Origin: Thermanaeromonas sp. C210
Lineage (GTDB): Bacteria; Bacillota; DSM-521; Neomoorellales; Neomoorellaceae
Direction: 5' to 3'
Assembly (NCBI RefSeq): GCF_013167955.1
Contig: NZ_BLWF01000003.1
Location: forward strand, 124,001-188,000
DNA: 64,000 bases
In this document: piece after piece, positions 1-64,000 of the stretch
How the letters are laid out: each line of letters opens with the position of its first letter
Position numbering within the stretch: the stretch's first letter is position 1
The notes under the pieces: model-generated
Seen by the model: the letters and a program-made list of their open reading frames with translations, nothing else
Told to the model about the DNA's origin: nothing
Databases searched by the model: none
Made by a program: the position numbers and the translations under genes

Positions 1-1
1 A

Positions 2-1426
2 AACCTCCAGCAAGGGACCTACAGTGAACCGCCCGAAGCTGCGGGAGCGGCAGCGGGCGGTCCGCCGGCGCCGGCAGGAGGCCGGTCTCCAACCATTCGC
101 TCTTCCGGGGATCAGGGCGTATACAGCGATCTCAATGCAGCCATCCGCGCGGCCAAGGAGGCCCAGGGAGAACTGGTCAGGTTGGGCCTGGAGGCCAGGG
201 GGAAAATTGTGGAGGCCATCCGCCGGGCGGCCATTGACAACGTGGCAACCATAGCCCAGCTGGCCCATGAAGAAACCGGATACGGCCGCGTAGAAGACAA
301 AATCCGGAAGAAGCTTTACGCAGCGCGGCTGACCCCTGGCATTGAAGACTTAAAGACTGAAGCCATCAGCGGTGACAACGGCCTTATCCTTATTGAAAGG
401 GCGCCCTTTGGTCTCATCGCCTCCATCGAACCGGCCACCCACCCCGGCTCCTGCGTCATCAACCACGCCATAAGCATGGTCGCCGCCGGGAACAGCATAA
501 TCTTTCTCCCCCATCCCAAGGGCTTAAGGACCACCCAGTACCTGGTGCGCCTCTTCAATACGGCCATCCAGGAAGCCAGCGGGCCTAAGGATTTATTAGT
601 GGTTGGCGACAGCGTAAGCCTGGAGAACCTGGATCTTGTCTTGAGCCACCCCGACGTGGACTTGGTCGTGGCCACCGGCGGTCCGGAGGTAGTCGGTCGT
701 GCCTTACGGAGCGGCAAGAAGGCCATTGCCGCGGGCCCCGGCAATCCGCCGGTGGTAGTGGACGAAACCGTCGACGACCTGGACTACGCCGCCAGATGCA
801 TCGTCGAAGGCGCGGCCTTTGATAACACGGTTCTCTGCATAGCGGAGAAAGTGATCATCGCCGTCGAAGCAATAGCCGATAAACTGCTCCTCCACCTGCA
901 GAAGCACGGCGCCTATCTCGTGGAGGAGGAAGAGCAGAAAGAAAAACTTTTACGTACCATCCTGCCTGACGGCAGGCACTTTCACCCCGATCTCATCGGT
1001 CGGGACGCCACGGTTATTTTAAAGCGAGCCGGTATCAGCGCCCCGGAAAGCACCCGGATTGCCGTAATGGAATGCCCACCGGAGCACCCCCTGGTGCAGG
1101 AGGAACAGCTGTTGCCCGTCCTGCCCCTGGTGCGGGTTCCGGACTTTGATGCCGCCCTGGAACTGGCGGCCCAGGTCGAGCACGGCTTTAAGCATACGGC
1201 CATTATCCACAGCCGGGATGTCGGCCGGATCACCGCCTACGCCCGGAGGCTTCGTACCGACATCGTGGTGGTCAATGCGTCCTCGGCGGCCGGGTTAAAC
1301 ATCGGCGGTGAAGGGCATTTCAGCCACACCATTGCCAGCCCCACCGGGGAAGGGATATGTACGCCCCGTACCTACACCCGGGAACAGAGGACAGTCATTG
1401 CCGGGGCGCTGCGGACGGTAGACTAA
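2..1426 (+). CDS. pduP: CoA-acylating aldehyde dehydrogenase of a BMC (5' end outside window)
   Basis: The reading frame is open to the left edge, so the N-terminus is missing; 474 residues are visible. The enzyme oxidises an aldehyde to acyl-CoA with NAD inside a microcompartment. The catalytic Cys is in FDNTVLCIAEK (codon 836-838), matching the CIAEK motif of PduP/EutE. The visible start is a Gly/Ala/Pro-rich linker, like the segment joining an encapsulation peptide to the catalytic domain. PduS follows after 20 bp, then shell proteins and PduL, which supports a BMC role. With a rhamnulokinase in the same operon, lactaldehyde is the likely substrate (inference). An internal ATG at 182 is not the start, because conserved helix sequence precedes it. 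Confidence 0.9.
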   Translation, partial: NLQQGTYSEPPEAAGAAAGGPPAPAGGRSPTIRSSGDQGVYSDLNAAIRAAKEAQGELVRLGLEARGKIVEAIRRAAIDNVATIAQLAHEETGYGRVEDKIRKKLYAARLTPGIEDLKTEAISGDNGLILIERAPFGLIASIEPATHPGSCVINHAISMVAAGNSIIFLPHPKGLRTTQYLVRLFNTAIQEASGPKDLLVVGDSVSLENLDLVLSHPDVDLVVATGGPEVVGRALRSGKKAIAAGPGNPPVVVDETVDDLDYAARCIVEGAAFDNTVLCIAEKVIIAVEAIADKLLLHLQKHGAYLVEEEEQKEKLLRTILPDGRHFHPDLIGRDATVILKRAGISAPESTRIAVMECPPEHPLVQEEQLLPVLPLVRVPDFDAALELAAQVEHGFKHTAIIHSRDVGRITAYARRLRTDIVVVNASSAAGLNIGGEGHFSHTIASPTGEGICTPRTYTREQRTVIAGALRTVD

Positions 1427-1446
1427 GAAGGAGCAAATGGAGCGGA

Positions 1447-2808
1447 GTGAAGGCCGCCTTGAAGGAAGCAAGGGGTACTGACTTGGACTTTGTTATCAAC
1501 CGAATAGCCGCCGCAGGGGTTGTCGGCGCTGGCGGAGGCGGTTTCCCTACGGCCTTTAAATTGAAGACCGGAAGACCCATCCGGACCGTGATAATCAACG
1601 GGGCCGAGTGCGAACCCCTGCTCAGGGTGGACCAGGCGCTCATGACCCGATATCCGGCGGAACTCCTGGCCGCGTTGGCAACCATTGTCGAGGCTAGCAG
1701 CGCCGAATGGGGTGTTGTAGCCCTTAAAGAGAAATACCGGGAAGCCCACATCGCCCTGGAGGAAGAGATAAAGAATTACCCGCGGTTAAAGCTCCATATC
1801 CTTCCGGATGTCTACCCCATGGGTGACGAACATTTACTGACCTATAGCGTCACCGGCCAAACCATCCCGCCGGGAGGGTTGCCGTTACAGGCGGGAGCAG
1901 TAGTTATAAACGTCGAAACCCTGTACAACATACACGAGGCCCTGAAGGGAATACCCGTAACCCACAAGTACGTTACCGTCACCGGCGCCGTTCGCCGGCC
2001 CGCCACCGTGAAAGTACCGGTGGGCACACCTGTAGAGAATCTCCTGGAGCTGGCCGGCGGCCCTTCCGCCGACCGGTATCTAATTATGGACGGCGGGCCG
2101 TGTATGGGTAAGGTCACGAGCCCGAGCGCGCCGGTGTCCAAAACCACCAAAGGCATTATTGTACTTCCCCTAGATCACCCCCTGGCCGCAGTCTACCAGA
2201 GGGATCTCAATCGCGACTTAAAGTTCGCCCTCAGTGTATGCTGCCAGTGCCGCCAGTGTACGGACTTCTGCCCGCGCCACCTTCTGGGGCACCCCTTAGA
2301 ACCCCACCGGATCATACGCGCCGTTACCTATGGCCTGGCCGATGTAACGCTGCCCCAGGCCCTGCTTTGTAGTGAATGCGGCCTCTGTGACCTCTATGCG
2401 TGCCCCTTTAACCTTTCCCCGCGGCAGGTGAACAGGAGAATCAAGGCTGAATTGCGGCAGAAGGGCTTCCGGCCTACCGGGTGGGGCGGGTCGGGGCCCT
2501 TGCCTTGGCGGGAAGGGCGGCAGGTACCCACCAGGCGCCTTATCGAGCGCTTGGGGTTACAGGAATACTCCGCCCGCCCGGCTACCCTCCGGGAAGGTGA
2601 AGTTACGGTTACCCGCGTGCGCCTGGCGCTAAAACAGGGAGCCGGCGCCGCCGCCCGTCCCCTGGTCGGGGTGGGAGACAGAGTGCAAAGGGGCGATCTC
2701 GTAGCCCGCACCGACGGTGGCACCCTGGGGGCCGACTTACACGCCAGCATAGGAGGCATAGTCAGGGCAGTAGAGGGTGAAATCGTGATTGAGGGAGGTG
2801 GTGACTGA
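1447..2808 (+). CDS. pduS: PduS-like iron-sulfur flavoprotein (RnfC-related)
   Basis: Electron-transfer protein of propanediol-type BMCs; in the Pdu system it reduces cobalamin, and in other BMCs it may help recycle NADH. It has an RnfC-like N-terminal half with a Gly-rich nucleotide loop (GAGGGGFPT), an SLBB-type region, and two 4Fe-4S ferredoxin motifs: CCQCRQCTDFCP near residue 264 and CSECGLCDLYACP near residue 309. The C-terminus carries another small beta-barrel domain. I chose GTG 1447 (453 aa) because GAAGGAG lies 13 bases upstream; the frame is open further left but overlaps the aldehyde dehydrogenase. TTG 1462 is a possible alternative. Its stop overlaps the pduT start. Confidence 0.88.
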   Translation: MKAALKEARGTDLDFVINRIAAAGVVGAGGGGFPTAFKLKTGRPIRTVIINGAECEPLLRVDQALMTRYPAELLAALATIVEASSAEWGVVALKEKYREAHIALEEEIKNYPRLKLHILPDVYPMGDEHLLTYSVTGQTIPPGGLPLQAGAVVINVETLYNIHEALKGIPVTHKYVTVTGAVRRPATVKVPVGTPVENLLELAGGPSADRYLIMDGGPCMGKVTSPSAPVSKTTKGIIVLPLDHPLAAVYQRDLNRDLKFALSVCCQCRQCTDFCPRHLLGHPLEPHRIIRAVTYGLADVTLPQALLCSECGLCDLYACPFNLSPRQVNRRIKAELRQKGFRPTGWGGSGPLPWREGRQVPTRRLIERLGLQEYSARPATLREGEVTVTRVRLALKQGAGAAARPLVGVGDRVQRGDLVARTDGGTLGADLHASIGGIVRAVEGEIVIEGGGD

Positions 2809-3353
2809 TGGGAGTCGCCATCGGCCTCATCGAAGTGAAAAGCATCGCCCGGGGTTTAATGGTCGCCGACGGTTGCCTTAAGGCGGCGCCGGTAGAAGTA
2901 AAGATACGTACCACGTGTCCCGGTAAAAGCCTCATTGTCATAAGCGGCGAAATCGGTGCCGTGGCCAGTGCCGTGGAGCATGGCGTGAAGATAGGCGGGG
3001 TAACGGTGGTCGACAGCTTAATCCTGGGTAACCTCCATCCGGATGTCCTTACCGCCCTGGCCGGGGCGGCGCCAGGCGTAGCCGCAGGTGCCCTGGGCGT
3101 CCTCGAGACCTTCAGCGTTACGGCGGCCATCAGGGCTGCAGATACGGCTGCTAAAGCTGCCGTGGTTCAACTGCTTGATATCCGTCCGGCCTTCGGCCTC
3201 GGAGGGAAAGGAGTGGTAATCATCGGCGGCGGCGTGGCTGCAGTTCAGGCGGCCGTAGAAGCAGCGTCCCGACCCTTAAAGGAGGAAGGAGAACTGGTAG
3301 ATGCCGTCGTTATTCCCGGTCCCCACCCGGGGGTCTGGGAACAGCTGGTGTAA
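2808..3353 (+). CDS. pduT: BMC shell protein with tandem BMC domains, PduT type
   Basis: A trimeric pseudohexamer shell protein of 181 residues with two BMC domains in tandem (about 1-90 and 91-181). Cys37 in the motif TTCPGK matches the pore Cys of PduT that binds a 4Fe-4S cluster in characterised homologs, so this facet may pass electrons across the shell. The neighbour PduS is an iron-sulfur flavoprotein, which fits an electron relay. The ATG overlaps the pduS stop by one base (TGATG), indicating translational coupling. The ending IPGPHPGVWEQLV resembles the conserved PduT tail. Confidence 0.9.
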   Translation: MGVAIGLIEVKSIARGLMVADGCLKAAPVEVKIRTTCPGKSLIVISGEIGAVASAVEHGVKIGGVTVVDSLILGNLHPDVLTALAGAAPGVAAGALGVLETFSVTAAIRAADTAAKAAVVQLLDIRPAFGLGGKGVVIIGGGVAAVQAAVEAASRPLKEEGELVDAVVIPGPHPGVWEQLV

Positions 3354-3441
3354 AGGACGATGGCTACCGGAAATAATCATTGCCCGGGAATAAAGTACAA
3401 AAATATGAACTCTGACCATCATAGAGCAGGGTGATCGCCAA

Positions 3442-4116
3442 ATGTCCAATGCAGCCCTTGTGGAGTTGATAACCCGAGAAGTCCTGGCCGAACTTGAAGC
3501 CCGCCGGGGCAGAAACCTTGCCCGTACTGCCCCCGCCTCAATGGCTAAACGCGTTCCCGTTGCCGTATCCGCCCGCCACGTCCACCTGGCCCAGAGGGAA
3601 ATTGATATTCTTTTCGGCCCCGGTTACCAGCTTACTAAGAGGAACGACCTTTATCAGCCGGGGGAATTTGCGGCCAACGAAGTGGTAACCTTGGTTGGGC
3701 CGAAGCTGCGCCCCTTGACCAACGTCAGGGTTCTGGGGCCGGTGCGCGACCGTACTCAGGTGGAGATCTCCCGTACCGATGCCATTTACCTGGGTATTGC
3801 GGCACCGGTGCGTCGTTCGGGAGACCTGGCCGGTTCCGCTCCCATTACCCTGGTGGGACCCAAGGGGTCGGTTACCCTCCCGGAAGGGGCCATTATCGCC
3901 AACCGCCACATCCACATGAGCCCCGTAGATGCCGCAAGGTGGGGACTGAAGGACAACGACGAAGTAACGGTACGCACCGTTGATGCAGAACGGCCTACCA
4001 TCTTCGGGGGCGTCCAGGTGCGGGTTAGCCCTAAGTTCAGACTGGTAATGCACATCGACACCGACGATGCCAATGCCGCCGGGCTCCGGTGTAACGACGA
4101 AGTGGAAATAAGGTGA
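3442..4116 (+). CDS. pduL: BMC phosphotransacylase PduL
   Basis: Converts acyl-CoA and phosphate to acyl phosphate and CoA, recycling CoA inside the microcompartment. It has 224 residues, typical for PduL. The first ~22 residues form a short amphipathic helix (ALVELITREVLAEL), the usual encapsulation peptide, followed by a linker and two beta-barrel repeats. Zinc-ligand motifs are visible: SARHVHL near residue 45 and ANRHIHM near residue 155. The upstream gap of 88 bp from pduT holds no convincing gene. The product would go to the acetate-kinase-like enzyme two genes downstream. Confidence 0.93.
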   Translation: MSNAALVELITREVLAELEARRGRNLARTAPASMAKRVPVAVSARHVHLAQREIDILFGPGYQLTKRNDLYQPGEFAANEVVTLVGPKLRPLTNVRVLGPVRDRTQVEISRTDAIYLGIAAPVRRSGDLAGSAPITLVGPKGSVTLPEGAIIANRHIHMSPVDAARWGLKDNDEVTVRTVDAERPTIFGGVQVRVSPKFRLVMHIDTDDANAAGLRCNDEVEIR

Positions 4117-4120
4117 GAAA

Positions 4121-4399
4121 ATGTTTATTGCCGAAGTAACCGGTACGGTAGTGGCCACCCGCAAACACGAAAGCCTGACCGGGACTAAGCTCCTGCTCAT
4201 CCGGCCCCTGGATGGGGGTCGCCGGGGGCAGACTCTCGTGGCGGTGGACGCCGTGGGCGCTGGCAAGGGTGAAGTGGTCCTGGTGACTACGGGCAGCGGC
4301 GCCAGGCTAGGGCTGGGTGTCCCCCATGCCCCGGTGGACATGACCATAGTAGGTATTGTGGATAAGGTTGAGGGGGATGTCAAAGGCTTCCCACGGTAA
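4121..4399 (+). CDS. pduN: BMC pentameric vertex protein (EutN/CcmL/PduN family)
   Basis: A 92-residue single-domain protein that forms pentamers capping the vertices of the BMC shell. It starts MFIAEVTGTVVATRKHESLTG, the family signature with the conserved TGT..ATRK strand, and has the later GSGAR and VDMTIVGIVD motifs. It begins 4 bp after the pduL stop. Together with PduT it is the only shell gene in view; hexameric BMC-H proteins must be encoded left of the window. Confidence 0.92.
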   Translation: MFIAEVTGTVVATRKHESLTGTKLLLIRPLDGGRRGQTLVAVDAVGAGKGEVVLVTTGSGARLGLGVPHAPVDMTIVGIVDKVEGDVKGFPR

Positions 4400-4459
4400 A
4401 ACCGGGTCCGCAAGAATCTCCCGGCAAGGCGGGTTATAGGCAATAAGAGGGGGAAAAGA

Positions 4460-5665
4460 ATGCAAGTACTGGCCATAAACTGCGGTGGGTCTTCGGTAAA
4501 ATACAAACTCTTTTCCATGCCGGAAGAGAGGGTGCTGGTTCAGGGCAGGGTTGAAGGAGTGGGGGGGCCGGAGACTATCCTTCATCACCTCGACCGCACG
4601 GCGGGGGAGGATGAACTGCATAAACCCTTACCTCGGGGCGATTATGGCCAAGCCCTGGAGGAAATCCTCAAGTTGCTGCGGCCTTACCCCATAGAGGCCG
4701 TAGGGCACCGGGTGGTTCACGGCGGCGCGAGCCTCCGGAGGCCGGCCCGGATTGATGATGAGGTTCTGGCAACTTTAAAAGCCTGCTGCCACCTCGCGCC
4801 GTTGCATAACCCGGCCAATATTGCCGGCATCGAGGCCGTAGCCAGGCTTCTCCCGGAAGTACCCCAGGTGGCCGTGTGCGACAATACCTTTCACCTTACT
4901 TTGCCTCCCCGGGCATACCTTTACGGGTTGCCCTATGAATTTTACGAGCGCTATGGGATTCGCCGTTACGGCTTTCACGGTATAACCTTCTCCTTCATGG
5001 TCCAGCGCGCCGCTTCTCTGCTGGGAAGGGATCTCAAAGAATTAAAAATCGTTTCCCTTATGCTCGGCAGCGGGACGACGGCCAACGCCTGCCTTGGCGG
5101 CGAATCCGTGGACGTCTCCACGGGCTTTACGCCGACGGAAGGGCTACTCCAGTCAACCCGCTGCGGCGATGTGGACCCCGGAGTCCTCGTTTATCTCCTG
5201 CGCCAGGAAGGCCTCGGACCCGAGGCCCTGGAGGAGGTAATCAATAAAAGGAGCGGCTGGCTGGGGATATCGGGCGTCAGCAATGATTACCGGGCGGTGG
5301 AGGAAGCCGCCCGCCGGGGGCACGAAAGGGCCCGGATAGCCCTCGACGTTTTGGCCTACCGGGCTAAGAAATATATCGGCGCCTATGCGGCAGCCATGGG
5401 CGGTATTGATGTCCTGATCTTTTCCGGTGGTGTGGGGGAGAGGAGCAGTAGCCTGCGCCGGGAGATATGCAGGGGGCTGGAATTTCTGGGTATTGAGCTG
5501 GATGCCGAACGGAATGAAAAGGGGAGCGGTGACCGCCTAATCTCCAGCCCGGAGTCCCGGGTGAAGGTCTTAGTGGTGCATACCGACGAAGAGGTGATGA
5601 TCGCCCGGGAAACGGTAAAGGTCTTGACCGGGAAGGACGCCGGCGGAGCCCGGCAAGGGGGATAA
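4460..5665 (+). CDS. Acetate/propionate-kinase-like enzyme (ASKHA fold)
   Basis: Probably converts the acyl phosphate made by PduL to a carboxylate plus ATP. The 401-residue protein follows the acetate kinase plan: N-terminal INCGGSSVKYKLF, VGHRVVHGG, the catalytic-region Asp in VCDNTFH, GIRRYGFHG with His173, TRCGDVDPG with the conserved Arg, and a C-terminal FSGGVGERS. The usual GTSH after GFH is replaced by G-I-T-F, so the family signature is altered while the key His, Asp and Arg remain. This may reflect another acyl phosphate such as lactyl phosphate (inference). It plays the part of PduW. ATG 4460 follows AAGAGGGGG. Confidence 0.85.
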   Translation: MQVLAINCGGSSVKYKLFSMPEERVLVQGRVEGVGGPETILHHLDRTAGEDELHKPLPRGDYGQALEEILKLLRPYPIEAVGHRVVHGGASLRRPARIDDEVLATLKACCHLAPLHNPANIAGIEAVARLLPEVPQVAVCDNTFHLTLPPRAYLYGLPYEFYERYGIRRYGFHGITFSFMVQRAASLLGRDLKELKIVSLMLGSGTTANACLGGESVDVSTGFTPTEGLLQSTRCGDVDPGVLVYLLRQEGLGPEALEEVINKRSGWLGISGVSNDYRAVEEAARRGHERARIALDVLAYRAKKYIGAYAAAMGGIDVLIFSGGVGERSSSLRREICRGLEFLGIELDAERNEKGSGDRLISSPESRVKVLVVHTDEEVMIARETVKVLTGKDAGGARQGG

Positions 5666-5698
5666 TACTTACTAAAAAGCCAAAGGAGCTGGACGGGG

Positions 5699-7165
5699 AT
5701 GGGTTATCTTGCCTTTGACCTGGGGGCCGAAAGCGGAAGGGCCATAGTGGGCACTCTGCAGGACGGCCGCCTCACGTTGGAAGAAATTTATCGTTTTCCC
5801 AATGAACCTGTACGGGTGCCGGACGGCCTTCACTGGGATGTCTTACGCCTCTTTCATGAAATGAAGGAAGGCCTGCGCCGGGCGGCAGCCCGTTACGGAA
5901 GGAACTTAAAAGGCATGGCCGTCGACACTTGGGGAGTAGACTTCGCCCTCCTGGGAGAAAGGGATATCCTCTTGAGCAATCCCTACCACTACCGTGACCG
6001 CCGTACGGAAGGGGTAATGGAGGAGGCCTTTAAGCTTGTCCCCAAGGAAGAGATTTTCTCCCAGACGGGAATCCAGTTTTTGCCCTTCAACTCCCTTTAT
6101 CAACTCCTGGCCTGGCGGCAGCAACAGCCTGCCCTGTTAAAACAGACCCGCACCATGTTGATGATCCCGGACCTTTTTAACTACTTTTTCACAGGGGTAA
6201 AAGCCGGGGAATTCACCAACGCCACCACTACCCAGATGTACAACCCCCGTACCGGCACCTGGGCTGTCGATTTGCTTACCAGGTTCGATTTGCCGGTGCA
6301 TATGCTTCCGGACGTCAAGCCTGCGGGCACGGTCCTCGGACCCGTACTGCCGGGAGTGGCCAGGGAAACGGGGGCGGGGGAGATAACCGTTATTCTTCCC
6401 GGAAGTCACGATACCGCCAGCGCCGTAGCCGCCGTACCGGCAACAGGGCCGGACTACATGTACATCAGCTGCGGTACCTGGTCGCTGGTAGGGACGGAGG
6501 TAAGGGAACCGGTAATTAATGACCAGACCCTCAAACTTAACTTCACCAACGAGGGTGGCGTTGGGGGTACCTTCAGACTCCTGAAAAACGTAACCGGATT
6601 ATGGATGGTGCAGGAATGCCGCCGTACCTGGGCCCGCATGGGGGAAAATTTCAGTTACGGGGAACTCGCGGCCATGGCCCGGGAGGCGCAACCCATTCCG
6701 GCCGTGGTGGATCCGGACCATCCTGCCTTCCTTAATCCGGAAAATATGCCGGAGGCCATTCAGGCTTACTGTCGGGAAACGGGCCAGCCGGTACCGGAAA
6801 CCAAAGGAGAGATTGTTAGATGCGCCCTGGAGAGCCTGGCCCTGAAGTACCGCTGGGTACTGGAAAGGCTGGAGGGCATCCTGGGGAAGAGACTGGCGGT
6901 CGTTCACATGGTGGGCGGCGGTACACAAAACGAGCTCCTCTGCCGGTTTACCGCCGGCGCCACGGGACGGCCGGTGGTGGCCGGCCCGGTGGAGGCTACC
7001 GCCGTCGGTAACCTCCTGGTCCAGGCCATGGCCATGGGGGAAATCAGCAACCTGGATGAAGGCCGGGAAATCGTGCGCCGTTCCTTTGCCCTGAAGACCT
7101 ATGAACCCGAAGACCAAGGGGAATGGGACGAAAAATACGCGAAATTTGTTGGGCTGGTGAGCTAA
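5699..7165 (+). CDS. rhaB: Rhamnulokinase
   Basis: FGGY-family kinase that phosphorylates L-rhamnulose to L-rhamnulose 1-phosphate, later cleaved to DHAP and L-lactaldehyde. The 488 residues begin with the phosphate-binding FDLGAESGRA, then VDTWGVDFALL, GSHDTASAVAAVP and SCGTWSLVG, all typical of RhaB; the C-terminal GGGTQN motif binds ATP. It has a good ribosome site (AAAGGAG) and sits between the acyl-phosphate kinase and araB in one operon. The aldolase and isomerase that it needs are not in the window. L-fuculose is a possible alternative substrate. Confidence 0.88.
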   Translation: MGYLAFDLGAESGRAIVGTLQDGRLTLEEIYRFPNEPVRVPDGLHWDVLRLFHEMKEGLRRAAARYGRNLKGMAVDTWGVDFALLGERDILLSNPYHYRDRRTEGVMEEAFKLVPKEEIFSQTGIQFLPFNSLYQLLAWRQQQPALLKQTRTMLMIPDLFNYFFTGVKAGEFTNATTTQMYNPRTGTWAVDLLTRFDLPVHMLPDVKPAGTVLGPVLPGVARETGAGEITVILPGSHDTASAVAAVPATGPDYMYISCGTWSLVGTEVREPVINDQTLKLNFTNEGGVGGTFRLLKNVTGLWMVQECRRTWARMGENFSYGELAAMAREAQPIPAVVDPDHPAFLNPENMPEAIQAYCRETGQPVPETKGEIVRCALESLALKYRWVLERLEGILGKRLAVVHMVGGGTQNELLCRFTAGATGRPVVAGPVEATAVGNLLVQAMAMGEISNLDEGREIVRRSFALKTYEPEDQGEWDEKYAKFVGLVS

Positions 7166-8884
7166 ATGAGCCGTAATGCCGAGCATGATCACAGCTTGGT
7201 GATGGGTCTTGACTTCGGTACCGATTCGGTGCGGGCGCTGGTAGTCGATGCCGCCACGGGAGAGGAACTGGCCGGTGAAGTGGCCTATTACCGGCGGTGG
7301 TCCGCAGGGATGTACTGTGATCCGGCGGAGAACCGGTTCCGCCAGCACCCCCTTGACTATATTGAAGGTATGGAGGCCGCGGTCAGGGGGGCGCTGGCCA
7401 AACTTCCGCCCGGGGCGGCTGCAAGGGTGGTGGGTATCGGCGTGGACACTACCGGTTCCACCCCGGCTCCCGTCGACGTCCACGGGAGGCCCCTGGCCCT
7501 ATTGCCTGAATTTAGCGAGAATCCCAATGCCATGTTCATCCTGTGGAAGGACCACACCGCCGTGGAGGAAGCCGGAGAGATCAACCATGCGGCCCGCCAC
7601 TGGGGCGGTACGGATTTCACCAAGTATGTAGGAGGCGTCTATTCCTCGGAATGGTTCTGGGCCAAGATCCTCCACGTGTTGCGTCACGATGAGGATGTGC
7701 GGTCGGCGGCCTTTTCCTGGGTGGAACAGTGCGACTGGATCCCGGCCCTCTTGACCGGCACCGAAGATCCCAGGAGGATAAAGAGGAGCCGCTGCGCGGC
7801 CGGTCATAAGGCCATGTGGCACGAGGATTGGGGAGGGCTACCCCCCGAAGAATTCCTGGTCCATATCGACCCCCTCCTCCAGGGCCTCCCAGGCCGCCTC
7901 TACACGGCCACGTATACGGCGGATAAGCCGGCCGGAAGGCTAACTCCAGCCTGGGCGGAGCGCTTGGGCCTGCCCCCAGGCATTCCGGTAGCCGTCGGGG
8001 CCGTGGATGCCCATGTAGGCGCCGTAGGCGGCGGAATTACCCCCGGTGTCCTGGTGAAAATAATGGGCACCTCAACCTGCGATATAATGGTGGTCCCCAA
8101 GGAAAAGATAGGCACTAAATTAATCAGCGGCATCTGCGGCCAGGTAGACGGTTCGGTAATCCCGGGCCTTATCGGTCTTGAGGCGGGCCAGTCAGCTTAC
8201 GGCGACGTCTATGCCTGGTTCAAGGAACTCCTTTCCTGGCCTCTAAAGGCCCTGCTGCCGGAAAGTTCCCTGGTGAACAGGGAAACGGGAGAAAAGCTGC
8301 GCAGGGAGCTCGAAGATGACCTCCTCCGGCGCCTTTCCGAAGAAGCGGCCTGGATTCCTGCCGGGTCCACGGGACTGCTGGCCCTGGACTGGCTCAACGG
8401 GCGCCGGACACCCTACGCGGATCAAACCCTCAAGGGGGCCGTTGTAGGCCTGACCCTGGGGAGCACCGCCCCCAAGGTCTTCCGGGCCCTGGTGGAGGCC
8501 ACGGCCTTCGGCTCCAAGGCCATCAACGAGCATCTTATGAAAGAAGGACTGGAAATTAGAGAGGTCATCGCCCTGGGCGGCATCGCCAGGAAAAACGACT
8601 TTGTCATGCAGGTTCTGGCGGATGTCCTGGACATGCCCATCAAGGTAGCGGCCGCGGATCAGGCCTGTGCCCTGGGGGCCGCCATGTTCGGCGCCGTGGC
8701 CGCCGGGCTATATCCGAAGGTTGAGGAGGCCCAGAAAAAGATGGGTCGCGGCTTTAGCCAGGCATATACCCCCGACCCGGAAAAGGCCGCCACGTATCAA
8801 AACCTGTACAAGGATTATCTGAATTTGGGCAAGATGCTGGAGGCAGCCTGGTCCTCGGCCGGGGAGGCAACACCCCTGCGGTGA
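7166..8884 (+). CDS. araB: Ribulokinase (FGGY family)
   Basis: A 572-residue FGGY kinase of the ribulokinase subfamily, expected to phosphorylate L-ribulose or a related ketose at position 5. Signature segments are GLDFGTDSVRALVVD near the N-terminus, GVDTTGSTPAPVD, GAVDAHVGAVGGG, MGTSTCD, and LDWLNGRRTPYAD, the last typical of AraB. It starts right after the rhaB stop with no gap. Two different sugar kinases in one BMC operon suggest more than one sugar is used, or that this enzyme acts on another deoxyketose. No terminator is obvious after it. Confidence 0.87.
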   Translation: MSRNAEHDHSLVMGLDFGTDSVRALVVDAATGEELAGEVAYYRRWSAGMYCDPAENRFRQHPLDYIEGMEAAVRGALAKLPPGAAARVVGIGVDTTGSTPAPVDVHGRPLALLPEFSENPNAMFILWKDHTAVEEAGEINHAARHWGGTDFTKYVGGVYSSEWFWAKILHVLRHDEDVRSAAFSWVEQCDWIPALLTGTEDPRRIKRSRCAAGHKAMWHEDWGGLPPEEFLVHIDPLLQGLPGRLYTATYTADKPAGRLTPAWAERLGLPPGIPVAVGAVDAHVGAVGGGITPGVLVKIMGTSTCDIMVVPKEKIGTKLISGICGQVDGSVIPGLIGLEAGQSAYGDVYAWFKELLSWPLKALLPESSLVNRETGEKLRRELEDDLLRRLSEEAAWIPAGSTGLLALDWLNGRRTPYADQTLKGAVVGLTLGSTAPKVFRALVEATAFGSKAINEHLMKEGLEIREVIALGGIARKNDFVMQVLADVLDMPIKVAAADQACALGAAMFGAVAAGLYPKVEEAQKKMGRGFSQAYTPDPEKAATYQNLYKDYLNLGKMLEAAWSSAGEATPLR

Positions 8885-9466
8885 CTTGCGGACCGCACCG
8901 CGTTATCCGGCCGTAAAGTCCCTGCGGAGCGCACCAAGGATTCAACTGCCGGCCCTCCTCAAACACAAAGTTAAAGGTGCGTTCCGTTTTATTATAAATA
9001 ATTTAAAGTGTGGTCGAGGGCGGCGCCGGCGTAAGACCCGGTACAGTGGCACCTGCTCGTCCCATAGGGGGTCCTGCAGGTATTCGTCGCCCCTTGAAAG
9101 GCGAAATTCAGGGCTACAACCTTCCCATTAGGCCCCTGGTGGTAACGGTATTGTCTACTACGGTGGTGACTTTCCACCTTCCGGCATCCTTATTACTTCC
9201 CTTTTTTGCGTATTGCAACAACTGCCGGCCTTAGCTTCCGGCGTCGCAGGTACCTTGCCGAGGTTTTTTCGTCCTTCCCGGGAATCTTTTCGTTACGTCA
9301 CGTCTTAAAATCCATCCCGACTTGGTTTTTAGCATAAAGCCATAAAGAACATAAGTTCATATTTTGATCCGGGCGGCTACATACCGGCTGCGGCGACGTG
9401 CGGCAGGGCATAACAGGCAGGAATTGAGGTAGGTGGCGGCGAAATTCTTAAGACAGCCAGGGGCTA
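8885..9466 (+). other. Gene-poor stretch between BMC operon and sigma-K remnant
   Basis: About 580 bases without a convincing gene. Short ORFs here lack ribosome sites and family motifs. On the minus strand around 9120-9180 a short stretch reads KVTTVVDNTV, which faintly recalls the start of metallo-beta-lactamase-fold proteins but is followed by stops; it could be gene debris. Base composition falls locally (AT-rich near 8985-9005 and 9320-9360). I see no tRNA, clear terminator or known riboswitch. Confidence 0.4.
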
Positions 9467-9835
9467 ATGCAAGGATTTGTAATAAAGATTGAAATCTTAA
9501 TGCACCTGCGGGCCCTGAAGAAGACCCGAGGAGAGATTTCTCTCTACGATCCCATCGGGGTGGATAAAGAGGGAAACGAAATTTCCCTCATCGATGTCTT
9601 GGGTACCGACGAAGACATCGCGGAGGTGGTGGAGAGCCACCAGGAGAGGCAGTGGGTGCTGGAAAAGATCAAGTGCCTGAGCAAGAGGGAAAAAAAGGTG
9701 CTGGAGATGCGCTATGGGCTAATGCACGGCCTGCGCAAGACCCAGCGGGAGATAGCCCGCAAGATGGGGATTTCCCGTTCTTATGTTTCCCGTATCGAGA
9801 AGCCCGCTCTTTTATATACAGTTATCTCGACTTAG
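9467..9835 (+). pseudogene. sigK: C-terminal half of a sporulation sigma factor (sigma-K like), truncated
   Basis: The 122-residue frame holds sigma-70 regions 3-4 of the sigma-K/sigma-E family: ILMHLRALKKT, SLYDPIGVDKEGNEISLIDVL, LSKREKKVLEMRYGL, and the helix-turn-helix KTQREIARKMGISRSYVSRIEK. Regions 1.2-2 are absent: family similarity starts abruptly at EILMHLR (about 9487), and a stop lies 15 bases before the ATG in frame. After SRIEK the usual tail is replaced by PALLYTVIST and a stop, which loses the last ~15-20 residues. No N-terminal half exists elsewhere in the window. It is either a decayed copy or the right half of a gene split by an inserted element. It is unlikely to work alone because core-binding region 2 is missing. 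Confidence 0.75.
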
Positions 9836-9969
9836 AAGGCTACTCTCTCTATATTAGGGTACACCGGCGGCCCGCGGTTTAGCGCTTACAAAAAGCCGCT
9901 CTGCCAGGCAGGGGAAATGGCGAAAGATGTTGAAGAAATTAAACAGGAGAGGTAAAAGTTAAGAGACAC

Positions 9970-9999
9970 TTGCAGGGTTGGACTAATCTCTGTTATGCT
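9970..9999 (+). promoter_or_regulatory. Candidate sigma-A promoter for the fdh operon
   Basis: TTGCAG (9970-9975), an 18-base spacer, then TATGCT (9994-9999). It lies about 105 bases upstream of fdhB in the 9836-10105 gap, which otherwise shows no gene. Start near 10006 would give a leader of about 100 bases. No operator was recognised. Confidence 0.4.
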
Positions 10000-10105
10000 A
10001 AAGGTAAAAATCTTTCACCTAATAAAATGCTACCCGGCCGGCAACAGGAGGGTAAGGAAAAGGTAAAGGCAACGGCATAAAAAATAAGAGAGTTGGGGGG
10101 AGAAG

Positions 10106-11992
10106 TTGGTGCTCAGTACATGGAGGAGCGGCAGTAAGACTTATAAAACCTCCCTGCCGCCCCTGGGAGGACGTCCTTTAAGGGCCTTCATCGGCTGGGG
10201 AGGTATTATCGTCAACGACACCGGTGTAGACCTCCTGGCCGCCCTTAAAGAGTATTACCAGGCGGTACAGAAGGAGTCCTGTGGGAGGTGTGTTCCTTGT
10301 CGGGTGGGTACCAAGCTCATCTTGGAGCTTCTGCGAAAGCTTTCGGATAGGGACGAGCCCTCCCTGCACCAGCAATTGAAGAGAATAGCCCTCCTGGTAT
10401 ATCACGGTTCCAAGTGTGAGCTGGGCCAGTCGGCCGCGAGGCCGGTTCTCGATTTCGTAGATCATTATGACCGTATGGTAGCTTATACCGGGGGTGGTCG
10501 AGAACCTCAAGAATATAAATCCATTGTTGCCGCCCCCTGCATGCAAAGGTGTCCGGCCCACTTGGACATACCTAGATATATGGAATGTACCCAGGAATCC
10601 CGGTTCCGGGAAGGGCTGGCCGTCATAAGGGAGAGCACTGCCCTGGCGGGCGTGCTGGGCAGAGTATGCGTGCATCCCTGCGAGGAACACTGCCGCCGGG
10701 GTTTGGTGGACGAGCCCTTGGCCATAAGGGGCATCAAGAGATTCCTCGCCGACTACGAACTCAAGGGCGGCCGCAGGCCCCGTGTAGACGGGAAGGTCGA
10801 CAACGGGCGCCCACGGGTGGCGGTGATAGGTGCCGGGCCGGCCGGATTGAGCTGTGCCTATCAGCTGGCCCGGCGGGGATATAAGGTGACCGTTTTTGAA
10901 GCTTTGCCCGTGGCCGGGGGGATGCTCGCCGTAGGGATTCCCGCTTATCGACTGCCGCGGGACATCCTGCAGGGTGAAATCGAAGCCATCAAGGAGCTGG
11001 GCGTGGAGATCAAGTATAATACGCCTGTGGGTAAAGAGATAAGCTTTAAAGAGCTGTGGCAGGGCTATGAGGCCGTCTTTATTGCCACCGGCCTGCATGA
11101 TAGCGCCAAAATGGGTGTGGAAGGCGAGACGGCAGGGTATGAAGGCTTCATACCCGGGGTGAAATACCTGCGAAATATTAACCTGGGCCTGCCCGTACCC
11201 CGGGGTAAAAGGATAGCCGTAGTCGGCGGCGGTAATGTCGCCATGGATTGTGCCCGCTCTTCCCTGCGCCTGGGGTTTGAAGAAGTATATCTCCTGTACC
11301 GCCGCTCCCGGGCCGAGATGCCGGCCAACGAGTGCGAGGTGAGGGACGCCGAGGCGGAAGGGGTAAAGTTCTATTTCCAGGCCAATCCCGTGAGAATAGT
11401 GGCGGAGGACGGCAAAGTGAAGGGAGTCGAGTGTGTAAGGATGGAGCTCGGCGAACCCGATGCCAGCGGGCGCCGGCGGCCGGTCCCCGTGCCCGGTTCG
11501 GAATTCTTCCTTCCCTGTGAAGTTGTAGTGCCGGCCATCGGACAGGTGGCCGACCTTTCCTTCCTCGACGGCACGGAAGGCATTGAATTGACCAAAGGGG
11601 GAACCATTGCCGTGGACCCGGTGACCCTGGCCACCAAGGTGCCGGGAGTTTTTGCCGGGGGAGATATAGTCCTGGGACCGAGGACGGTGGTAGAGGCCGT
11701 TGCCCAGGGGAACAGGGCGGCCCTTTCCATAGACCAGTACCTTACGTCCGGGAAGGTGGAGGCAGTCCCTCAGGACCTGCTGGATGCCTGGCTGAAGGAA
11801 TTCGACGTGTTCGATAGCGAAGAAGAGGTAGGCTTGCCCTCCGGCTGGCCGCGTAAAGAGGAGAAGGCGGCGCCGGTGGAGGAGCGCCTCAAGGACTTTA
11901 GGGAAGTGGAGTTGGGGTTTAGTTTCGACAACGGAGTGGCCGAAACGGCCCGGTGTTTAAGGTGTTATCGCGTGGGACTTATGGTCTTTTGA
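10106..11992 (+). CDS. fdhB: Formate dehydrogenase beta subunit: NuoF-type Fe-S domain fused to GltD-like NADP(H)/FAD domain
   Basis: Electron-transfer subunit expected to pass electrons between the formate dehydrogenase and NADP. Residues ~1-130 match the C-terminal part of NuoF with the 4Fe-4S motif SCGRCVPCR; the FMN-binding part of NuoF is absent. Residues ~145-230 carry the Cys-rich entry domain (CMQRCPAHLDIP, CVHPCEEHCRRG), then FAD site GAGPAGLSCA near 245 and NADP site GGGNVAMDCARS near 376, as in GltD and NfnB. A short C-terminal CLRC is also present. The start is TTG 10106 or GTG 10109 after GGGGGGAGA. It lies 15 bp before fdhA. Confidence 0.88.
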   Translation: MVLSTWRSGSKTYKTSLPPLGGRPLRAFIGWGGIIVNDTGVDLLAALKEYYQAVQKESCGRCVPCRVGTKLILELLRKLSDRDEPSLHQQLKRIALLVYHGSKCELGQSAARPVLDFVDHYDRMVAYTGGGREPQEYKSIVAAPCMQRCPAHLDIPRYMECTQESRFREGLAVIRESTALAGVLGRVCVHPCEEHCRRGLVDEPLAIRGIKRFLADYELKGGRRPRVDGKVDNGRPRVAVIGAGPAGLSCAYQLARRGYKVTVFEALPVAGGMLAVGIPAYRLPRDILQGEIEAIKELGVEIKYNTPVGKEISFKELWQGYEAVFIATGLHDSAKMGVEGETAGYEGFIPGVKYLRNINLGLPVPRGKRIAVVGGGNVAMDCARSSLRLGFEEVYLLYRRSRAEMPANECEVRDAEAEGVKFYFQANPVRIVAEDGKVKGVECVRMELGEPDASGRRRPVPVPGSEFFLPCEVVVPAIGQVADLSFLDGTEGIELTKGGTIAVDPVTLATKVPGVFAGGDIVLGPRTVVEAVAQGNRAALSIDQYLTSGKVEAVPQDLLDAWLKEFDVFDSEEEVGLPSGWPRKEEKAAPVEERLKDFREVELGFSFDNGVAETARCLRCYRVGLMVF

Positions 11993-12007
11993 AGGGAGGA
12001 GAAGTTA

Positions 12008-14704
12008 ATGGTAACCCTGACCATAGATGGTCGGCGGGTTTCGGTGCCCGAAGGTACTACTATACTGGAGGCTGCCGAAAGGCTGGGAATTCATATACCA
12101 ACCCTTTGCTATCATCCCTTGCTCAGACCTTTAGGGTACTGCCGACTCTGCCTGGTGGCCGTAGAAGGTGCCGCCAAGCCGGTTACCGCCTGCAACACAC
12201 CGGCAGCGGAAGGAATGGTAGTTCACACCAGCACACCGGAAATAGAGGAATGGCGCAGGGGCGTAATAGAGATGCTCTTGAGCCAGCACCCCGAAGACTG
12301 CCTTGCGTGTGAAAAGGCCGGCGATTGCGACCTGCAGGACTGCGCGTACAATTCCGGTGTTAAAGGAACTACCTGGAAGGCTGATGTGGCTTCTTTGCCC
12401 GTCCTCAGAGATAATCCCTTCATAGTCCGGGATTACAACAAGTGCATTGTGTGCGGCCGGTGCGTAAGGGTATGCCGTGAGGTACAGGGTAATTTCGTCC
12501 TGGAATTGGCCGGCAGGGGAATAGAGACCAAGGTGGGAACTGCAGATCCTGCCGGGTTAAAGGAGTCGGGTTGCGTCTTTTGTGGCAACTGCCTCCAGGT
12601 ATGCCCGGTGGGGGCCCTCACAGAGAGGGTCAGGGAAGGTCGAGGCCGGGAATGGGAATTTAAAAAGGTGCGCAGTATCTGCTCCTACTGCGGGGTAGGG
12701 TGCAACCTTACCCTTTACGTAAAGGATGGAAAAATAGTTAAAGTCAAAGGATACGAAAACCCCGAGGTGAACAACGGTTGGCTCTGCGTCAAGGGGCGTT
12801 TCGGGTTTGACTACATCCACAGCCCCGACCGGTTGACCAAGCCTCTGATAAGGGAAGGAGCCAGGGGCAGCGGTACCTTCCGGGAGGCCACCTGGGAGGA
12901 GGCCTTAGACCTGGTGGCCCGGAAGCTAAAGGAAATAAAGGAATCCCATGGCCCGGATGCCCTGGGGTTCTTGTGCTCGGCCAAGTGTACCAATGAAGAA
13001 AACTACCTTTTGCAGAAGCTGGCCCGGGGAGTGGTGGGCACCAATAACGTCGATCACTGTGCCCGCCTCTGACACTCCTCCACGGTTGCCGGTCTGGCAA
13101 CCACCTTTGGCAGCGGCGCCATGACCAATTCTATCGCCGACATAGCTAAAGCGGACTGTCTTCTGGTCATCGGCAGCAACACTACCGAGAACCACCCTGT
13201 TATTGCCCTTAAGGTGAAGGAGGCGGTGCGACGGGGAGCTAAGCTCATAGTAGCCGATCCCCGTCATATTGAACTGGTGGACTGGGCCTATTTATGGCTG
13301 CGGCAAAAGCCGGGCACGGATCTGGCCCTCATCAACGGTCTTCTGCATGTAATCGTGAAGGAAGAACTCTACGATAAGGAATTCATCGCCCGCAGAACCG
13401 AAGGGTTTGAAGAAGTGAAGCGGGCGGTGGAGGAATATACCCCTGAAAGGGTCGCCCAGGTTACCGGCGTACCGGCGGAAGATATTGTGCGGGCGGCGAG
13501 AATTTACGCCGCAGGTCCACGGTCGAGCATACTCTACGCCATGGGCATAACTCAGCATATCACGGGTACGGCCAACGTAATAGCCCTGGCCAATTTGGCC
13601 ATGGCTTGTGGCCATATAGGCAAAGAGGGAAGCGGGGTGAACCCCTTAAGGGGCCAAAACAACGTCCAGGGCGCCTGCGATATGGGGGGCCTGCCCAACG
13701 TCCTTCCCGGTTACCAGCCGGTGACCGACGCCGAGGTGCGCCGGAAATTTGCCCGGGCCTGGGGCGTACCCGAACTGCCTAAAGACAATGGCCTAACCCT
13801 AATGGAGATGATGCGGGCGGCGGAGGAAGGCAGGCTGAAGGGCATGTATATTATGGGGGAAAACCCCGTCCTTACGGACCCCGACGCCTCCCACGTGGAA
13901 AAGGCCCTGAAAGGCCTCGATTTCCTCGTCGTGCAGGATATTTTCCTTACGGAGACGGCCAGGCTGGCCGATGTTGTCCTGCCCGGTGCGTCCTTTGCCG
14001 AAAAGGAAGGAACCTTCACCAACACGGAGCGCCGGGTGCAGTTGGTGCACAAGGCCGTCGAACCCCCGGGAGAAGCCCGGGCGGATTGGCAGATAGTGAA
14101 AGAGGTCATGGAGAGGCTGGGTTGCCCGTCGCCCTATTCTTCGCCGGAGGACATCATGGCGGAGATAAGCAGGGTCACCCCCAACTACGCCGGAGTAACC
14201 TACGGGCGGCTGGAGGAAAAGGGACTGCAGTGGCCCGTACCAGCTGCCGACCACCCGGGTACGCCCATACTGCACAGGGAGAAATTTACCCGGGGACGGG
14301 GCCTGTTCCGCGCCGTCCACTACCTGCCCCCTGCAGAAGAGCCGGATGAAGAGTATCCCTTCCTGTTCACCACGGGAAGGTTGCTCTATCATTACCACAC
14401 GGTCCTCTCCCGCAAGGCCAGAGGGCTGGAGGAAATTTGTTCGGAACCGGTAGTGGAGATCAACCCCCATGACGCCGAAAGGCTGGGCGTAAAGGACGGG
14501 GATACGGTGGAGATCGTATCCCGGCGGGGCAAGGTACGGGTGAAGGCCTGGGTTACCCACCGGGTCCCCAGGAAGGTAGTCTTTATGAGCTTCCACTTCC
14601 GGGAAGCCGCGGCCAACCTCCTTACCATCCCGGCCCTGGACCCGGTGGCCAAGATCCCGGAATACAAGGCCTGTGCCGTGCAGGTGAAGAGGGTACCCGC
14701 TTAG
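12008..14704 (+). CDS. fdhA: NADP-type formate dehydrogenase alpha subunit, selenocysteine-containing
   Basis: Catalytic subunit (898 aa) that reduces CO2 to formate in the Wood-Ljungdahl methyl branch. The frame runs through TGA 13070-13072, read as Sec355: [20 protein letters not shown] is the conserved active-site context. N-terminal domains follow NuoG: a 2Fe-2S site (Cys34, 45, 48, 62), a His-Cys3 cluster (His94, Cys98, 101, 107), two 4Fe-4S motifs (146-156 and 189-199), then CSYCGVGC (225-232) plus Cys260 of the Mo/W-bis-MGD domain. The molybdopterin-binding C-terminal domain ends near residue 898. Without Sec decoding it would look like two genes. ATG 12008 follows GGGAGGAG. Confidence 0.95.
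13070..13102 (+). promoter_or_regulatory. Sec codon and bacterial SECIS hairpin
   Basis: The UGA codon (13070-13072) is followed after 11 bases by a perfect 7-bp stem GGTTGCC/GGCAACC (13084-13090 with 13096-13102) and a five-base loop GGTCT. Bacterial SECIS elements for SelB have this placement and a GGU-containing loop, as in fdhF of E. coli. It lies inside the coding sequence, as expected. Confidence 0.88.
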
Positions 14705-14816
14705 GGGTGCTTTTTGCAGTCGGAAGCCGCCCGGCAGCTGTGTTGGGGAGCTCATTAAAAAGAAAGATCCGTGATTAGGCAGGGATTAGTAGGGATAAGA
14801 TATTTGCAGACCACCA

Positions 14817-14859
14817 GAGAGGGCGGGGGGCCTTTATCCGGCAGGGCCCCTCTTTTTAT
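14817..14859 (+). terminator. Rho-independent terminator after fdhA
   Basis: GC-rich hairpin with core GGGGCC (14827-14832) pairing GGCCCC (14845-14850), extendable by AGAG/CTCT at the base, followed by TCTTTTTATTT. It ends the fdhB-fdhA transcript and separates it from fdhD. Confidence 0.7.
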
Positions 14860-14906
14860 TTGCCTGCCTTGACCGGGTAAGGCGGGAAACATGGGGGGAA
14901 TAGATC

Positions 14907-15689
14907 TTGTCCGGGGAAACGCCGGTAGTAGAATATACCGTGACCGCAGCCAGCCGGGACCGGATCTATAAGGAACGGAGTGCGATTATCGTAGAATTTC
15001 CTCTGGAGATCGAGGTAAACGGCCGGCCCACGGTCCACCTCTTATGCACTCCCGAACATTTAGAGGAATTAGTAACGGGTTTCCTCTATAATGAGGGCCT
15101 CATCACGTCCCTGGATGAGCTGCTCCAACTTAAAATCGGGGCCGGAAAGGCCGAGGTGAAAATTGCCGGGGAATTTCCCGATACGGAAGGAGGGGTTCCC
15201 TGGTTGACTTCCGGGTGCGGCAGGAATATAGGCTGGAGGGGAGATAAGGCCAGGAACTGTATATTTGAAGGCCGCATCAGTTCGGACATGACCGTATCCC
15301 CGGCGACGGTGATCGACTTGATGTTGCAGCTTCAGAGGAGTCCGGAGCTCTATCAAAAGACCCGCGGCGCCCATGGGGCAGCTCTGGCCGATGCAAAGGG
15401 CCTGATTATTTTCCGGGAGGATATCGGCCGTCATAACGCCATAGACAAGGTGGCGGGCGCCCTATTGCACCGGAAGCTGGAAACGGCTGACAAACTCCTC
15501 CTTACCACGGGCCGGATTTCTTCCGAAATAGTTACCAAGGCGGCCAGGATGGGAACGCCTTTCCTTGTTTCCCGTTCGGTACCTACGGATTATGCCATCC
15601 AGCTGGGCGAGCTGTTGGGCATAACCCTGGTCGGTATGGCCCGGGGACCGAGATTCAAGGTTTACACCCATGAATGGCGGCTGGCGTAA
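14907..15689 (+). CDS. fdhD: Formate dehydrogenase accessory sulfurtransferase FdhD
   Basis: Needed to make formate dehydrogenase active by delivering sulfur to the molybdenum/tungsten cofactor. The 260-residue protein has the FdhD signatures: EFPLEIEVNG, TPEHLEELVTGFLYNEG, TSGCGRN in the loop where family members carry one or two reactive Cys (here one), EDIGRHNAIDKV and TGRISSEIVTKAA. It starts with TTG 14907. It lies just after the fdhA terminator, so it may have its own promoter. Its position beside fdhA fits its job. Confidence 0.93.
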   Translation: MSGETPVVEYTVTAASRDRIYKERSAIIVEFPLEIEVNGRPTVHLLCTPEHLEELVTGFLYNEGLITSLDELLQLKIGAGKAEVKIAGEFPDTEGGVPWLTSGCGRNIGWRGDKARNCIFEGRISSDMTVSPATVIDLMLQLQRSPELYQKTRGAHGAALADAKGLIIFREDIGRHNAIDKVAGALLHRKLETADKLLLTTGRISSEIVTKAARMGTPFLVSRSVPTDYAIQLGELLGITLVGMARGPRFKVYTHEWRLA

Positions 15690-15793
15690 AAAGGCGGGGG
15701 TTTAGACAGGCCGGGCGGACGGGCCCGGCCTCATATCTTTTAATAGGGCCCGAGGGTGGCCTTTAACATGAGGGAAGGGGAGGGTGCCGGATC

Positions 15794-16186
15794 GTGCCCC
15801 GCCAAGGCAGGCCGCGCCTTACGGTGGTACTGGTCCCCGTGGGAGACGATGCCGGCCGGCATGCGGCTCTGGCCCGGGTTTTGGAGAGGGTAAGGGCCTC
15901 GGCGGCGGGATTGCTCTCGGAGAGACACGAGGCCGAAAACGACGAGGAGGGGCCGGTGGATGTCCAGAGCCATTGTCTACGCCCGGGTGAGCACCCAGGA
16001 TCAGGCCCTGGGGTTCTCCCTGGCCTCCCAGAAGGAACTGGGCGAGAAAAAGGCCCGGGAACTGGGAGCCACGGAGATAGAAATAGTGGAGGACGCCTAC
16101 ACGGGGACGGAGCTCGACCGCCCGGCCCTCAACTACCTCCGCCGGCAGGTGGCCGAGGGGCGGGTACACCTGGTAGTAGTCTATGA
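15794..16186 (+). CDS. Small unknown ORF overlapping the recombinase start
   Basis: A frame starting with GTG 15794 after GGGGAGGG at a good distance. The first ~55 residues (LTVVLVPVGDDAGRHAALARV and on) lie before the recombinase and look like a helix-rich small protein with an acidic end. The remaining ~75 residues overlap the recombinase gene in another frame and look like chance translation (Gly/Pro-rich). Either the original stop was lost or translation really overlaps. Function unknown; small partners of serine recombinases exist in other elements, but I recognise no family here. Confidence 0.35.
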   Translation: MPRQGRPRLTVVLVPVGDDAGRHAALARVLERVRASAAGLLSERHEAENDEEGPVDVQSHCLRPGEHPGSGPGVLPGLPEGTGREKGPGTGSHGDRNSGGRLHGDGARPPGPQLPPPAGGRGAGTPGSSL

Positions 16187-17516
16187 CCCGGACCGCCTTT
16201 CCCGGGACCTCGCGGACTTACTGCTCCTTTGCCGGGAGTTCGAGGCTGCGGGCGTGCGGCTGGAATTCGTTAATTTTGACTGGCAAAGGACACCCCAGGG
16301 CATACTCTTCCTCCAGCTGCGGGGAGCCTTCGCCCAGTTTGAGCATGCCCTGATTAAAGAACGCACCCAGCGGGGTAAGGCTAAGAAGGCGGCGGGGGGC
16401 AAAATCCGGTGCTATGCCAAGCCCTTCGGGTACGATTGGGATGCCGAAAACGACACCCTGGTGATCAATCCCCGGGAGGCGGAGATTGTTAAGCAGATGT
16501 TCGATTGGGTTACCGATCCCTTGATGCCCCTCACCCCCTGGCAGGTTACCCAAAGACTGGCCTTCCTTTATCCCCCGGGTCCCAGGGGTAAGGGGTGGAT
16601 CTACAGTACGGTTCTCCGGATCCTCAAAAACCCGGTATACACGGGACGCCTGGTCCGGAAGGATGAGCGGCCCGAGTGGAAGCCGGTGCTGGTGCCAGCC
16701 ATAATCTCGCCGGCCACCTTTGCCCGGGCCCAGGAAACCCTGGCCAGGTGCAAGCGCTTCAATCCTAAGGCCACCCGCAGGCAATTCCTCCTGCAGCGGC
16801 TGCTGATCTGCGGGGAGTGCGGTCGAACCCTAGCGGTTTATACCCACCGGTCCTCCGGAAAGGGAGAGTACAGCTACTATACCTGTCCCCGCCGCTATCC
16901 CCGCAAGGCCGGTGCCCGGGGACAAGGGGGGTGTGCCCTCCCTCCGTGGAACACCGGTGAGTTGGACGCAGCCGTGTGGCAGACCGTAGCGTCCCTTTTG
17001 GCCGATCCCGACGTTATTCAACAATACATCACCCCGGAGCCAAGCACGAGACAGCAGATTGCCCGGCGGCTGGCCGAAGTGCGCCAAAGGGTGGAAAGGA
17101 CTAAGGGGGTCCTGGAACGGATAGACCGGGCCTATTTGGTCTTGGAAACCCTTGCGGAGGAAGATTACCGGCGCTACCGCCGGGAAGCCGAAAGGGTCCG
17201 GCGGGAAGCAGAGGAGGAACTCGCCCGTCTGGAAAGGCTCTCCCAAAACGAAACCGCCTCCTCCTCCGGCGGGGCCGGATCCGTGCGGCGACACGCCGAG
17301 GGCCTGGCCGCTTCCATAGCCCACCTGGACTTCGCCACCAGGCAGGCCGTCCTCCGGGAGTTGATCCGACAGATCAGAGTCTACGCCGACGGTCGGGTGG
17401 AAGTGGAAGGGTATTTTCCGGCTCCCCTTAAGTTTTCGCCTGTATGTTACAAGGCGGACATCGAGAAGAAGGCTATTCAAAAACTTCTCAAAGAGTTTCA
17501 GACAGAGAAATCCTAA
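15960..17516 (+). CDS. Large serine recombinase
   Basis: Site-specific DNA recombinase of 518 residues. Resolvase catalytic domain at 1-150 with nucleophile Ser11 in YARVSTQDQ and the DRLSRD motif; a recombinase DNA-binding domain around 150-270; a zinc ribbon (CGECG near 281 with later CP and GC); and a long coiled coil from ~360 to 450. This is the layout of SpoIVCA/Cre-independent phage integrases of the large serine type. No other phage or transposon genes flank it (fdhD on the left, yqeG on the right), so it is an orphan here. ATG 15960 follows GAGGAGGGG. It could be the leftover of an element or act at a distant site. Confidence 0.92.
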   Translation: MSRAIVYARVSTQDQALGFSLASQKELGEKKARELGATEIEIVEDAYTGTELDRPALNYLRRQVAEGRVHLVVVYDPDRLSRDLADLLLLCREFEAAGVRLEFVNFDWQRTPQGILFLQLRGAFAQFEHALIKERTQRGKAKKAAGGKIRCYAKPFGYDWDAENDTLVINPREAEIVKQMFDWVTDPLMPLTPWQVTQRLAFLYPPGPRGKGWIYSTVLRILKNPVYTGRLVRKDERPEWKPVLVPAIISPATFARAQETLARCKRFNPKATRRQFLLQRLLICGECGRTLAVYTHRSSGKGEYSYYTCPRRYPRKAGARGQGGCALPPWNTGELDAAVWQTVASLLADPDVIQQYITPEPSTRQQIARRLAEVRQRVERTKGVLERIDRAYLVLETLAEEDYRRYRREAERVRREAEEELARLERLSQNETASSSGGAGSVRRHAEGLAASIAHLDFATRQAVLRELIRQIRVYADGRVEVEGYFPAPLKFSPVCYKADIEKKAIQKLLKEFQTEKS

Positions 17517-17602
17517 AACTTTCCGCCGGGAAGATAAAAAAGATGGGGCTGTCAAAAAAGGGACTGCTGCAGAAGCTGCGGTGGTGCGCGGGTTGGGAGC
17601 AG

Positions 17603-17631
17603 TTTCAAGGTACAGGCTGATGTGATATAAT
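17603..17631 (+). promoter_or_regulatory. Candidate sigma-A promoter for yqeG-aro genes
   Basis: TTTCAA (17603-17608), a 17-base spacer and a perfect TATAAT (17626-17631), placed 34 bases before the yqeG start. It follows the recombinase gene directly and would give a short leader. Confidence 0.6.
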
Positions 17632-17664
17632 AACCCGTGAGCCAATGTCAACCGAGGTGTATGG

Positions 17665-18168
17665 ATGCTCAAGTATTTGCGTCCCGACCTGTATGTAAAG
17701 TCGTTGCTCCGGATCCCTTTAGAGGAGCTGTCCCGCCGTGGAATACGGGGGCTGATTATCGATCTGGACAACACGGTTACCGAGTGGAACAGGCTGGCCC
17801 TGGATCGGGAGGTGCAGGAGTGGTTTTGCCGCTTGAACAATTATAATTTAAAGGCCTGCCTGCTTTCCAACAATCGGCAGAAGAGAGTCCATATTATAGG
17901 GCACTGCCTGGGTATTCCCGCCCTCTCCAGCGCCGGCAAGCCCCGGGCGGCGGCCTTCTACCGCGCCATGGAGGTGCTGGGAACCAGGCCGGAAGAAACG
18001 GCGGTAATCGGGGACCAGCTTTTCACCGATGTCCTGGGCGGCAAGCGTTTGGGATTGTATACCATCCTGGCGGTTCCCCTGGATAAGAGAGAGTTCATCG
18101 GCACCCGCTTTATCCGCTTGCTGGAACGGGTGGTCCTCAAGTGGCTGGCCCTCGGAAAGCCCCTTTAA
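17665..18168 (+). CDS. yqeG: YqeG-family HAD phosphatase
   Basis: A 167-residue HAD-IIIA phosphatase. Motif I is IIDLDNTVTEW (nucleophile Asp near residue 34), motif II is the Ser in CLLSNN, and motif III/IV is IGDQLFTDVLGGKR. In Bacillus yqeG lies beside aroE, as it does here, and the family is related to phosphatidylglycerophosphate phosphatases; the substrate in this organism is not known. ATG 17665 follows CGAGGTG. It starts an apparent operon with the aro genes. Confidence 0.9.
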   Translation: MLKYLRPDLYVKSLLRIPLEELSRRGIRGLIIDLDNTVTEWNRLALDREVQEWFCRLNNYNLKACLLSNNRQKRVHIIGHCLGIPALSSAGKPRAAAFYRAMEVLGTRPEETAVIGDQLFTDVLGGKRLGLYTILAVPLDKREFIGTRFIRLLERVVLKWLALGKPL

Positions 18169-18183
18169 GGGGGAAGGAAGGGA

Positions 18184-19038
18184 TTGTTCACGGCTTCAAC
18201 TCGCCTAGTAGGCCTGTTAGGCTACCCCGTGGCCCATTCTTTTTCGCCCCAGATACATAATGCTGCCTTTCGCGCCCTGGGGCTGGACTGGGTTTACCTG
18301 GCCTTCGGAGTTGAGCCCTCCCGGCTCCCCGCAGCGGTAGAGGGCATCAGGGCCCTGGGCTTTGCCGGGGCCAACGTTACCATCCCCCACAAGGAGTCCA
18401 TTATGGCCTACCTGGACGAGATCCATCCCCTGGCCCGCCTGATCGGAGCCGTAAATACGGTTGTTTCCCGGGAGGGCAAACTGCTGGGATATAACACCGA
18501 TGCCGGAGGTTTCCTTCGTTCCCTGGAGGAAGCCGGGGTAGACCCCGCCGGCAAGCGGGCCCTGATCCTGGGGGCCGGAGGTGCTGCGCGGGCGGTGGCC
18601 TTTGCCCTGGCCCAGGCACGATGCGCGGCCCTAACCCTGGCCAACCGCACGGAGGACAGGGCACAGGAACTGGCCCGTGGCCTGGGGGAGGCGGGCTTCC
18701 GGGCCGTGGAGGTTGCCCCCTGGGAAGAAGGTTCGCTGGCGGGAGTCATACCGGAGGTGGACATGGTTATCAACACCACCAGTATCGGCATGGCCCCCGA
18801 CCGCGAAAGGGTTCCCCTCGATCCCGGCCTGCTCCGGCCCCGTCAAGTTGCTTGCGATATCGTGTATAATCCCCCGGAGACGGCATTTCTCAAAGGGGCC
18901 CGGCTCCGCGGTTGCCTCGTGATTTCGGGATTGAGCATGCTCCTTTACCAGGGGGCGGAGGCCTTTACCTTGTGGACGGGCCGCGAGGCCCCGGTGGAGG
19001 TCATGCGAGAGGTCCTCTATAACCTTGCTTTGAGGTGA
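18184..19038 (+). CDS. aroE: Shikimate dehydrogenase
   Basis: Reduces 3-dehydroshikimate to shikimate with NADPH. The 284-residue protein has the shikimate-binding SFSPQIHN, the catalytic Lys in [16 protein letters not shown] with the paired Asp, and the nucleotide-binding [13 protein letters not shown]. Start is TTG 18184 behind GGGGGAAGG. Its stop overlaps the ribosome site of aroC, suggesting coupling. It is first in aroE-aroC-aroK-aroB. Confidence 0.95.
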
Positions 19039-19046
19039 ACAAGCTA

Positions 19047-20198
19047 ATGTTACGCTTCCTTACGGCAGGGGAATCCCACGGGCGCGGTTTGGTGGCCGTC
19101 GTGGAAGGCATGCCCGCCGGGGTTCCGTTGACCGCGGAATTCATCAATACTCGCCTGGCCCGCCGCCAGGGCGGCTACGGCCGCGGGGGCCGCATGGCCA
19201 TTGAAAGGGATCAGGTGGAAATCCTGGCCGGAGTAAGGGGTGGCGTCACCCTGGGTAGCCCCATAGCTTTGCACTTGAGGAATCGCGATTGGGAAAACTG
19301 GCGGGAGATAATGGCAGTGGAGCCGGGAGCCGGACGGGAGCGGCAGGTCACGCGGCCGCGGCCGGGCCATGCCGATCTTCCCGGGGGGTTAAAATACCGC
19401 CAGGAAGACCTGCGCAATATTCTGGAAAGGGCCAGCGCCCGGGAGACGGCGGCGCGGGTGGCCTCCGGTGCAGTGGCGGAAGCACTCCTGGAGAGCCTGG
19501 GGGTAGAGCTGGCCTGCCACGTGATAAGGATCGGCCCGGTAGAGGTGGGGAGGTCTATTTCCTTTGAAGAGGCCCGGGAGGCCACGGCATCGCCCGTTTA
19601 TTGTGCCGATGCGGAAGCCGGCGAGGCTATGGTGGCTGCCATCCGCGAGGCCGAGGAAAAGGGGGATACCCTTGGAGGGATTTTTGAAGTCCTGGCCCAG
19701 GGACTGCCGCCGGGTCTGGGGAGCCACGTCCACTGGGACCGCCGCCTGGACGGCCTGTTGGCCCAGGCCCTCATGAGTATTCCTGCCGTGAAGGGGGTTG
19801 AAATAGGCGAGGGTTTCGCCCTGGCAGCCAAAGCCGGTTCCCAGGCCCACGACGAAATCGGCTACCGCCCAGGTGAGGGTTTCTTCCGTTATACCAACCG
19901 GGCCGGGGGCCTGGAAGGTGGCATTACCAACGGGGAAACCCTTGTAGTGCGGGCGGCCATGAAACCCATTCCCACCTTACGCCGTCCTCTGCGAACCGTG
20001 GACTGGCATACTAAAGAAGAAGTCCTGGCCGCCGTGGAAAGGTCCGACGTATGCGCCGTGCCCGCGGCCGCAGTGGTAGGACGGGCCATGGTTGCCTGGA
20101 TCCTGGCGGGAGCTTTTTTGGAGAAATTCGGCGGGGACCACCTGGAAGAAATACGTACGCGCCTTGGGCAGTACTGGGAATATGTCCGGCAGGTGTAG
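19047..20198 (+). CDS. aroC: Chorismate synthase
   Basis: Makes chorismate from EPSP with reduced FMN. The protein of 383 residues starts [12 protein letters not shown], the family N-terminus with an active-site His, and carries [10 protein letters not shown] and [14 protein letters not shown] chose ATG 19047 over GTG 19035: GAGGTG lies 9 bases upstream of the ATG and the homologous N-terminus begins there. The GTG would add four residues. It is followed by a 290-bp gap that holds a repeat. Confidence 0.95.
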
Positions 20199-20229
20199 GA
20201 GGGCTGAGATATCCCCGGCTTTAAGGTGT

Positions 20230-20440
20230 GGCCTGTTTGGCTTTCGCTCGCTCCGGAAACCTTCGCGGGCCAAACTAGCGCTTGGCTCAAGGCTCCAGCA
20301 GGATTCCCGGCAAATTCGACTTCCTGTCTCAGCTGCCGGCCGCAAGGCTCTTCAGGCCTCGGGCCTGCCTCTGCCTTTCGCCAACCTTAAGTTTGGCTAC
20401 CGCTCAGGTTTAGTCGCTCGCTTTCAAGCGTAAGCAGGCC
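20230..20440 (+). repeat. Palindromic dispersed repeat, copy A
   Basis: A ~211-bp imperfect palindrome filling the aroC-aroK gap. Ends read GGCCTG inward from both sides (20230-20235 and 20435-20440). Both arms contain CGCTCGCT-like and CCAAACT segments about 20 and 50 bases from each end. The same order of blocks occurs in inverted orientation at 35854-36060. It carries no gene and looks like a MITE or a large RNA hairpin. Confidence 0.7.
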
Positions 20441-20488
20441 GCTACAGCAAAAATTGGAGATAGGGGCCAGTTGGGAGGGCCGTGACCT

Positions 20489-21016
20489 TTGCCCGGTAAT
20501 ATCGTCTTAATCGGCTTCATGGCCAGCGGCAAGACTACCGTGGGCCGGCTCCTGGCCGGCAAACTGGGGTGGAACTTTTTCGATACTGACACCGAGGTCG
20601 AGAAGAAGGCCAGCTGCTCCATAGCCGAGCTCTTTGCCCGCGAGGGAGAGGCGTACTTTCGGGAACTGGAAAAAGAAGTGATCGCGAGGCTAATGGAGGG
20701 CACGCGAGCGGTGGTGTCCACCGGCGGTGGCGCGGTGCTGGCACCGGAAAATGTGGAGCGGCTGCGCAGGGGCAATAAAGTCATCTGGCTTAAAGTAGAT
20801 GAGGCAACGGTCTGGCGTAGGGTGGCGGGCTCGGCGGGCCGTCCCCTGGTGCGGGGGCGCTCGCGGGAAGAGGTGGCCGCCCTGCTGAAAAAGCGCGAGC
20901 CCTACTATTCCTTTGCCGACTTAAAAATAGATACGGCGGCTAAAGGTCCGGAGGAAATAGTGGAGGAAATTATGGAGGGATTGAAGGGATGGCCGGCCGG
21001 CTGCAGGTGGAGTTAG
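20489..21016 (+). CDS. aroK: Shikimate kinase
   Basis: Phosphorylates shikimate with ATP. The 175-residue P-loop kinase has the Walker A GFMASGKTTVG, the shikimate-binding DTDTEVEK, and the STGGGAV motif with RPLV lid segment. Start TTG 20489 has GGGAGGG 9 bases upstream. Its last ~28 bases overlap the aroB start. Confidence 0.94.
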   Translation: MPGNIVLIGFMASGKTTVGRLLAGKLGWNFFDTDTEVEKKASCSIAELFAREGEAYFRELEKEVIARLMEGTRAVVSTGGGAVLAPENVERLRRGNKVIWLKVDEATVWRRVAGSAGRPLVRGRSREEVAALLKKREPYYSFADLKIDTAAKGPEEIVEEIMEGLKGWPAGCRWS

Positions 21017-22080
21017 GCGAGAGAAGTTACACCATTTATTGCGGGAGGGGGATCCTGGCCCAGATAGGCGAGCTTCTTAGGGACCTAAACTTGGGCGGGC
21101 GGTGCCTGGTGGTCAGCAATCCGACGGTAGTTTCCCTCTACGGTCCAAAGGTGAGGGAGAGCCTGGAGAAGGCCGGGTTCGCGCCCCTTTTTAAAGAAGT
21201 GCCTGACGGCGAAGAGGCCAAATCCCTGGAAGTGGCCGCCGATATTTACGACCTTGCTCTGGCCGCGGGCTGGGAGCGCGGCTGCCCGGTTATAGCCCTC
21301 GGAGGGGGGGTCGTTGGCGACCTGGCCGGTTTTGTAGCGGCCACCCTTTTAAGGGGGGTCCCCTTTATCCAACTTCCCACCACCCTGCTGGCCCAGGTGG
21401 ATTCCAGTGTGGGCGGCAAGGTGGCCGTCAATCATCCGCGGGGGAAAAACCTCATAGGGGCCTTTTATCAGCCGCGGCTGGTGGCCGCTGACCTGGATAC
21501 CTTAAGAACTTTGCCGGAGAGGGAAATGAGGGCCGGCATGGCCGAAGTAATAAAATACGGCGTTATCTTCGACGCCAGTTTTTTTTCCTACCTGGAAGAG
21601 CACCTGGAGGAGGCACTGGCCGGCAACACAAGGGTGCTGGAGAAAATAGTCCTTCATTCCTGCCGCCTCAAGGCGGAGATAGTGGCCCAGGACGAGGAAG
21701 AAAGGGGGCTCCGGGCCATCCTCAACTTCGGCCATACGGCGGGCCATGCACTGGAAGGGGCCACGGGTTTCAAACTTTATCGCCATGGGGAGGCCGTGGC
21801 CGTGGGCATGGTGGTGGCTTCCTGGGTGGCCGCGGGCCGCGGCCTGTTCGCGGAGGAGGAGCTGGCGAGGCTGGAAGGACTGCTGGTACGTGCCGGCCTG
21901 CCCACACGCATGCCCTCCCTAGACCGGGAAGCCTTTGGCGCCGCCCTGATACGGGATAAGAAGGTGCGGGAGGGCAGGCTGCGCATGGTGCTCCCCGTGG
22001 AGCTGGGCCGGGTAACGATTGCCGAGGTGGAAGAGGAGGAAGTTCTGGAGGCAGCGCAAAGGCTGCAGGCCGGAGGCTAA
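20989..22080 (+). CDS. aroB: 3-dehydroquinate synthase
   Basis: Converts DAHP to 3-dehydroquinate using NAD and a metal ion. The 363 residues have NAD-binding GGGVVGDLAGFVA, PTTLLAQVDSSVGGK, and the metal ligands in AEVIKYG, FGHTAGHALE and RHGEAVAVG. ATG 20989 overlaps aroK by 28 bases, so translation is probably coupled. It ends the aro group, and pilB begins 21 bases later. Confidence 0.95.
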   Translation: MAGRLQVELGERSYTIYCGRGILAQIGELLRDLNLGGRCLVVSNPTVVSLYGPKVRESLEKAGFAPLFKEVPDGEEAKSLEVAADIYDLALAAGWERGCPVIALGGGVVGDLAGFVAATLLRGVPFIQLPTTLLAQVDSSVGGKVAVNHPRGKNLIGAFYQPRLVAADLDTLRTLPEREMRAGMAEVIKYGVIFDASFFSYLEEHLEEALAGNTRVLEKIVLHSCRLKAEIVAQDEEERGLRAILNFGHTAGHALEGATGFKLYRHGEAVAVGMVVASWVAAGRGLFAEEELARLEGLLVRAGLPTRMPSLDREAFGAALIRDKKVREGRLRMVLPVELGRVTIAEVEEEEVLEAAQRLQAGG

Positions 22081-22101
22081 AGGGGGGAGGGGTTGAAGGG
22101 C

Positions 22102-23805
22102 ATGGAGAGCAAGAGGAGGCTGGGAGACCTCCTGGTGGAAGCCGGGATGATCACCCGCGAACAACTGGAACAGGCCTTAAGGGAGCAGAGGCGAAGCGGT
22201 GAACGCCTCGGCAAGGTCCTTACCCGCCTGGGATTGGTGACCGAGAAGGACATCCTGGAGGTCCTGGAATTTCAACTGGGCATACCCAAAGTAGTGTTGC
22301 AGGATTATAATTTAGATCCCGGCGTGGTCAGGCTGGTTCCCGAGGCCCTGGCCCGGCGACACCTGGCCATTCCCATCCGCCGGGACGGGAATAGGCTCCT
22401 GGTGGCCATGGCCGATCCCTTAAACCTTACCGCCTGGGACGACCTCCGCGTGGCAACGGGGCTGGAGATCATGCCGGCCATCGCTGCGGAAAGGGAAATC
22501 GAGACCATGCTCTCCCGCTTCTGGCAGGGCGGGGCAGGAGGGACGTCGGTTCCGGCCGAAGGAGAAGGGATTGCCCAGGCAGCGGCCGCGCTCGATGCTC
22601 CCGGGGCCTTCGACCTGGACGGGGCAAGGGGTGCGGCAACGGATAACGCCCCGGCAGTACGCCTGGTCAACCGCATAATTCTGCAGGCGGTCCACTCCAG
22701 GGCCAGCGACATCCATATCGAACCCCAGGAGAAAGACATAAGGGTGAGGTTAAGGGTGGACGGGTTGCTCCGGGACGTGTCCCGTCTGCCGCGGGGCATC
22801 TTGAACACCCTGGTGTCCCGGATAAAAATCATGGGGGGAATGGACATAGCCGAAAGGCGGCTCCCCCAGGACGGCCGTTTTCAGGTAACGGTGGAAGGGC
22901 GAAACATAGACCTGCGGGTCTCCACCATGCCCACCGTTTACGGGGAGAAGGTGGTACTGCGGATCTTGGACAAGGGCACCATGCTTCTGCCCCTTGACGG
23001 CTTGGGGTTCCTGCCTTCCACCCGGCAGATCTATGAAACCCTGATCCGGAGCGCCTACGGTATGATCCTTATTACGGGACCCACGGGGAGCGGTAAAACA
23101 ACAACCCTTTACGCCACCCTCAACGCCCTGAGTTCCCCGGAAAAGAACATAATCACCATCGAGGATCCGGTGGAATATCTGCTGCCGGGTATAAATCAGG
23201 TGAGGGTCAACCCCAAGGCCGGCCTGGATTTTGCCTCCGGCCTCCGGGCCATCCTGCGCCAGGATCCCGATATTATAATGGTCGGGGAGATCCGGGACCG
23301 GGAAACGGCGGACATATCTGTGCGGGCGGCCACCACCGGCCACCTGGTTCTGAGCACCCTGCACACCAACGACGCCGCCGGGGCCGTGACTCGCCTGCTG
23401 GACATGGGAGTAGAGCCCTTTCTCGTGAATTCTTCCCTCATAGGAGTCGTGGCCCAGCGCCTGGTACGCCTGATATGTCGTAATTGTCGTGAAACCTACC
23501 ATCCCGCCCCCGAGGATCCGGCCCGCGCCTTTGCCCGGGACAAAAAGGGACTGGTGTTCTACAGGGGCCGCGGGTGCCCCCAATGCAATTACACGGGCTA
23601 CCAGGGGAGAACGGCCCTCCACGAAGTCCTGGTCATGACGGAGGACCTCCGGGCCCTGGTGGCCGCAAAGGCTCCCTCCCACGAGATAAAAAAGGCGGCC
23701 GTAGCCGCGGGGATGGTGACCCTGCGGGAGGACGGCCTGGAGAAGGCCGGCCAGGGGCTTACAACCGTGGAGGAAGTAATGCGGGTGACTTTGGGAGGTT
23801 TATGA
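22102..23805 (+). CDS. pilB: Type IV pilus extension ATPase PilB with MshEN c-di-GMP domain
   Basis: Cytoplasmic hexameric motor that powers pilus assembly. The N-terminal ~150 residues form an MshEN (GspE_N) region with two RLGxxL repeats (RRLGDLLVEAG and ERLGKVLTRLG), which bind c-di-GMP in characterised homologs. The ATPase core has Walker A TGPTGSGKTT near residue 327, the Asp box, Walker B DPDIIMVGEIRD near 388, and a zinc site CRNC...CPQC (about 458-495). I chose ATG 22102 (567 aa) because GGGGGGAGG lies at a good distance; TTG 22093 is too close. It opens the pil operon. Confidence 0.93.
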   Translation: MESKRRLGDLLVEAGMITREQLEQALREQRRSGERLGKVLTRLGLVTEKDILEVLEFQLGIPKVVLQDYNLDPGVVRLVPEALARRHLAIPIRRDGNRLLVAMADPLNLTAWDDLRVATGLEIMPAIAAEREIETMLSRFWQGGAGGTSVPAEGEGIAQAAAALDAPGAFDLDGARGAATDNAPAVRLVNRIILQAVHSRASDIHIEPQEKDIRVRLRVDGLLRDVSRLPRGILNTLVSRIKIMGGMDIAERRLPQDGRFQVTVEGRNIDLRVSTMPTVYGEKVVLRILDKGTMLLPLDGLGFLPSTRQIYETLIRSAYGMILITGPTGSGKTTTLYATLNALSSPEKNIITIEDPVEYLLPGINQVRVNPKAGLDFASGLRAILRQDPDIIMVGEIRDRETADISVRAATTGHLVLSTLHTNDAAGAVTRLLDMGVEPFLVNSSLIGVVAQRLVRLICRNCRETYHPAPEDPARAFARDKKGLVFYRGRGCPQCNYTGYQGRTALHEVLVMTEDLRALVAAKAPSHEIKKAAVAAGMVTLREDGLEKAGQGLTTVEEVMRVTLGGL

Positions 23806-23812
23806 TACGGCC

Positions 23813-24826
23813 ATGCAAATACATATAAACGATGTTCTGGCTTCCGCAGCAGAGGTTGGCGCATCCGACGTACACCTCACGGTGGGGCTGCCGCCGGTGT
23901 TCAGGCGGCACGGGAAATTGGAAGTCCAGGAGGCCTGGCCGCCCCTGACGTCCGCGGTAATGGAGGCCGTGGTCCGGCAGATCCTGGGTTCCCGCTGGGA
24001 GGAATTCGTCCAACGGAAGGAACTCGACCTGGCTTACTCGGTTCCGGGACTGGGACGGTTCCGGGTGAATATTTTTTATCAGAGGGGCAGCGTAGGGGCG
24101 GCCATCCGTTTGGTGGCTGCGGCCATACGCTCCCTGGACGAACTGGGCCTTCCCCCGGTTGTGGGAGAACTCGTAGACCAACCCCACGGTTTAATCTTGG
24201 TCACCGGCCCTACGGGTAGCGGTAAAAGCACTACCCTGGCGGCCATGATCGACCGCATCAACGAGCGCCGGGCCTGCCATATAATCACCCTGGAGGATCC
24301 CATTGAGTACCTTCATCACCACAAGAAGAGCATTGTCAACCAGCGGGAAATAGGCTTCGACTCCCCCTCCTTCGCCAGCGCCCTGCGGGCAGCCTTAAGG
24401 CAGGATCCCGACGTGATCCTGGTCGGGGAGATGCGGGACCTGGAAACCATAGCCACGGCCATCACCGCCGCCGAAACCGGGCATTTGGTCCTGGCTACCT
24501 TGCACACGGGAAGGGCGGTGCAAAGTATAGACCGTATTATCGATGTGTTTCCTCCCCATCAACAGCCCCAGGTGCGCATCCAGCTGGCGGATGTCCTGGT
24601 GGGTGTGGTGACCCAGCAGCTCCTGCCGCGGGCCGACGGCCGGGGCAGGGTGGCGGCCGTGGAGATACTCATCGCCACCCCGGCCGTGCGCAACCTCATC
24701 CGGGAGGGCAAGACGCACCAGATTGTTTCCCATATGCAGACGGGGGGACGCTTCGGCATGCAGACCATGGAAATGGCCGTGAAGCAACTAGAGGCCCGGG
24801 GAATAATCGCCGGGGAAAATAGTTAG
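23813..24826 (+). CDS. pilT: Type IV pilus retraction ATPase PilT
   Basis: Motor for pilus retraction, 337 residues, the usual PilT length. Short PAS-like N-terminal domain, Walker A TGPTGSGKSTT near residue 131, Asp-box LEDPIEYLH, Walker B DPDVILVGEMRD, His box GHLVLATLHT, and the C-terminal AIRNLIREGK-like segment (AVRNLIREGKTHQ) typical of PilT. It begins 7 bp after pilB. A c-di-GMP riboswitch lies directly downstream, so pilB-pilT can be made without the rest of the operon. Confidence 0.94.
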   Translation: MQIHINDVLASAAEVGASDVHLTVGLPPVFRRHGKLEVQEAWPPLTSAVMEAVVRQILGSRWEEFVQRKELDLAYSVPGLGRFRVNIFYQRGSVGAAIRLVAAAIRSLDELGLPPVVGELVDQPHGLILVTGPTGSGKSTTLAAMIDRINERRACHIITLEDPIEYLHHHKKSIVNQREIGFDSPSFASALRAALRQDPDVILVGEMRDLETIATAITAAETGHLVLATLHTGRAVQSIDRIIDVFPPHQQPQVRIQLADVLVGVVTQQLLPRADGRGRVAAVEILIATPAVRNLIREGKTHQIVSHMQTGGRFGMQTMEMAVKQLEARGIIAGENS

Positions 24827-24870
24827 CGCGGCAGGATTCTGGAGATATTTGGCGAAATATAAACCCCTAA

Positions 24871-24960
24871 ACCCGTTACCAGGGCAAACCCGGCGAAAGC
24901 CGGGGGCGCAAAGCTACGGGCCTAAGGGCAGGGAGGCCTAAGGTCGCCGGGCTGCCGGGA
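24871..24960 (+). promoter_or_regulatory. c-di-GMP-I riboswitch aptamer (GEMM-I)
   Basis: The sequence has the GEMM-I landmarks in order: AGGGCAAACC (24881-24890), a hairpin with GAAA tetraloop (CCCGGC-GAAA-GCCGGG), GGCGCAAAGCTACGGGCCTAA with the tetraloop-receptor region, and the closing GTCGCCGGG (24943 on). It lies in the 171-base gap between pilT and pilC. The AGGGC box matches the c-di-GMP-binding form. Its 3' strand overlaps an intrinsic terminator. Confidence 0.9.
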
Positions 24961-24997
24961 AGGTGCAGTTATTCCTGGAAGGCCGGCGCTTTTTGTT
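24945..24997 (+). terminator. Riboswitch expression-platform terminator before pilC
   Basis: Outer stem CGCCGG (24945-24950) with CCGGCG (24983-24988) and inner stem CCGGGAA (24955-24961) with TTCCTGG (24972-24978), then TTTTTG. The 5' arm is shared with the 3' side of the riboswitch P1, so ligand binding should block terminator formation (inferred ON switch). The pilC ATG at 24998 follows the T-run at once, and the only nearby Shine-Dalgarno-like GGAAGG (24977-24982) is inside the hairpin, so translation may be controlled too. Confidence 0.7.
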
Positions 24998-26203
24998 ATG
25001 AGGGTAAGGTACAGGGCCAGGGATGCTGCTGGGAAACTCGTCCAAGGTTTCATAGAAGCGGACAACGAGCAGGCGGCCGGCCGCCTCCTGCGTAGCCGGG
25101 GACTTTTTATAACCGAACTGCGGCCGGTAGAGGATCAGCCGGATTACCTGCGCTCATTGCTTTGGAAGCGCGTAGGTCGCCGGGATCTCGCCCTCTTTTG
25201 CCGGCAGCTGGGAACCATGCTGGCGGCGGGCCTGCCCATTGTGAACGCCTTGAGGACCTTGAGCAGGCAGGAAGGCAATCCGCGGTTTAAAGCCAGCATA
25301 GACAGGGTGGTGGAAGATCTGGAGCAGGGGAACCCCCTCCACGCCGCCCTCGGCAAATCGCCGCAGGTATTCCCGCCGGTAATGGTATATTCGGTGGAGG
25401 CGGGCGAAGTGAGCGGCGCCCTGGATGAGATCCTGATGAGGCTGGCCGAACACTTTGAACGGGAGCACGAGGTCCAGGAAAAGATTAAGTCGGCCATGAC
25501 CTATCCCCTGATAGTCCTGGTGGTATCCCTTCTGTCGATAGGTTTTATAATAACCTTTGTTTTGCCCATGTTCAGCAACATAATCGCCAATATGGGGGTC
25601 CCTTTACCGTGGCCCACCCGGGCGGTACTGGGCCTGGGCCGGTTTTTCAGGGAGTGGTGGCCCTGGATGGCCGCGGCCCTGGCCGCCGCGGGTTACGGGG
25701 CCTGGAGGTGGTCCCAACAGGAGAGGGTGAGGTATGCCCTGGATAAAATCGTACTACGATTTCCGGTCTTCGGGCATCTTAAGCACCAGGCTCTCCTTTC
25801 CCAGTTCAGTCGAACCCTGGGCACCATGCTGTCCAGCGGGGTGCCTATTCTACAGGCCCTGGAGGTGGTGGAAAGAACGGTAGGCAATCGCATACTGGCC
25901 GAGGCCATAGCCCTGGCCCAGGAGCAGGTACGGGATGGGAGGAGCATAGCCTCGCCCCTGGCGGAGAGCGGCGTCTTCCCGCCCATGGTAGTGGAGATGG
26001 TTACCGTGGGCGAGGAAACGGGTACTTTGGACGCCCTCCTGGCGAGGCTGGGAGCCTTCTACGACCGCGAAGTGGGCGAGATGGCCGCCCGGCTGTCCTC
26101 CCTCATCGAACCCCTTCTGATACTGGTCCTGGGCGGCGTGGTGGGAGTCATCGTAGTATCCGTGCTGCTCCCCGTATTCCAGGTGGTGGGGAGCGTGAGG
26201 TGA
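24998..26203 (+). CDS. pilC: Type IV pilus inner-membrane platform protein PilC
   Basis: Integral membrane platform on which PilB and PilT act. The 401-residue GspF-family protein starts RYRARDAAGKLVQG, typical of PilC, and has two homologous GspF domains (about 65-190 and 265-390) with the FCRQLGTMLAAGLP and FSRTLGTMLSSGVP motifs, and about three membrane segments near 165-190, 215-240 and 370-395. Its ATG lies right after the riboswitch terminator, so its expression probably depends on c-di-GMP. The repeated domains are normal for the family. Confidence 0.93.
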   Translation: MRVRYRARDAAGKLVQGFIEADNEQAAGRLLRSRGLFITELRPVEDQPDYLRSLLWKRVGRRDLALFCRQLGTMLAAGLPIVNALRTLSRQEGNPRFKASIDRVVEDLEQGNPLHAALGKSPQVFPPVMVYSVEAGEVSGALDEILMRLAEHFEREHEVQEKIKSAMTYPLIVLVVSLLSIGFIITFVLPMFSNIIANMGVPLPWPTRAVLGLGRFFREWWPWMAAALAAAGYGAWRWSQQERVRYALDKIVLRFPVFGHLKHQALLSQFSRTLGTMLSSGVPILQALEVVERTVGNRILAEAIALAQEQVRDGRSIASPLAESGVFPPMVVEMVTVGEETGTLDALLARLGAFYDREVGEMAARLSSLIEPLLILVLGGVVGVIVVSVLLPVFQVVGSVR

Positions 26204-26294
26204 GGGGCGAGAGAAAGTATTGGTGCTGGTGACACGGGAGACGGTGGGAGAACAAAGTTGAATATGCTTCGAACGATCAGAGGGGGTGGCTATT

Positions 26295-26789
26295 ATGAAA
26301 TTGTTAAGAAGGATATTGCGGAGTGAGCGGGGGTTTACCTTAATAGAACTTGTGGTAGTAGTAGTTATAATTGGTATTTTAGCTGCAGTAGCGTTGCCCC
26401 GGTTCCTTGAACAAACGGAAAGGGCTAGAGAGAGTAGGGCTAAGGCAGACCTTGAGTCTATGAAGACGGTTCTTATAATCTGGGCTTCTGATGAGGGTAA
26501 AGGAAAGTTTCCCAGTGGAGGACAAGAACTAAAGGAGGCGTTAAGCAGTGAAGGCATTGACTGGGAGAGCATAGGTGATCCGTGGGACAACGAATATTAC
26601 TATGGGGTTACTTCGGACGGGAAGCATTTCATTATTCTTAGTAAAGGGTCTGACGAGAGTAACGCCACTGATGATATATGGGTCACGGATAGTACTCCTC
26701 CGGTGTCGGCTGAGCCGGACTTGGACTTGGATTCAGATGGGAATTCCGACAACATTATCTGGGTGCCAAGCGACCCCTCTCAACAGTAA
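26295..26789 (+). CDS. Type IV major-pilin-like protein
   Basis: A prepilin of 164 residues. A short positively charged leader (LLRRILRSER) precedes the cleavage motif G-FTLIELVVVVV, with Glu5 of the mature protein and a hydrophobic helix to about residue 38. The C-terminal part has an Asp-rich tail (DLDLDSDGNSD) that may bind calcium, as in GspG-type pseudopilins. Start ATG 26295 follows AGAGGGGG; GTG 26286 is less likely. The coding sequence is visibly richer in A/T than its neighbours. It is the main pilin candidate because it stands apart from the minor-pilin cluster and lies before pilD. Confidence 0.85.
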   Translation: MKLLRRILRSERGFTLIELVVVVVIIGILAAVALPRFLEQTERARESRAKADLESMKTVLIIWASDEGKGKFPSGGQELKEALSSEGIDWESIGDPWDNEYYYGVTSDGKHFIILSKGSDESNATDDIWVTDSTPPVSAEPDLDLDSDGNSDNIIWVPSDPSQQ

Positions 26790-26843
26790 TTCTTGTCGCA
26801 GTGAACTAAGAATGGTTACCCCAGGAGAAATTACCCGAGAACC

Positions 26844-27599
26844 ATGCTTACAATACTTTTTGTTGCTATGGCAGGCCTACTCATCGGCAGCTTCCTCAAC
26901 GTGGTGATATACCGCCTGCCGCGGGGGGAAACTGTAGTTTTCGGGCGCTCGTACTGCCCCGGGTGCAGGAGGGTGCTGGCCTGGTACGACCTGATACCCC
27001 TTGTAAGCTACATAATTCTACGGGGTCGCTGCCGGTATTGCGGGGGGCGAATTTCCCCGCGATATCCCCTGGTGGAGTTAACGACGGGCGCGGTTTTTGC
27101 CGCGCTCTTTTACCGCCTGGGGCCGGGCTGGGTGCTGGTTAAGTACCTGTTCCTGGCCTGCTTCCTCATAGCCGCCTCCTTTATCGACCTGGAACATTAT
27201 TTAATACCCGACCGGCTGATTTTTGCCGGACTGCTTGTCGGAGGAGGATTTTTACTGTCGAATAGGGAAATTACTATTGGTTCCGGCTTCCTGGGGGCCC
27301 TTTCGGCGGCCGGCCTCCTGTGGTTACTGGCCCTGGCCAGCAGGGGTAATGTGGGCGGCGGGGATATCAAGCTCGCCGCGGTGGTGGGGCTGTTCATGGG
27401 ATGGCCCTGGGGATTGGGGGCCGTCCTGGGGGGCCTGTTTCTCGCCGGCGCCGCCGGTGCATTCCTGCTGGCCCTCCGGGTTAAGGGGCGGAAGGATCCC
27501 CTGCCCCTGGCTCCCTTTTTGAGTGCGGGTGCCCTGGTGGCCTTTTTCTGGGGCCCTCAGATTCTCGCCTGGTACGCCGGGCTGTTGGGGGTGGGGTAA
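26844..27599 (+). CDS. pilD: Prepilin leader peptidase/N-methyltransferase
   Basis: Membrane aspartic protease that cleaves prepilins and methylates the new N-terminus. The 251 residues have two zinc CxxC pairs (CPGC and CRYC) in the cytoplasmic loop near 40-75, catalytic Asp residues in FIDLEHYLIPD and GGGDIKL, and about seven hydrophobic segments. Length is typical. It lies between the pilin and the minor pilins that it would process. Confidence 0.94.
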   Translation: MLTILFVAMAGLLIGSFLNVVIYRLPRGETVVFGRSYCPGCRRVLAWYDLIPLVSYIILRGRCRYCGGRISPRYPLVELTTGAVFAALFYRLGPGWVLVKYLFLACFLIAASFIDLEHYLIPDRLIFAGLLVGGGFLLSNREITIGSGFLGALSAAGLLWLLALASRGNVGGGDIKLAAVVGLFMGWPWGLGAVLGGLFLAGAAGAFLLALRVKGRKDPLPLAPFLSAGALVAFFWGPQILAWYAGLLGVG

Positions 27600-27605
27600 G
27601 CCGGG

Positions 27606-28172
27606 ATGCGCCGCAAGCGGGAAAAGGCGGCGGGCGGTCGGGACTTAGGAGGGAATGGAGGTTTTACCCTCCTGGAGATTTCCGTAGTAGTGGCCCTGCT
27701 GGGCGTAATCATGGCCGTGAGTCTTCCCGGCCTTGGTAAACCCCTGGCCTACTACCGCCTTAAGGTGGCGGCCAGTCAGATGGCCCAGGACCTGCGGGAG
27801 ATCCAGCAGACGGCCCTGAACGAAGAGAGCGACAAGTACCGCGTCTTCTTTGCCGCCGGGGGCAGCCATTACGAGGTACGGAAGGCCCAAGAACAAACCT
27901 TGCCCCAGGTTATAAAGCGGGTGTACCTGCCGCCCACTGTGAAGATCGTATCCACTACCTTTAAGGATAATGCCGTCACTTTTAGCGTCAAGGGCACGCC
28001 CTATCCCCAGGGAGGCACCGTAACGCTACAGGACACGGTTTCCGGGAGATTAGTGTACGTCATTGTAGCCTCCATTACGGGAAGGGTGCGGATTAGCACG
28101 TCGCCGCCCGAGAGCTGGGAGGTACAGGGAGGGGCCTTATGCTTAAAAGCCAGGACGGGTTTACCCTTTTAG
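27606..28172 (+). CDS. Minor pseudopilin, GspH/FimT type
   Basis: A 188-residue protein with a 19-residue charged leader ending in the prepilin motif GG-FTLLEISVVVALLG. The helix is followed by a GspH-like beta domain (MAQDLREIQQTALNE). GspH/FimT proteins help prime the pilus tip. It overlaps the next gene by 34 bases in another frame. The function is inferred from fold and context. Confidence 0.8.
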   Translation: MRRKREKAAGGRDLGGNGGFTLLEISVVVALLGVIMAVSLPGLGKPLAYYRLKVAASQMAQDLREIQQTALNEESDKYRVFFAAGGSHYEVRKAQEQTLPQVIKRVYLPPTVKIVSTTFKDNAVTFSVKGTPYPQGGTVTLQDTVSGRLVYVIVASITGRVRISTSPPESWEVQGGALCLKARTGLPF

Positions 28173-28519
28173 AAGTGGTGGTGGGAGTCGTCATTTTGGC
28201 CGTGGCCCTGGTACCCCTGGTGGATTACTTGGTGGTCAGCAGCCGGTGGTCGGCCTCCTCGGAGGAAGAATTGGTAGCCCTGGCCCTGGCCCAGGGCAAA
28301 ATAGAGGAAATTAAGGGGAGGCCCTTGTCCGAGGTCCGGGACGAGCCGGAGAACCCCGGGGACCCGCCTCTTGCCTTCCCGGAGAACCCTTCTTTTCGTT
28401 ATCGCCTCACCGTGGACGAATCCGGCCGTTATCTCAAAACCGTAATCGTAACCGTGTACTACGAAGACTCCTGGGGCTCCAGGCAGGTGAGCTTGACGGC
28501 GGAGAAGGGATGGAGGTAG
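28139..28519 (+). CDS. Minor pseudopilin, PilV/GspI type
   Basis: A 126-residue prepilin-like protein with a short leader and motif DG-FTLLEVVVGVVILAVAL, then a small C-terminal domain. The sequence LVALALAQGKIEEIKGRPL resembles the PilV/GspI family (ARAQAEEIL-type segment). It overlaps both neighbours, typical of coupled minor-pilin operons. Confidence 0.8.
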   Translation: MLKSQDGFTLLEVVVGVVILAVALVPLVDYLVVSSRWSASSEEELVALALAQGKIEEIKGRPLSEVRDEPENPGDPPLAFPENPSFRYRLTVDESGRYLKTVIVTVYYEDSWGSRQVSLTAEKGWR

Positions 28520-28986
28520 CCCCTTTGGCAGGCAAAAGGGCCGGATTCACCCTGGTAGAAGTGGTGGTAGCCGTTACCGTTTTTGTCCTGGCCCTCAGCG
28601 GGGCTTTGGCCCTGTATCTGCAGGAAAGCCGGGTCTTCAAGGATACTGAAGCCCGGGTGGAGGTCCAGGAACACGCCCGTATCGCCCTGGACCGGGTGGT
28701 GCGGGAGCTCCGGACGGCCAAGGAGGTAAATGAGGTCAGGGCCACTTCCGTTACCTTTACCTTAGAGGACGGATCCCGGGTGCGCTATTACCACGACGCA
28801 ACCCGGCAGCAGCTCATGCGCGAGAAAAACGGGGGAGTTAATCCCGTGGCCAGTTATGTAAGGGACCTGCGTTTTAGCGGTGAACTGATGGGTGCTACTG
28901 GGGATCTCCTCATAAGGATTACCCTGGCAGCGGGCATGGGAGAGGACCAAACCTTTACCCTTACTACCAGCGTGTTGGTAAGGTGA
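28510..28986 (+). CDS. Minor pseudopilin, PilW/GspJ type
   Basis: A 158-residue prepilin-like protein with leader ending AG-FTLVEVVVAVTVFVLAL, then HARIALDRVVRELRTA and VTFTLEDGSRVRYYHD, as in PilW/GspJ proteins. ATG 28510 lies inside the end of the previous gene (10-base overlap). It probably sits in the pilus tip complex with its neighbours. Confidence 0.8.
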   Translation: MEVAPLAGKRAGFTLVEVVVAVTVFVLALSGALALYLQESRVFKDTEARVEVQEHARIALDRVVRELRTAKEVNEVRATSVTFTLEDGSRVRYYHDATRQQLMREKNGGVNPVASYVRDLRFSGELMGATGDLLIRITLAAGMGEDQTFTLTTSVLVR

Positions 28987-28990
28987 GGCT

Positions 28991-30142
28991 ATGTTTCTGC
29001 GGGATCAGAAGGGCCAGGCGCTACTTTTTGTGGTACTCATGACTTCCCTGATTTTAGTCCTGGCCACCGGGGCCCTGGCCGTGGCCGGTGCCCACCGCCG
29101 GAACGTCCGGCTCCAGGAACAGCAGGTGCAGGTGTACTATATAGCCGAAGCAGGCCTCGAAAGGGCCTTAGCCAGGATGAGGGAAGAACCGGATTGGCTG
29201 GACGGCGTGCCCTCCGGCGGAAGCGTGAGGATGGCGGGAGTGGAGGGGCCCTACGCCGGCGGCGAAATAAGCGAGGTCACCCTCCAGAAGAACCCCGAGG
29301 GGATGGGCCTTAGAGTGGACCTCACTTCCGTGGGCAAGTTTATCGGAGCCCAAAAGACCCTGCGGGCTTCATTGTACCTGGTGAATACCCGAAGTTTGCT
29401 GGGGGGCCTGAGCCTCCTGCCAGAGTCCCCCATGGATCTTGATATAAAGGGAAAGTTCTCCCTGGAAGGTACCGGAGAGAGTACGCCCCGGCTCCTCCTC
29501 AACGGGGATCTTCATCTATCGGGTTCGGCCAGTATTGAAGGCGATGTGTATGTCTCCGGGGAAGTAGTGGGCCGCGACAGGGTGACAGGCCAGATCCATT
29601 CCGGTCTCCAGGATCTTCCGGAGTTTCCAGCCATAGATCTCACCTATTACGAAGGACAGGCCCGGCAGCAGGGCCAGTATTATGGTGGAGATCTTTCTTG
29701 GAGCGGGACGATCCCTCTAAACGGAGTGTATTACGTGCAGGAAGAGGCCAACCTTTCTGGTACCTATTACGGGCGGGGCGTTATAGTTGTCGAAGGGGAC
29801 GTGACCATTTCCGGGGATCTCCTGCCCGGTTCTGAGGGGGATGCCTTGGCCGTTATTTGTCTCGGCGATGTTGACATGGAAAACAACACGGTGAATGCAA
29901 CGATAATCACGGAGGGTACCCTGTTCCTCAGGGGCAACGCGGAGGTCGAGGGAGCCGTCCTGGCCAGAGGCATCAGCTTCGGGCAGAAAGGCAAGAAAGA
30001 CAAAAGCGAAGGGGATGAAGAGAAAATCACGGGTAACGTAACTATTAGGTACAACGATGAAGGAATCCCGCAGGACCTCCTTATGGGAGTGGTGACGGAG
30101 CTGAAGATACTGTCCTGGGAAGAAGCCCACCCCATATTTTAA
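28991..30142 (+). CDS. PilX-like pilus protein with beta-helix (bactofilin-like) C-terminal part
   Basis: A 383-residue protein. N-terminus QKGQALLFVVLMTSLILVL is a GspK/PilX-like membrane helix lacking the usual GFTLIE motif, followed by YYIAEAGLERALARM, a PilX hallmark. Residues ~150-340 hold short repeats with Gly and hydrophobic residues (such as LNGDLHLSGSASIEGDVYV and VVEGDVTISGDLL), like a right-handed beta-helix of bactofilins. A charged insert (GKKDKSEGDEEK) is near 335. The role may be tip or surface decoration. It lies 4 bp after the PilW-like gene. Confidence 0.7.
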   Translation: MFLRDQKGQALLFVVLMTSLILVLATGALAVAGAHRRNVRLQEQQVQVYYIAEAGLERALARMREEPDWLDGVPSGGSVRMAGVEGPYAGGEISEVTLQKNPEGMGLRVDLTSVGKFIGAQKTLRASLYLVNTRSLLGGLSLLPESPMDLDIKGKFSLEGTGESTPRLLLNGDLHLSGSASIEGDVYVSGEVVGRDRVTGQIHSGLQDLPEFPAIDLTYYEGQARQQGQYYGGDLSWSGTIPLNGVYYVQEEANLSGTYYGRGVIVVEGDVTISGDLLPGSEGDALAVICLGDVDMENNTVNATIITEGTLFLRGNAEVEGAVLARGISFGQKGKKDKSEGDEEKITGNVTIRYNDEGIPQDLLMGVVTELKILSWEEAHPIF

Positions 30143-30210
30143 AGGCGGAATAACGGCGGACCTCGCAACGAGCTCGCGGGAAAACCTGGTGGGAGGAGAG
30201 GTTAGGGGTG

Positions 30211-31107
30211 ATGTGGCCGGTGGGGCGGAGGCAAAAAGGTCTACTGGGGATCGATATAGGAACGGCTCAGATTAAGGTCGTGGCCGTGCAGGGTAGGGGC
30301 CGGGTGTACCGGGCGGTGGGAGAGGCGCCGCCTGGTGGAATCGATAATGAAGAGGAGATGGCGGCCGCCCTGGCCCAGGTAGTGGAGGAAACGGGTTGGC
30401 AGGGCCGCCAGGTGGTAAGCGCCGTGGACGGGCCCCGGGTGATGGTGCGGTATTTGCAGCTTCCGCCCATGCCGGAGAGGGAAGTGCGCGCCGGCCTCCC
30501 CTATGAAGCCGATAAGTATCTGCCGGTAGGGACCGGAGATATGGTGCTGGACTGCGCCGTCCTTGACCCGGAGCCCGGCCCCCGGGAGCAAATAGAAGTC
30601 CTGCTGGCCGCCGTACCCCGGGAGCTGGCCCTTTCCTACCACCGCCTCTGCCAAAGGGCCGGCCTGGAGCTGGTGGCCCTGGACATTGTACCGGCCGCCC
30701 TGTGCAGGGCCCTGGCAGCGGAGACCGGGAAGGAAGAGGCCATTATACTGGACCTGGGGGCGAGTTCGAGCCAGGTGGTCCTAGTGAGGGGGGGAAGGCT
30801 CCTCTTCAGCCGGAGAATAGGCTCCGGTGTGCCGGCAACCCGGCCGGCAGATACTTCGGGGGAATTTAATACCCTGCTGGATCTGCCCCAGGAGGTCCGG
30901 CGGTCCCTGGAATTTTACGGATCCCAGACTGGCAGGGGGGTAAACCCATCCAGGGTGTTCCTCACCGGCGGAGGAGCCTATGAAGAGGGACTTATAGATT
31001 TCTTACATATGGAGCTGGACCTGCCCGTGGAGGTGGGTAGGCCCTACGGCCTGGGGCCTGAATATGCCGTGTCTCTGGGCCTAGCCTTGAGGGAAAGCAG
31101 GGGATAA
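30211..31107 (+). CDS. pilM: Type IV pilus assembly protein PilM
   Basis: Actin-like cytoplasmic protein that binds PilN and links the motor to the alignment complex. It has the ATP-fold motifs LGIDIGTAQIKVVAV near residue 12, IILDLGASSSQVVLV near 178 and FLTGGGAYEEGL near 250. The length of ~298 residues is slightly short for PilM (usually about 340). The start is ATG 30211 or GTG 30208 (same frame) after GGAGGAGAGG. Confidence 0.88.
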   Translation: MWPVGRRQKGLLGIDIGTAQIKVVAVQGRGRVYRAVGEAPPGGIDNEEEMAAALAQVVEETGWQGRQVVSAVDGPRVMVRYLQLPPMPEREVRAGLPYEADKYLPVGTGDMVLDCAVLDPEPGPREQIEVLLAAVPRELALSYHRLCQRAGLELVALDIVPAALCRALAAETGKEEAIILDLGASSSQVVLVRGGRLLFSRRIGSGVPATRPADTSGEFNTLLDLPQEVRRSLEFYGSQTGRGVNPSRVFLTGGGAYEEGLIDFLHMELDLPVEVGRPYGLGPEYAVSLGLALRESRG

Positions 31108-31108
31108 G

Positions 31109-31657
31109 ATGGCCGCACGAGCAGTAATGGTCAATTTGCTTCCGCCGGAACTACAGCCTCCCCGTCCTTCCTCCTTCCGCCGGCTGGGTAAAGTGGCAGG
31201 CGTTCTTTTATTGGGCGGAATATTAATGCTGTATCCGGCTTTTTTAGTGGCCGGCCGGGCCACCGCAGAAGATTTGCGGGATGTCGAGGAGGAGCTGGCC
31301 TCTTACCTGCCCCGGGAACAGGAAGCGCGGGCCCTTGAGGAGCGGATAAACACCCTGCGCCGGCAGAAGGCCGAGATGGAAGCTGTAGTACGGGAGAGGC
31401 GGAAGTGGTCGGAGTTGCTGGAAGAGCTGGGAGCCGCCCTTCCCGCCCAAGTGTGGATGACCGAACTGGAAGTCGCCTCTTCCGGTGAGATCCTCTTTAC
31501 CGGCCGGGCTACTTCCCTGGCTGCCGTGGGGAAATTCCTGGCGGCCGTGCAGTCCCTCCCCTTCTGGCAAGAGGTGGAACTCCGGTCGGTCCAGGCCGTC
31601 CCCGAGGACAAGACCCTTCTGGAATTCACCATCAGGGCCGCCTTCGCGGAGTCCTGA
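31109..31657 (+). CDS. pilN: Type IV pilus alignment protein PilN
   Basis: A 182-residue bitopic membrane protein. The N-terminus VNLLPPEL is the PilM-binding motif of PilN, followed by a membrane helix (about 30-48), a coiled coil (about 52-95), and a small ferredoxin-like domain (WMTELEVASSGEILFTGRA). It starts 1 bp after pilM, as usual for pilM-N-O. Confidence 0.88.
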   Translation: MAARAVMVNLLPPELQPPRPSSFRRLGKVAGVLLLGGILMLYPAFLVAGRATAEDLRDVEEELASYLPREQEARALEERINTLRRQKAEMEAVVRERRKWSELLEELGAALPAQVWMTELEVASSGEILFTGRATSLAAVGKFLAAVQSLPFWQEVELRSVQAVPEDKTLLEFTIRAAFAES

Positions 31658-31719
31658 GGGACTGGCCCCGGAGTCCAAACCCAGAAGGCCGGACGAGGAA
31701 ACAGGAGGAATTGGCGCAA

Positions 31720-32991
31720 ATGCAGTGGCCCCAATACCGCACTTTAAGTGCCCGGGAGAGACGCTTGCTCATCCTCCTTCTAGTGGTGGTAGTTACGGTG
31801 TTTGCCTACCGGGTGGTATGGGCCCGGCAGTTGCCCTACTACAGGCAGTTAAAGGCCCAGTTGGCGGACCAGAAGGACAAACTGGCGGCCGCGCAGGAGG
31901 CCGCCGGCCGGCTGGACCTGCTAAGGGAAGAACTGGCCCGGGCAGAAGCCGAAATGGAGGAGTGGAAGGAACAGACGGGTATTATCCTGCAAGAGAGGGA
32001 AGAGTTTTTGGCGGCGGCCCAGCCGCGGCAGGAAGGGGTAAGGGTCGTGACCTTGCGCCCCCAGGAACCGGAACAACGGGGGAGTTTCATGGTATACCCC
32101 TTTCATATTGCCGTTGAGGGGGCCTACCCTAAGGTAAAGGATTACATCCACCAGTTGGAGGGCCTGCCCGCCCTAACGGAGATACGGGACTTGAGGATAG
32201 CGGCCAAGGCTGGAAACGCAGGACTGGTGGAGGCCAGCTTCATGCTGGATTTTTATCCCCTGGGTGATGGAGGTACGGTGGGCCGGGCGGCAGCTCTCTT
32301 GCCATCGGGCCGGGTCGATATATTCATGCCCCTGGTCGGCGGTAGCAGGGGATCTGGGGAGGCTGAGCCGGATAATGGCTCGGTCGGTGGCCGGCAGAGC
32401 CTGCCCGCCCGCGCTCCGGCGGCACCTGACCCGCCCTCGCCGCCTCCGTCCCGGTCAGGTGCGGCCAGGGACGGCGGGCCGGGGGATGAAGACGGTACCG
32501 GTGGTCCCGAATATCGTTTCCCCTCCCGGGGCAGCGGTCGCCCCCGGGCCGGAGCCCCGTGGCTGGAGGGCATGAGGGTTTTGCGCAATGTGGGGCCCTT
32601 TTACTACCCCGCCGGCCGGAAGATTGCCATCGGAGGGCGACAATTCGAGCACGGCCTGGTGGTGGATCTGGAGGGGAAGGGGGACGGGGCCGAGGCGGTG
32701 CTGGACCTGGGGGGCGGCTACTTGAACCTCCGGGGCTTCATAGGGGTGGAGGATGAAACCATGAACACCCGCGGTAACCTCGTACTCCGCATAAAGGGCG
32801 ATGAGCGGGAACTATTCGTGAGTTCGCCTCTGGAGCCCGGCAGGTATCCGCAGTATGTGGAAGTAGAAGTGGCGGGAGTTAAGCGGCTGGTCCTCCAGGT
32901 CGAATGGGTGGAAGGAAAACGGGGCGACTACGACCGCCTGCGCGCCGCCCTGGCCGATATGGTTTTCGCGGCCGCGGAGAGGAATATTTGA
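31720..32991 (+). CDS. pilO: PilO-like pilus protein fused to a C-terminal NPCBM-type carbohydrate-binding-like domain
   Basis: 423 residues, about twice a normal PilO. Residues ~1-185 match PilO: short cytoplasmic tail, membrane helix (about 17-33), coiled coil (about 40-105) and a ferredoxin-like domain (FHIAVEGAYPKVKDYIHQLE). A long Pro/Gly/Ser-rich linker (~210-280) follows. Residues ~285-415 match the NPCBM fold: IAIGGRQFEHGLVVDL, LDLGGGYLNLRGFIGVEDE, GNLVLRIKGD, LFVSSPLEPG and LVLQVEWV. NPCBM domains bind glycans, so the protein may reach the cell wall or a surface polysaccharide (inference). Start ATG 31720 has AGGAGG 11 bases upstream. Confidence 0.8.
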   Translation: MQWPQYRTLSARERRLLILLLVVVVTVFAYRVVWARQLPYYRQLKAQLADQKDKLAAAQEAAGRLDLLREELARAEAEMEEWKEQTGIILQEREEFLAAAQPRQEGVRVVTLRPQEPEQRGSFMVYPFHIAVEGAYPKVKDYIHQLEGLPALTEIRDLRIAAKAGNAGLVEASFMLDFYPLGDGGTVGRAAALLPSGRVDIFMPLVGGSRGSGEAEPDNGSVGGRQSLPARAPAAPDPPSPPPSRSGAARDGGPGDEDGTGGPEYRFPSRGSGRPRAGAPWLEGMRVLRNVGPFYYPAGRKIAIGGRQFEHGLVVDLEGKGDGAEAVLDLGGGYLNLRGFIGVEDETMNTRGNLVLRIKGDERELFVSSPLEPGRYPQYVEVEVAGVKRLVLQVEWVEGKRGDYDRLRAALADMVFAAAERNI

Positions 32992-33071
32992 CCACCTCTT
33001 GAATTATACTAGGGAGTACTTTTGAATACTCTAATTCTGTATAAGGCTTCGGGGAAGTAAGGGGTGTAACC

Positions 33072-34475
33072 ATGTTATTCGCACCGGATGATTTAAAAGC
33101 CATTTTAGAGGCCGCCCTGGAAGGGGGCGGGGATTTTGCCGAAATTTTTCTGGAGCGCCGCAGGACTACGGGGATAAGCTGCGAGGACAACAAGATAGAA
33201 CGGGTCCACTCGGGCCTCGACCAGGGCGCCGGTATCCGGGTGATACGGGGAGACAACACCGTATACGGCTACACCAACGACCTCACCAGGGAAAGCCTGC
33301 TGGAGACGGCCCGGGAGGTAGGGAAGGCGGCGGGCGGCCGGGGGACCAAACCGGAGATCAGGTGGCAGCAGCCCCAACCCAATTGGGATTTCCAGGTAAA
33401 GAAGCGTCCCGACCAGGTACCCATAGAAGAAAAAGTGGCCCTGGTCCGGCGGGCCAACGAGGCGGCCAGGGCGGTAGACACGCGCATCGTGCAGGTAAGC
33501 GTGGCCTACGGCGATGTAATCCAGGAAGTCACCATTGCTAACAGCGATGGCGTGCTGGTGGAAGACGAGCGCATCCGCTGCCGGTTTATGGTCAACGCCG
33601 TGGCCAGTGATGGGAGAATCATCCAGACCGGCTACGAGTCGGCCGGCGGTCTCATGGGCTTTGAGCTTTTTGAAGAAAATGACCCTGTGGAGCTGGCGAG
33701 AAGGGCTGCAGGCAGGGCGGTACGCATGCTGGAGGCCAGGCCCGCTCCGGCCGGGAGGATGACGGTGGTTATGGCCGGCGAGGCCGGGGGCACTATGATC
33801 CACGAGGCGTGCGGCCACGGTCTGGAGGCCGACCTCGTCCAGAAGCAGCTTTCGGTATATGCCGGAAAGAAGGGCCAGCAAGTGGCTTCACCCCTCATTA
33901 CCGTCATAGATGACGCCACCATCCCGGGCAAATACGGTTCCTTCAGGTTTGACGATGAAGGCCAGCCCGGGCAGAGGACGGTGCTCATCAAGGACGGGAT
34001 ATTGCAGGATTACATGTACGATTATCTGACGGCCCGCAAAGAGGGACGCCGCTCTACGGGCAACGGCCGGCGGGAATCTTACAAAGACCGGCCTATTCCC
34101 CGCATGACCAATACCTTTATCGCCCCGGGCCGTGACGATCCCCAGGCCATCATCCGGGAAACCCAGAAGGGGCTTCTGGTCAAGCGTATGGGCGGGGGCC
34201 AGGTCAACACCACCAACGGAGACTTTGTCTTTGATGTGGCGGAGGGCTACCTCATCGAAAACGGGCAGATCGGGCCGGCCGTGAGGGGTGCCACCCTCAC
34301 GGGCAACGGGCCGGAAGTGTTGAGGATGGTGGACCGCGTAGGCAATGACTTAGGCTTTAGCCTCGGGACGTGCGGCAAGGACGGGCAGGGTGTGCCAGTC
34401 GGGGACGCGCAACCCACAATTCGCATCCCGGAGATGGTGGTGGGAGGTATCCTGGAGGAGGAAGGAGAAGACTGA
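33072..34475 (+). CDS. tldD: TldD metalloprotease subunit
   Basis: Catalytic half of the TldD/TldE (PmbA) peptidase that degrades unfolded or modified peptides. 467 residues with the zinc motif HEACGH (HExxxH) near residue 244, then a Cys in LGTCGKDGQG near 433 that forms the second zinc ligand region. The C-terminus GDAQPTIRIPEMVVGG is typical. It starts after an 80-bp gap from pilO and its stop overlaps the pmbA ATG. Confidence 0.93.
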   Translation: MLFAPDDLKAILEAALEGGGDFAEIFLERRRTTGISCEDNKIERVHSGLDQGAGIRVIRGDNTVYGYTNDLTRESLLETAREVGKAAGGRGTKPEIRWQQPQPNWDFQVKKRPDQVPIEEKVALVRRANEAARAVDTRIVQVSVAYGDVIQEVTIANSDGVLVEDERIRCRFMVNAVASDGRIIQTGYESAGGLMGFELFEENDPVELARRAAGRAVRMLEARPAPAGRMTVVMAGEAGGTMIHEACGHGLEADLVQKQLSVYAGKKGQQVASPLITVIDDATIPGKYGSFRFDDEGQPGQRTVLIKDGILQDYMYDYLTARKEGRRSTGNGRRESYKDRPIPRMTNTFIAPGRDDPQAIIRETQKGLLVKRMGGGQVNTTNGDFVFDVAEGYLIENGQIGPAVRGATLTGNGPEVLRMVDRVGNDLGFSLGTCGKDGQGVPVGDAQPTIRIPEMVVGGILEEEGED

Positions 34476-35827
34476 TGGATTATCCGGCTAGTGCTAAGAA
34501 GTACCTGGCCCTGGCCCAAGAGGTAGTTGAAAGGGCTGCCAGGGGCGGGGCGGAAGCGGAGGCCTATATAATTGCGGGAGAGGACTTGAACATCGAAATA
34601 AGGGAGCAAGAAGTGGAAGCCCTTACCACGGCCCGCGAGAGGGGTTTGGGCCTGAGGGTCATAATCGACGGCCGGGTAGGCTTTGCGTATACTACGGATT
34701 TTAGCCGGAGCGCCCTGGAGGAAACGGCGGAGCAGGCCCGGGCCAATGCCGCCAGGGCCACTCCCGATGAGCACAATTGCCTGCCCCCTCCGGAGGAGTA
34801 TCCGCACCTCGACCTCTTTGACCCGCAAATAGAGGATACGCCTTTGAAAGATAAGATCGAGCTGGCCAAGGAGATAGAGAGGCAGGCACGTGCGGCCGAT
34901 GGACGGGTCAAGATCACGGAGAGCTGCTCCTACAGCGACAGCCGCTATATAGTGGCGGTGGCCAACTCCCGGGGCGTCGGTGCCACCTATTACGGGGCCA
35001 ACTGCGGTGCCAGCATTTTTGTGGTGGCGGTGGAGGGCGAGGAAAGCCAGACGGGCTTTGGGCTGGCTTACAGCCTTAAGATGGCCGACCTCGACCCTGC
35101 CCGGATCGGTAGGGAGGGTGCGGCCCGGGCCGTGCGCCTCCTCGGCGGCAAAAGGATACCCACCCAGCGGGCCCCGGTAATCTTCGATCCCTATGTTACC
35201 GTGAACTTTCTGGGGGTTATCGCCCCGGCTCTGGCCGCCGATGCCGTCCAGAAGGGCAAATCCCTCTTCCGGGGCAAGGTTAGAGAACGGGTTGCCTCGC
35301 CCGTGGTCAACATCATCGACGACGGGCGCCTGGCCGGGGGGCTGGCTTCGGCCCCCTTTGACGGGGAAGGGGTGCCCACCCAGAGGACGGTCCTCGTAGA
35401 GGGCGGTGTGTTGCAGGGATTTCTCCATAATACCTACACGGCGGCCAGGGAAGGGGTGCGCTCTACCGGGAACGGGGCCCGCGGTTCCTTTAAGGCTACC
35501 CCCGAGGTGGGGACCACCAACATTTACTTGGAGGCCGGGGACCGGACGCCGGAGGAATTGGTCCGGGAGGTATCCCGCGGCCTCTACGTAACCGACGTCC
35601 TGGGAATGCACACGGCCAACCCCATCTCCGGCGACTTTTCCGTAGGCATCATGGGGCTCTGGATAGAACACGGCGAGTTTGCGGGGCCGGTAAGGGGAGT
35701 AGCCATAGCCGGTAATATAATCGAGCTCCTCAAGTCCATTGAGGCGGTGGGATCCGATCTCACCTTTTTCGGATCCACCGGGGCCCCCAGCATCCGCGTT
35801 GCCGGCATGAGCATCAGCGGTACTTAG
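34475..35827 (+). CDS. pmbA: PmbA/TldE protease partner subunit
   Basis: The non-catalytic partner of TldD, 450 residues. It shares the N-terminal TldD fold (ALTTARERGLGLRVIIDGRVGFAYTTD) and the C-terminal part with NTYTAAREGVRSTGNG and TNIYLEAG, but has no HExxxH. ATG 34475 overlaps the tldD stop (TGATG), with GAAGGAG before it. The frame is open upstream to 34370 but that part overlaps tldD and is not expected to be translated. Confidence 0.93.
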   Translation: MDYPASAKKYLALAQEVVERAARGGAEAEAYIIAGEDLNIEIREQEVEALTTARERGLGLRVIIDGRVGFAYTTDFSRSALEETAEQARANAARATPDEHNCLPPPEEYPHLDLFDPQIEDTPLKDKIELAKEIERQARAADGRVKITESCSYSDSRYIVAVANSRGVGATYYGANCGASIFVVAVEGEESQTGFGLAYSLKMADLDPARIGREGAARAVRLLGGKRIPTQRAPVIFDPYVTVNFLGVIAPALAADAVQKGKSLFRGKVRERVASPVVNIIDDGRLAGGLASAPFDGEGVPTQRTVLVEGGVLQGFLHNTYTAAREGVRSTGNGARGSFKATPEVGTTNIYLEAGDRTPEELVREVSRGLYVTDVLGMHTANPISGDFSVGIMGLWIEHGEFAGPVRGVAIAGNIIELLKSIEAVGSDLTFFGSTGAPSIRVAGMSISGT

Positions 35828-35853
35828 CTGGCGTATCCCCGGTTTTGATGAGG

Positions 35854-36060
35854 GTGATTTAGCTCGTAAGCGAGCGACTGGAGCCGAGCGGAAGACCAAA
35901 CTCAGCAAAACTGAGGACGGAGGGGGGGCCGAGGCCATAGACGGCCGGGGGCCGGCTCCTGAGGCACGGAAGCCGAATGAGCCGGGAACCCCGCCGGAGG
36001 CCGAGAATTGAGTGCTAGTTTGGTCCGCGAGGCTCACGGAGCGAGCGGGGGCTAAATCAC
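35854..36060 (+). repeat. Palindromic dispersed repeat, copy B
   Basis: A 207-bp element with perfect 10-bp terminal inverted repeats GTGATTTAGC (35854-35863) and GCTAAATCAC (36051-36060); the arms stay similar for about 50 bases inward (GCGAGCG, GCGGA, ACCAAACT). Reverse complement aligns block by block with 20230-20440. It fills most of the 300-base gap between pmbA and aroQ and has no coding capacity of note. Confidence 0.75.
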
Positions 36061-36136
36061 GCCTAGCCAAAAAGTGGGGATGGCTCAGGGTACTTAGGCC
36101 TACTCAAACCGGCAAATATATGGTAAAATGCTGCCC

Positions 36137-36592
36137 ATGAAGATCTTAGTTATCCACGGTCCCAACTTGAACCTCCTCGGTACCCGGGAGCCGCAAATCT
36201 ACGGGCATACGACCTTGGACGAAATCAACGCCCTCCTAAAGGATACGGCGGATGCGGCCGGGGCGGAGATAGAGTTTTTCCAGTCCAACCACGAAGGGGC
36301 CATTATCGACCGGCTGCAGGAAGCCCGGGGGGTGGTAGATGCTGCGGTTCTAAACCCCGGGGCCCTGGGCCACTATAGCATAGCCCTGCGCGACGCCCTG
36401 GCGGCCGTCGATTATCCGGTGGTAGAAGTACACCTGTCCAACATTTACAGCCGGGAAGCCTTCCGGCGGCAGACCGTGACGGCCGGAGTGGTTCAGGGGC
36501 AGATCACCGGGTTCGGACCCCTGAGCTATCGCCTGGGCTTGCTAGCGGCCCTGGAACTGGCCCGAAATAGGAAGAAGGAGAAGGCTCCTTGA
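36137..36592 (+). CDS. aroQ: Type II 3-dehydroquinate dehydratase
   Basis: Dehydrates 3-dehydroquinate in the shikimate pathway, supplying the step missing from the aroE-C-K-B group. About 151 residues with [17 protein letters not shown] (catalytic Tyr follows in IYGHTT), [28 protein letters not shown] and [17 protein letters not shown] 36137 gives the usual start [13 protein letters not shown] 36128 would add three residues. No Shine-Dalgarno is visible for either. Its stop overlaps the pepP start. Confidence 0.94.
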
Positions 36593-37665
36593 GGCGCCTG
36601 GAACGGCTGCGGTTAGCCATGGACCAACAGAACATACCGGCCCTTCTGGTGAGCAGCCCGGCCAACCGCTTTTACCTGAGCGGCTTCACCGGCGACAGCG
36701 GTTATCTTTTGGTGACCCGGACCGGAAGATGGCTTCTCACCGACGGCCGTTTTGTGGAGCAGGCTCAGGAGGAAGCGCCGGCCTTTGAAGTCGTCCGGGT
36801 TGGGCAGGATCCCTGGAAGGCCCTGGGCGAAGTGGTGGCCCGGGCCGGCGTTGATGAGCTTTATCTGGAGGAAGAGTACGTCACGGTGGCCGCCTACCGC
36901 CGCCTCAAAGAAGGGATTGGAGCTTGGCCCCGCAAGGTGGTTTTAAAGCGGGCCCGCGGCGTGGTGGAAAAGTTGCGCCTCACCAAAGAAGGGACGGAAA
37001 TAGAACTTCTCCGGCAGGCCATCTCCATAGCCGACCGGGCCTTTGATCACATCCTGCCCTATCTAAGGCCCGGGGTCAGGGAAAGGGAAATCGCCCTGGA
37101 ACTGGAGTATTTCATGCGGCGGGAGGGTGCCAGTGCCGCTTCTTTTCCCACCATTGTGGCCAGCGGCCCGCGGTCGGCTCTGCCCCACGGGGTGGCCGGG
37201 GAGCGCCGCCTGGCTCCGGGAGACCTGGTGGTGCTTGATTTCGGCGCCGTGTACGGGGGCTACCATTCGGATTTAACCCGTACGGTGGTCCTCGGCCCGG
37301 CTTCTCCCGAGCAGCGCCGGGTGTACGATAAAGTTAGAACGGCCCAGAGGCTAGCCCTGGAGGGGTTGAGGGCCGGTGTGCCGGGGCGGGAAGTAGATGC
37401 CTTGGCCCGGGTTTATCTGGAGGGAGAAGGATTCAAGGAGAATTTCTCCCATGGCCTGGGACATGGAGTAGGCCTTGAGGTCCACGAGGGCCCGAGTTTG
37501 AGTCCCCGGGCGGAGGAACCCCTGGAGGCGAGTATGGTGGTGACGGTAGAGCCGGGCGTTTACATAGCCGGGTGGGGCGGGGTACGCATCGAGGATGTGG
37601 CCCTGGTGGGCCCGGAAGGCTGCCAGGTCTTGTCCCGCGCCAGCAAGGAATTCCTGGTATTGTAG
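36589..37665 (+). CDS. pepP: Xaa-Pro aminopeptidase (M24 family)
   Basis: Removes N-terminal residues before proline. 358 residues with a creatinase-like N-terminal domain ([15 protein letters not shown]) and the pita-bread catalytic domain from ~125. Metal ligands can be seen in [17 protein letters not shown] (two Asp), [12 protein letters not shown] (His), TVEPGVYI (Glu) and RIEDVAL (Glu). Start TTG 36589 overlaps aroQ by 4 bases. aroQ-pepP-efp is a common order in Firmicutes. Confidence 0.93.
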
Positions 37666-37679
37666 GAGGTTGGACAGGC

Positions 37680-38237
37680 TTGATTTCCACCAATGATTTT
37701 CGTACCGGTTTGACCATTGAAGTGGATGGCGAAGTTTATACGGTTCTCGAGTTTATGCACGTAAAACCGGGTAAAGGTGCAGCCTTTGTCCGTACCAAGC
37801 TCAAGAATCGCCGGACCGGTGCCGTGATCGAGCGGACTTTCCGGGCGGGCGAAAAGGTTAACCGCGCCCACGTGGAGCGCCGCAAGATGCAGTATCTGTA
37901 TAATGACGGCGATACCTACTACTTTATGGATACCGAGACCTTTGAACAGTTCTCCCTGCCCCGGGAGCAGCTGGACGAGACAACCAAGTATTTAAAGGAC
38001 GATATGGTCATCGACGTACTCTTCTACCAGGGTGAAACCCTGGGCATCGAACTGCCCAACTTTGTGGAGCTGAAGGTAGTGGAGACCGAGCCCGGGATCA
38101 AGGGCGATACCGCTTCCGGCGGCTCCAAGACGGCGGTGGTGGAAACGGGAGCCGTAGTTCAGGTGCCCCTCTTCGTGGAAGTGGGCGATGTCATAAGAAT
38201 CGATACGCGGACGGGAGCATATATTGAGAGGGTCTAG
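37680..38237 (+). CDS. efp: Translation elongation factor P
   Basis: Relieves ribosome stalling at proline runs. 185 residues in three beta-barrel domains; the tip loop is KPGKGAAF near residue 31, and the C-terminal signature [23 protein letters not shown] is interrupted normally. Start TTG 37680 has AGGAGGT nine bases upstream; the frame is open into pepP but unrelated there. The tip Lys may or may not be modified. Confidence 0.95.
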
Positions 38238-38278
38238 GGAAAGGTAAATTAATAATAAAGAGGAAGGGGTGCCTTAAC

Positions 38279-38734
38279 GTGAAGGATTTGCGCAGACGCG
38301 TGGCGTACCTTCAGGGACTGGTAGCCGGGCTCCAACTGGAGGACAATAAGGAAGGGCGTGTACTGAAGGAAATTATATCCCTGCTGGAGGACATTACCGA
38401 GGCTATCCACGACCTGCACGAGGACTACGAAGAACTGGAAGAGTACCTGGAGGACATTGACGAGGACCTCTACGACCTGGAAAGGGAAGCCTATGCCGAT
38501 GACTTGGAGGAGGAAGAAGACGAAGGAGAGGAAGACGAAGAGGGCGATTACGTAGAGGTTGAGTGTCCCCAATGCCACGAAATCGTGTGTTTCGACGCCG
38601 ACGTCCTCGATGATGAGGAGGTAGTGGAGGTTACCTGCCCTAATTGTAACGCCGTTGTTTTTGTAAATGAGGAGGACAAAGGAGAACCTGCTGACCGGGA
38701 AAAGGGTGAGCAGGGCGATACCGAAGATATTTAA
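38279..38734 (+). CDS. Acidic zinc-ribbon protein (CD1247 N-terminal domain family)
   Basis: 151 residues. Residues 1-65 are helical (MKDLRRRVAYLQGLVAGLQL and following, a coiled coil), 70-95 is an Asp/Glu-rich stretch, and 98-130 is a zinc ribbon with CPQC and CPNC. Such proteins are found in clostridia next to efp and spoIIIA; the function is not known. GTG 38279 follows GGAAGGGG. A strong terminator follows. Confidence 0.75.
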   Translation: MKDLRRRVAYLQGLVAGLQLEDNKEGRVLKEIISLLEDITEAIHDLHEDYEELEEYLEDIDEDLYDLEREAYADDLEEEEDEGEEDEEGDYVEVECPQCHEIVCFDADVLDDEEVVEVTCPNCNAVVFVNEEDKGEPADREKGEQGDTEDI

Positions 38735-38754
38735 GCCGAGGCAGGCCGAAGGCG

Positions 38755-38787
38755 CCCCGGTCCCGACGGACCGGGGTTATTTTTTTG
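38755..38787 (+). terminator. Strong rho-independent terminator
   Basis: A perfect 9-bp stem CCCCGGTCC (38755-38763) with GGACCGGGG (38768-38776), loop CGAC, then TTATTTTTTT. It ends the aroQ-pepP-efp transcript and isolates the spoIIIA operon. Confidence 0.93.
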
Positions 38788-38838
38788 CATAAAATTGCCA
38801 TGGGGGTAATAAGCATTATTGCAGGGAGGTAGGAAAAT

Positions 38839-39897
38839 TTGACTACTTGCCGACCCCCATGGTCTGAAACTCCTCCTGCCCCCGCAGGGGTAGCCGAAGT
38901 ACTTGATATCTTACCCCCTCACCTGAAAGAGATCCTTTTTAAACTGCCCCGGGCCCTGCAGGAGAGCCTGGAGGAAATACGCCTGCGTTCCAACCGGCCC
39001 CTGCATGTGCGCTGGTTGGGCGGGGAAGGATGGATCGACGTCCGGGGGAAGCCCACGGCCGTGGCGGGCGAAGCCTACCAGGTAAAGCCCCAGGACCTCC
39101 GGCATGCGGTACAAGCCCTGACGGACAACTCCCTGTACGCCTGGGAAAACGAGTTGCGTTCGGGGTACGTGACGGTTAAGGGAGGACACCGCGTGGGCCT
39201 GGTAGGCGAGGCAGTAGTGGAAAAAGGGGAAGTGCGCACCCTTAAGAACATCGGCGCCTTGAACATTCGCCTGGCCCGCAGCGTCGTAGGGTGTTCGCGT
39301 CCCCTGTTGCCCTACCTTATAAGGGAAAACGGCCGCCCTTATCATATTCTTTTGCTGTCTCCGCCCCGCTGCGGGAAAACCACCCTCCTCCGCGACCTGG
39401 TCCGCTCCTTTAGCATCGGAGTGCCCGAGCTGGGAATGCGGGGCCTGAATGTCGGGGTCGTGGACGAGCGGTCGGAAATAGCCGGCTGTTATCAAGGAAT
39501 ACCCCAGCTCGACGTGGGTCCCCGGACGGACGTACTGGACCGCTGCCCCAAGGTAAGCGGCCTTCTGATGCTCGTGCGTTCCATGGGGCCGGACGTCGTG
39601 GCCACCGATGAGGTGGGCCGGCCCGCCGAACTGGAAGCCCTCCAGGAGGTACTGCACAGCGGGGTCACCCTCCTGGCCAGTGTGCATGCGTCCACCTTGG
39701 AGGAATTAAAGGGGCGACCAGGCTGGACTCCCCTTTTGGAACAGGGGGTCTGGGAGCGCCTGGTGGTCCTGGGCCGCAGTCTGGGCCCAGGTACCGTAGA
39801 AGCCGTCCTTAGTGGGAAGGACGGCAGGCCTGTTTTGGTGGGGCCCTTAAGGCTGACGCCGGCGTCGGTCAACGTTGGGGGGAAGAAGGTGTGCTGA
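38839..39897 (+). CDS. spoIIIAA: Stage III sporulation protein AA (ATPase)
   Basis: Secretion-ATPase-like protein thought to power the SpoIIIA-SpoIIQ channel in the mother cell. 352 residues with Walker A SPPRCGKTTLLRDL near residue 175 and Walker B VVATDEVGRP near 254. Start TTG 38839 follows GGGAGG. In Bacillus the operon is controlled by sigma-E; the gap here has CATAAAAT (38788-38795), close to a sigma-E -10 box, but no fitting -35, so I do not call a promoter. Confidence 0.93.
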   Translation: MTTCRPPWSETPPAPAGVAEVLDILPPHLKEILFKLPRALQESLEEIRLRSNRPLHVRWLGGEGWIDVRGKPTAVAGEAYQVKPQDLRHAVQALTDNSLYAWENELRSGYVTVKGGHRVGLVGEAVVEKGEVRTLKNIGALNIRLARSVVGCSRPLLPYLIRENGRPYHILLLSPPRCGKTTLLRDLVRSFSIGVPELGMRGLNVGVVDERSEIAGCYQGIPQLDVGPRTDVLDRCPKVSGLLMLVRSMGPDVVATDEVGRPAELEALQEVLHSGVTLLASVHASTLEELKGRPGWTPLLEQGVWERLVVLGRSLGPGTVEAVLSGKDGRPVLVGPLRLTPASVNVGGKKVC

Positions 39898-40409
39898 AAC
39901 TCACCGGCGCAGGACTGGTAATCTTAAGTTGCGGGTTTTTGGGCTTAGGCCTTGCGCAGGCCTATTTCACACGCCCCCGGGAACTGCGCACCTTAAGTGC
40001 CGCTTTGAAGATGCTGGAGACGGAGATTGTGTTCACGGCTACTCCCCTTCCCTTGGCCCTGGCCCGGATAAGCGGACGCCTGGAAGAGCCCGTGACCCTT
40101 CTTTTCCGGGTAACCGCCAGGCTTCTCCAGGAGGAGCGCGGTCTGCCGGCCGCCGAAGCCTGGGAGCAGGGGTTAGAGGCCCTACGGGAAAAGAGCTCCC
40201 TCACCCCTGCGGACCTGGATATCTTACGCGTTCTCGGCCAGGGATTGGGGGCCTCCGGCCGGGAAGACCAGGCCAAGAATCTGGAACTGGCGCGCCAGCA
40301 CCTGCACCGGCAGCTGGCGGCCGCGGAAGAAGATGCCAACCGCCAGGGGAGAATGTGGCGTACCCTGGGGTTCCTCCTGGGTGCAGCCTTAGCGTTGCTA
40401 ATGTGTTGA
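39891..40409 (+). CDS. spoIIIAB: Stage III sporulation protein AB
   Basis: 172-residue membrane protein similar to GspF in topology: N-terminal helix GAGLVILSCGFLGLGLAQA, cytoplasmic helices including RELRTLSAALKMLETEI, and a C-terminal membrane helix LGFLLGAALALLMC. GTG 39891 overlaps the spoIIIAA end. Confidence 0.92.
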   Translation: MLKLTGAGLVILSCGFLGLGLAQAYFTRPRELRTLSAALKMLETEIVFTATPLPLALARISGRLEEPVTLLFRVTARLLQEERGLPAAEAWEQGLEALREKSSLTPADLDILRVLGQGLGASGREDQAKNLELARQHLHRQLAAAEEDANRQGRMWRTLGFLLGAALALLMC

Positions 40410-40423
40410 AGGGAGAGAAGGCC

Positions 40424-40630
40424 ATGTTAGGCGTTGACGTCAGCTTAATTTTTCGCTTGGCGGCCTTGGCAATTATAATTACCATTTTTTACACCTTCTT
40501 AAAACAGGCGGGAAGGGATGAATATGCCTATATGACCCTGCTGGCCGGCCTGGCCATTGCCCTCCTCTGGGTTATACCGGTGATTATGGAACTGTTTAAT
40601 GCCGTAAGGGCCGTATTCCAGCTTTATTAA
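40424..40630 (+). CDS. spoIIIAC: Stage III sporulation protein AC
   Basis: 68-residue membrane protein with two helices (VSLIFRLAALAIIITIFYTFL and the MTLLAGLAIALLWVIPVI stretch) around KQAGRDEYA, the hallmark of SpoIIIAC. ATG 40424 follows GGGAGAG. Short but fixed by its place in the operon. Confidence 0.93.
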   Translation: MLGVDVSLIFRLAALAIIITIFYTFLKQAGRDEYAYMTLLAGLAIALLWVIPVIMELFNAVRAVFQLY

Positions 40631-40675
40631 CGGGAGCGGCCCGCGGTACCACCCCACCGGAGGGAGCTGGAGGCC

Positions 40676-41065
40676 GTGGAGATCTTTCAAATTGTAGGCC
40701 TGGGACTTACCGCCACTTTGATCATAGTAGTCATCCGCCAGGCCCACGCCCTGGAGACCGCACTTCTAATAAGCCTGGTAGTCGGTGCGGTCATTTTCCT
40801 CCTGCTGGTGGACCGTATCGGCGCGGTCATCCGGGTTCTCACCGATCTTTCCGACCGCGCAGGTATCAACCGTTTTTACCTCACCACCGTGCTCAAAATC
40901 ATCGGTATCGCCTACGTGGGTGAGTTCGGGGCCCAGGTTTGTCGGGATGCGGGAGAGAACGCAGTGGCTAGCAAGGTGGAGCTGGCGGCCAAGGTTCTGA
41001 TCATGGTCCTGGCCATACCCATTATCGTGGCCATCTTGGAGAGCATTGTTAAACTGCTGCCCTGA
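40676..41065 (+). CDS. spoIIIAD: Stage III sporulation protein AD
   Basis: 129-residue membrane protein, homologous to SpoIIIAC in its first part (GLTATLIIVVIRQ) with further helices and the conserved KIIGIAYVGEFGAQVCRDAGE. GTG 40676 has GGAGGGAG upstream. Confidence 0.93.
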   Translation: MEIFQIVGLGLTATLIIVVIRQAHALETALLISLVVGAVIFLLLVDRIGAVIRVLTDLSDRAGINRFYLTTVLKIIGIAYVGEFGAQVCRDAGENAVASKVELAAKVLIMVLAIPIIVAILESIVKLLP

Positions 41066-41084
41066 GGACGGGAGAGGCGAAACG

Positions 41085-42299
41085 GTGAAAACCCGGATAC
41101 TGCCCGTCGTCTTCTTTATAGCGTTTCTTCTTATATACCCTCTTCCCGGAGATGCCGAGGAGATAATCCCGGTGCTTAAGGAAGAAGAAAACCGGGTTGC
41201 TTCGGCCCTGGACAAGTACCTGGAAGAACAGGTGCAGTCGTTAAACATAGATAGCCTTGACCGGTACCTGCGGGAGCTCGAACGGGAAGTGGGGTACTAT
41301 ATGCCCTCTTTAAGCTGGAGCCAGGTATGGGAAAACCTCCGCCGGGGGGAACTGCCGGTCCACCCGACGGAGCTCATAGAGGGCCTGGGAAGGTATTTTT
41401 TGCGCGAGCTCTGGGCGGGGGTAAAACTCCTCAGTCAGCTGGTAATCCTGGCCGTGGCGGCCGCTGTGCTGCAGAATTTGCAGGCTTCCCTGGGGGGGAG
41501 CGCAGGAAGGCTCGCCCACGGCATCGTCTTCTTGGCTCTTGCCGGAATGGCCCTGGCGTCCTTTACCCTGGCCCTCCAGTCGGCCGGCCAGGCCATCGAC
41601 CGTATGGTGAGTTTTTTCCAGTCCCTCTTACCCATGCTGGTAACCCTCCTGGCGGCCAGCGGAGGACTGACCAGTTCGAGTTTGCTCCACCCGGTGCTTC
41701 TCTACAGCCTAACTATAGCCAACACTTTGACGCGCAATACCATTTTCCCGCTGATTTATTGCGGGGCCGTCTTGGGAGTTGTAGGCCAGATTTCCGACCG
41801 CTTTCAGATCGGCCGGCTGGCCGGGCTCCTGCGGCAGTTGTCCCTGGCCCTTCTCAGCCTCATGTTGACCGTGTTCACGGGGGTGCTTTCGGTCTACGGT
41901 ATTGCCGGCTCGGTAGTGGACGGGGTGGGTCTAAAGACAGCGGAATTTGCCACCTCTACTTTTGTTCCGGTGGTGGGCAAGATACTCTCCGATGCCGTAA
42001 CCACCGTGGCCGGGACTACCCTCCTCCTAAAGAGCGCCGTGGGCTTGAGCGGGGTGATAGTGATCTCCTTTCTCGCCGCCTTTCCCATGATTAAGATCGT
42101 ATCCCTGGCCCTGATCTTCAGGGTGGCCGCCGCTCTGGTCCAGCCCTTCGGAGAAGACCGGTTATCCGATGCTTTAGAAGGTATGGGCGGCGCCTTACTT
42201 CTTATATTTGCCTGTCTGATAGCCGTCGCCCTGATGTTTTACCTGGCCATTGGAGTGGTGGTCCTCTTGGGCAATGTGGTAGTAGCCCTCAGGGGGTAG
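41085..42299 (+). CDS. spoIIIAE: Stage III sporulation protein AE
   Basis: Polytopic membrane protein (404 aa) with an N-terminal signal peptide (VVFFIAFLLIYPLPGDA) and about six to eight membrane segments after residue 110. I chose GTG 41085: GGGAGAGG lies 7 bases before it and the product then begins with the signal peptide. The open frame from 41046 overlaps spoIIIAD. It is a permease-like core part of the SpoIIIA complex. Confidence 0.93.
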   Translation: MKTRILPVVFFIAFLLIYPLPGDAEEIIPVLKEEENRVASALDKYLEEQVQSLNIDSLDRYLRELEREVGYYMPSLSWSQVWENLRRGELPVHPTELIEGLGRYFLRELWAGVKLLSQLVILAVAAAVLQNLQASLGGSAGRLAHGIVFLALAGMALASFTLALQSAGQAIDRMVSFFQSLLPMLVTLLAASGGLTSSSLLHPVLLYSLTIANTLTRNTIFPLIYCGAVLGVVGQISDRFQIGRLAGLLRQLSLALLSLMLTVFTGVLSVYGIAGSVVDGVGLKTAEFATSTFVPVVGKILSDAVTTVAGTTLLLKSAVGLSGVIVISFLAAFPMIKIVSLALIFRVAAALVQPFGEDRLSDALEGMGGALLLIFACLIAVALMFYLAIGVVVLLGNVVVALRG

Positions 42300-42926
42300 G
42301 TGAGGTGTTTGCTACAGGTTATTGGGGAAATAGTGAGGCAGGTCGCCCTCATAGCCATTCTCGCCGGCCTTCTGGAAATGATGCTTCCCCAGCAGACCAT
42401 GAACCGATACGTTCGCCTGGTCCTCGGACTTTTTGTTCTGGTAGCCATACTTTCTCCGCTGGCGGAAAAGTTCGGCCGGGGGCAAGCTTTAGAAGTAATG
42501 GCCTGGGATTTCCGCCCCGGCAGTATAGAGGAGAAGGTGGAGACCCTCGCCCCATCTTCCTCCTGGCAAGGGGCTCCCGGGGATGCGGCCATGGCAATAT
42601 TTAGGGAAAGGTTGGGTAGCCAGATGCGGGCTCTGATCGCTTTCATCCCCGGTGTAAGGGAGGCCGAGGTCGAGGTGGAGGTGGAGGGAACGCCTGAAGA
42701 CCTGGCGAGGGCAAAGATCAGTAGCGTGGAGGTAACTGTAGAATGGGAAAGTAGCGCACGGCCGGAGGAGGAGAAGCCGGCCGGGGGGACGGGCGAGGAA
42801 GGGTCTCACGTGGCCGGCCTGCCCGCCGCTCCTGCCACCGAGGAGGAACTGGTGGCCCGGATTAAACAGACCCTAGCCTTCTTCTACGGGCTCGATCCCG
42901 GGGTAATAACAGTACGAGGGAGGTGA
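42300..42926 (+). CDS. spoIIIAF: Stage III sporulation protein AF
   Basis: 208 residues: two N-terminal membrane helices (about 8-27 and 38-55) and a soluble domain exposed to the intermembrane space. The ALIAFIPGVREAEVEVEVEG segment resembles ring-building motifs of the SpoIIIA family. Start GTG 42300 directly follows the spoIIIAE stop; TTG 42309 is possible. Confidence 0.88.
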   Translation: MRCLLQVIGEIVRQVALIAILAGLLEMMLPQQTMNRYVRLVLGLFVLVAILSPLAEKFGRGQALEVMAWDFRPGSIEEKVETLAPSSSWQGAPGDAAMAIFRERLGSQMRALIAFIPGVREAEVEVEVEGTPEDLARAKISSVEVTVEWESSARPEEEKPAGGTGEEGSHVAGLPAAPATEEELVARIKQTLAFFYGLDPGVITVRGR

Positions 42927-43537
42927 AGGCTTTGGGTAGGGAAGATTTCTGGAAGGGCTTGCGGCTGCCGGGCAAGCCCCCCTGGTATTTATGGGTCGGG
43001 GTGGGGGTACTGGTTTTGGGGACCCTCTTTATCTCCATCAGCGATGTGTCCAATCCGGGCGACCTCAAGGGGACGGCGCCCCCTTCCAGTCCGGAGACGG
43101 CCGGACAGGAAGGTGCCCGCGGCGGCGAGCTCTTTACCACGGCCCGGGCCCTGGAGGCTGAGCTGGAAGGGATCCTGGAAAAGGTGGAAGGGGCGGGCCG
43201 GGTCAAAGTAAGCGTGTCTCTGGCGGCCACCCCGGTCAAAGAATATGCCACCAATACCAGGGAAGTTCAGCGGAGCACGGAGGAAAAGGACCAGTCGGGG
43301 GGCACCAGGGTGACTACCGAAACCGATGAGGACGGCCAGCTCGTCTTGGCCCGTACCAGCACGTTACAGGGGGAAGAACCCGTGGTAGTGCGGGAATCCA
43401 GGCCGGAGATCCAGGGTGTAGTAGTGGTGGCCGAGGGGGGGAGCGACCCTTATGTGCGGCTACGGCTGATGGAGGCCGTCAGGACGCTGTGGGCTCTGGC
43501 TCCCCACCAGGTCGAGGTTTTACCCATGCAGAATTAG
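42923..43537 (+). CDS. spoIIIAG: Stage III sporulation protein AG
   Basis: 204-residue protein with one membrane helix near 22-42 and a ring-building domain related to FliF (LEGILEKVEGAGRVKVSVSL, GVVVVAEGG). SpoIIIAG forms a large ring in the channel. GTG 42923 overlaps spoIIIAF by 4 bases. Confidence 0.92.
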   Translation: MKALGREDFWKGLRLPGKPPWYLWVGVGVLVLGTLFISISDVSNPGDLKGTAPPSSPETAGQEGARGGELFTTARALEAELEGILEKVEGAGRVKVSVSLAATPVKEYATNTREVQRSTEEKDQSGGTRVTTETDEDGQLVLARTSTLQGEEPVVVRESRPEIQGVVVVAEGGSDPYVRLRLMEAVRTLWALAPHQVEVLPMQN

Positions 43538-43576
43538 AGACCAAGTATTAAACCTTGGGGGAGGATAAAGGGAAAG

Positions 43577-44194
43577 ATGCGGAAGATCAAAATAAACGAT
43601 AAAATGCGGGTCCTGATCGCCTTGGTATTAACCTTCGGAGTTCTGGCTTACCTGGTGCAGGGTGAACAGGAGATGGCCAAACCCGGGGGGACGGGGCTGC
43701 CTTCCGAGGGGCCGGCGCAACAGGCGGCCGAGGAGTCTGCCGCAGGCGCCGCCGCAAGTGCCGGTTCCTCGTCTACTTCCGAGGATTGGAACATAAAGGC
43801 GGAAGAAATTCTGGAAGATGCCGCCAACAAGGCCGGAAAGGGCGACGCGGCCTTCTTTGTAGAGTATCGCCTGGAACGGGACCGCCGCCGCAGCCAACAG
43901 ATCGAGCTCTTGAAGCAGATTGTAGATAATCCCAACGCCACCGGAGAAGGGAAACAGGAAGCCCAAAAACGCCTGGTGGACCTAACCCAGCAGATGGACC
44001 TGGAGCTCCAGTTGGAAAAACTAATCGTAGCCAAGGGATACCAGGAAGCAGCCGTCTTTATTCAACCCAATGCAGTCAATGTTATCGTCATGGCCGACCA
44101 GTTCACCGCGGAGGACGCCTACAAAATAGGCGATCTGGTTTCCCGTTCCACGGGGCGGCCCCGGGAGCAGATCAGCATTATACCCCGGCAATAG
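43577..44194 (+). CDS. spoIIIAH: Stage III sporulation protein AH
   Basis: 205-residue mother-cell membrane protein that binds SpoIIQ of the forespore. N-terminal helix VLIALVLTFGVLAYLV, an Ala/Ser-rich linker (65-80), and a YscJ-like ring-building domain with EKLIVAKGYQEAAVFIQ and VNVIVMADQFTAEDAYKI. It ends the operon and is followed by a strong hairpin. Confidence 0.93.
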   Translation: MRKIKINDKMRVLIALVLTFGVLAYLVQGEQEMAKPGGTGLPSEGPAQQAAEESAAGAAASAGSSSTSEDWNIKAEEILEDAANKAGKGDAAFFVEYRLERDRRRSQQIELLKQIVDNPNATGEGKQEAQKRLVDLTQQMDLELQLEKLIVAKGYQEAAVFIQPNAVNVIVMADQFTAEDAYKIGDLVSRSTGRPREQISIIPRQ

Positions 44195-44331
44195 ACAATG
44201 GGTGAACAACCTTCCCCGGGTCTTAGAGCTCCGCAGAAGGCTTTCTGCGAAACCGTGAGAAACGTAAACCTTTGACGAGCGGCCATGACCGGGAGGACCC
44301 CCGGACGGCTCCAGTTCCGTTAAAGGAGCGA
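44195..44331 (+). other. Structured noncoding stretch before terminator
   Basis: Between spoIIIAH and the next terminator: contains a 7-bp hairpin CGCAGAA/TTCTGCG (around 44232-44250) and further GC-rich pairing. The AGGAGCGACCGC sequence just before the terminator slightly recalls the T-box AGGGTGGNACCGCG, but the rest of a T-box is not seen. No gene was found. It may be a long 3' UTR. Confidence 0.3.
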
Positions 44332-44370
44332 CCGCAAAAGAGCCCCCGCCTTTCGGGGGCTCTTTTGCGG
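44332..44370 (+). terminator. Long perfect hairpin terminator after spoIIIAH
   Basis: A 17-bp perfect stem runs from CCGCAAAAGAGCCCCCG (44332-44348) to its complement at 44354-44370, with loop CCTTT. The four-T stretch is inside the 3' arm, with A's opposite, so it may act on both strands. It separates spoIIIA from the carboxylase genes. Confidence 0.8.
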
Positions 44371-44470
44371 TGGGTAAGGGGAGGGACGAAGGGAAGGGTG
44401 AAGGGGAAATTCCCTTTGGATGCCCGCTAGGTCTAGGGGCCAAATATAATGTATACATATACAGCATATC

Positions 44471-44500
44471 TTGCTTGGGGAAAGGGCGTTTCTATATAAT
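44471..44500 (+). promoter_or_regulatory. Candidate sigma-A promoter for the carboxylase operon
   Basis: TTGCTT (44471-44476), 18-base spacer, TATAAT (44495-44500). Transcription would start near 44507, about 75 bases before the TTG start of the carboxyltransferase gene. Confidence 0.65.
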
Positions 44501-44580
44501 AAGGCATAGTGTACACGCCGATCGGCGGGCCTTGGGGCGGGGGTTTAAGAAAGACTTTAAAAAAGGAGGGGGTAACCGGG

Positions 44581-46422
44581 TTGGCCGGAGTAAGGATTAC
44601 CGATACTACCCTTCGCGACGGGCACCAGAGCTTATGGGCTACGCGCATGTCCCTCCAGGATATGTTGCCCATCCTGGAAAAGCTGGATAGCGTAGGCTAC
44701 CACTCCCTGGAGGTGTGGGGCGGCGCCACCTTCGATGTATGCCTGCGTTATTTAGATGAAGATCCATGGGAGCGCCTGCGTACTATAAAAAGATACGTCA
44801 AGCGTACCCCCCTTCAGATGCTCCTCCGCGGTCAATCGCTAGTAGGCTACCAGCATTACCCGGATGATGTAGTGGCCGCCTTTATCGGTAGGTCGGTGGC
44901 CAATGGCATAGATATCATCCGCATTTTCGACGCCCTGAACGACCTGCGCAACATGGAAGTACCTATTCGGGTGGCCAAAAAGGAAGGTGCCCACGTCCAG
45001 GGTACTGTAGTGTATACCATTAGCCCCGTTCATACCACGGAACACTACTTGCAGGTGGCCCGGGAGCTGGAGGGCATGGGGGTAGACTCCATATGCATAA
45101 AGGATATGGCGGGGCTGCTTACGCCCTTTGCGGCCTATGAGTTGGTAAAGTTATTCAAGGAAAATCTGAAGGTACCCGTACAGCTCCACAGCCACTATAT
45201 AGGGGGTTTGGCCCTGGGTGCCTATTTGGAGGCCGCGCGGGCCGGGGTGGATGTGGTGGATACGGCCTCGGTGCCCCTGGCCTTCGGCGCCTCACAGCCG
45301 CCGGTGGAGACCATCGTGCGGGCCCTGGCGGGAACGCCCTATGACACCGGACTCGACCTCCACCTGCTTTTTGAGATAGCCAAGTACTTTGATGACCTTC
45401 GCCGGGAGCTGGGCTACGAGCGAGGAGTAACCCGCATAACCGATATGTGGGTGTTTCAACACCAGGTACCTGGCGGCATGATATCCAACCTGGTGAACCA
45501 GCTTAAAGAACAGAAGGCCGCCCACCGGATTAACGAGGTACTGGAGGAGATACCCCGGGTCCGGGCCGAACTGGGATATCCTCCTCTGGTCACCCCCACC
45601 AGCCAGATAGTGGGCATCCAGGCCGTTCTTAACGTACTCCTGGGCGAGAGGTATAAAGTGGTACCTGAAGAGGTTAAGAATTATGTAAGGGGTCTCTATG
45701 GCCGCCCGCCCGCGCCCATCAGCGAGGAAATAAAGCGCCGGGTCATCGGCGATGAGGAGCCGGTAGAGGGCCGGCCGGCCGATTACCTGGAACCGCGCAT
45801 GGAAGAGGCGCGGCGGGAAATCGGGGATCTGGCCGAGAGTGAAGAAGATGTAGTTTCATATGCCCTGTTTCCCCAGGTGGCCCGCAAGTTCCTGGAGAAC
45901 AGGAGGGCAGGGAAGCTTAACCCCGGACGGCGTCCTGTACTACAGCAAGGGGTTAAGGTTAACAAGGAGGTGAAGGCCGGCATGGACTTAAAGGAGATTA
46001 CCCAGCTCATCAAGGCCCTGGAGGAAACCGGCGTAACCGAGCTCAACCTGGAAAGCGAAGGAGTTAAGGTCAGCATAAAGAGGGGGATGGTGGGCTGTCA
46101 GCCGGTAGCGGAGGCTGTCTCCTCCCCGGCGCAGGAGCCTGCTGCCGCACCGCCGAAAGAAGATAAAGGGGCGGCGGTTGACGTCATCGAGGTGCGGGCG
46201 CCCATGGTTGGCACCTTTTACCGGGCACCGGCCCCGGATGCACCGCCCTTTGTGGAAATAGGGACCCGAGTAAAGCCGGGGCAGACTCTATGCATCATCG
46301 AGGCCATGAAGCTGATGAATGAAATTACGGCGGATGCGCCGGGCCGGGTTATAGAAATCCTGGTGGAAAACGGGCAGCCGGTGGAATACGGGCAAATACT
46401 TTTCCGGCTAGCAAAGGAGTAG
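44581..46422 (+). CDS. Carboxyltransferase (OadA/PycB type) fused to biotin carrier domain (AccB type)
   Basis: 613 residues. Residues 1-~450 are the pyruvate/oxaloacetate carboxyltransferase TIM barrel and its extension ([49 protein letters not shown]). Residues 468-613 are a complete [22 protein letters not shown], Pro/Ala linker, and EAMKLMNE with biotinyl Lys577. With AccC downstream it would form a two-gene pyruvate carboxylase (oxaloacetate synthesis) or decarboxylase-type enzyme; no membrane OadB is near, which favours the former. I chose TTG 44581 after AAGGAGGGGG rather than GTG 44509. Inside the gene, AAGGAGG (45964-45970) precedes ATG 45982, so free BCCP may also be made. Confidence 0.88.
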
Positions 46423-46428
46423 TGGGCG

Positions 46429-47775
46429 GTGTTTAAGAAGGTTTTGATTGCCAACCGGGGGGAAATCGCCGTCCGGATCATCCGCGCCTGCCGGGAGCTG
46501 GAAATAGAAACGGTCGCCGTCTTTTCTGAAGCCGATAGAGATGCCCTGCACGTTAAGCTGGCCGATGAGGCCGTTTGCATCGGGCCCGCGCCGGCGGGCC
46601 GGAGCTACCTCAATATCCCCAACATCATTGCCGCCGCCCAGGTGACAGGGGCGGATGCCGTCCACCCCGGTTACGGTTTCCTGGCGGAGAACGCCTACTT
46701 TGCCGAGATGTGCGCGACTTCGGGTTTAACCTTTATAGGCCCGTCGCCCCGGGCTATCCAGCTTATGGGTGACAAGGCCAAAGCCAGGAGCACCATGCTC
46801 GCGGCCGGAGTGCCCGTAGTGCCGGGGTCCGAAGGGGTGGTAGGGAATGTGGAGGAAGCCCTGGCTATAGCCCGGGAGATCGGTTATCCCGTTCTGGTGA
46901 AGGCGGCTGCAGGAGGCGGCGGTCGGGGCATGCGGGTGGCCCAGAACCCGGCAGAGCTCCGCCAGGCCGTCCAGATGGCCCGCCAGGAAGCGGAGGCCGC
47001 CTTCGGCAATGCCCAGATTTACCTGGAAAAGTATATCGAAGAACCTCGGCACGTAGAGTTTCAGATTCTGGGCGACACCCACGGGAATATTATCCACCTG
47101 GGGGAAAGGGATTGCTCCCTGCAACGCCGGCACCAGAAGGTCCTGGAGGAAGCGCCCTCGACGGCCCTCACCGCCGAGTTGCGCCGGACAATGGGGGAAG
47201 TAGCCGTCAGGGCCGCGGCTGCTGTAGAATACTTTAGTGCCGGTACGGTGGAATTCCTCCTGGACAAATACGGCAACTACTATTTCATCGAAATGAATAC
47301 CCGCATTCAGGTGGAACACCCCGTTACGGAGGAGGTTACGGGAATAGACCTGGTCAAGGAACAGATCCTCATTGCTGCAGGGGAAAAACTGTCATACCGG
47401 CAGGAGGATGTTCAAATACAGGGCCACGCCCTGGAGTGCCGTATTAATGCCGAGGACCCGGCCCGCAATTTCCGGCCAACCCCTGGCCGCGTCCAGCAGT
47501 TTCACCCGCCGGGAGGCTTCGGGGTAAGGGTGGACACCGCCCTGTACCCCGGCTACGAGATACCGCCCTATTATGATTCCCTCATAGCCAAGGTAATTGC
47601 CTGGGCACCCAGCCGGGATGAAGCCATTGCGAGGATGCGCGGCGCTCTGCAGGAGATGGTCGTCGAAGGGGTTACCACTACCATTCCCTTCCACCTGAGA
47701 ATTATGGATAACGCTTTCTTCCGGCGCGGGGAAGTTTATACCAACTTCATTCAGCGCCGTCTTGTCGGGGGTTAA
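46429..47775 (+). CDS. accC: Biotin carboxylase
   Basis: Carboxylates biotin on the carrier domain with ATP and bicarbonate. 448 residues in ATP-grasp fold: [20 protein letters not shown], the Gly-rich loop [36 protein letters not shown], and [21 protein letters not shown] 46429 has AAGGAG nine bases upstream and lies 6 bp after the carboxyltransferase fusion. The same protein may also serve acetyl-CoA carboxylase, since the carrier looks like AccB. Confidence 0.95.
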
Positions 47776-48007
47776 ATAAGGAACCGGTAGGCTGGCGGCT
47801 GGCCCGGGGAGGGTGAAAGGCTTAAGGAGCCGGGAACCGCGCTGGAGTCCTAAACTGGCCCCTTATGGGTGTGCAAGGGTCATGAAGGGAGGAACGGCTG
47901 CGCCCCAGGCTAAGGGGGCGGGGCAAGGCGGGGTCGAAAATCGTTGTGGAGGCCAGGTCCCTCTGGTATAATATAGAAAACAGCCAAAGGCGAGGTGTAG
48001 TGTAATT
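47776..48007 (+). promoter_or_regulatory. Intergenic region with asp23 promoter and possible repeat fragment
   Basis: TTGTGG (47944-47949), 17-base spacer and TATAAT (47967-47972) form a plausible promoter 36 bases before asp23. A stretch at 47819-47861 (GGAGCCGGGAACCGCGCTGG and a nearby AAACTGG) resembles an internal block of the palindromic repeats and may be a degraded third copy. No terminator for accC was seen. Confidence 0.5.
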
Positions 48008-48415
48008 ATGGAAGGAAAGGCCCTCACAGCTCCCGAGGTAGCGACGGAACTGGGTTCCATCAGGATTGCCGATGAAGTGGTGGCCATCATCGCCGGGCTG
48101 GCGGCGACCGAGGTAGAGGGCGTAGCCGGCATGAGCGGCGGTATAGCCGGCGGAATCGCCGAAATGCTGGGCCGTAAGAACCTCTCCAAGGGCGTCAAGG
48201 TAGAAGTAGGAGAAAAGGAAGCGGCGGTAGATATTTTCGTAATCGTAGAGTACGGGGTGCGCATCCCGGAGGTCGCGGTGGAAATCCAGGACAAGGTTAA
48301 GCGGGCCATCGAAAGCATGACGGGGTTAAAGGTAGTAGAAGTAAACGTGCACGTCCAGGGAGTCGCCTTCCAGCAGGAGAAAGCGGCGGAAGAAGAGCCG
48401 GCCCGGGTGCGCTAA
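48008..48415 (+). CDS. Asp23/Gls24 family envelope stress protein
   Basis: 135 residues with the Asp23 core: IADEVVAIIAGLAATEVEGVAGM, KGVKVEVGEKEAAVDIFVIVEYG, IPEVAVEIQDKVKRAIESMTGL and VVEVNVHVQGV. In staphylococci Asp23 is anchored to the membrane by AmaP, which is the next gene. Such genes commonly precede nusB in Firmicutes. Confidence 0.92.
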   Translation: MEGKALTAPEVATELGSIRIADEVVAIIAGLAATEVEGVAGMSGGIAGGIAEMLGRKNLSKGVKVEVGEKEAAVDIFVIVEYGVRIPEVAVEIQDKVKRAIESMTGLKVVEVNVHVQGVAFQQEKAAEEEPARVR

Positions 48416-48430
48416 GGAGGCTTGGGGCTG

Positions 48431-48973
48431 GTGCCGTTGCACGAACGGGCGCTTCTCGCCCTTTACTCCCTGATAACCGCTGCACTTACCCTCATCCTCT
48501 TGGGCATAACTGCGGGTTGGAGGGCGCCCCTTTATTGGTATGAATTCAGTCTTACTAACCTCGAGTACCGCGTGGCCGGCGGGTTTGCCGCGGCGGTCAT
48601 GCTGGGACTTTCATTACGCTTTTTGGTGGTCAGCCTGCAGAGGAAGGCTCCGAGAGTAGAACAGGCTCTGATTTGCCGGGGTGAGGCCGGGGATGTAACC
48701 ATTTCCCTGGCTGCCCTGGAAAATTTAGTAGTACGCGCGGCACGTCAGGTAAAGGGTATCCGGGAAGTAAAGCCGCGCCTTAAAATTTTACCGGAAGGTG
48801 TTATGGTGACGCTGGAAGTGCAGGTCCTCCCTGACCAGAACCTGCCCGGCATGGCCCAGAACCTCCAGGAAAGGGTGCGGAACTATGTAACCGAGGTAAC
48901 CGGCCTGGAAAGCCCGGAAGTCCGCGTCCTGATTAACGGAGTCTGGCAGGAGCCCATTAGACGGGTGGAGTAG
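48431..48973 (+). CDS. amaP: AmaP-like membrane anchor for Asp23
   Basis: 180 residues with two N-terminal membrane helices (about 8-30 and 52-72), then a cytoplasmic domain related to Asp23 (VKPRLKILPEGVMVTLEVQV, VRVLINGV). I chose GTG 48431 since AAGGAGG lies 10 bases before it; TTG 48422 is only one base from that site. It sits between asp23 and the DUF2273 gene, the usual order. Confidence 0.82.
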   Translation: MPLHERALLALYSLITAALTLILLGITAGWRAPLYWYEFSLTNLEYRVAGGFAAAVMLGLSLRFLVVSLQRKAPRVEQALICRGEAGDVTISLAALENLVVRAARQVKGIREVKPRLKILPEGVMVTLEVQVLPDQNLPGMAQNLQERVRNYVTEVTGLESPEVRVLINGVWQEPIRRVE

Positions 48974-48988
48974 CGGGGTGGAGCCGGA

Positions 48989-49210
48989 GTGGATAGGGAG
49001 TGGTTGCTTGAAATGTACCGCCAACACCGCGGCAAGGTATGGGGCGTAGGGCTGGGCCTGCTCTTCGGGCTGGGTGTGGCGCTAATGGGCTTAGCCAGGA
49101 CCGTCTTCATCGCTTTATGCATAGCCCTCGGTTATTCTATCGGCCGCCGGATCGATAAAGGCGAAGATCCGGCCGAGTGGTGGGAGCGCTTCTTTGGCAG
49201 GCGCGGCTAG
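48989..49210 (+). CDS. DUF2273 small membrane protein
   Basis: 73 residues: charged N-terminus (DREWLLEMYRQHRGK), hydrophobic GVGLGLLFGLGVALMGLARTVFIALCIALGY (two helices with Gly), then a charged C-terminus with ERFFGRRG. Family members accompany Asp23 and AmaP; exact role unknown. GTG 48989. Confidence 0.85.
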   Translation: MDREWLLEMYRQHRGKVWGVGLGLLFGLGVALMGLARTVFIALCIALGYSIGRRIDKGEDPAEWWERFFGRRG

Positions 49211-49228
49211 GTGGGGAGGAGGCCCCGA

Positions 49229-49666
49229 GTGAGCAGGAGAAAGGCGAGGACGGCGGCTTTACAGGCGCTGTTTGCCCTTGATGTAGGCCGTATTCCGGAG
49301 GAAGTGGCCCTGAGCCACGTGGTGGAAGAGAATGAATTGCCGCCTTCGGATGCAGCCTTCACCCGGGCCCTGGTTTCCGGAGTGCTGCAGAACCGGCAAC
49401 GGCTGGACGAACTCCTGGCGAAATACGCCATTGGGTGGGAAGTCGAGCGCATGCCTGCAGTGGACCGGAATATTCTTCGCCTAGGGCTGTATGAGCTTCT
49501 TTACTTGCGCGAGGAGATCCCGGCTTCCGTGTCCATTAACGAGGCCATCGAGCTGGCCAAAGCCTTCAGCGATGAAGAGGCAGGCCCCTTTATTAACGGG
49601 GTGCTGGACAGCATCCGCAGGGATCTGGACGCCGGGAAGGCAGAGGACAAGGCCACTGGGGGATAG
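49229..49666 (+). CDS. nusB: Transcription antitermination factor NusB
   Basis: 145 residues in all-helical fold; start SRRKARTAALQALFALD is the classic NusB beginning. Further motifs are VERMPAVDRNILRLGLYELLY and PASVSINEAIELAKAFSDEE, FINGVLD. I chose GTG 49229 (SD GGAGG upstream) over GTG 49211, since homologs begin at SRRKAR. It binds NusE and boxA RNA for rRNA antitermination. Confidence 0.94.
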   Translation: MSRRKARTAALQALFALDVGRIPEEVALSHVVEENELPPSDAAFTRALVSGVLQNRQRLDELLAKYAIGWEVERMPAVDRNILRLGLYELLYLREEIPASVSINEAIELAKAFSDEEAGPFINGVLDSIRRDLDAGKAEDKATGG

Positions 49667-49671
49667 CTTTG

Positions 49672-50625
49672 ATGGTCGTATTGGGGATAGACACGAGCTG
49701 CTATACCACTTCTGTGGCTCTGGTGGATGAAAAGAAACAAGTGCTCTTCGAACACCGCCAGCTGTTGCGGGTCCCCGAAGGGGAAGGCGGACTGCAACAG
49801 TCCATGGCGGTGTTTCAGCATATAAATAACCTGCCGGCCATCATAGAAGGGGCCCTTAAGGCTGTACCGCCCGGCCGCATCAGAGGAGTGGCGGCCGCCG
49901 TTAAACCGCGACCGGTGACCGGGTCCTACATGCCGGTGTTCGTAGTCGCTTCCGGCCACGGCCGGGTGCTGGCCGCGTCCCTGGGAGTGCCCTTCTGGCC
50001 GACCACCCACCAGGAAGGGCATCTGAAGGCGGGCCTCTGGTCTGCGGGTTGGCAGCCCCAGGGGGCCTTCATTGCCGTCCACCTGTCCGGCGGCACCTCA
50101 GAAGTATTAGTGGTGACCCCTCGAACGGGTTCCTTTACCATTGAGAGGGTGGGGGGTACCACCGACCTGCATGCCGGTCAGCTGGTGGACCGGGTAGGCT
50201 TGAAGTTGGGTTTGCCCTTCCCGGCCGGCCCACATCTGGAACGCCTGGCCCGGATGGTGGGGCCTGATGATGAGCCTGTCAACCTGCCTTCGGCGGTAAG
50301 GGGGTATGATTTCAGCTTTTCCGGTCCTGCTTCCCATGCGGAACGCCTCATCCGGCATGGAGCGCCTCCGGCGGCCGTGGCCCGGGCGGTGGAAAGGTGC
50401 ATTGCCAATACCCTCGAGAAGGTGCTGCGGCCCCTGGTAGAAGAAACCAGCTACCGGGATATTCTAATTGTCGGCGGCGTGGCGGCCAACAAGTTTTTGC
50501 GGGAGCGCCTGCGCCGCCGCCTGGAACACAGGGCCGTGGGGGCCGTCCTGCACTTTGCCGCCGCCGAATACAGCGCGGATAATGCCGTGGGAGTGGCCCT
50601 TTTAGGTCTAGAGGGCTTGGCTTAA
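49672..50625 (+). CDS. TsaD/Kae1-family paralog (ASKHA fold)
   Basis: 317 residues, shorter than true TsaD (about 340), of the Gcp family. Metal-binding HxxxH is in TTHQEGHL near residue 107; other motifs are GIDTSCYTTSVALVDE, HLSGGTSEVLV and YDFSFSGPASHAER, and VGGVAANKFLRERL. True TsaD makes t6A in tRNA; this may be the shorter second member known from some Firmicutes, with unclear function. ATG 49672 is used, with GGGGGA upstream. It ends 18 bases inside the convergent transporter gene. Confidence 0.82.
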   Translation: MVVLGIDTSCYTTSVALVDEKKQVLFEHRQLLRVPEGEGGLQQSMAVFQHINNLPAIIEGALKAVPPGRIRGVAAAVKPRPVTGSYMPVFVVASGHGRVLAASLGVPFWPTTHQEGHLKAGLWSAGWQPQGAFIAVHLSGGTSEVLVVTPRTGSFTIERVGGTTDLHAGQLVDRVGLKLGLPFPAGPHLERLARMVGPDDEPVNLPSAVRGYDFSFSGPASHAERLIRHGAPPAAVARAVERCIANTLEKVLRPLVEETSYRDILIVGGVAANKFLRERLRRRLEHRAVGAVLHFAAAEYSADNAVGVALLGLEGLA

Positions 50626-51801
50626 TCTCCTTTCCCGGGCATCGTCCGGCAGGAACAGGGTGAGGGCGAAGCCCAGGGCGGGTATCAACGCCATAGAGGC
50701 AAGGGCAGCAGGGACTCCCAGAGCGTCCGCTACGGCCCCTATGATGACCAGGCCTATGCCGCCGGTTCCGATGGCGAAGCCCATTATTAAGCCCGAAGCC
50801 ATGCCGACGTGGCCCGGCATGAGGTTTTGGGCCAGGACGATGGTGGGAGCAAAGGTAGAGACCAGAGTGAAACCTCCCAGAGCTAGGAGGACGAACAGCC
50901 ACGGGCCTCCGGTATGGGGGAAGAGAAGAACAATGGGTACCATGAGGGCCAGGGAAACGAGAATCATATTTTTGCACCCCCATCGGTCGGCGATCCTGCC
51001 GCCCACCAGGGTGCCGAGGGCGCCTGCCAGGAGGAACACGGTTAAGAGCATGCTAGAGTAGGAGGGGTCACCCTGCAGGTAATTTATATAATAAAAGGGA
51101 ATGTAGTTGGTCAGGCCGGCTTGCAGCCAGGAACGTATAACTACTATCACCAGTAATAAGAGCAGGGCCTTAAAGTTGGAATCCTTTGCTTCGGAGGGCT
51201 CTCCGGATAACGCCGCTTCCTCCTCTCCGGAGTAAGGGCCGGCTACGGCCCGGCCCAAGGAGGGGAGCTGGCTCCACAGCAGCAGGGAAAGGAGGCCCGC
51301 GGGTATCACCAGCAAGGGAGAGGCCTTGAGCCCTCCGTGGGCCAGAAGCCAGGCGGCCACCACCGGTCCCAGGGCGAACCCCAGGTTTCCACCCACTGAA
51401 AAAACGGCCATGGAGGTGGCCCGGTGCTGGTCGCTCAAATAGTGGGCTGTTTTGGAGGCCTCCGGGTGATAGGCAGCCACCCCCAGGCCGCTCAGAAATA
51501 CGGAGGCAACCAGGGCCACATAATTAGGAGCCCACCCGGCCAGGGCCATTCCCAGGGCGGCTACCAGGCACCCGGCGGGGATGAGCCAGCGGCTGGCCCT
51601 CCGGTCGGACCAGAACCCGAAAAGGGGCTGGATGACCGACGAGCTGATAAAGGACATTAGGGAAACCAGTCCGGCTGCCGTAAAGGACAGGCCCAGGACC
51701 TCTTTGTAGATAGGGAGGAAAATGGGCAATAAACCTTGGTTGACATCGGTCATCAGATGGCCTAGGCTAAGGAGATAGAGGAATCTCTTATTTTTTTTCA
51801 T
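50608..51801 (-). CDS. MFS transporter, fosmidomycin-resistance (Fsr) type
   Basis: The only minus-strand gene, 397 residues with about 12 membrane helices. The motifs HLMTDVNQGLLPIFLP, QPLFGFWSDRR and YHPEASKTAHYLS with VGGNLGFALGP match the Fsr family of exporters, including the His-Pro-Glu segment of helix 4. Substrate is not known; fosmidomycin blocks the DXP pathway, whose genes lie 5-9 kb away. Start: ATG 51801 with GGAGGT seven bases upstream. It converges with the TsaD paralog and diverges from nfnA. Confidence 0.88.
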   Translation of the reverse strand: MKKNKRFLYLLSLGHLMTDVNQGLLPIFLPIYKEVLGLSFTAAGLVSLMSFISSSVIQPLFGFWSDRRASRWLIPAGCLVAALGMALAGWAPNYVALVASVFLSGLGVAAYHPEASKTAHYLSDQHRATSMAVFSVGGNLGFALGPVVAAWLLAHGGLKASPLLVIPAGLLSLLLWSQLPSLGRAVAGPYSGEEEAALSGEPSEAKDSNFKALLLLLVIVVIRSWLQAGLTNYIPFYYINYLQGDPSYSSMLLTVFLLAGALGTLVGGRIADRWGCKNMILVSLALMVPIVLLFPHTGGPWLFVLLALGGFTLVSTFAPTIVLAQNLMPGHVGMASGLIMGFAIGTGGIGLVIIGAVADALGVPAALASMALIPALGFALTLFLPDDARERRLSQAL

Positions 51802-51960
51802 GGAGCCGACCTCCAATCTTCACCTATGATAGATCTTATCTCTAGGCAGGTCAAGGGAACTGGGGGGAAGCCCGCAGCAGGAATATGGCGTTTTAAGCAG
51901 AATTATAAAAAAGTGAGCCAGAAAAAGTCTTACTTAATTGTGGGAGGGAAGGGAGAAGAC

Positions 51961-52803
51961 ATGTACCCTATAGTTAAGAAAAGGATACTGGCTCCGGGCA
52001 TTAAGCTGTTAGAGGTCAAGGCTCCGGACGTGGCGCGCAAGGCTCAGGCAGGCCAGTTCATTATCTTACGCATTGATGAGCCGGGCGAGCGCATTCCCTT
52101 GACCATTGCCGATTTCAATCGAGACGAAGGCACCGTTACCACCATCTTCCAGGAAGTGGGCTACACGACCCAGCAGCTGGGCCGGCTGGAGGAAGGGGAT
52201 ACCCTCCTCGACTTTGTGGGTCCCCTGGGACGTCCCACGGAGATCGAGAATTACGGGCGAGTAGTATGCGTAGGAGGCGGGGTGGGCGTAGCGCCCATCT
52301 ATCCCATAGCCCGGGCCCTTAAGGAGGCGGGCAACGAGGTCATCTCCATAATAGGCGCCCGTTCCCGAGAACTCTTGATTCTAGAGCAAGAAATGAGAAG
52401 TGTATCGGATGAACTCCTGGTATCCACGGACGACGGTTCCTACGGCCACAAGGGTTTTGTGACCGACCTTCTGGTCAAGGTCCTCCAGGAGAAGAAGGTG
52501 GACCGGGTTTGGGGGATCGGACCGGTGGTTATGATGAAGGCCGTCTCGGAGGCGACGCGGCCCTTTAAGGTGCCTACTATTGTAAGCATGAATCCCATTA
52601 TGGTGGACGGTACCGGCATGTGCGGCGCCTGCCGGGTGAGCGTTGGCGGAGAAACCAAGTTCGGCTGTGTAGACGGGCCCGAGTTTGACGGGCACCAGGT
52701 GGATTGGGACCTGGCCCTGCGGCGGCTCCGCATGTACAGGGATGAGGAAGCCAGGGCCCTAGCCTTTCACCAGGAGAAAAGGGGTGGTTGTCAATGCCGG
52801 TAA
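51961..52803 (+). CDS. nfnA: NfnA: NADH-dependent ferredoxin:NADP oxidoreductase small subunit
   Basis: 280 residues. FAD/NAD-binding ferredoxin reductase fold of the PyrK-like family: RIPLTIADF for flavin, GGGVGVAPIYPIARAL for NAD, and a C-terminal 2Fe-2S site MCGACRVSVGG...FGCVDGPEFDGH. Together with NfnB it performs flavin-based electron bifurcation between NADPH, NAD and ferredoxin. I chose ATG 51961 (AGGGAG upstream) rather than the longer frame from 51826, whose first 45 residues do not look conserved. Its end overlaps nfnB. Confidence 0.92.
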   Translation: MYPIVKKRILAPGIKLLEVKAPDVARKAQAGQFIILRIDEPGERIPLTIADFNRDEGTVTTIFQEVGYTTQQLGRLEEGDTLLDFVGPLGRPTEIENYGRVVCVGGGVGVAPIYPIARALKEAGNEVISIIGARSRELLILEQEMRSVSDELLVSTDDGSYGHKGFVTDLLVKVLQEKKVDRVWGIGPVVMMKAVSEATRPFKVPTIVSMNPIMVDGTGMCGACRVSVGGETKFGCVDGPEFDGHQVDWDLALRRLRMYRDEEARALAFHQEKRGGCQCR

Positions 52804-54203
52804 GCACCCACAAGACTCCCATGCCTTCCCAGCCCCCCGGGGAACGCATCCGCAATTTTGCGGAAGTTGCTTTGGGCTACACGAAGGAAATGGCTATACA
52901 GGAAGCAGAACGGTGTCTACAATGTAAGAAAGCTCCCTGCCGCCAGGGATGCCCGGTAGAAATCGATATTCCCGCCTTTATCGGCCGCATCAAGGAGGGA
53001 GATTTTGCCGGGGCCATTGAGAAGATCAAAGAAAAGAACAACCTCCCGGCCATTTGCGGCCGCGTGTGTCCCCAGGAAAACCAGTGCGAGAAGTACTGCA
53101 CCCTGGCCAAAAAGGGCGATCCGGTTGGTATCGGCCGGCTGGAACGCTTTGTGGCGGATTACCAGCTCAGCCAGGGCGAGCTAGCACCGCCGGCTCCCGC
53201 GGCTCCCACCGGCTTTAAGGTAGCAATCATCGGTTCGGGGCCGGCCGGGCTGACGGCGGCCGCCGATCTGGCCAGGATGGGCCATCAGGTTACGGTTTTT
53301 GAGGCCCTCCACGTACCGGGCGGAGTGCTCATGTACGGTATTCCGGAGTTCCGCCTGCCTAAAAGGATTGTCCAAAGGGAGATCGACTATATCCGGCGCC
53401 TGGGGGTAGACATCAGGACTAATGCAGTAGTGGGCAAGATGGTGACTGTGGATGAACTGCTGGAGAACGGGTATGATGCCGTCTTCATCGGAACCGGCGC
53501 CGGATTGCCCCACTTCATGGGGATCCCGGGCGAGAATTTCCTGGGGGTATATTCGGCCAACGAGTTTCTCACCCGGACCAACCTGATGAAGGCCTACCTC
53601 TTCCCGGAACACTTGACTCCCATTAAAGTGGGCCGTAGGGTGGCGGTCATCGGCGCAGGCAACGTGGCCATGGACGCGGCGCGCACGGCCCTGCGCCTGG
53701 GAGCCGAAAAATCCATGATAGTTTACCGCCGTTCGGCCGAGGAAATGCCCGCCAGGAAGGAAGAAGTGGAGCATGCGAAGGAAGAAGGGGTGGAGTTCCA
53801 CCTATTAACGAGCCCGGTGGAGATTCACGGCGACGATGCAGGCTGGGTTACGGGCATGACCTGCATCCGCTACGAGCTGGGAGAGCCCGATGCCAGCGGA
53901 CGGAGGCGCCCGGTGGCCATCCCCGGATCCGAATACCATATGGAAGTGGACACCGTGGTGATAGCCATCGGACAGGGCCCCAATCCCCTCGTTTTACAGA
54001 CGACGCCCGGTCTGGAACTCACCAAGAAAGGGACCATTGCGGCGGACGAAGAGACAGGTGCCACCTCCCGGGAGGGCGTTTTTGCGGGTGGCGATATTGT
54101 GACCGGAGCGGCAACGGTTATCCTGGCCATGGGGGCCGGCAAGAAGGCGGCCCGGGCTATTGATGCTTATCTGCGACAAAAGGGGGAGAAAAGGAATGGC
54201 TAA
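52794..54203 (+). CDS. nfnB: NfnB: NADP/FAD oxidoreductase large subunit
   Basis: 469 residues. N-terminal Fe-S domain with [14 protein letters not shown] and [15 protein letters not shown] (two 4Fe-4S clusters), FAD site [18 protein letters not shown] near residue 145, and NADP site [17 protein letters not shown] near 287; conserved [12 protein letters not shown] and FAGGDIVTG. The C-terminal 400 residues are paralogous to FdhB at 10106. ATG 52794 overlaps the nfnA stop; its own end overlaps folD. Confidence 0.93.
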
Positions 54204-55038
54204 TATCATCGACGGCAAAAAAATAGCCGCGGAGGTGCGGGAAGAGGTTAAACGTGAGGTGGCCGAGCTAAAGGCCAGGGGAGTCACTCCCGGGCTGGCC
54301 GTGATTCTGGTGGGCGACGACCCGGCCTCCCAGGTATACGTGCGCAACAAGCACCGGGCATGCGAAGAAGTGGGGATTTATTCGGAGGTTCATCGGCTGG
54401 CGGCCGAGACCAGCCAGGACGCGCTCCTCAAGCTCATAGCCCAGCTGAACAACAATCCGAAGATCCACGGTATTCTGGTTCAGTTGCCCTTGCCGGACCA
54501 CATAGACGAGAAAAAGGTCATCGACGCCATTGCCCTCAACAAAGACGTGGACGGCTTTAGCCCGGCCAATGTGGGCAATCTGGTCATCGGCGATGAGTGC
54601 TTTTACCCGTGTACTCCCCATGGCTGCATGGTTCTCCTGGATAAAATCGGAGTGGATCCCCGCGGTAAGAAGGCGGTGGTGGTGGGCCGCAGCAACATTG
54701 TAGGCAAACCCATGGCCATGATGCTTCTGGCCCGTCACGCCACGGTCACCGTCTGCCACTCCCGCACCAGGGATCTGGCTGCGGAGTGCCGGCAGGCCGA
54801 CATACTGGTGGCCGCCGTGGGCAAGCCCGAGCTCATAACGGGCGACATGATTAAGGAGGGCGCCGTGGTTATCGACGTGGGCATTAACCGCATGCCGGAT
54901 GGAAAACTGGTGGGCGACGTGCACTTTGAGAGCGCCAGTCAGAAAGCCTCCTGGATTACCCCCGTTCCCGGGGGTGTAGGCCCCATGACCATTGCCATGC
55001 TCCTCAAGAATACGGTGGAGGCCGCCAGGCGGGCGTGA
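54196..55038 (+). CDS. folD: Methylene-THF dehydrogenase/cyclohydrolase FolD
   Basis: Bifunctional NADP-dependent enzyme of the folate one-carbon branch, also in the Wood-Ljungdahl pathway. 280 residues: [22 protein letters not shown] (Tyr and Lys of the cyclohydrolase site), [13 protein letters not shown], the [15 protein letters not shown] nucleotide site, and [19 protein letters not shown] 54196 follows GGGGGAGAAAAGG; it overlaps nfnB by 8 bases and xseA by 4. It couples NADPH use to NfnAB in one operon. Confidence 0.95.
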
Positions 55039-56273
55039 TAGTACGGCAGCGCGTCTTAAGCGTCAGCGAGCTTACCTCCCATATAAAGGGCCTCCTGGAC
55101 GGTGACGGCTCCCTGGCCAACGTGTGGGTCAAGGGCGAGATCTCGAACTTGAAGTGGCACTCATCCGGCCATCTCTACTTCAGCCTCAAGGACAGGGCGG
55201 CGACCCTCCGGTGCGTCATGTTCCAGAGCCGTTGCCGTGCTTTGAGGTTCAGGCCGGAAAACGGTGGCCAGGCCGTGGCGCGGGGCTATGTGTCCGTTTA
55301 CGAGCGCGACGGCCTGTACCAGCTCTACGTCCAGGACCTCTTCCCGGCAGGGATAGGAGTCCTGGAGATGGCCCTCCAGGAGCTGAAGAAACGCCTGGAA
55401 AGGGAGGGGCTCTTTGACGAAAGGCGCAAGCGCCCCCTTCCCCGGCTTCCCCGCCGGGTAGGGGTGGTAACCTCCCTAAACGGTGCGGCCTGGCGGGATA
55501 TCGTAACAGTAATCCGGCGCCGTTATCCCGGGATGGGCATCGTCCTGGCCCCGGCCTCGGTACAGGGTGAAACGGCGGCGGCGGAAATTGTGGCCGCCCT
55601 GGAAAAGTTAAATCGCTGGGGACAGGTGGATGTTATTATAGTCGGGCGGGGAGGCGGTTCGGCGGAAGACCTGTCGGCCTTTAACACCGAGGCCGTGGCC
55701 CGGGCCATTTACGCCTCCCGCATCCCGGTTATTGCCGCCGTCGGACACGAAACAGATTATACCATCGCGGACCTGGTGGCGGACCGGAGAGCTCCGACCC
55801 CTTCGGCTGCCGCCGAAATGGCCGTGCCGGTGCGGACGGAGCTGGAACGGGAAATCCTGAACCTCTACGGCCGCCTCCGGCGGAGCATGTTCCAGCGGGT
55901 GGGCTACCTAAAAGAAAAGGTAGAGCACCTGGCCAGAAGCCGCGGCCTGGCCCGGCCGCAGCATGAAATTTACTGGCGCCAGCAGTATGTGGACGGCCTG
56001 GAGCAACGCCTTGTACAAGCATGGCAGGGCAACTGGCAGGAAAAGGTGCGGCACATGGAACTGCTGATAACGCGCCTGGAAGCGGCCAGCCCCTTAACCG
56101 TCCTGGCAAGGGGCTACGCCGTGTGCCGGCGCGCTTCCGGCGGGACGGTAATACGCTCCGGCCGGGAAGTGCAGGCCGGGGAGAAGGTGGAGGTAATCCT
56201 GCACAGGGGCGCCCTGCAGTGTGTAGTAGAAGAAGTGGAGGGGGAATTGAGTTGGCAGAAGAAGGCAAACTGA
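55035..56273 (+). CDS. xseA: Exonuclease VII large subunit
   Basis: 412 residues. N-terminal OB fold ([24 protein letters not shown]), then the nuclease domain with [19 protein letters not shown] and [25 protein letters not shown]. With XseB it degrades single-stranded DNA. GTG 55035 overlaps folD by 4 bases, so translation is coupled. Confidence 0.95.
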
Positions 56274-56500
56274 CCTTCGAAGAGGCTCTGGCCCGCCTGG
56301 AAGCTGTGGTCCAGTCCCTGGAAGGTGGGGACTTAAAACTGGAACAGGCGCTAGAGTACTACCAGGAAGGTATCCGGTTGGTGCGCTTTTGCCGCCAGGA
56401 GCTCAATCGCTTTGAAAACAAGCTCCAGGTACTGGTGGCCGAAGAGGATGGTGAGCTCGAGGCCCGGGAGCTGGAGCTGCCGGGAGCGGCGGAAAGATGA
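56252..56500 (+). CDS. xseB: Exonuclease VII small subunit
   Basis: 82 residues, two helices: [20 protein letters not shown] and LEQALEYYQEGIRLVRFCRQEL, the family signatures. Start TTG 56252 behind GGAGGGGG fits the usual start; the larger open frame from 56021 lies inside xseA and is not translated as such. It overlaps xseA and ispA by a few bases. Confidence 0.93.
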   Translation: MAEEGKLTFEEALARLEAVVQSLEGGDLKLEQALEYYQEGIRLVRFCRQELNRFENKLQVLVAEEDGELEARELELPGAAER

Positions 56501-57384
56501 ACCTGGAAGCGTATTTATCCCAGCGCCGACGGCTTATCGAGGAAGCCCTTAAGGCCAATTTGCCCGGCCCCCAATCTTATCCCCCTCTGATTCACCAGGC
56601 CATGCACTATAGCCTGCTGGCGGGAGGGAAGAGGCTGCGGCCCATTCTTGTGCTGGCGGCTGGAGAGGCGGTGGGCTATCCCGCCGAGGGACTGCTGCCG
56701 GCGGCCTGCGCAGTGGAATTCCTCCATACCTATTCCCTCATCCACGACGATCTGCCCTCCATGGATAACGATGACTACCGGCGCGGGCGGTTGACCTGCC
56801 ATAAAGTATACGGGGAAGCCATAGCCATTCTGGCCGGAGACGCCCTTTTGACGGAAGCCTTTGGGCTGCTGGCCAGGCAGGTGGAAGCCGGCAGCACCCC
56901 GGAAGCGACGGTGGCGGCCGTTAAGGAGTTAGCCCTCGCGGCGGGTAGCCGGGGCCTGGTGGGCGGCCAGGTGGTAGACTTGCTGGCCGAGGAGGAGGAG
57001 CCCGATCCCCGGCTGGTGGATTACATCCACCGCCACAAGACCGGCAGCCTCATCCGGGCCTGCCTCCGGCTGGGGGGCATCCTGGGCGGGGCCACTGACG
57101 AACAATTGGAAAAGCTGACCAGATACGGCGAAGACGTAGGACTGGCCTTTCAAATCGTGGACGATCTCCTGGACATCCTGGGGGACACGGCGCAAACGGG
57201 GAAGCCCGTTGGCAGTGACTTAAAAAAGAAAAAGGTTACGTACCCGGCCTGTTTCGGTCTGGAAGAGTCCCGGCGTCGGGCGTGGGAACTGGCCGAACGG
57301 GCGAGGAGGACGGCCGAAGAACTCGGGGAGAGGGCGTGGCCCCTGGCCGCCTTGGCGCACTATGTGGTGGATCGCCAGAGCTAG
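56497..57384 (+). CDS. ispA: Farnesyl/geranyl diphosphate synthase
   Basis: Prenyltransferase that joins isopentenyl units. 295 residues with GGKRLRPIL, the first Asp-rich motif DDLPSMD near residue 86 and the second DDLLD near 222, plus KTGSLI. The chain length is expected to be C15. ATG 56497 overlaps xseB. A perfect 10-bp hairpin without T-run (57430-57453) follows, then the OLE RNA. Confidence 0.94.
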   Translation: MNLEAYLSQRRRLIEEALKANLPGPQSYPPLIHQAMHYSLLAGGKRLRPILVLAAGEAVGYPAEGLLPAACAVEFLHTYSLIHDDLPSMDNDDYRRGRLTCHKVYGEAIAILAGDALLTEAFGLLARQVEAGSTPEATVAAVKELALAAGSRGLVGGQVVDLLAEEEEPDPRLVDYIHRHKTGSLIRACLRLGGILGGATDEQLEKLTRYGEDVGLAFQIVDDLLDILGDTAQTGKPVGSDLKKKKVTYPACFGLEESRRRAWELAERARRTAEELGERAWPLAALAHYVVDRQS

Positions 57385-57429
57385 CCAGGCGGCGCGAGGG
57401 GACGCTTGGGTCAAGTACATGGTGTGAGC

Positions 57430-57453
57430 GGGGGTTCCCATGCGGGAACCCCC
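57430..57453 (+). terminator. Hairpin after ispA (no U-tract)
   Basis: GGGGGTTCCC (57430-57439) pairs perfectly with GGGAACCCCC (57444-57453), loop ATGC. There is no run of T after it, so it may be a weak terminator, pause site or RNA-processing stem between ispA and the OLE promoter. Confidence 0.45.
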
Positions 57454-57494
57454 CGACTCGGCCCTAGGGGTGGATTGCCCCGCGCTTTCGCGCC

Positions 57495-57524
57495 TTGCTG
57501 CGGGCGGTGATTATGGCGTATAAT
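57495..57524 (+). promoter_or_regulatory. Promoter for OLE RNA
   Basis: TTGCTG (57495-57500), 18-base spacer, perfect TATAAT (57519-57524). The transcript would start near 57531, some 55 bases before the closing stem of the OLE fold. It is the only strong promoter seen inside the ispA-dxs stretch. Confidence 0.65.
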
Positions 57525-57586
57525 GTACATTGGACCCTGCGAGGGGGAACGGAGCGGGTCCCCCGGGCAAGGCGATCTATAGGGTC

Positions 57587-58200
57587 GGTGGGTGGCGCAG
57601 TATCCTAGTCAGTGCCGCCGTTCCTGAAGACGGGCCTAAAAATCCGTCAAGGGCACACCGATGAAGTTCCTGGTGCTGGCTGCCGACGCCCAGTCGGGGG
57701 TTGGTGCTGGGAGTTAAGGAAGGAGGGCGATCTACAATGGCATGTAGGCGTGGACCCTCCTTTCGCGGAGACCCAAGTGCGTGGGAAAGTCCCGGCGGGG
57801 ACGAGTACTATGGCTTGGGGTAGAAACCTGCAGTCGGTACAGAAGGGTGCTGGCTGCAGCGTAGCCTGCCTTGAGCGGTTGTGGTGGAAACCGGCCCGGT
57901 AAATTTACGGGCTGCTGCCCGGCTCCGCCGCCCGGAGCCCGGGCAGTCCAGTTGAAACCACAGCTGCAAAAGAGGCTAGGGAACGGACGGTACTGTCGAG
58001 GAAAACTCCTAGGCTGCTTACGCTTTGGTAAGGCCTGCCAGGGATTGAAGTGTGTGCTAAGTGGTAATCCAGTCCTGTATACGGCGACGTTACAGGGCAA
58101 CCTTTAAAGGGAAACCGCCGCCACGGCGACGTGCGGTAGGTTGCCGGGAAATCCTACTGGACCTAAGCCACAGCCTTTACCTGGCAGGTTGCCACCCACC
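57587..58200 (+). ncRNA. ole: OLE RNA (ornate large extremophilic RNA)
   Basis: A long gene-free stretch of about 610 bases, the size of known OLE RNA, in the classic place between ispA and oapA-dxs. The ends form a perfect 10-bp closing helix: GGTGGGTGGC (57587-57596) with GCCACCCACC (58191-58200). Many GC-rich hairpins lie within, and no frame codes a plausible protein. OLE RNA with OapA forms a membrane-bound ribonucleoprotein linked to stress and metal responses in Bacillus halodurans. The 5' end may extend to about 57531. I identified it by location, size and closing helix, not by an Rfam search. Confidence 0.88.
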
Positions 58201-58254
58201 TATCTATCAAGGGTACATACTATAAAGGGTACATAGGGGGAAAGGGCAAAAAAC

Positions 58255-58839
58255 TTGGGAAGTAATAAGGGGCGACGCCCCTGGCGCAATGCCCTGAGCG
58301 TAGGCGCGACTACTTTTTTTTTAACATTGATAATAGGCTACGTCTCCCAAACCTTTATCGGCCGCATGGGGTCCCTCATCGTTTCTTTTTCCCTTTTAAT
58401 AGTCATAATTCTCACCGGTATTCTCTTTGATATTCTGGGTACTGCCGTGGCAGCTGCCGTTGAACCCCCCTTCCACGCCAAAGCGGCCCGCAAGATCCCC
58501 GGTGCGAAAGAAGCCATCTGGCTGTTACGCAACGCAGATAGAGTGGCAAGTTTTGCCAACGACGTGGTGGGCGATATATGTGGAACCTTAAGCGGGGCCA
58601 TCGGCGCCGGCATCCTGTTTCGGCTGGCAGGTGCTGAGGCCGAGGACGCGCTGCTGGGTACCGCTATGACGGCCGTCATAGCCGCCCTTACCGTGGGCGG
58701 GAAGGCTGTGGGTAAAAGGATGGCCTTGAGTGAGGCCGAAGAGATAGTGTTCTGGGTGGGCCGCGCCATAGCGGCCATGGAGGGGATCACCGGAAGGCCC
58801 CTAGTAAAGGAAAGGTTGCAGAAGGGTAAGCTGAAATGA
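58255..58839 (+). CDS. oapA: OLE-associated protein OapA
   Basis: 194-residue membrane protein, the usual partner of OLE RNA directly downstream of it. Three or four hydrophobic segments: about 14-32 ([19 protein letters not shown]), 36-62 ([22 protein letters not shown]), and a less strong pair near 108-150. Charged loops follow each helix. TTG 58255 follows AGGGGGAAAGGG. It overlaps dxs by 4 bases. Its identity is tied to the RNA. Confidence 0.87.
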
Positions 58840-60752
58840 AACTGCTGGACCGGATTACTTCACCGGAAGATCTAAAATCTTTAACTTTATCCCAACTGGA
58901 AGCCCTGGCCGGCGAAATACGCGAGGAGCTGGTTAGAGTGGTGGCCCGGAACGGGGGCCACCTGGCCCCCAACCTCGGGGTCGTAGAGCTGACTCTGGCC
59001 CTCCATACCACCTTCGATTCCCCCCGGGATAAGATCATTTGGGACGTGGGGCACCAGTGTTATGTGCACAAAATCCTGACCGGCCGCCGTTCCCGGTTTG
59101 CCACCTTGCGCCAATTCGGTGGATTGAGCGGCTTCCCCAAAAGAAGCGAAAGCCCCCATGACCCCTTCAACACCGGCCACAGCAGCACTTCTATCTCAGC
59201 TGCCCTGGGCATGGCCCTGGCCCGCGATCTGGCAGGGGAGAAATTTCACGTAATAGCAGTAATCGGCGACGGGGCCCTTACGGGGGGCATGGCCTTTGAG
59301 GCCATGAACCACGCCGGGCATCTGGGCACCGACCTGATTGTTGTTTTAAACGATAACGAGATGTCCATTGCCGGGCCGGTAGGCGCCATGGCGTCTTACC
59401 TATCCCGCCTGCGTACCGATCCCCGCTATTCCCAGAGCAAGGAAGAACTGGAGAAGATATTAAAGCGCCTCCCCCGTGTCGGCCCCAAATTTCTGAACTT
59501 AATGGAGCGCCTGAAGGACAGCCTCAAGTACCTGGTAATACCAGGTATGCTTTTTGAGGAACTGGGTTTTACTTATCTGGGACCGGTGGACGGGCATAAT
59601 ATAGTGCAGCTAAGGGAAATATTGCAACAGGCCCGGCGCACTCGGGGGCCTGTACTGGTCCATGTCCTCACCCGTAAAGGGAAGGGCTATCCTCCGGCCG
59701 AGGCCCGGCCCGAAGTTTTCCACGGAGTCGGTCCTTTCGATCCCCAAAAGGGGGAGATTATAGAGCGGACGGGCCCTCCGACCTTTACATCTGTTTTCGG
59801 CGCCGAGCTGGTGCGCCAGGCCGAGGAAGATGAGCGCATTGTAGCCATTACGGCTGCCATGCCGGACGGCACCGGCCTCATACCCTTTGCCCGGCGGTTC
59901 CCCCGGCGATTTTTCGATGTGGGCATTGCCGAACAGCACGCGGTGACTTTGGCCGCCGGCCTGGCGGCCATGGGTTTGAAGCCCGTGGTGGCTATTTATT
60001 CGACCTTCATCCAGCGGGCAGTGGATCAGATAATCCATGACGTAGCCCTGATGGGATTGCCGGTAACCCTGGTGTTAGACCGGGCAGGCCTCGTGGGTGA
60101 AGACGGGGAAACCCACCACGGCCTTTTCGACATTGCCCTGCTGCGGTGCATACCGGGCCTTGTGTTTATGGCTCCCAAGGACGAGCAGGAGCTACGTCAT
60201 ATGCTGGCTACGGCCATCCGGGTTGAAGGTCCGGCGGTTATCCGGTATCCCCGGGGACAAGGCGTGGGAGTACCCCTAGAAGGGCACGCCCGGCCGCTCC
60301 CCCTGGGCAGGGGCGAGGTACTGCGGGAGGGAAACCACGTGGCCCTTGTAGCCCTGGGCCCCCTGGCCCATGCTGCCCTGGAGGCGGCCGGGGAGTTGGC
60401 CGGGCGCGGTATAGAAGCGGCGGTCATCAACGCCCGGTTCGTGAAGCCCCTGGATATGGACTTAATTATCGCCTGGGCGCGGCGTACGGGCCATGTGGTT
60501 ACCTTAGAAGAACATGTAGTGGCCGGGGGATTCGGCAGCGCTGTTTTGGAAGGGTTGGCGGCGGCAGGATGCGGGGGAGTAAAGGTCCGCTGTCTGGGCG
60601 TCGGGGACGTATTTGTGCCCCACGGCCGTCCCGGCTTGTTGCGGGAATATTTAGGGCTGGTACCCTCGGCCATAGCCGACGAGGTGGAGAAAATGTTAAG
60701 GGGTTCCCCTGCCGCAGGTGGAAAGGAAACAAAGGAGCTCTTCCATGGCTAA
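58836..60752 (+). CDS. dxs: 1-deoxy-D-xylulose-5-phosphate synthase
   Basis: First enzyme of the MEP isoprenoid pathway; joins pyruvate and glyceraldehyde 3-phosphate with thiamine diphosphate. 638 residues. His in [16 protein letters not shown] site [18 protein letters not shown] with LNDNEMSI, catalytic-region [13 protein letters not shown], and the transketolase C-terminal domain are visible. ATG 58836 overlaps oapA. With ispA it brackets the OLE locus. Confidence 0.96.
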
Positions 60753-61572
60753 AGCCAGAAAAAGATTGGATGTTCTCCTGGTAGAGAGGGGGCTGTTCCC
60801 CACCCGCGAGCAGGCCCGTAAGGCCATTATGGCGGGAGAAGTGCTAGTTAACGGACAGGCCCTCTTTAAGCCCGGCAGCCAGGTGGGGGAGGAAGCGGAG
60901 ATCAAGGTGTTAGCTTCCTCGCCCCCCTACGTCAGCCGCGGTGGTTTGAAGCTGGAGGGGGCCTTACATGAGTTTGCCATAGATCCCTCGGGGAGGGTAG
61001 CCCTGGACGCCGGGGCTTCCACCGGAGGATTCACCGACTGCCTCCTTAAGCACGGCGCCCGGAGGGTACATGCGGTGGATGTGGGGTACGGCCAGCTCGA
61101 CTGGCGGCTGCGCCAGGACCCGCGGGTTGTAGTTCACGAAAGGGTAAACCTGAGGTACTTAACCCCGGAGATTCTGGGCGAAAGAGTAGATCTAGCCACG
61201 CTAGATCTTTCTTTTATTTCCCTAAGTAAGGTGTGGCCGGCCGTCCGGCAGTGCCTTCTGCCGCGGGGCGAGGTAATAGCCCTGGTTAAGCCCCAGTTTG
61301 AAGCAGGGCCGGAAAGGGTGGGGAAGAAGGGTGTTGTCCGCGACCCTGGGGTTCACCGCCAGGTCCTGCTGGAAGTTTGTTCGGGAGCCCGGGCCCAGGG
61401 CTTTTCCCTTTTAGGGATCACCTATTCTCCCCTTTTAGGCCCCGAGGGAAACAGGGAGTTTTTCTTGTGGCTGGCCGTGGATGTTTCCGGCCTCACCTGG
61501 CCGGAGGTGGAAGCCCTGGTGCCGGAGGTAGTGTCCCGGGCCCATGAAGAAGTAAAAAGGAGAAGGGAGTAA
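60745..61572 (+). CDS. tlyA: TlyA family rRNA 2'-O-methyltransferase
   Basis: 275 residues. N-terminal S4 RNA-binding domain ([23 protein letters not shown]), then an FtsJ-like methyltransferase with [19 protein letters not shown] and [13 protein letters not shown]. TlyA methylates 16S/23S rRNA in some bacteria and lies beside dxs and nadK in many Firmicutes. ATG 60745 has AAAGGAG eight bases upstream. Confidence 0.93.
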
Positions 61573-61576
61573 AGCT

Positions 61577-62116
61577 TTGGTTGCCGGCGACTTGTTTCTT
61601 CTAGGGCTCTTAATCGGCGCTCTGGTAGCCGCGTGGTGGATCAAGCGGCGCCAGGCCCAAAGGCTGGCCGCCCGTCTCCGGCGGGCCCGGAGGGCGGAGA
61701 AGGACGCCATACGCTTTTTAACGGAAAAAGGCTACCGGGTCGTCGACGTGCAGCGCCGGGAACCGGTGGTCATGGTGATAGACGGCCGGGAATATAAGGG
61801 CGCGGTGCGGGCCGACATTGTCGCCCGTAAAGGCCGCAAGACCTATATTGTGGAAGTTAAGAGCGGGCGCCAGGGCGAAGACCCGGGCAAAGCCGAAATC
61901 CGAAGGCAACTCCTGGAATATTTCCTGGTGTACCGGCCCCACGGATTGCTGTTATTAGACATGCAGGGACGTAAAATGCACCTTATATCTTTCCGCCTCG
62001 GTGGCAATTGGTATAATAAATTACAGGGGCTCCCGGAGATATGGAGATACGCCCTGGCGGGATCCCTGGGGGCCTTAATCACCTGGTTGGGCTTGGCCAG
62101 TGGATGGGGGAAATGA
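61577..62116 (+). CDS. Membrane-anchored PD-(D/E)XK nuclease-like protein
   Basis: 179 residues. N-terminal membrane helix (LFLLGLLIGALVAAWWI) with an Arg-rich coiled coil, then a nuclease-like fold with RADIVARKGRKTYIVEVKSG (Asp and ExK, as in UPF0102 and restriction-like folds), RRQLLEYFLVYRPHGLLLLDM, and a C-terminal hydrophobic helix (near 155-172). I do not recognise a named family. It lies between tlyA and nadK, close to recN and argR. TTG 61577. Confidence 0.6.
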   Translation: MVAGDLFLLGLLIGALVAAWWIKRRQAQRLAARLRRARRAEKDAIRFLTEKGYRVVDVQRREPVVMVIDGREYKGAVRADIVARKGRKTYIVEVKSGRQGEDPGKAEIRRQLLEYFLVYRPHGLLLLDMQGRKMHLISFRLGGNWYNKLQGLPEIWRYALAGSLGALITWLGLASGWGK

Positions 62117-62125
62117 GGGACGCCT

Positions 62126-63010
62126 TTGCAGAGAATAGCTTTAATAGCCAATCATAGCAAGCCGCAGGTATACGGTGTAACCCTCGACCTGATGGACTGG
62201 CTGGAAAAGCGGGGCGTTGAGCCCCTGGTGCTGTCCGGCACGGCCGAAAGGCTCGGATGTCCCGAGCGGGGTATTGGGGCCGAGGAGTTGGCAAAGGCGG
62301 ACTGCGTACTATCCCTGGGGGGAGACGGCACCCTTTTACAGGCCGCCAGGCTGGTAGCCAAAATGGGTATTCCCATTTTAGGGATCAATCTGGGTCATCT
62401 GGGGTTTTTGACGGAAATCGAATTGAATGATCTCTTTCCCTCCCTGGAGAGGCTCATCAAAGGCGATTTCCGCATCGAGGAGCGTATGATGCTGTCCGCC
62501 TGGCTGGAGCGAGACGGCAGAAGGACTTCTTTTACAGCCCTCAACGATGTGGTTATTACCAAAGGTGCCTTTTCCCGCATGCTGAGACTGGAAGTATATG
62601 TAGGCGAGGCCTATCTCGATACCTATCCGGCGGACGGGCTGATCGTGTCTTCCCCTACCGGCTCTACTGCCTACTCCCTGTCGGCGGGGGGGCCTTTGGT
62701 GTCACCGGAGCTTCAGGTAATGATTATAACCCCCATCTGTCCCCACACCCTCTACGCCCGTCCCCTGGTAGTACGGGGAGACCGGGAAATTCGCGTTAGG
62801 GTCCATGCCCCGGGAGCCGAAGTAATGCTAACCGTTGACGGCCAGCAAGGGGTCCCCTTGGACCACGGCGAGGAAGTGATCACCTCTAGGGCGGGGGTGC
62901 CCGCCCGTCTCATACGCCTGCAGGGGCGTTCCTTTTACAGCCTGGTACGGGAAAAACTGCGGGAAGGAGGCAACCGCCATAGCCTTGAAGAGCCTGGCGA
63001 CGGGGAATGA
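62126..63010 (+). CDS. nadK: NAD kinase
   Basis: Phosphorylates NAD to NADP with ATP or polyphosphate. 294 residues with LSLGGDGTLLQAAR (GGDGT motif near residue 60), LGINLGHLGFLTE, LNDVVITKG and SSPTGSTAYSLSAGGPLVSPE (second NAD site). Start TTG 62126 follows GAGGGACGCC. It supplies NADP for the NADP-linked formate and folate enzymes encoded in the window. Confidence 0.95.
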   Translation: MQRIALIANHSKPQVYGVTLDLMDWLEKRGVEPLVLSGTAERLGCPERGIGAEELAKADCVLSLGGDGTLLQAARLVAKMGIPILGINLGHLGFLTEIELNDLFPSLERLIKGDFRIEERMMLSAWLERDGRRTSFTALNDVVITKGAFSRMLRLEVYVGEAYLDTYPADGLIVSSPTGSTAYSLSAGGPLVSPELQVMIITPICPHTLYARPLVVRGDREIRVRVHAPGAEVMLTVDGQQGVPLDHGEEVITSRAGVPARLIRLQGRSFYSLVREKLREGGNRHSLEEPGDGE

Positions 63011-63462
63011 AAAAAGCCGAGCGGCAACAGCTGATATTATCTATTATTGGCGAGAAACCCATTGAGACCCAGGGCCAGCTCCTCCAGGAACTACGGGCCC
63101 GGGGATTAGAAGTAACCCAGGCTACCGTATCCCGGGACATCAAGGAATTGGGCTTGATTAAAGTACCGGCCGGGCAGAATAGCTACCGCTACGCTCCTCC
63201 GCCGGAAGAGCGGCGGCCCAATCCCTATTTGCGTTTGCAGCGGTTGTTCCAGGATTCGGTGGCTAAGGTAGATTTCAGTGAAAACCTCATCCTTATCCGG
63301 ACGCTGCCTGGCACCGCCCATGCCGTGGCGTCATGTATCGATCAAATTGAATGGCCGGAAATTATCGGTACCGTGGCCGGGGACGATACCATTCTGGTTA
63401 TTATCAAGCCCAAGGACGCCGTGCCCGCCATTTTTCAGCGCTTTATAACGATGCTTTCGTAG
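63007..63462 (+). CDS. argR: Arginine repressor ArgR
   Basis: 151 residues. Winged helix N-terminal domain (KAERQQLILSIIGEKPIETQGQL, VTQATVSRDIKELGLIKV) and C-terminal hexamer domain with the arginine-binding GTAHAVASCIDQIEWPEIIGTVAGDDTILVI. ATG 63007 overlaps nadK by 4 bases. argR-recN is a conserved order in Firmicutes. Confidence 0.95.
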   Translation: MKKAERQQLILSIIGEKPIETQGQLLQELRARGLEVTQATVSRDIKELGLIKVPAGQNSYRYAPPPEERRPNPYLRLQRLFQDSVAKVDFSENLILIRTLPGTAHAVASCIDQIEWPEIIGTVAGDDTILVIIKPKDAVPAIFQRFITMLS

Positions 63463-63472
63463 GAGGGAGCCT

Positions 63473-64000
63473 ATGCTTCAGCTCCTGCAAATAGAGAATT
63501 TTGCCTTGATTGAAAAACTGGACCTCGAACTGGGGCCCGGTTTAAACGTGCTAACCGGGGAAACGGGCGCCGGCAAGTCCATTATTATCGATGCCATCGG
63601 ATTACTGGTAGGGGCGAGGGCCTCCGGGGATTACTTGAGGGAAGGCAGCCGGAGGGCGCGGGTGAGCGGGCTTTTTAATTGCCGGGGAATAACCGGCGTG
63701 GAAGGGGTCCTGGAAGAGCTGGGTATTCCCATGGAAGAAGATGGAAGCCTCCTCTTGAGCCGGGAGCTCAGCAGCACCGGTCGTCACACCTGCCGCATCA
63801 ACGGGCGCAGCGTCACCCTCTCCATGTACCAGCGGGTAGGTCAGCAACTGGTAGACCTCCACGGGCAGCATGCTTACCAGTCCCTCCTCAAGCCCAGCTA
63901 CCAGTTACAATTGCTGGATAGTTTTGCCGGCCTCGAAGCCTTGCGCCGGGAAGTAGGGGATATCTATGGCCAGTGGCGGTCCGCCCAGAAAGAACTGGCG
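63473..64000 (+). CDS. recN: DNA repair ATPase RecN (cut by right edge)
   Basis: SMC-like ATPase of double-strand break repair. Only the first 176 residues are visible. The start LQLLQIENFALIEKLDLELG and Walker A TGETGAGKSIIIDAIG (residues ~29-36) are typical, followed by a conserved DLHGQHAYQSLL segment. ATG 63473 has AGGAGGGAG just upstream. The C-terminal part is outside the window. Confidence 0.95.
   Translation, partial: MLQLLQIENFALIEKLDLELGPGLNVLTGETGAGKSIIIDAIGLLVGARASGDYLREGSRRARVSGLFNCRGITGVEGVLEELGIPMEEDGSLLLSRELSSTGRHTCRINGRSVTLSMYQRVGQQLVDLHGQHAYQSLLKPSYQLQLLDSFAGLEALRREVGDIYGQWRSAQKELA

Follow-up and report, generated by a model that had tools for sequence, protein, structure and literature searches.

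The pilM riboswitch of Geobacter metallireducens, which has been studied by experiment, has a mutually exclusive ON design (PMC9262584). Like the element analyzed here, which lies between pilT and pilC of Thermanaeromonas sp. C210, this GEMM-Ib riboswitch has a GEMM-type aptamer placed before pilus genes and, as predicted here, acts as a transcriptional ON switch in which terminator and aptamer exclude each other. It differs in its ligand (cGAMP), its Gram-negative host, and the gene that it controls, pilM. The Cd1 riboswitch of Clostridioides difficile is an OFF GEMM-I riboswitch (PMC9262584). The primary type IV pilus operon of C. difficile is cited in PMC11656802 as having a c-di-GMP riboswitch upstream. 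Its likeness to the present case, on the strength of that citation, is that in a Gram-positive anaerobe the expression of type IV pili goes up with c-di-GMP, as is predicted here. The C. difficile element is a class II riboswitch, and thus of another aptamer class, and it stands at the front of its operon rather than between pilT and pilC.

Riboswitches that act at two levels are also known. Dual transcription-translation attenuation is a named category, in which terminator and start codon are at most 10 nt apart and the hairpin bears a ribosome binding site on its 3′ side (PMC2258182). The pilC leader resembles these platforms in having fewer than 10 nt between its terminator and the ATG and a ribosome binding site-like sequence on the 3′ side; they were described for metabolite riboswitches, whereas here the Shine-Dalgarno (SD) sequence is poorly spaced and the layout occurs in only three of the genomes examined. 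For Bc1, a GEMM-I riboswitch of Bacillus thuringiensis, incoherent transcription-translation dual regulation has been reported (PMC11218506). Bc1 thus combines transcriptional and translational effects, as an earlier note on this DNA had proposed for the pilC leader, but it has a long platform with two terminators, exerts opposite effects at the two levels, and controls mcpE. Finally, the MshEN receptors of MshE and PilB (PMC5013675, PMC11656802) carry two 24-residue motifs joined by a 5-residue linker, as does the PilB encoded here; they differ in providing protein-level control, which is complementary to a riboswitch.

Results

An aptamer and a predicted terminator that share a strand precede pilC

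The window (the whole stretch of DNA analyzed, 64,000 nucleotides) belongs to a 2.68-Mb genome of 19 contigs that is 99.4% complete. The pilus genes lie on the forward strand in the order aroE, aroC, aroK, aroB, pilB, pilT, a gap, pilC, pilin, prepilin peptidase, minor pilins, pilM, and two ORFs (Table 1); the aro names were assigned from translations. The 171-nt gap between pilT and pilC is occupied by a full-length RF01051 aptamer (model positions 1 to 87 of 87 by cmscan with Rfam), which scored 78.4 bits against a gathering score of 35 (E = 9.7e-14). This match, together with the T2SSE and T2SSF genes on either side, bears out the earlier note, which had placed a GEMM-I riboswitch between pilT and pilC. 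The RNA is predicted to be a c-di-GMP sensor of a well-known kind, and the gene whose leader it forms is of a kind regulated by c-di-GMP. Elsewhere in the window, a full-length OLE RNA (RF01071) was found at 57576-58211 on the forward strand (509.9 bits).

Table 1. Features of the pilus cluster and the pilC leader (window positions)
Feature	Position	Strand	Basis
pilB, extension ATPase, two MshEN motifs, upstream of switch	22093..23805	+	Pfam MshEN, 72.7 bits
pilT, retraction ATPase, upstream of switch	23813..24826	+	Pfam T2SSE
Degenerate sigma-H-type promoter (putative), GCAGGATTC-N11-GGCGAAATA	24832..24860	+	13 of 15 consensus positions
c-di-GMP-I (GEMM-I) aptamer	24873..24959	+	cmscan, RF01051
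Intrinsic terminator hairpin (predicted) reusing the aptamer 3′ strand (24945-24959)	24945..24988	+	Fold, shuffle
GGAAGG, sole SD-like sequence before pilC, on 3′ side of terminator	24977..24982	+	Sequence, SD scoring
U-tract TTTTTGTT abutting pilC start codon	24990..24997	+	Sequence
pilC, platform protein, first gene under the switch	24998..26203	+	Pfam T2SSF, 225.6 bits
Major pilin-like protein	26286..26789	+	N_methyl, T2SSG
Prepilin peptidase (pilD)	26844..27599	+	Profile match
Minor pilins	27606-28172, 28139-28519, 28510-28986	+	ORFs, Pfam
PilX-like protein (name inferred)	28991-30142	+	ORFs, Pfam
pilM and two following ORFs	30208..32991	+	pilM, Pfam PilM_2; pilN-like and pilO-like, position and length

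The final 15 bases of the aptamer fall within the 5′ arm of a hairpin. This arm, CGCCGG (24945-24950) plus CCGGGAA (24955-24961), is almost entirely aptamer 3′ strand; the opposite arm is UUCCUGG (24972-24978) plus CCGGCG (24983-24988). A C, the run TTTTT (24990-24994), and GTT then lead into the pilC ATG, so that three bases separate the end of the T-run from the start codon. The hairpin folded at −28.8 kcal/mol, versus −19.7 ± 2.8 kcal/mol for dinucleotide shuffles of the post-aptamer part only (z = −3.3, p = 0.008). A simple terminator scan with a loop limit of 8 nt passed over it, its loop being 10 nt. Because they have a strand in common, aptamer and terminator are mutually exclusive at this leader. 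As in the pilM type, the terminator pairs with the aptamer 3′ strand and a U-tract comes next. The minimum-energy fold of the whole leader holds the terminator without an intact aptamer: at −57.9 kcal/mol, versus −39.2 for the aptamer plus −7.2 for the rest, the terminator is predicted to be favored by about 11 kcal/mol, and the ON state would thus need co-transcriptional capture of the ligand.

Both the strand shared between aptamer and terminator, with a T-run three bases from the ATG, and an ON logic had been proposed in the earlier note; the sequence and the fold confirm the former, and the exclusion of the aptamer by the terminator supports the latter. We conclude with considerable confidence that the riboswitch is a transcriptional ON switch, in which ligand would block the terminator and RNA would enter through a sigma-H-type promoter as well as by read-through. 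Without ligand, the downstream strand would capture the aptamer 3′ strand to form a strong intrinsic terminator, which would release RNA polymerase just 5′ of the pilC ATG. Once c-di-GMP has bound, the aptamer would retain its 3′ strand, the terminator would be unable to form, and pilC, the pilin gene, the peptidase gene, pilM, and the later genes would be transcribed. The RNA input would probably come from the sigma-H-type promoter directly upstream, which is weak here, plus read-through from aro-pilB-pilT. Most likely, the pilus genes could be read through the switch only at high signal.

The set of genes assigned to the switch had been pilC, the pilin gene, and the minor pilins, with pilB and pilT left basal. 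This holds for pilB and pilT as regards the RNA element, but the block was drawn too narrowly, as the prepilin peptidase gene, pilM, and the ORFs after it also lie downstream, and PilB itself is probably not outside c-di-GMP control. Its MshEN motifs (R9-Q32 and R38-Q61, 24 residues each, with a 5-residue linker; the RLG...Q match permits M, T, or I at single positions) are at the same positions as those of Vibrio cholerae MshE (PMC5013675). c-di-GMP probably acts on PilB as a protein, via MshEN; since PilB carries both motifs, "basal" fits pilB transcription only.

The arrangement is conserved among relatives

PilC was searched in 61 genomes (this genome and relatives) and then in 398 genomes of the phylum, and the best-matching loci were scanned with Rfam. 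The order pilT, GEMM-I, pilC was met in at least 22 loci, this one included, a count that is not a census; pilT was confirmed upstream in all of them, and they span five families (f1, f35, f36, f39, and f113). In 21 of the 22, the aptamer 3′ strand supplies part of a hairpin, and a T-rich tract comes after it. At the f113 locus (G288), the terminator stands apart from the aptamer; no hairpin in common with the aptamer was found there. The shared hairpin was more stable than shuffled sequences (p < 0.05) in all 18 loci tested; the four loci outside this test were G288 and three (G016, G010, and G012) that are near-identical in the segment to one tested. At one locus (G001), the aptamer strand has A in place of G and the terminator arm has T in place of the opposing C, and the pair is kept.

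Other positions in the same aro-pil cluster are also used. A c-di-GMP-I aptamer lies between pilC and the pilin gene in G020 (L145:7154-7240), and a c-di-GMP-II aptamer lies between the same two genes in G055 (L146:6777-6862); no obvious terminator was found for these two aptamers. The 13 to 14 kb of cluster read in G019 and G023 held no c-di-GMP element. From these placements, insertion of a c-di-GMP switch within the aro-pil cluster seems to have happened more than once. In a small set of papers that name Moorella thermoacetica and riboswitches, no title or abstract appears to describe the pilT-GEMM-pilC arrangement.

Translation of pilC

The best SD-like hexamer near the pilC ATG, GGAAGG, is within the hairpin and partly paired, which agrees with the claim of the earlier note that the only SD-like sequence is inside it. 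It ends 15 nt before the ATG, a long spacing for an SD. In the last 20 nt, the best SD duplex score of pilC is −5.7, the third weakest among the 19 window genes examined.

Were the hairpin also to block pilC translation by burying the only SD, c-di-GMP would relieve both blocks at once. Its geometry would allow this: the hairpin core ends at 24988, leaving 9 nt before the ATG at 24998, inside the 10-nt limit for dual attenuation (PMC2258182), GGAAGG is partly paired, and no other SD precedes pilC. The relatives argue otherwise. In 19 of the 22 loci, an SD lies outside the hairpin, between the terminator and the start codon, within an aptamer-to-start stretch of 45 to 97 nt (duplexes of −6.7 to −14.3 kcal/mol, some of them moderate). 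By SD scoring, this post-terminator SD is absent from only three of the 22, namely this genome, G007, and G004, where the stretch is 38, 38, and 42 nt, respectively. The latter two are the closest relatives by PilC (77% and 72%) and have the same compacted layout; the distance from GGA(A)G to the ATG is 15 nt in this genome but 17 nt in G007 and 24 nt in G004. As this distance is not kept, the sequence does not look like an SD under selection. Furthermore, transcripts ending at the U-tract never include the ATG, so translation would matter for read-through RNA only. We regard such a dual switch as doubtful. As the linker that carries the SD is lacking in this genome and the two close relatives, the hairpin there would extend its cover to the site of ribosome entry, and a second, translational lock at pilC is possible.

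The translational half of the earlier proposal thus rests on an unconserved hexamer 15 nt from the ATG. The accompanying remark that a combined transcription-translation switch would be unusual was not supported, as this is a named riboswitch category (PMC2258182) and Bc1 is reported to be dual too. Separately, an alternative pilC start, or coupling to pilC through a small GTG frame (24963-25001; 12 codons, with a TGA that overlaps the pilC ATG), was considered and rejected: the SD of this frame is in the wrong place, and in G004 the stop does not overlap the pilC start.

A probable sigma-H-type promoter upstream of the aptamer

The leaders were searched for RNAGGAWWW-N11-RNNGAATWW (15 scored positions), the full Bacillus subtilis sigma-H consensus. 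AGGA and GAAT have been stated to be the conserved SigH elements for an acetogen (PMC12456013). The site in this genome has two mismatches, with GAAA for GAAT (local shuffle p = 0.027); those of relatives score 13 to 15 of 15 at the same place, several being perfect. In all, the motif reaches at least 13 of 15 in up to 19 of the 22 loci, usually 8 to 14 nt ahead of the aptamer but as far as 41 nt in a few. Shuffles of the local sequence scored as high in no more than 4% of trials for 18 of these loci and in 13% for G053, where the match is weak. The motif is absent from three of the 22 loci (G133, G166, and G288). A consensus scan found no sigma-70-type promoter before the aptamer.

Genome-wide, AGGAWW-N15-GAATWW occurs at 69 sites, versus 10 for the reversed pattern; a variant with 16-nt spacing gave 21 versus 5 in the control, and the 15-nt spacing is that of the pilC leaders. 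Among the 30 sites examined, the majority fall in no long frame and stand a short way ahead of a start codon. These sites are a probable sigma-H regulon, and the genome encodes sigma-H (TIGR02859, 374 bits; cutoff, 294.8). Perfect sites lie upstream of two other GEMM aptamers (C3:441462-441488, aptamer at 441571; C2:637018-637044, aptamer at 637090).

A sigma-H-type promoter of its own very likely serves the riboswitch in most relatives and probably does so in this genome as well. With such a promoter, pilC could be expressed even if no read-through came from pilB-pilT. The alternative, that the riboswitch has no promoter of its own and only modulates read-through from aro-pilB-pilT, would account for the degenerate site in this genome and for G133 and G166, in which about 40 nt separate the end of pilT from the aptamer; having no promoter motif, these two must make do with read-through. 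It fits poorly with sites of 13 to 15 of 15 conserved at similar distance in most relatives, and with the perfect sites upstream of two other GEMMs, and we consider it unlikely.

Near-identical sigma-H-like sites, AGGAATT(G/T)GGGCTGATTCGTCGAATTA, were also noted; those at C1:295007, C3:249201, and C3:261622 are identical, and C2:650779, C4:167522, and C4:292656 have a one-base variant. At the one such site that was read (L093), the next ORF resembles what is presumably an IS66-type transposase. An insertion element may carry this recurring sigma-H-like promoter.

Other GEMM-I copies in the genome

The genome has seven GEMM-I copies and four GGDEF matches. One copy (L007, C4:417770-417873, reverse strand) precedes flgB and a flagellar basal-body operon. 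Two (L002 and L005) precede chemoreceptor genes, that of L005 being followed by an ORF that overlaps a GGDEF match; the others precede genes for an HD-domain protein (L006), a short HTH_16 protein (L003), and an HATPase protein (L001). At L001, L002, L003, L005, and L007, GC hairpins with T-tracts are able to form entirely 3′ of the aptamer. At L002 and L007, the fold with the best score takes in part of the aptamer; the separate hairpins of these two, GGGGCTAC...GTAGCCCC and GGCCTGC...GCAGGCC, were read by eye. This suggests that five of the other copies have an OFF-type layout, like Cd1-type switches; among the seven, only the pilC copy has its terminator clearly on the aptamer's own strand. 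The layout before flgB suggests OFF logic, opposite to that of the pilC copy. Given opposite layouts within one genome, reciprocal control of swimming and pili is a fair prediction.

In addition, L142 (C3:441571-445260) comprises a GEMM-I aptamer, a perfect sigma-H-type site upstream, a chemoreceptor gene, and then a GGDEF gene, an arrangement that is possibly a feedback loop.

OFF GEMM-I switches exist (PMC9262584), and at five of the six other copies here the terminator does not draw on the aptamer strand. An OFF logic at the pilC leader, with c-di-GMP binding promoting termination as in Cd1, was nevertheless rejected, because the terminator uses up the aptamer 3′ strand and the two cannot coexist, as is true in 21 of the 22 loci; we consider it highly improbable. 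The c-di-GMP-I model is the best at the pilC leader in a clan that includes related GEMM variants, and the relatives match best with c-di-GMP-I or c-di-GMP-I-GGC. The discriminating ligand-contact position appears to be G in an alignment read by eye, under a numbering that we assume to be right. Recognition of 3′,3′-cGAMP, as by the GEMM-Ib switches that govern Geobacter pilus genes (PMC9262584), is scarcely credible for this RNA.

Discussion

The kind of riboswitch and the category of combined switches are known already; the context of this one is what is informative. Together with the transcriptional ON switch at pilC, the features described here are tentatively consistent with two-input, two-level control of the pilus. 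Sigma-H would start transcription, and c-di-GMP would permit transcription of the platform and filament genes and would act on the separately made PilB motor via MshEN, while OFF-type GEMM-I copies at flagellar and chemotaxis genes would give a reciprocal output of pili versus swimming.

If this is true, c-di-GMP splits the pilus cluster into a switch-free motor half and a signal-gated structural half. The structural half would be gated at the RNA level, and the pilus would also be controlled at the protein level through the MshEN motifs of PilB. A single aptamer class would serve pili and flagella with opposite riboswitch logic in one genome, and the c-di-GMP signal would be tied to a transition-phase sigma factor.
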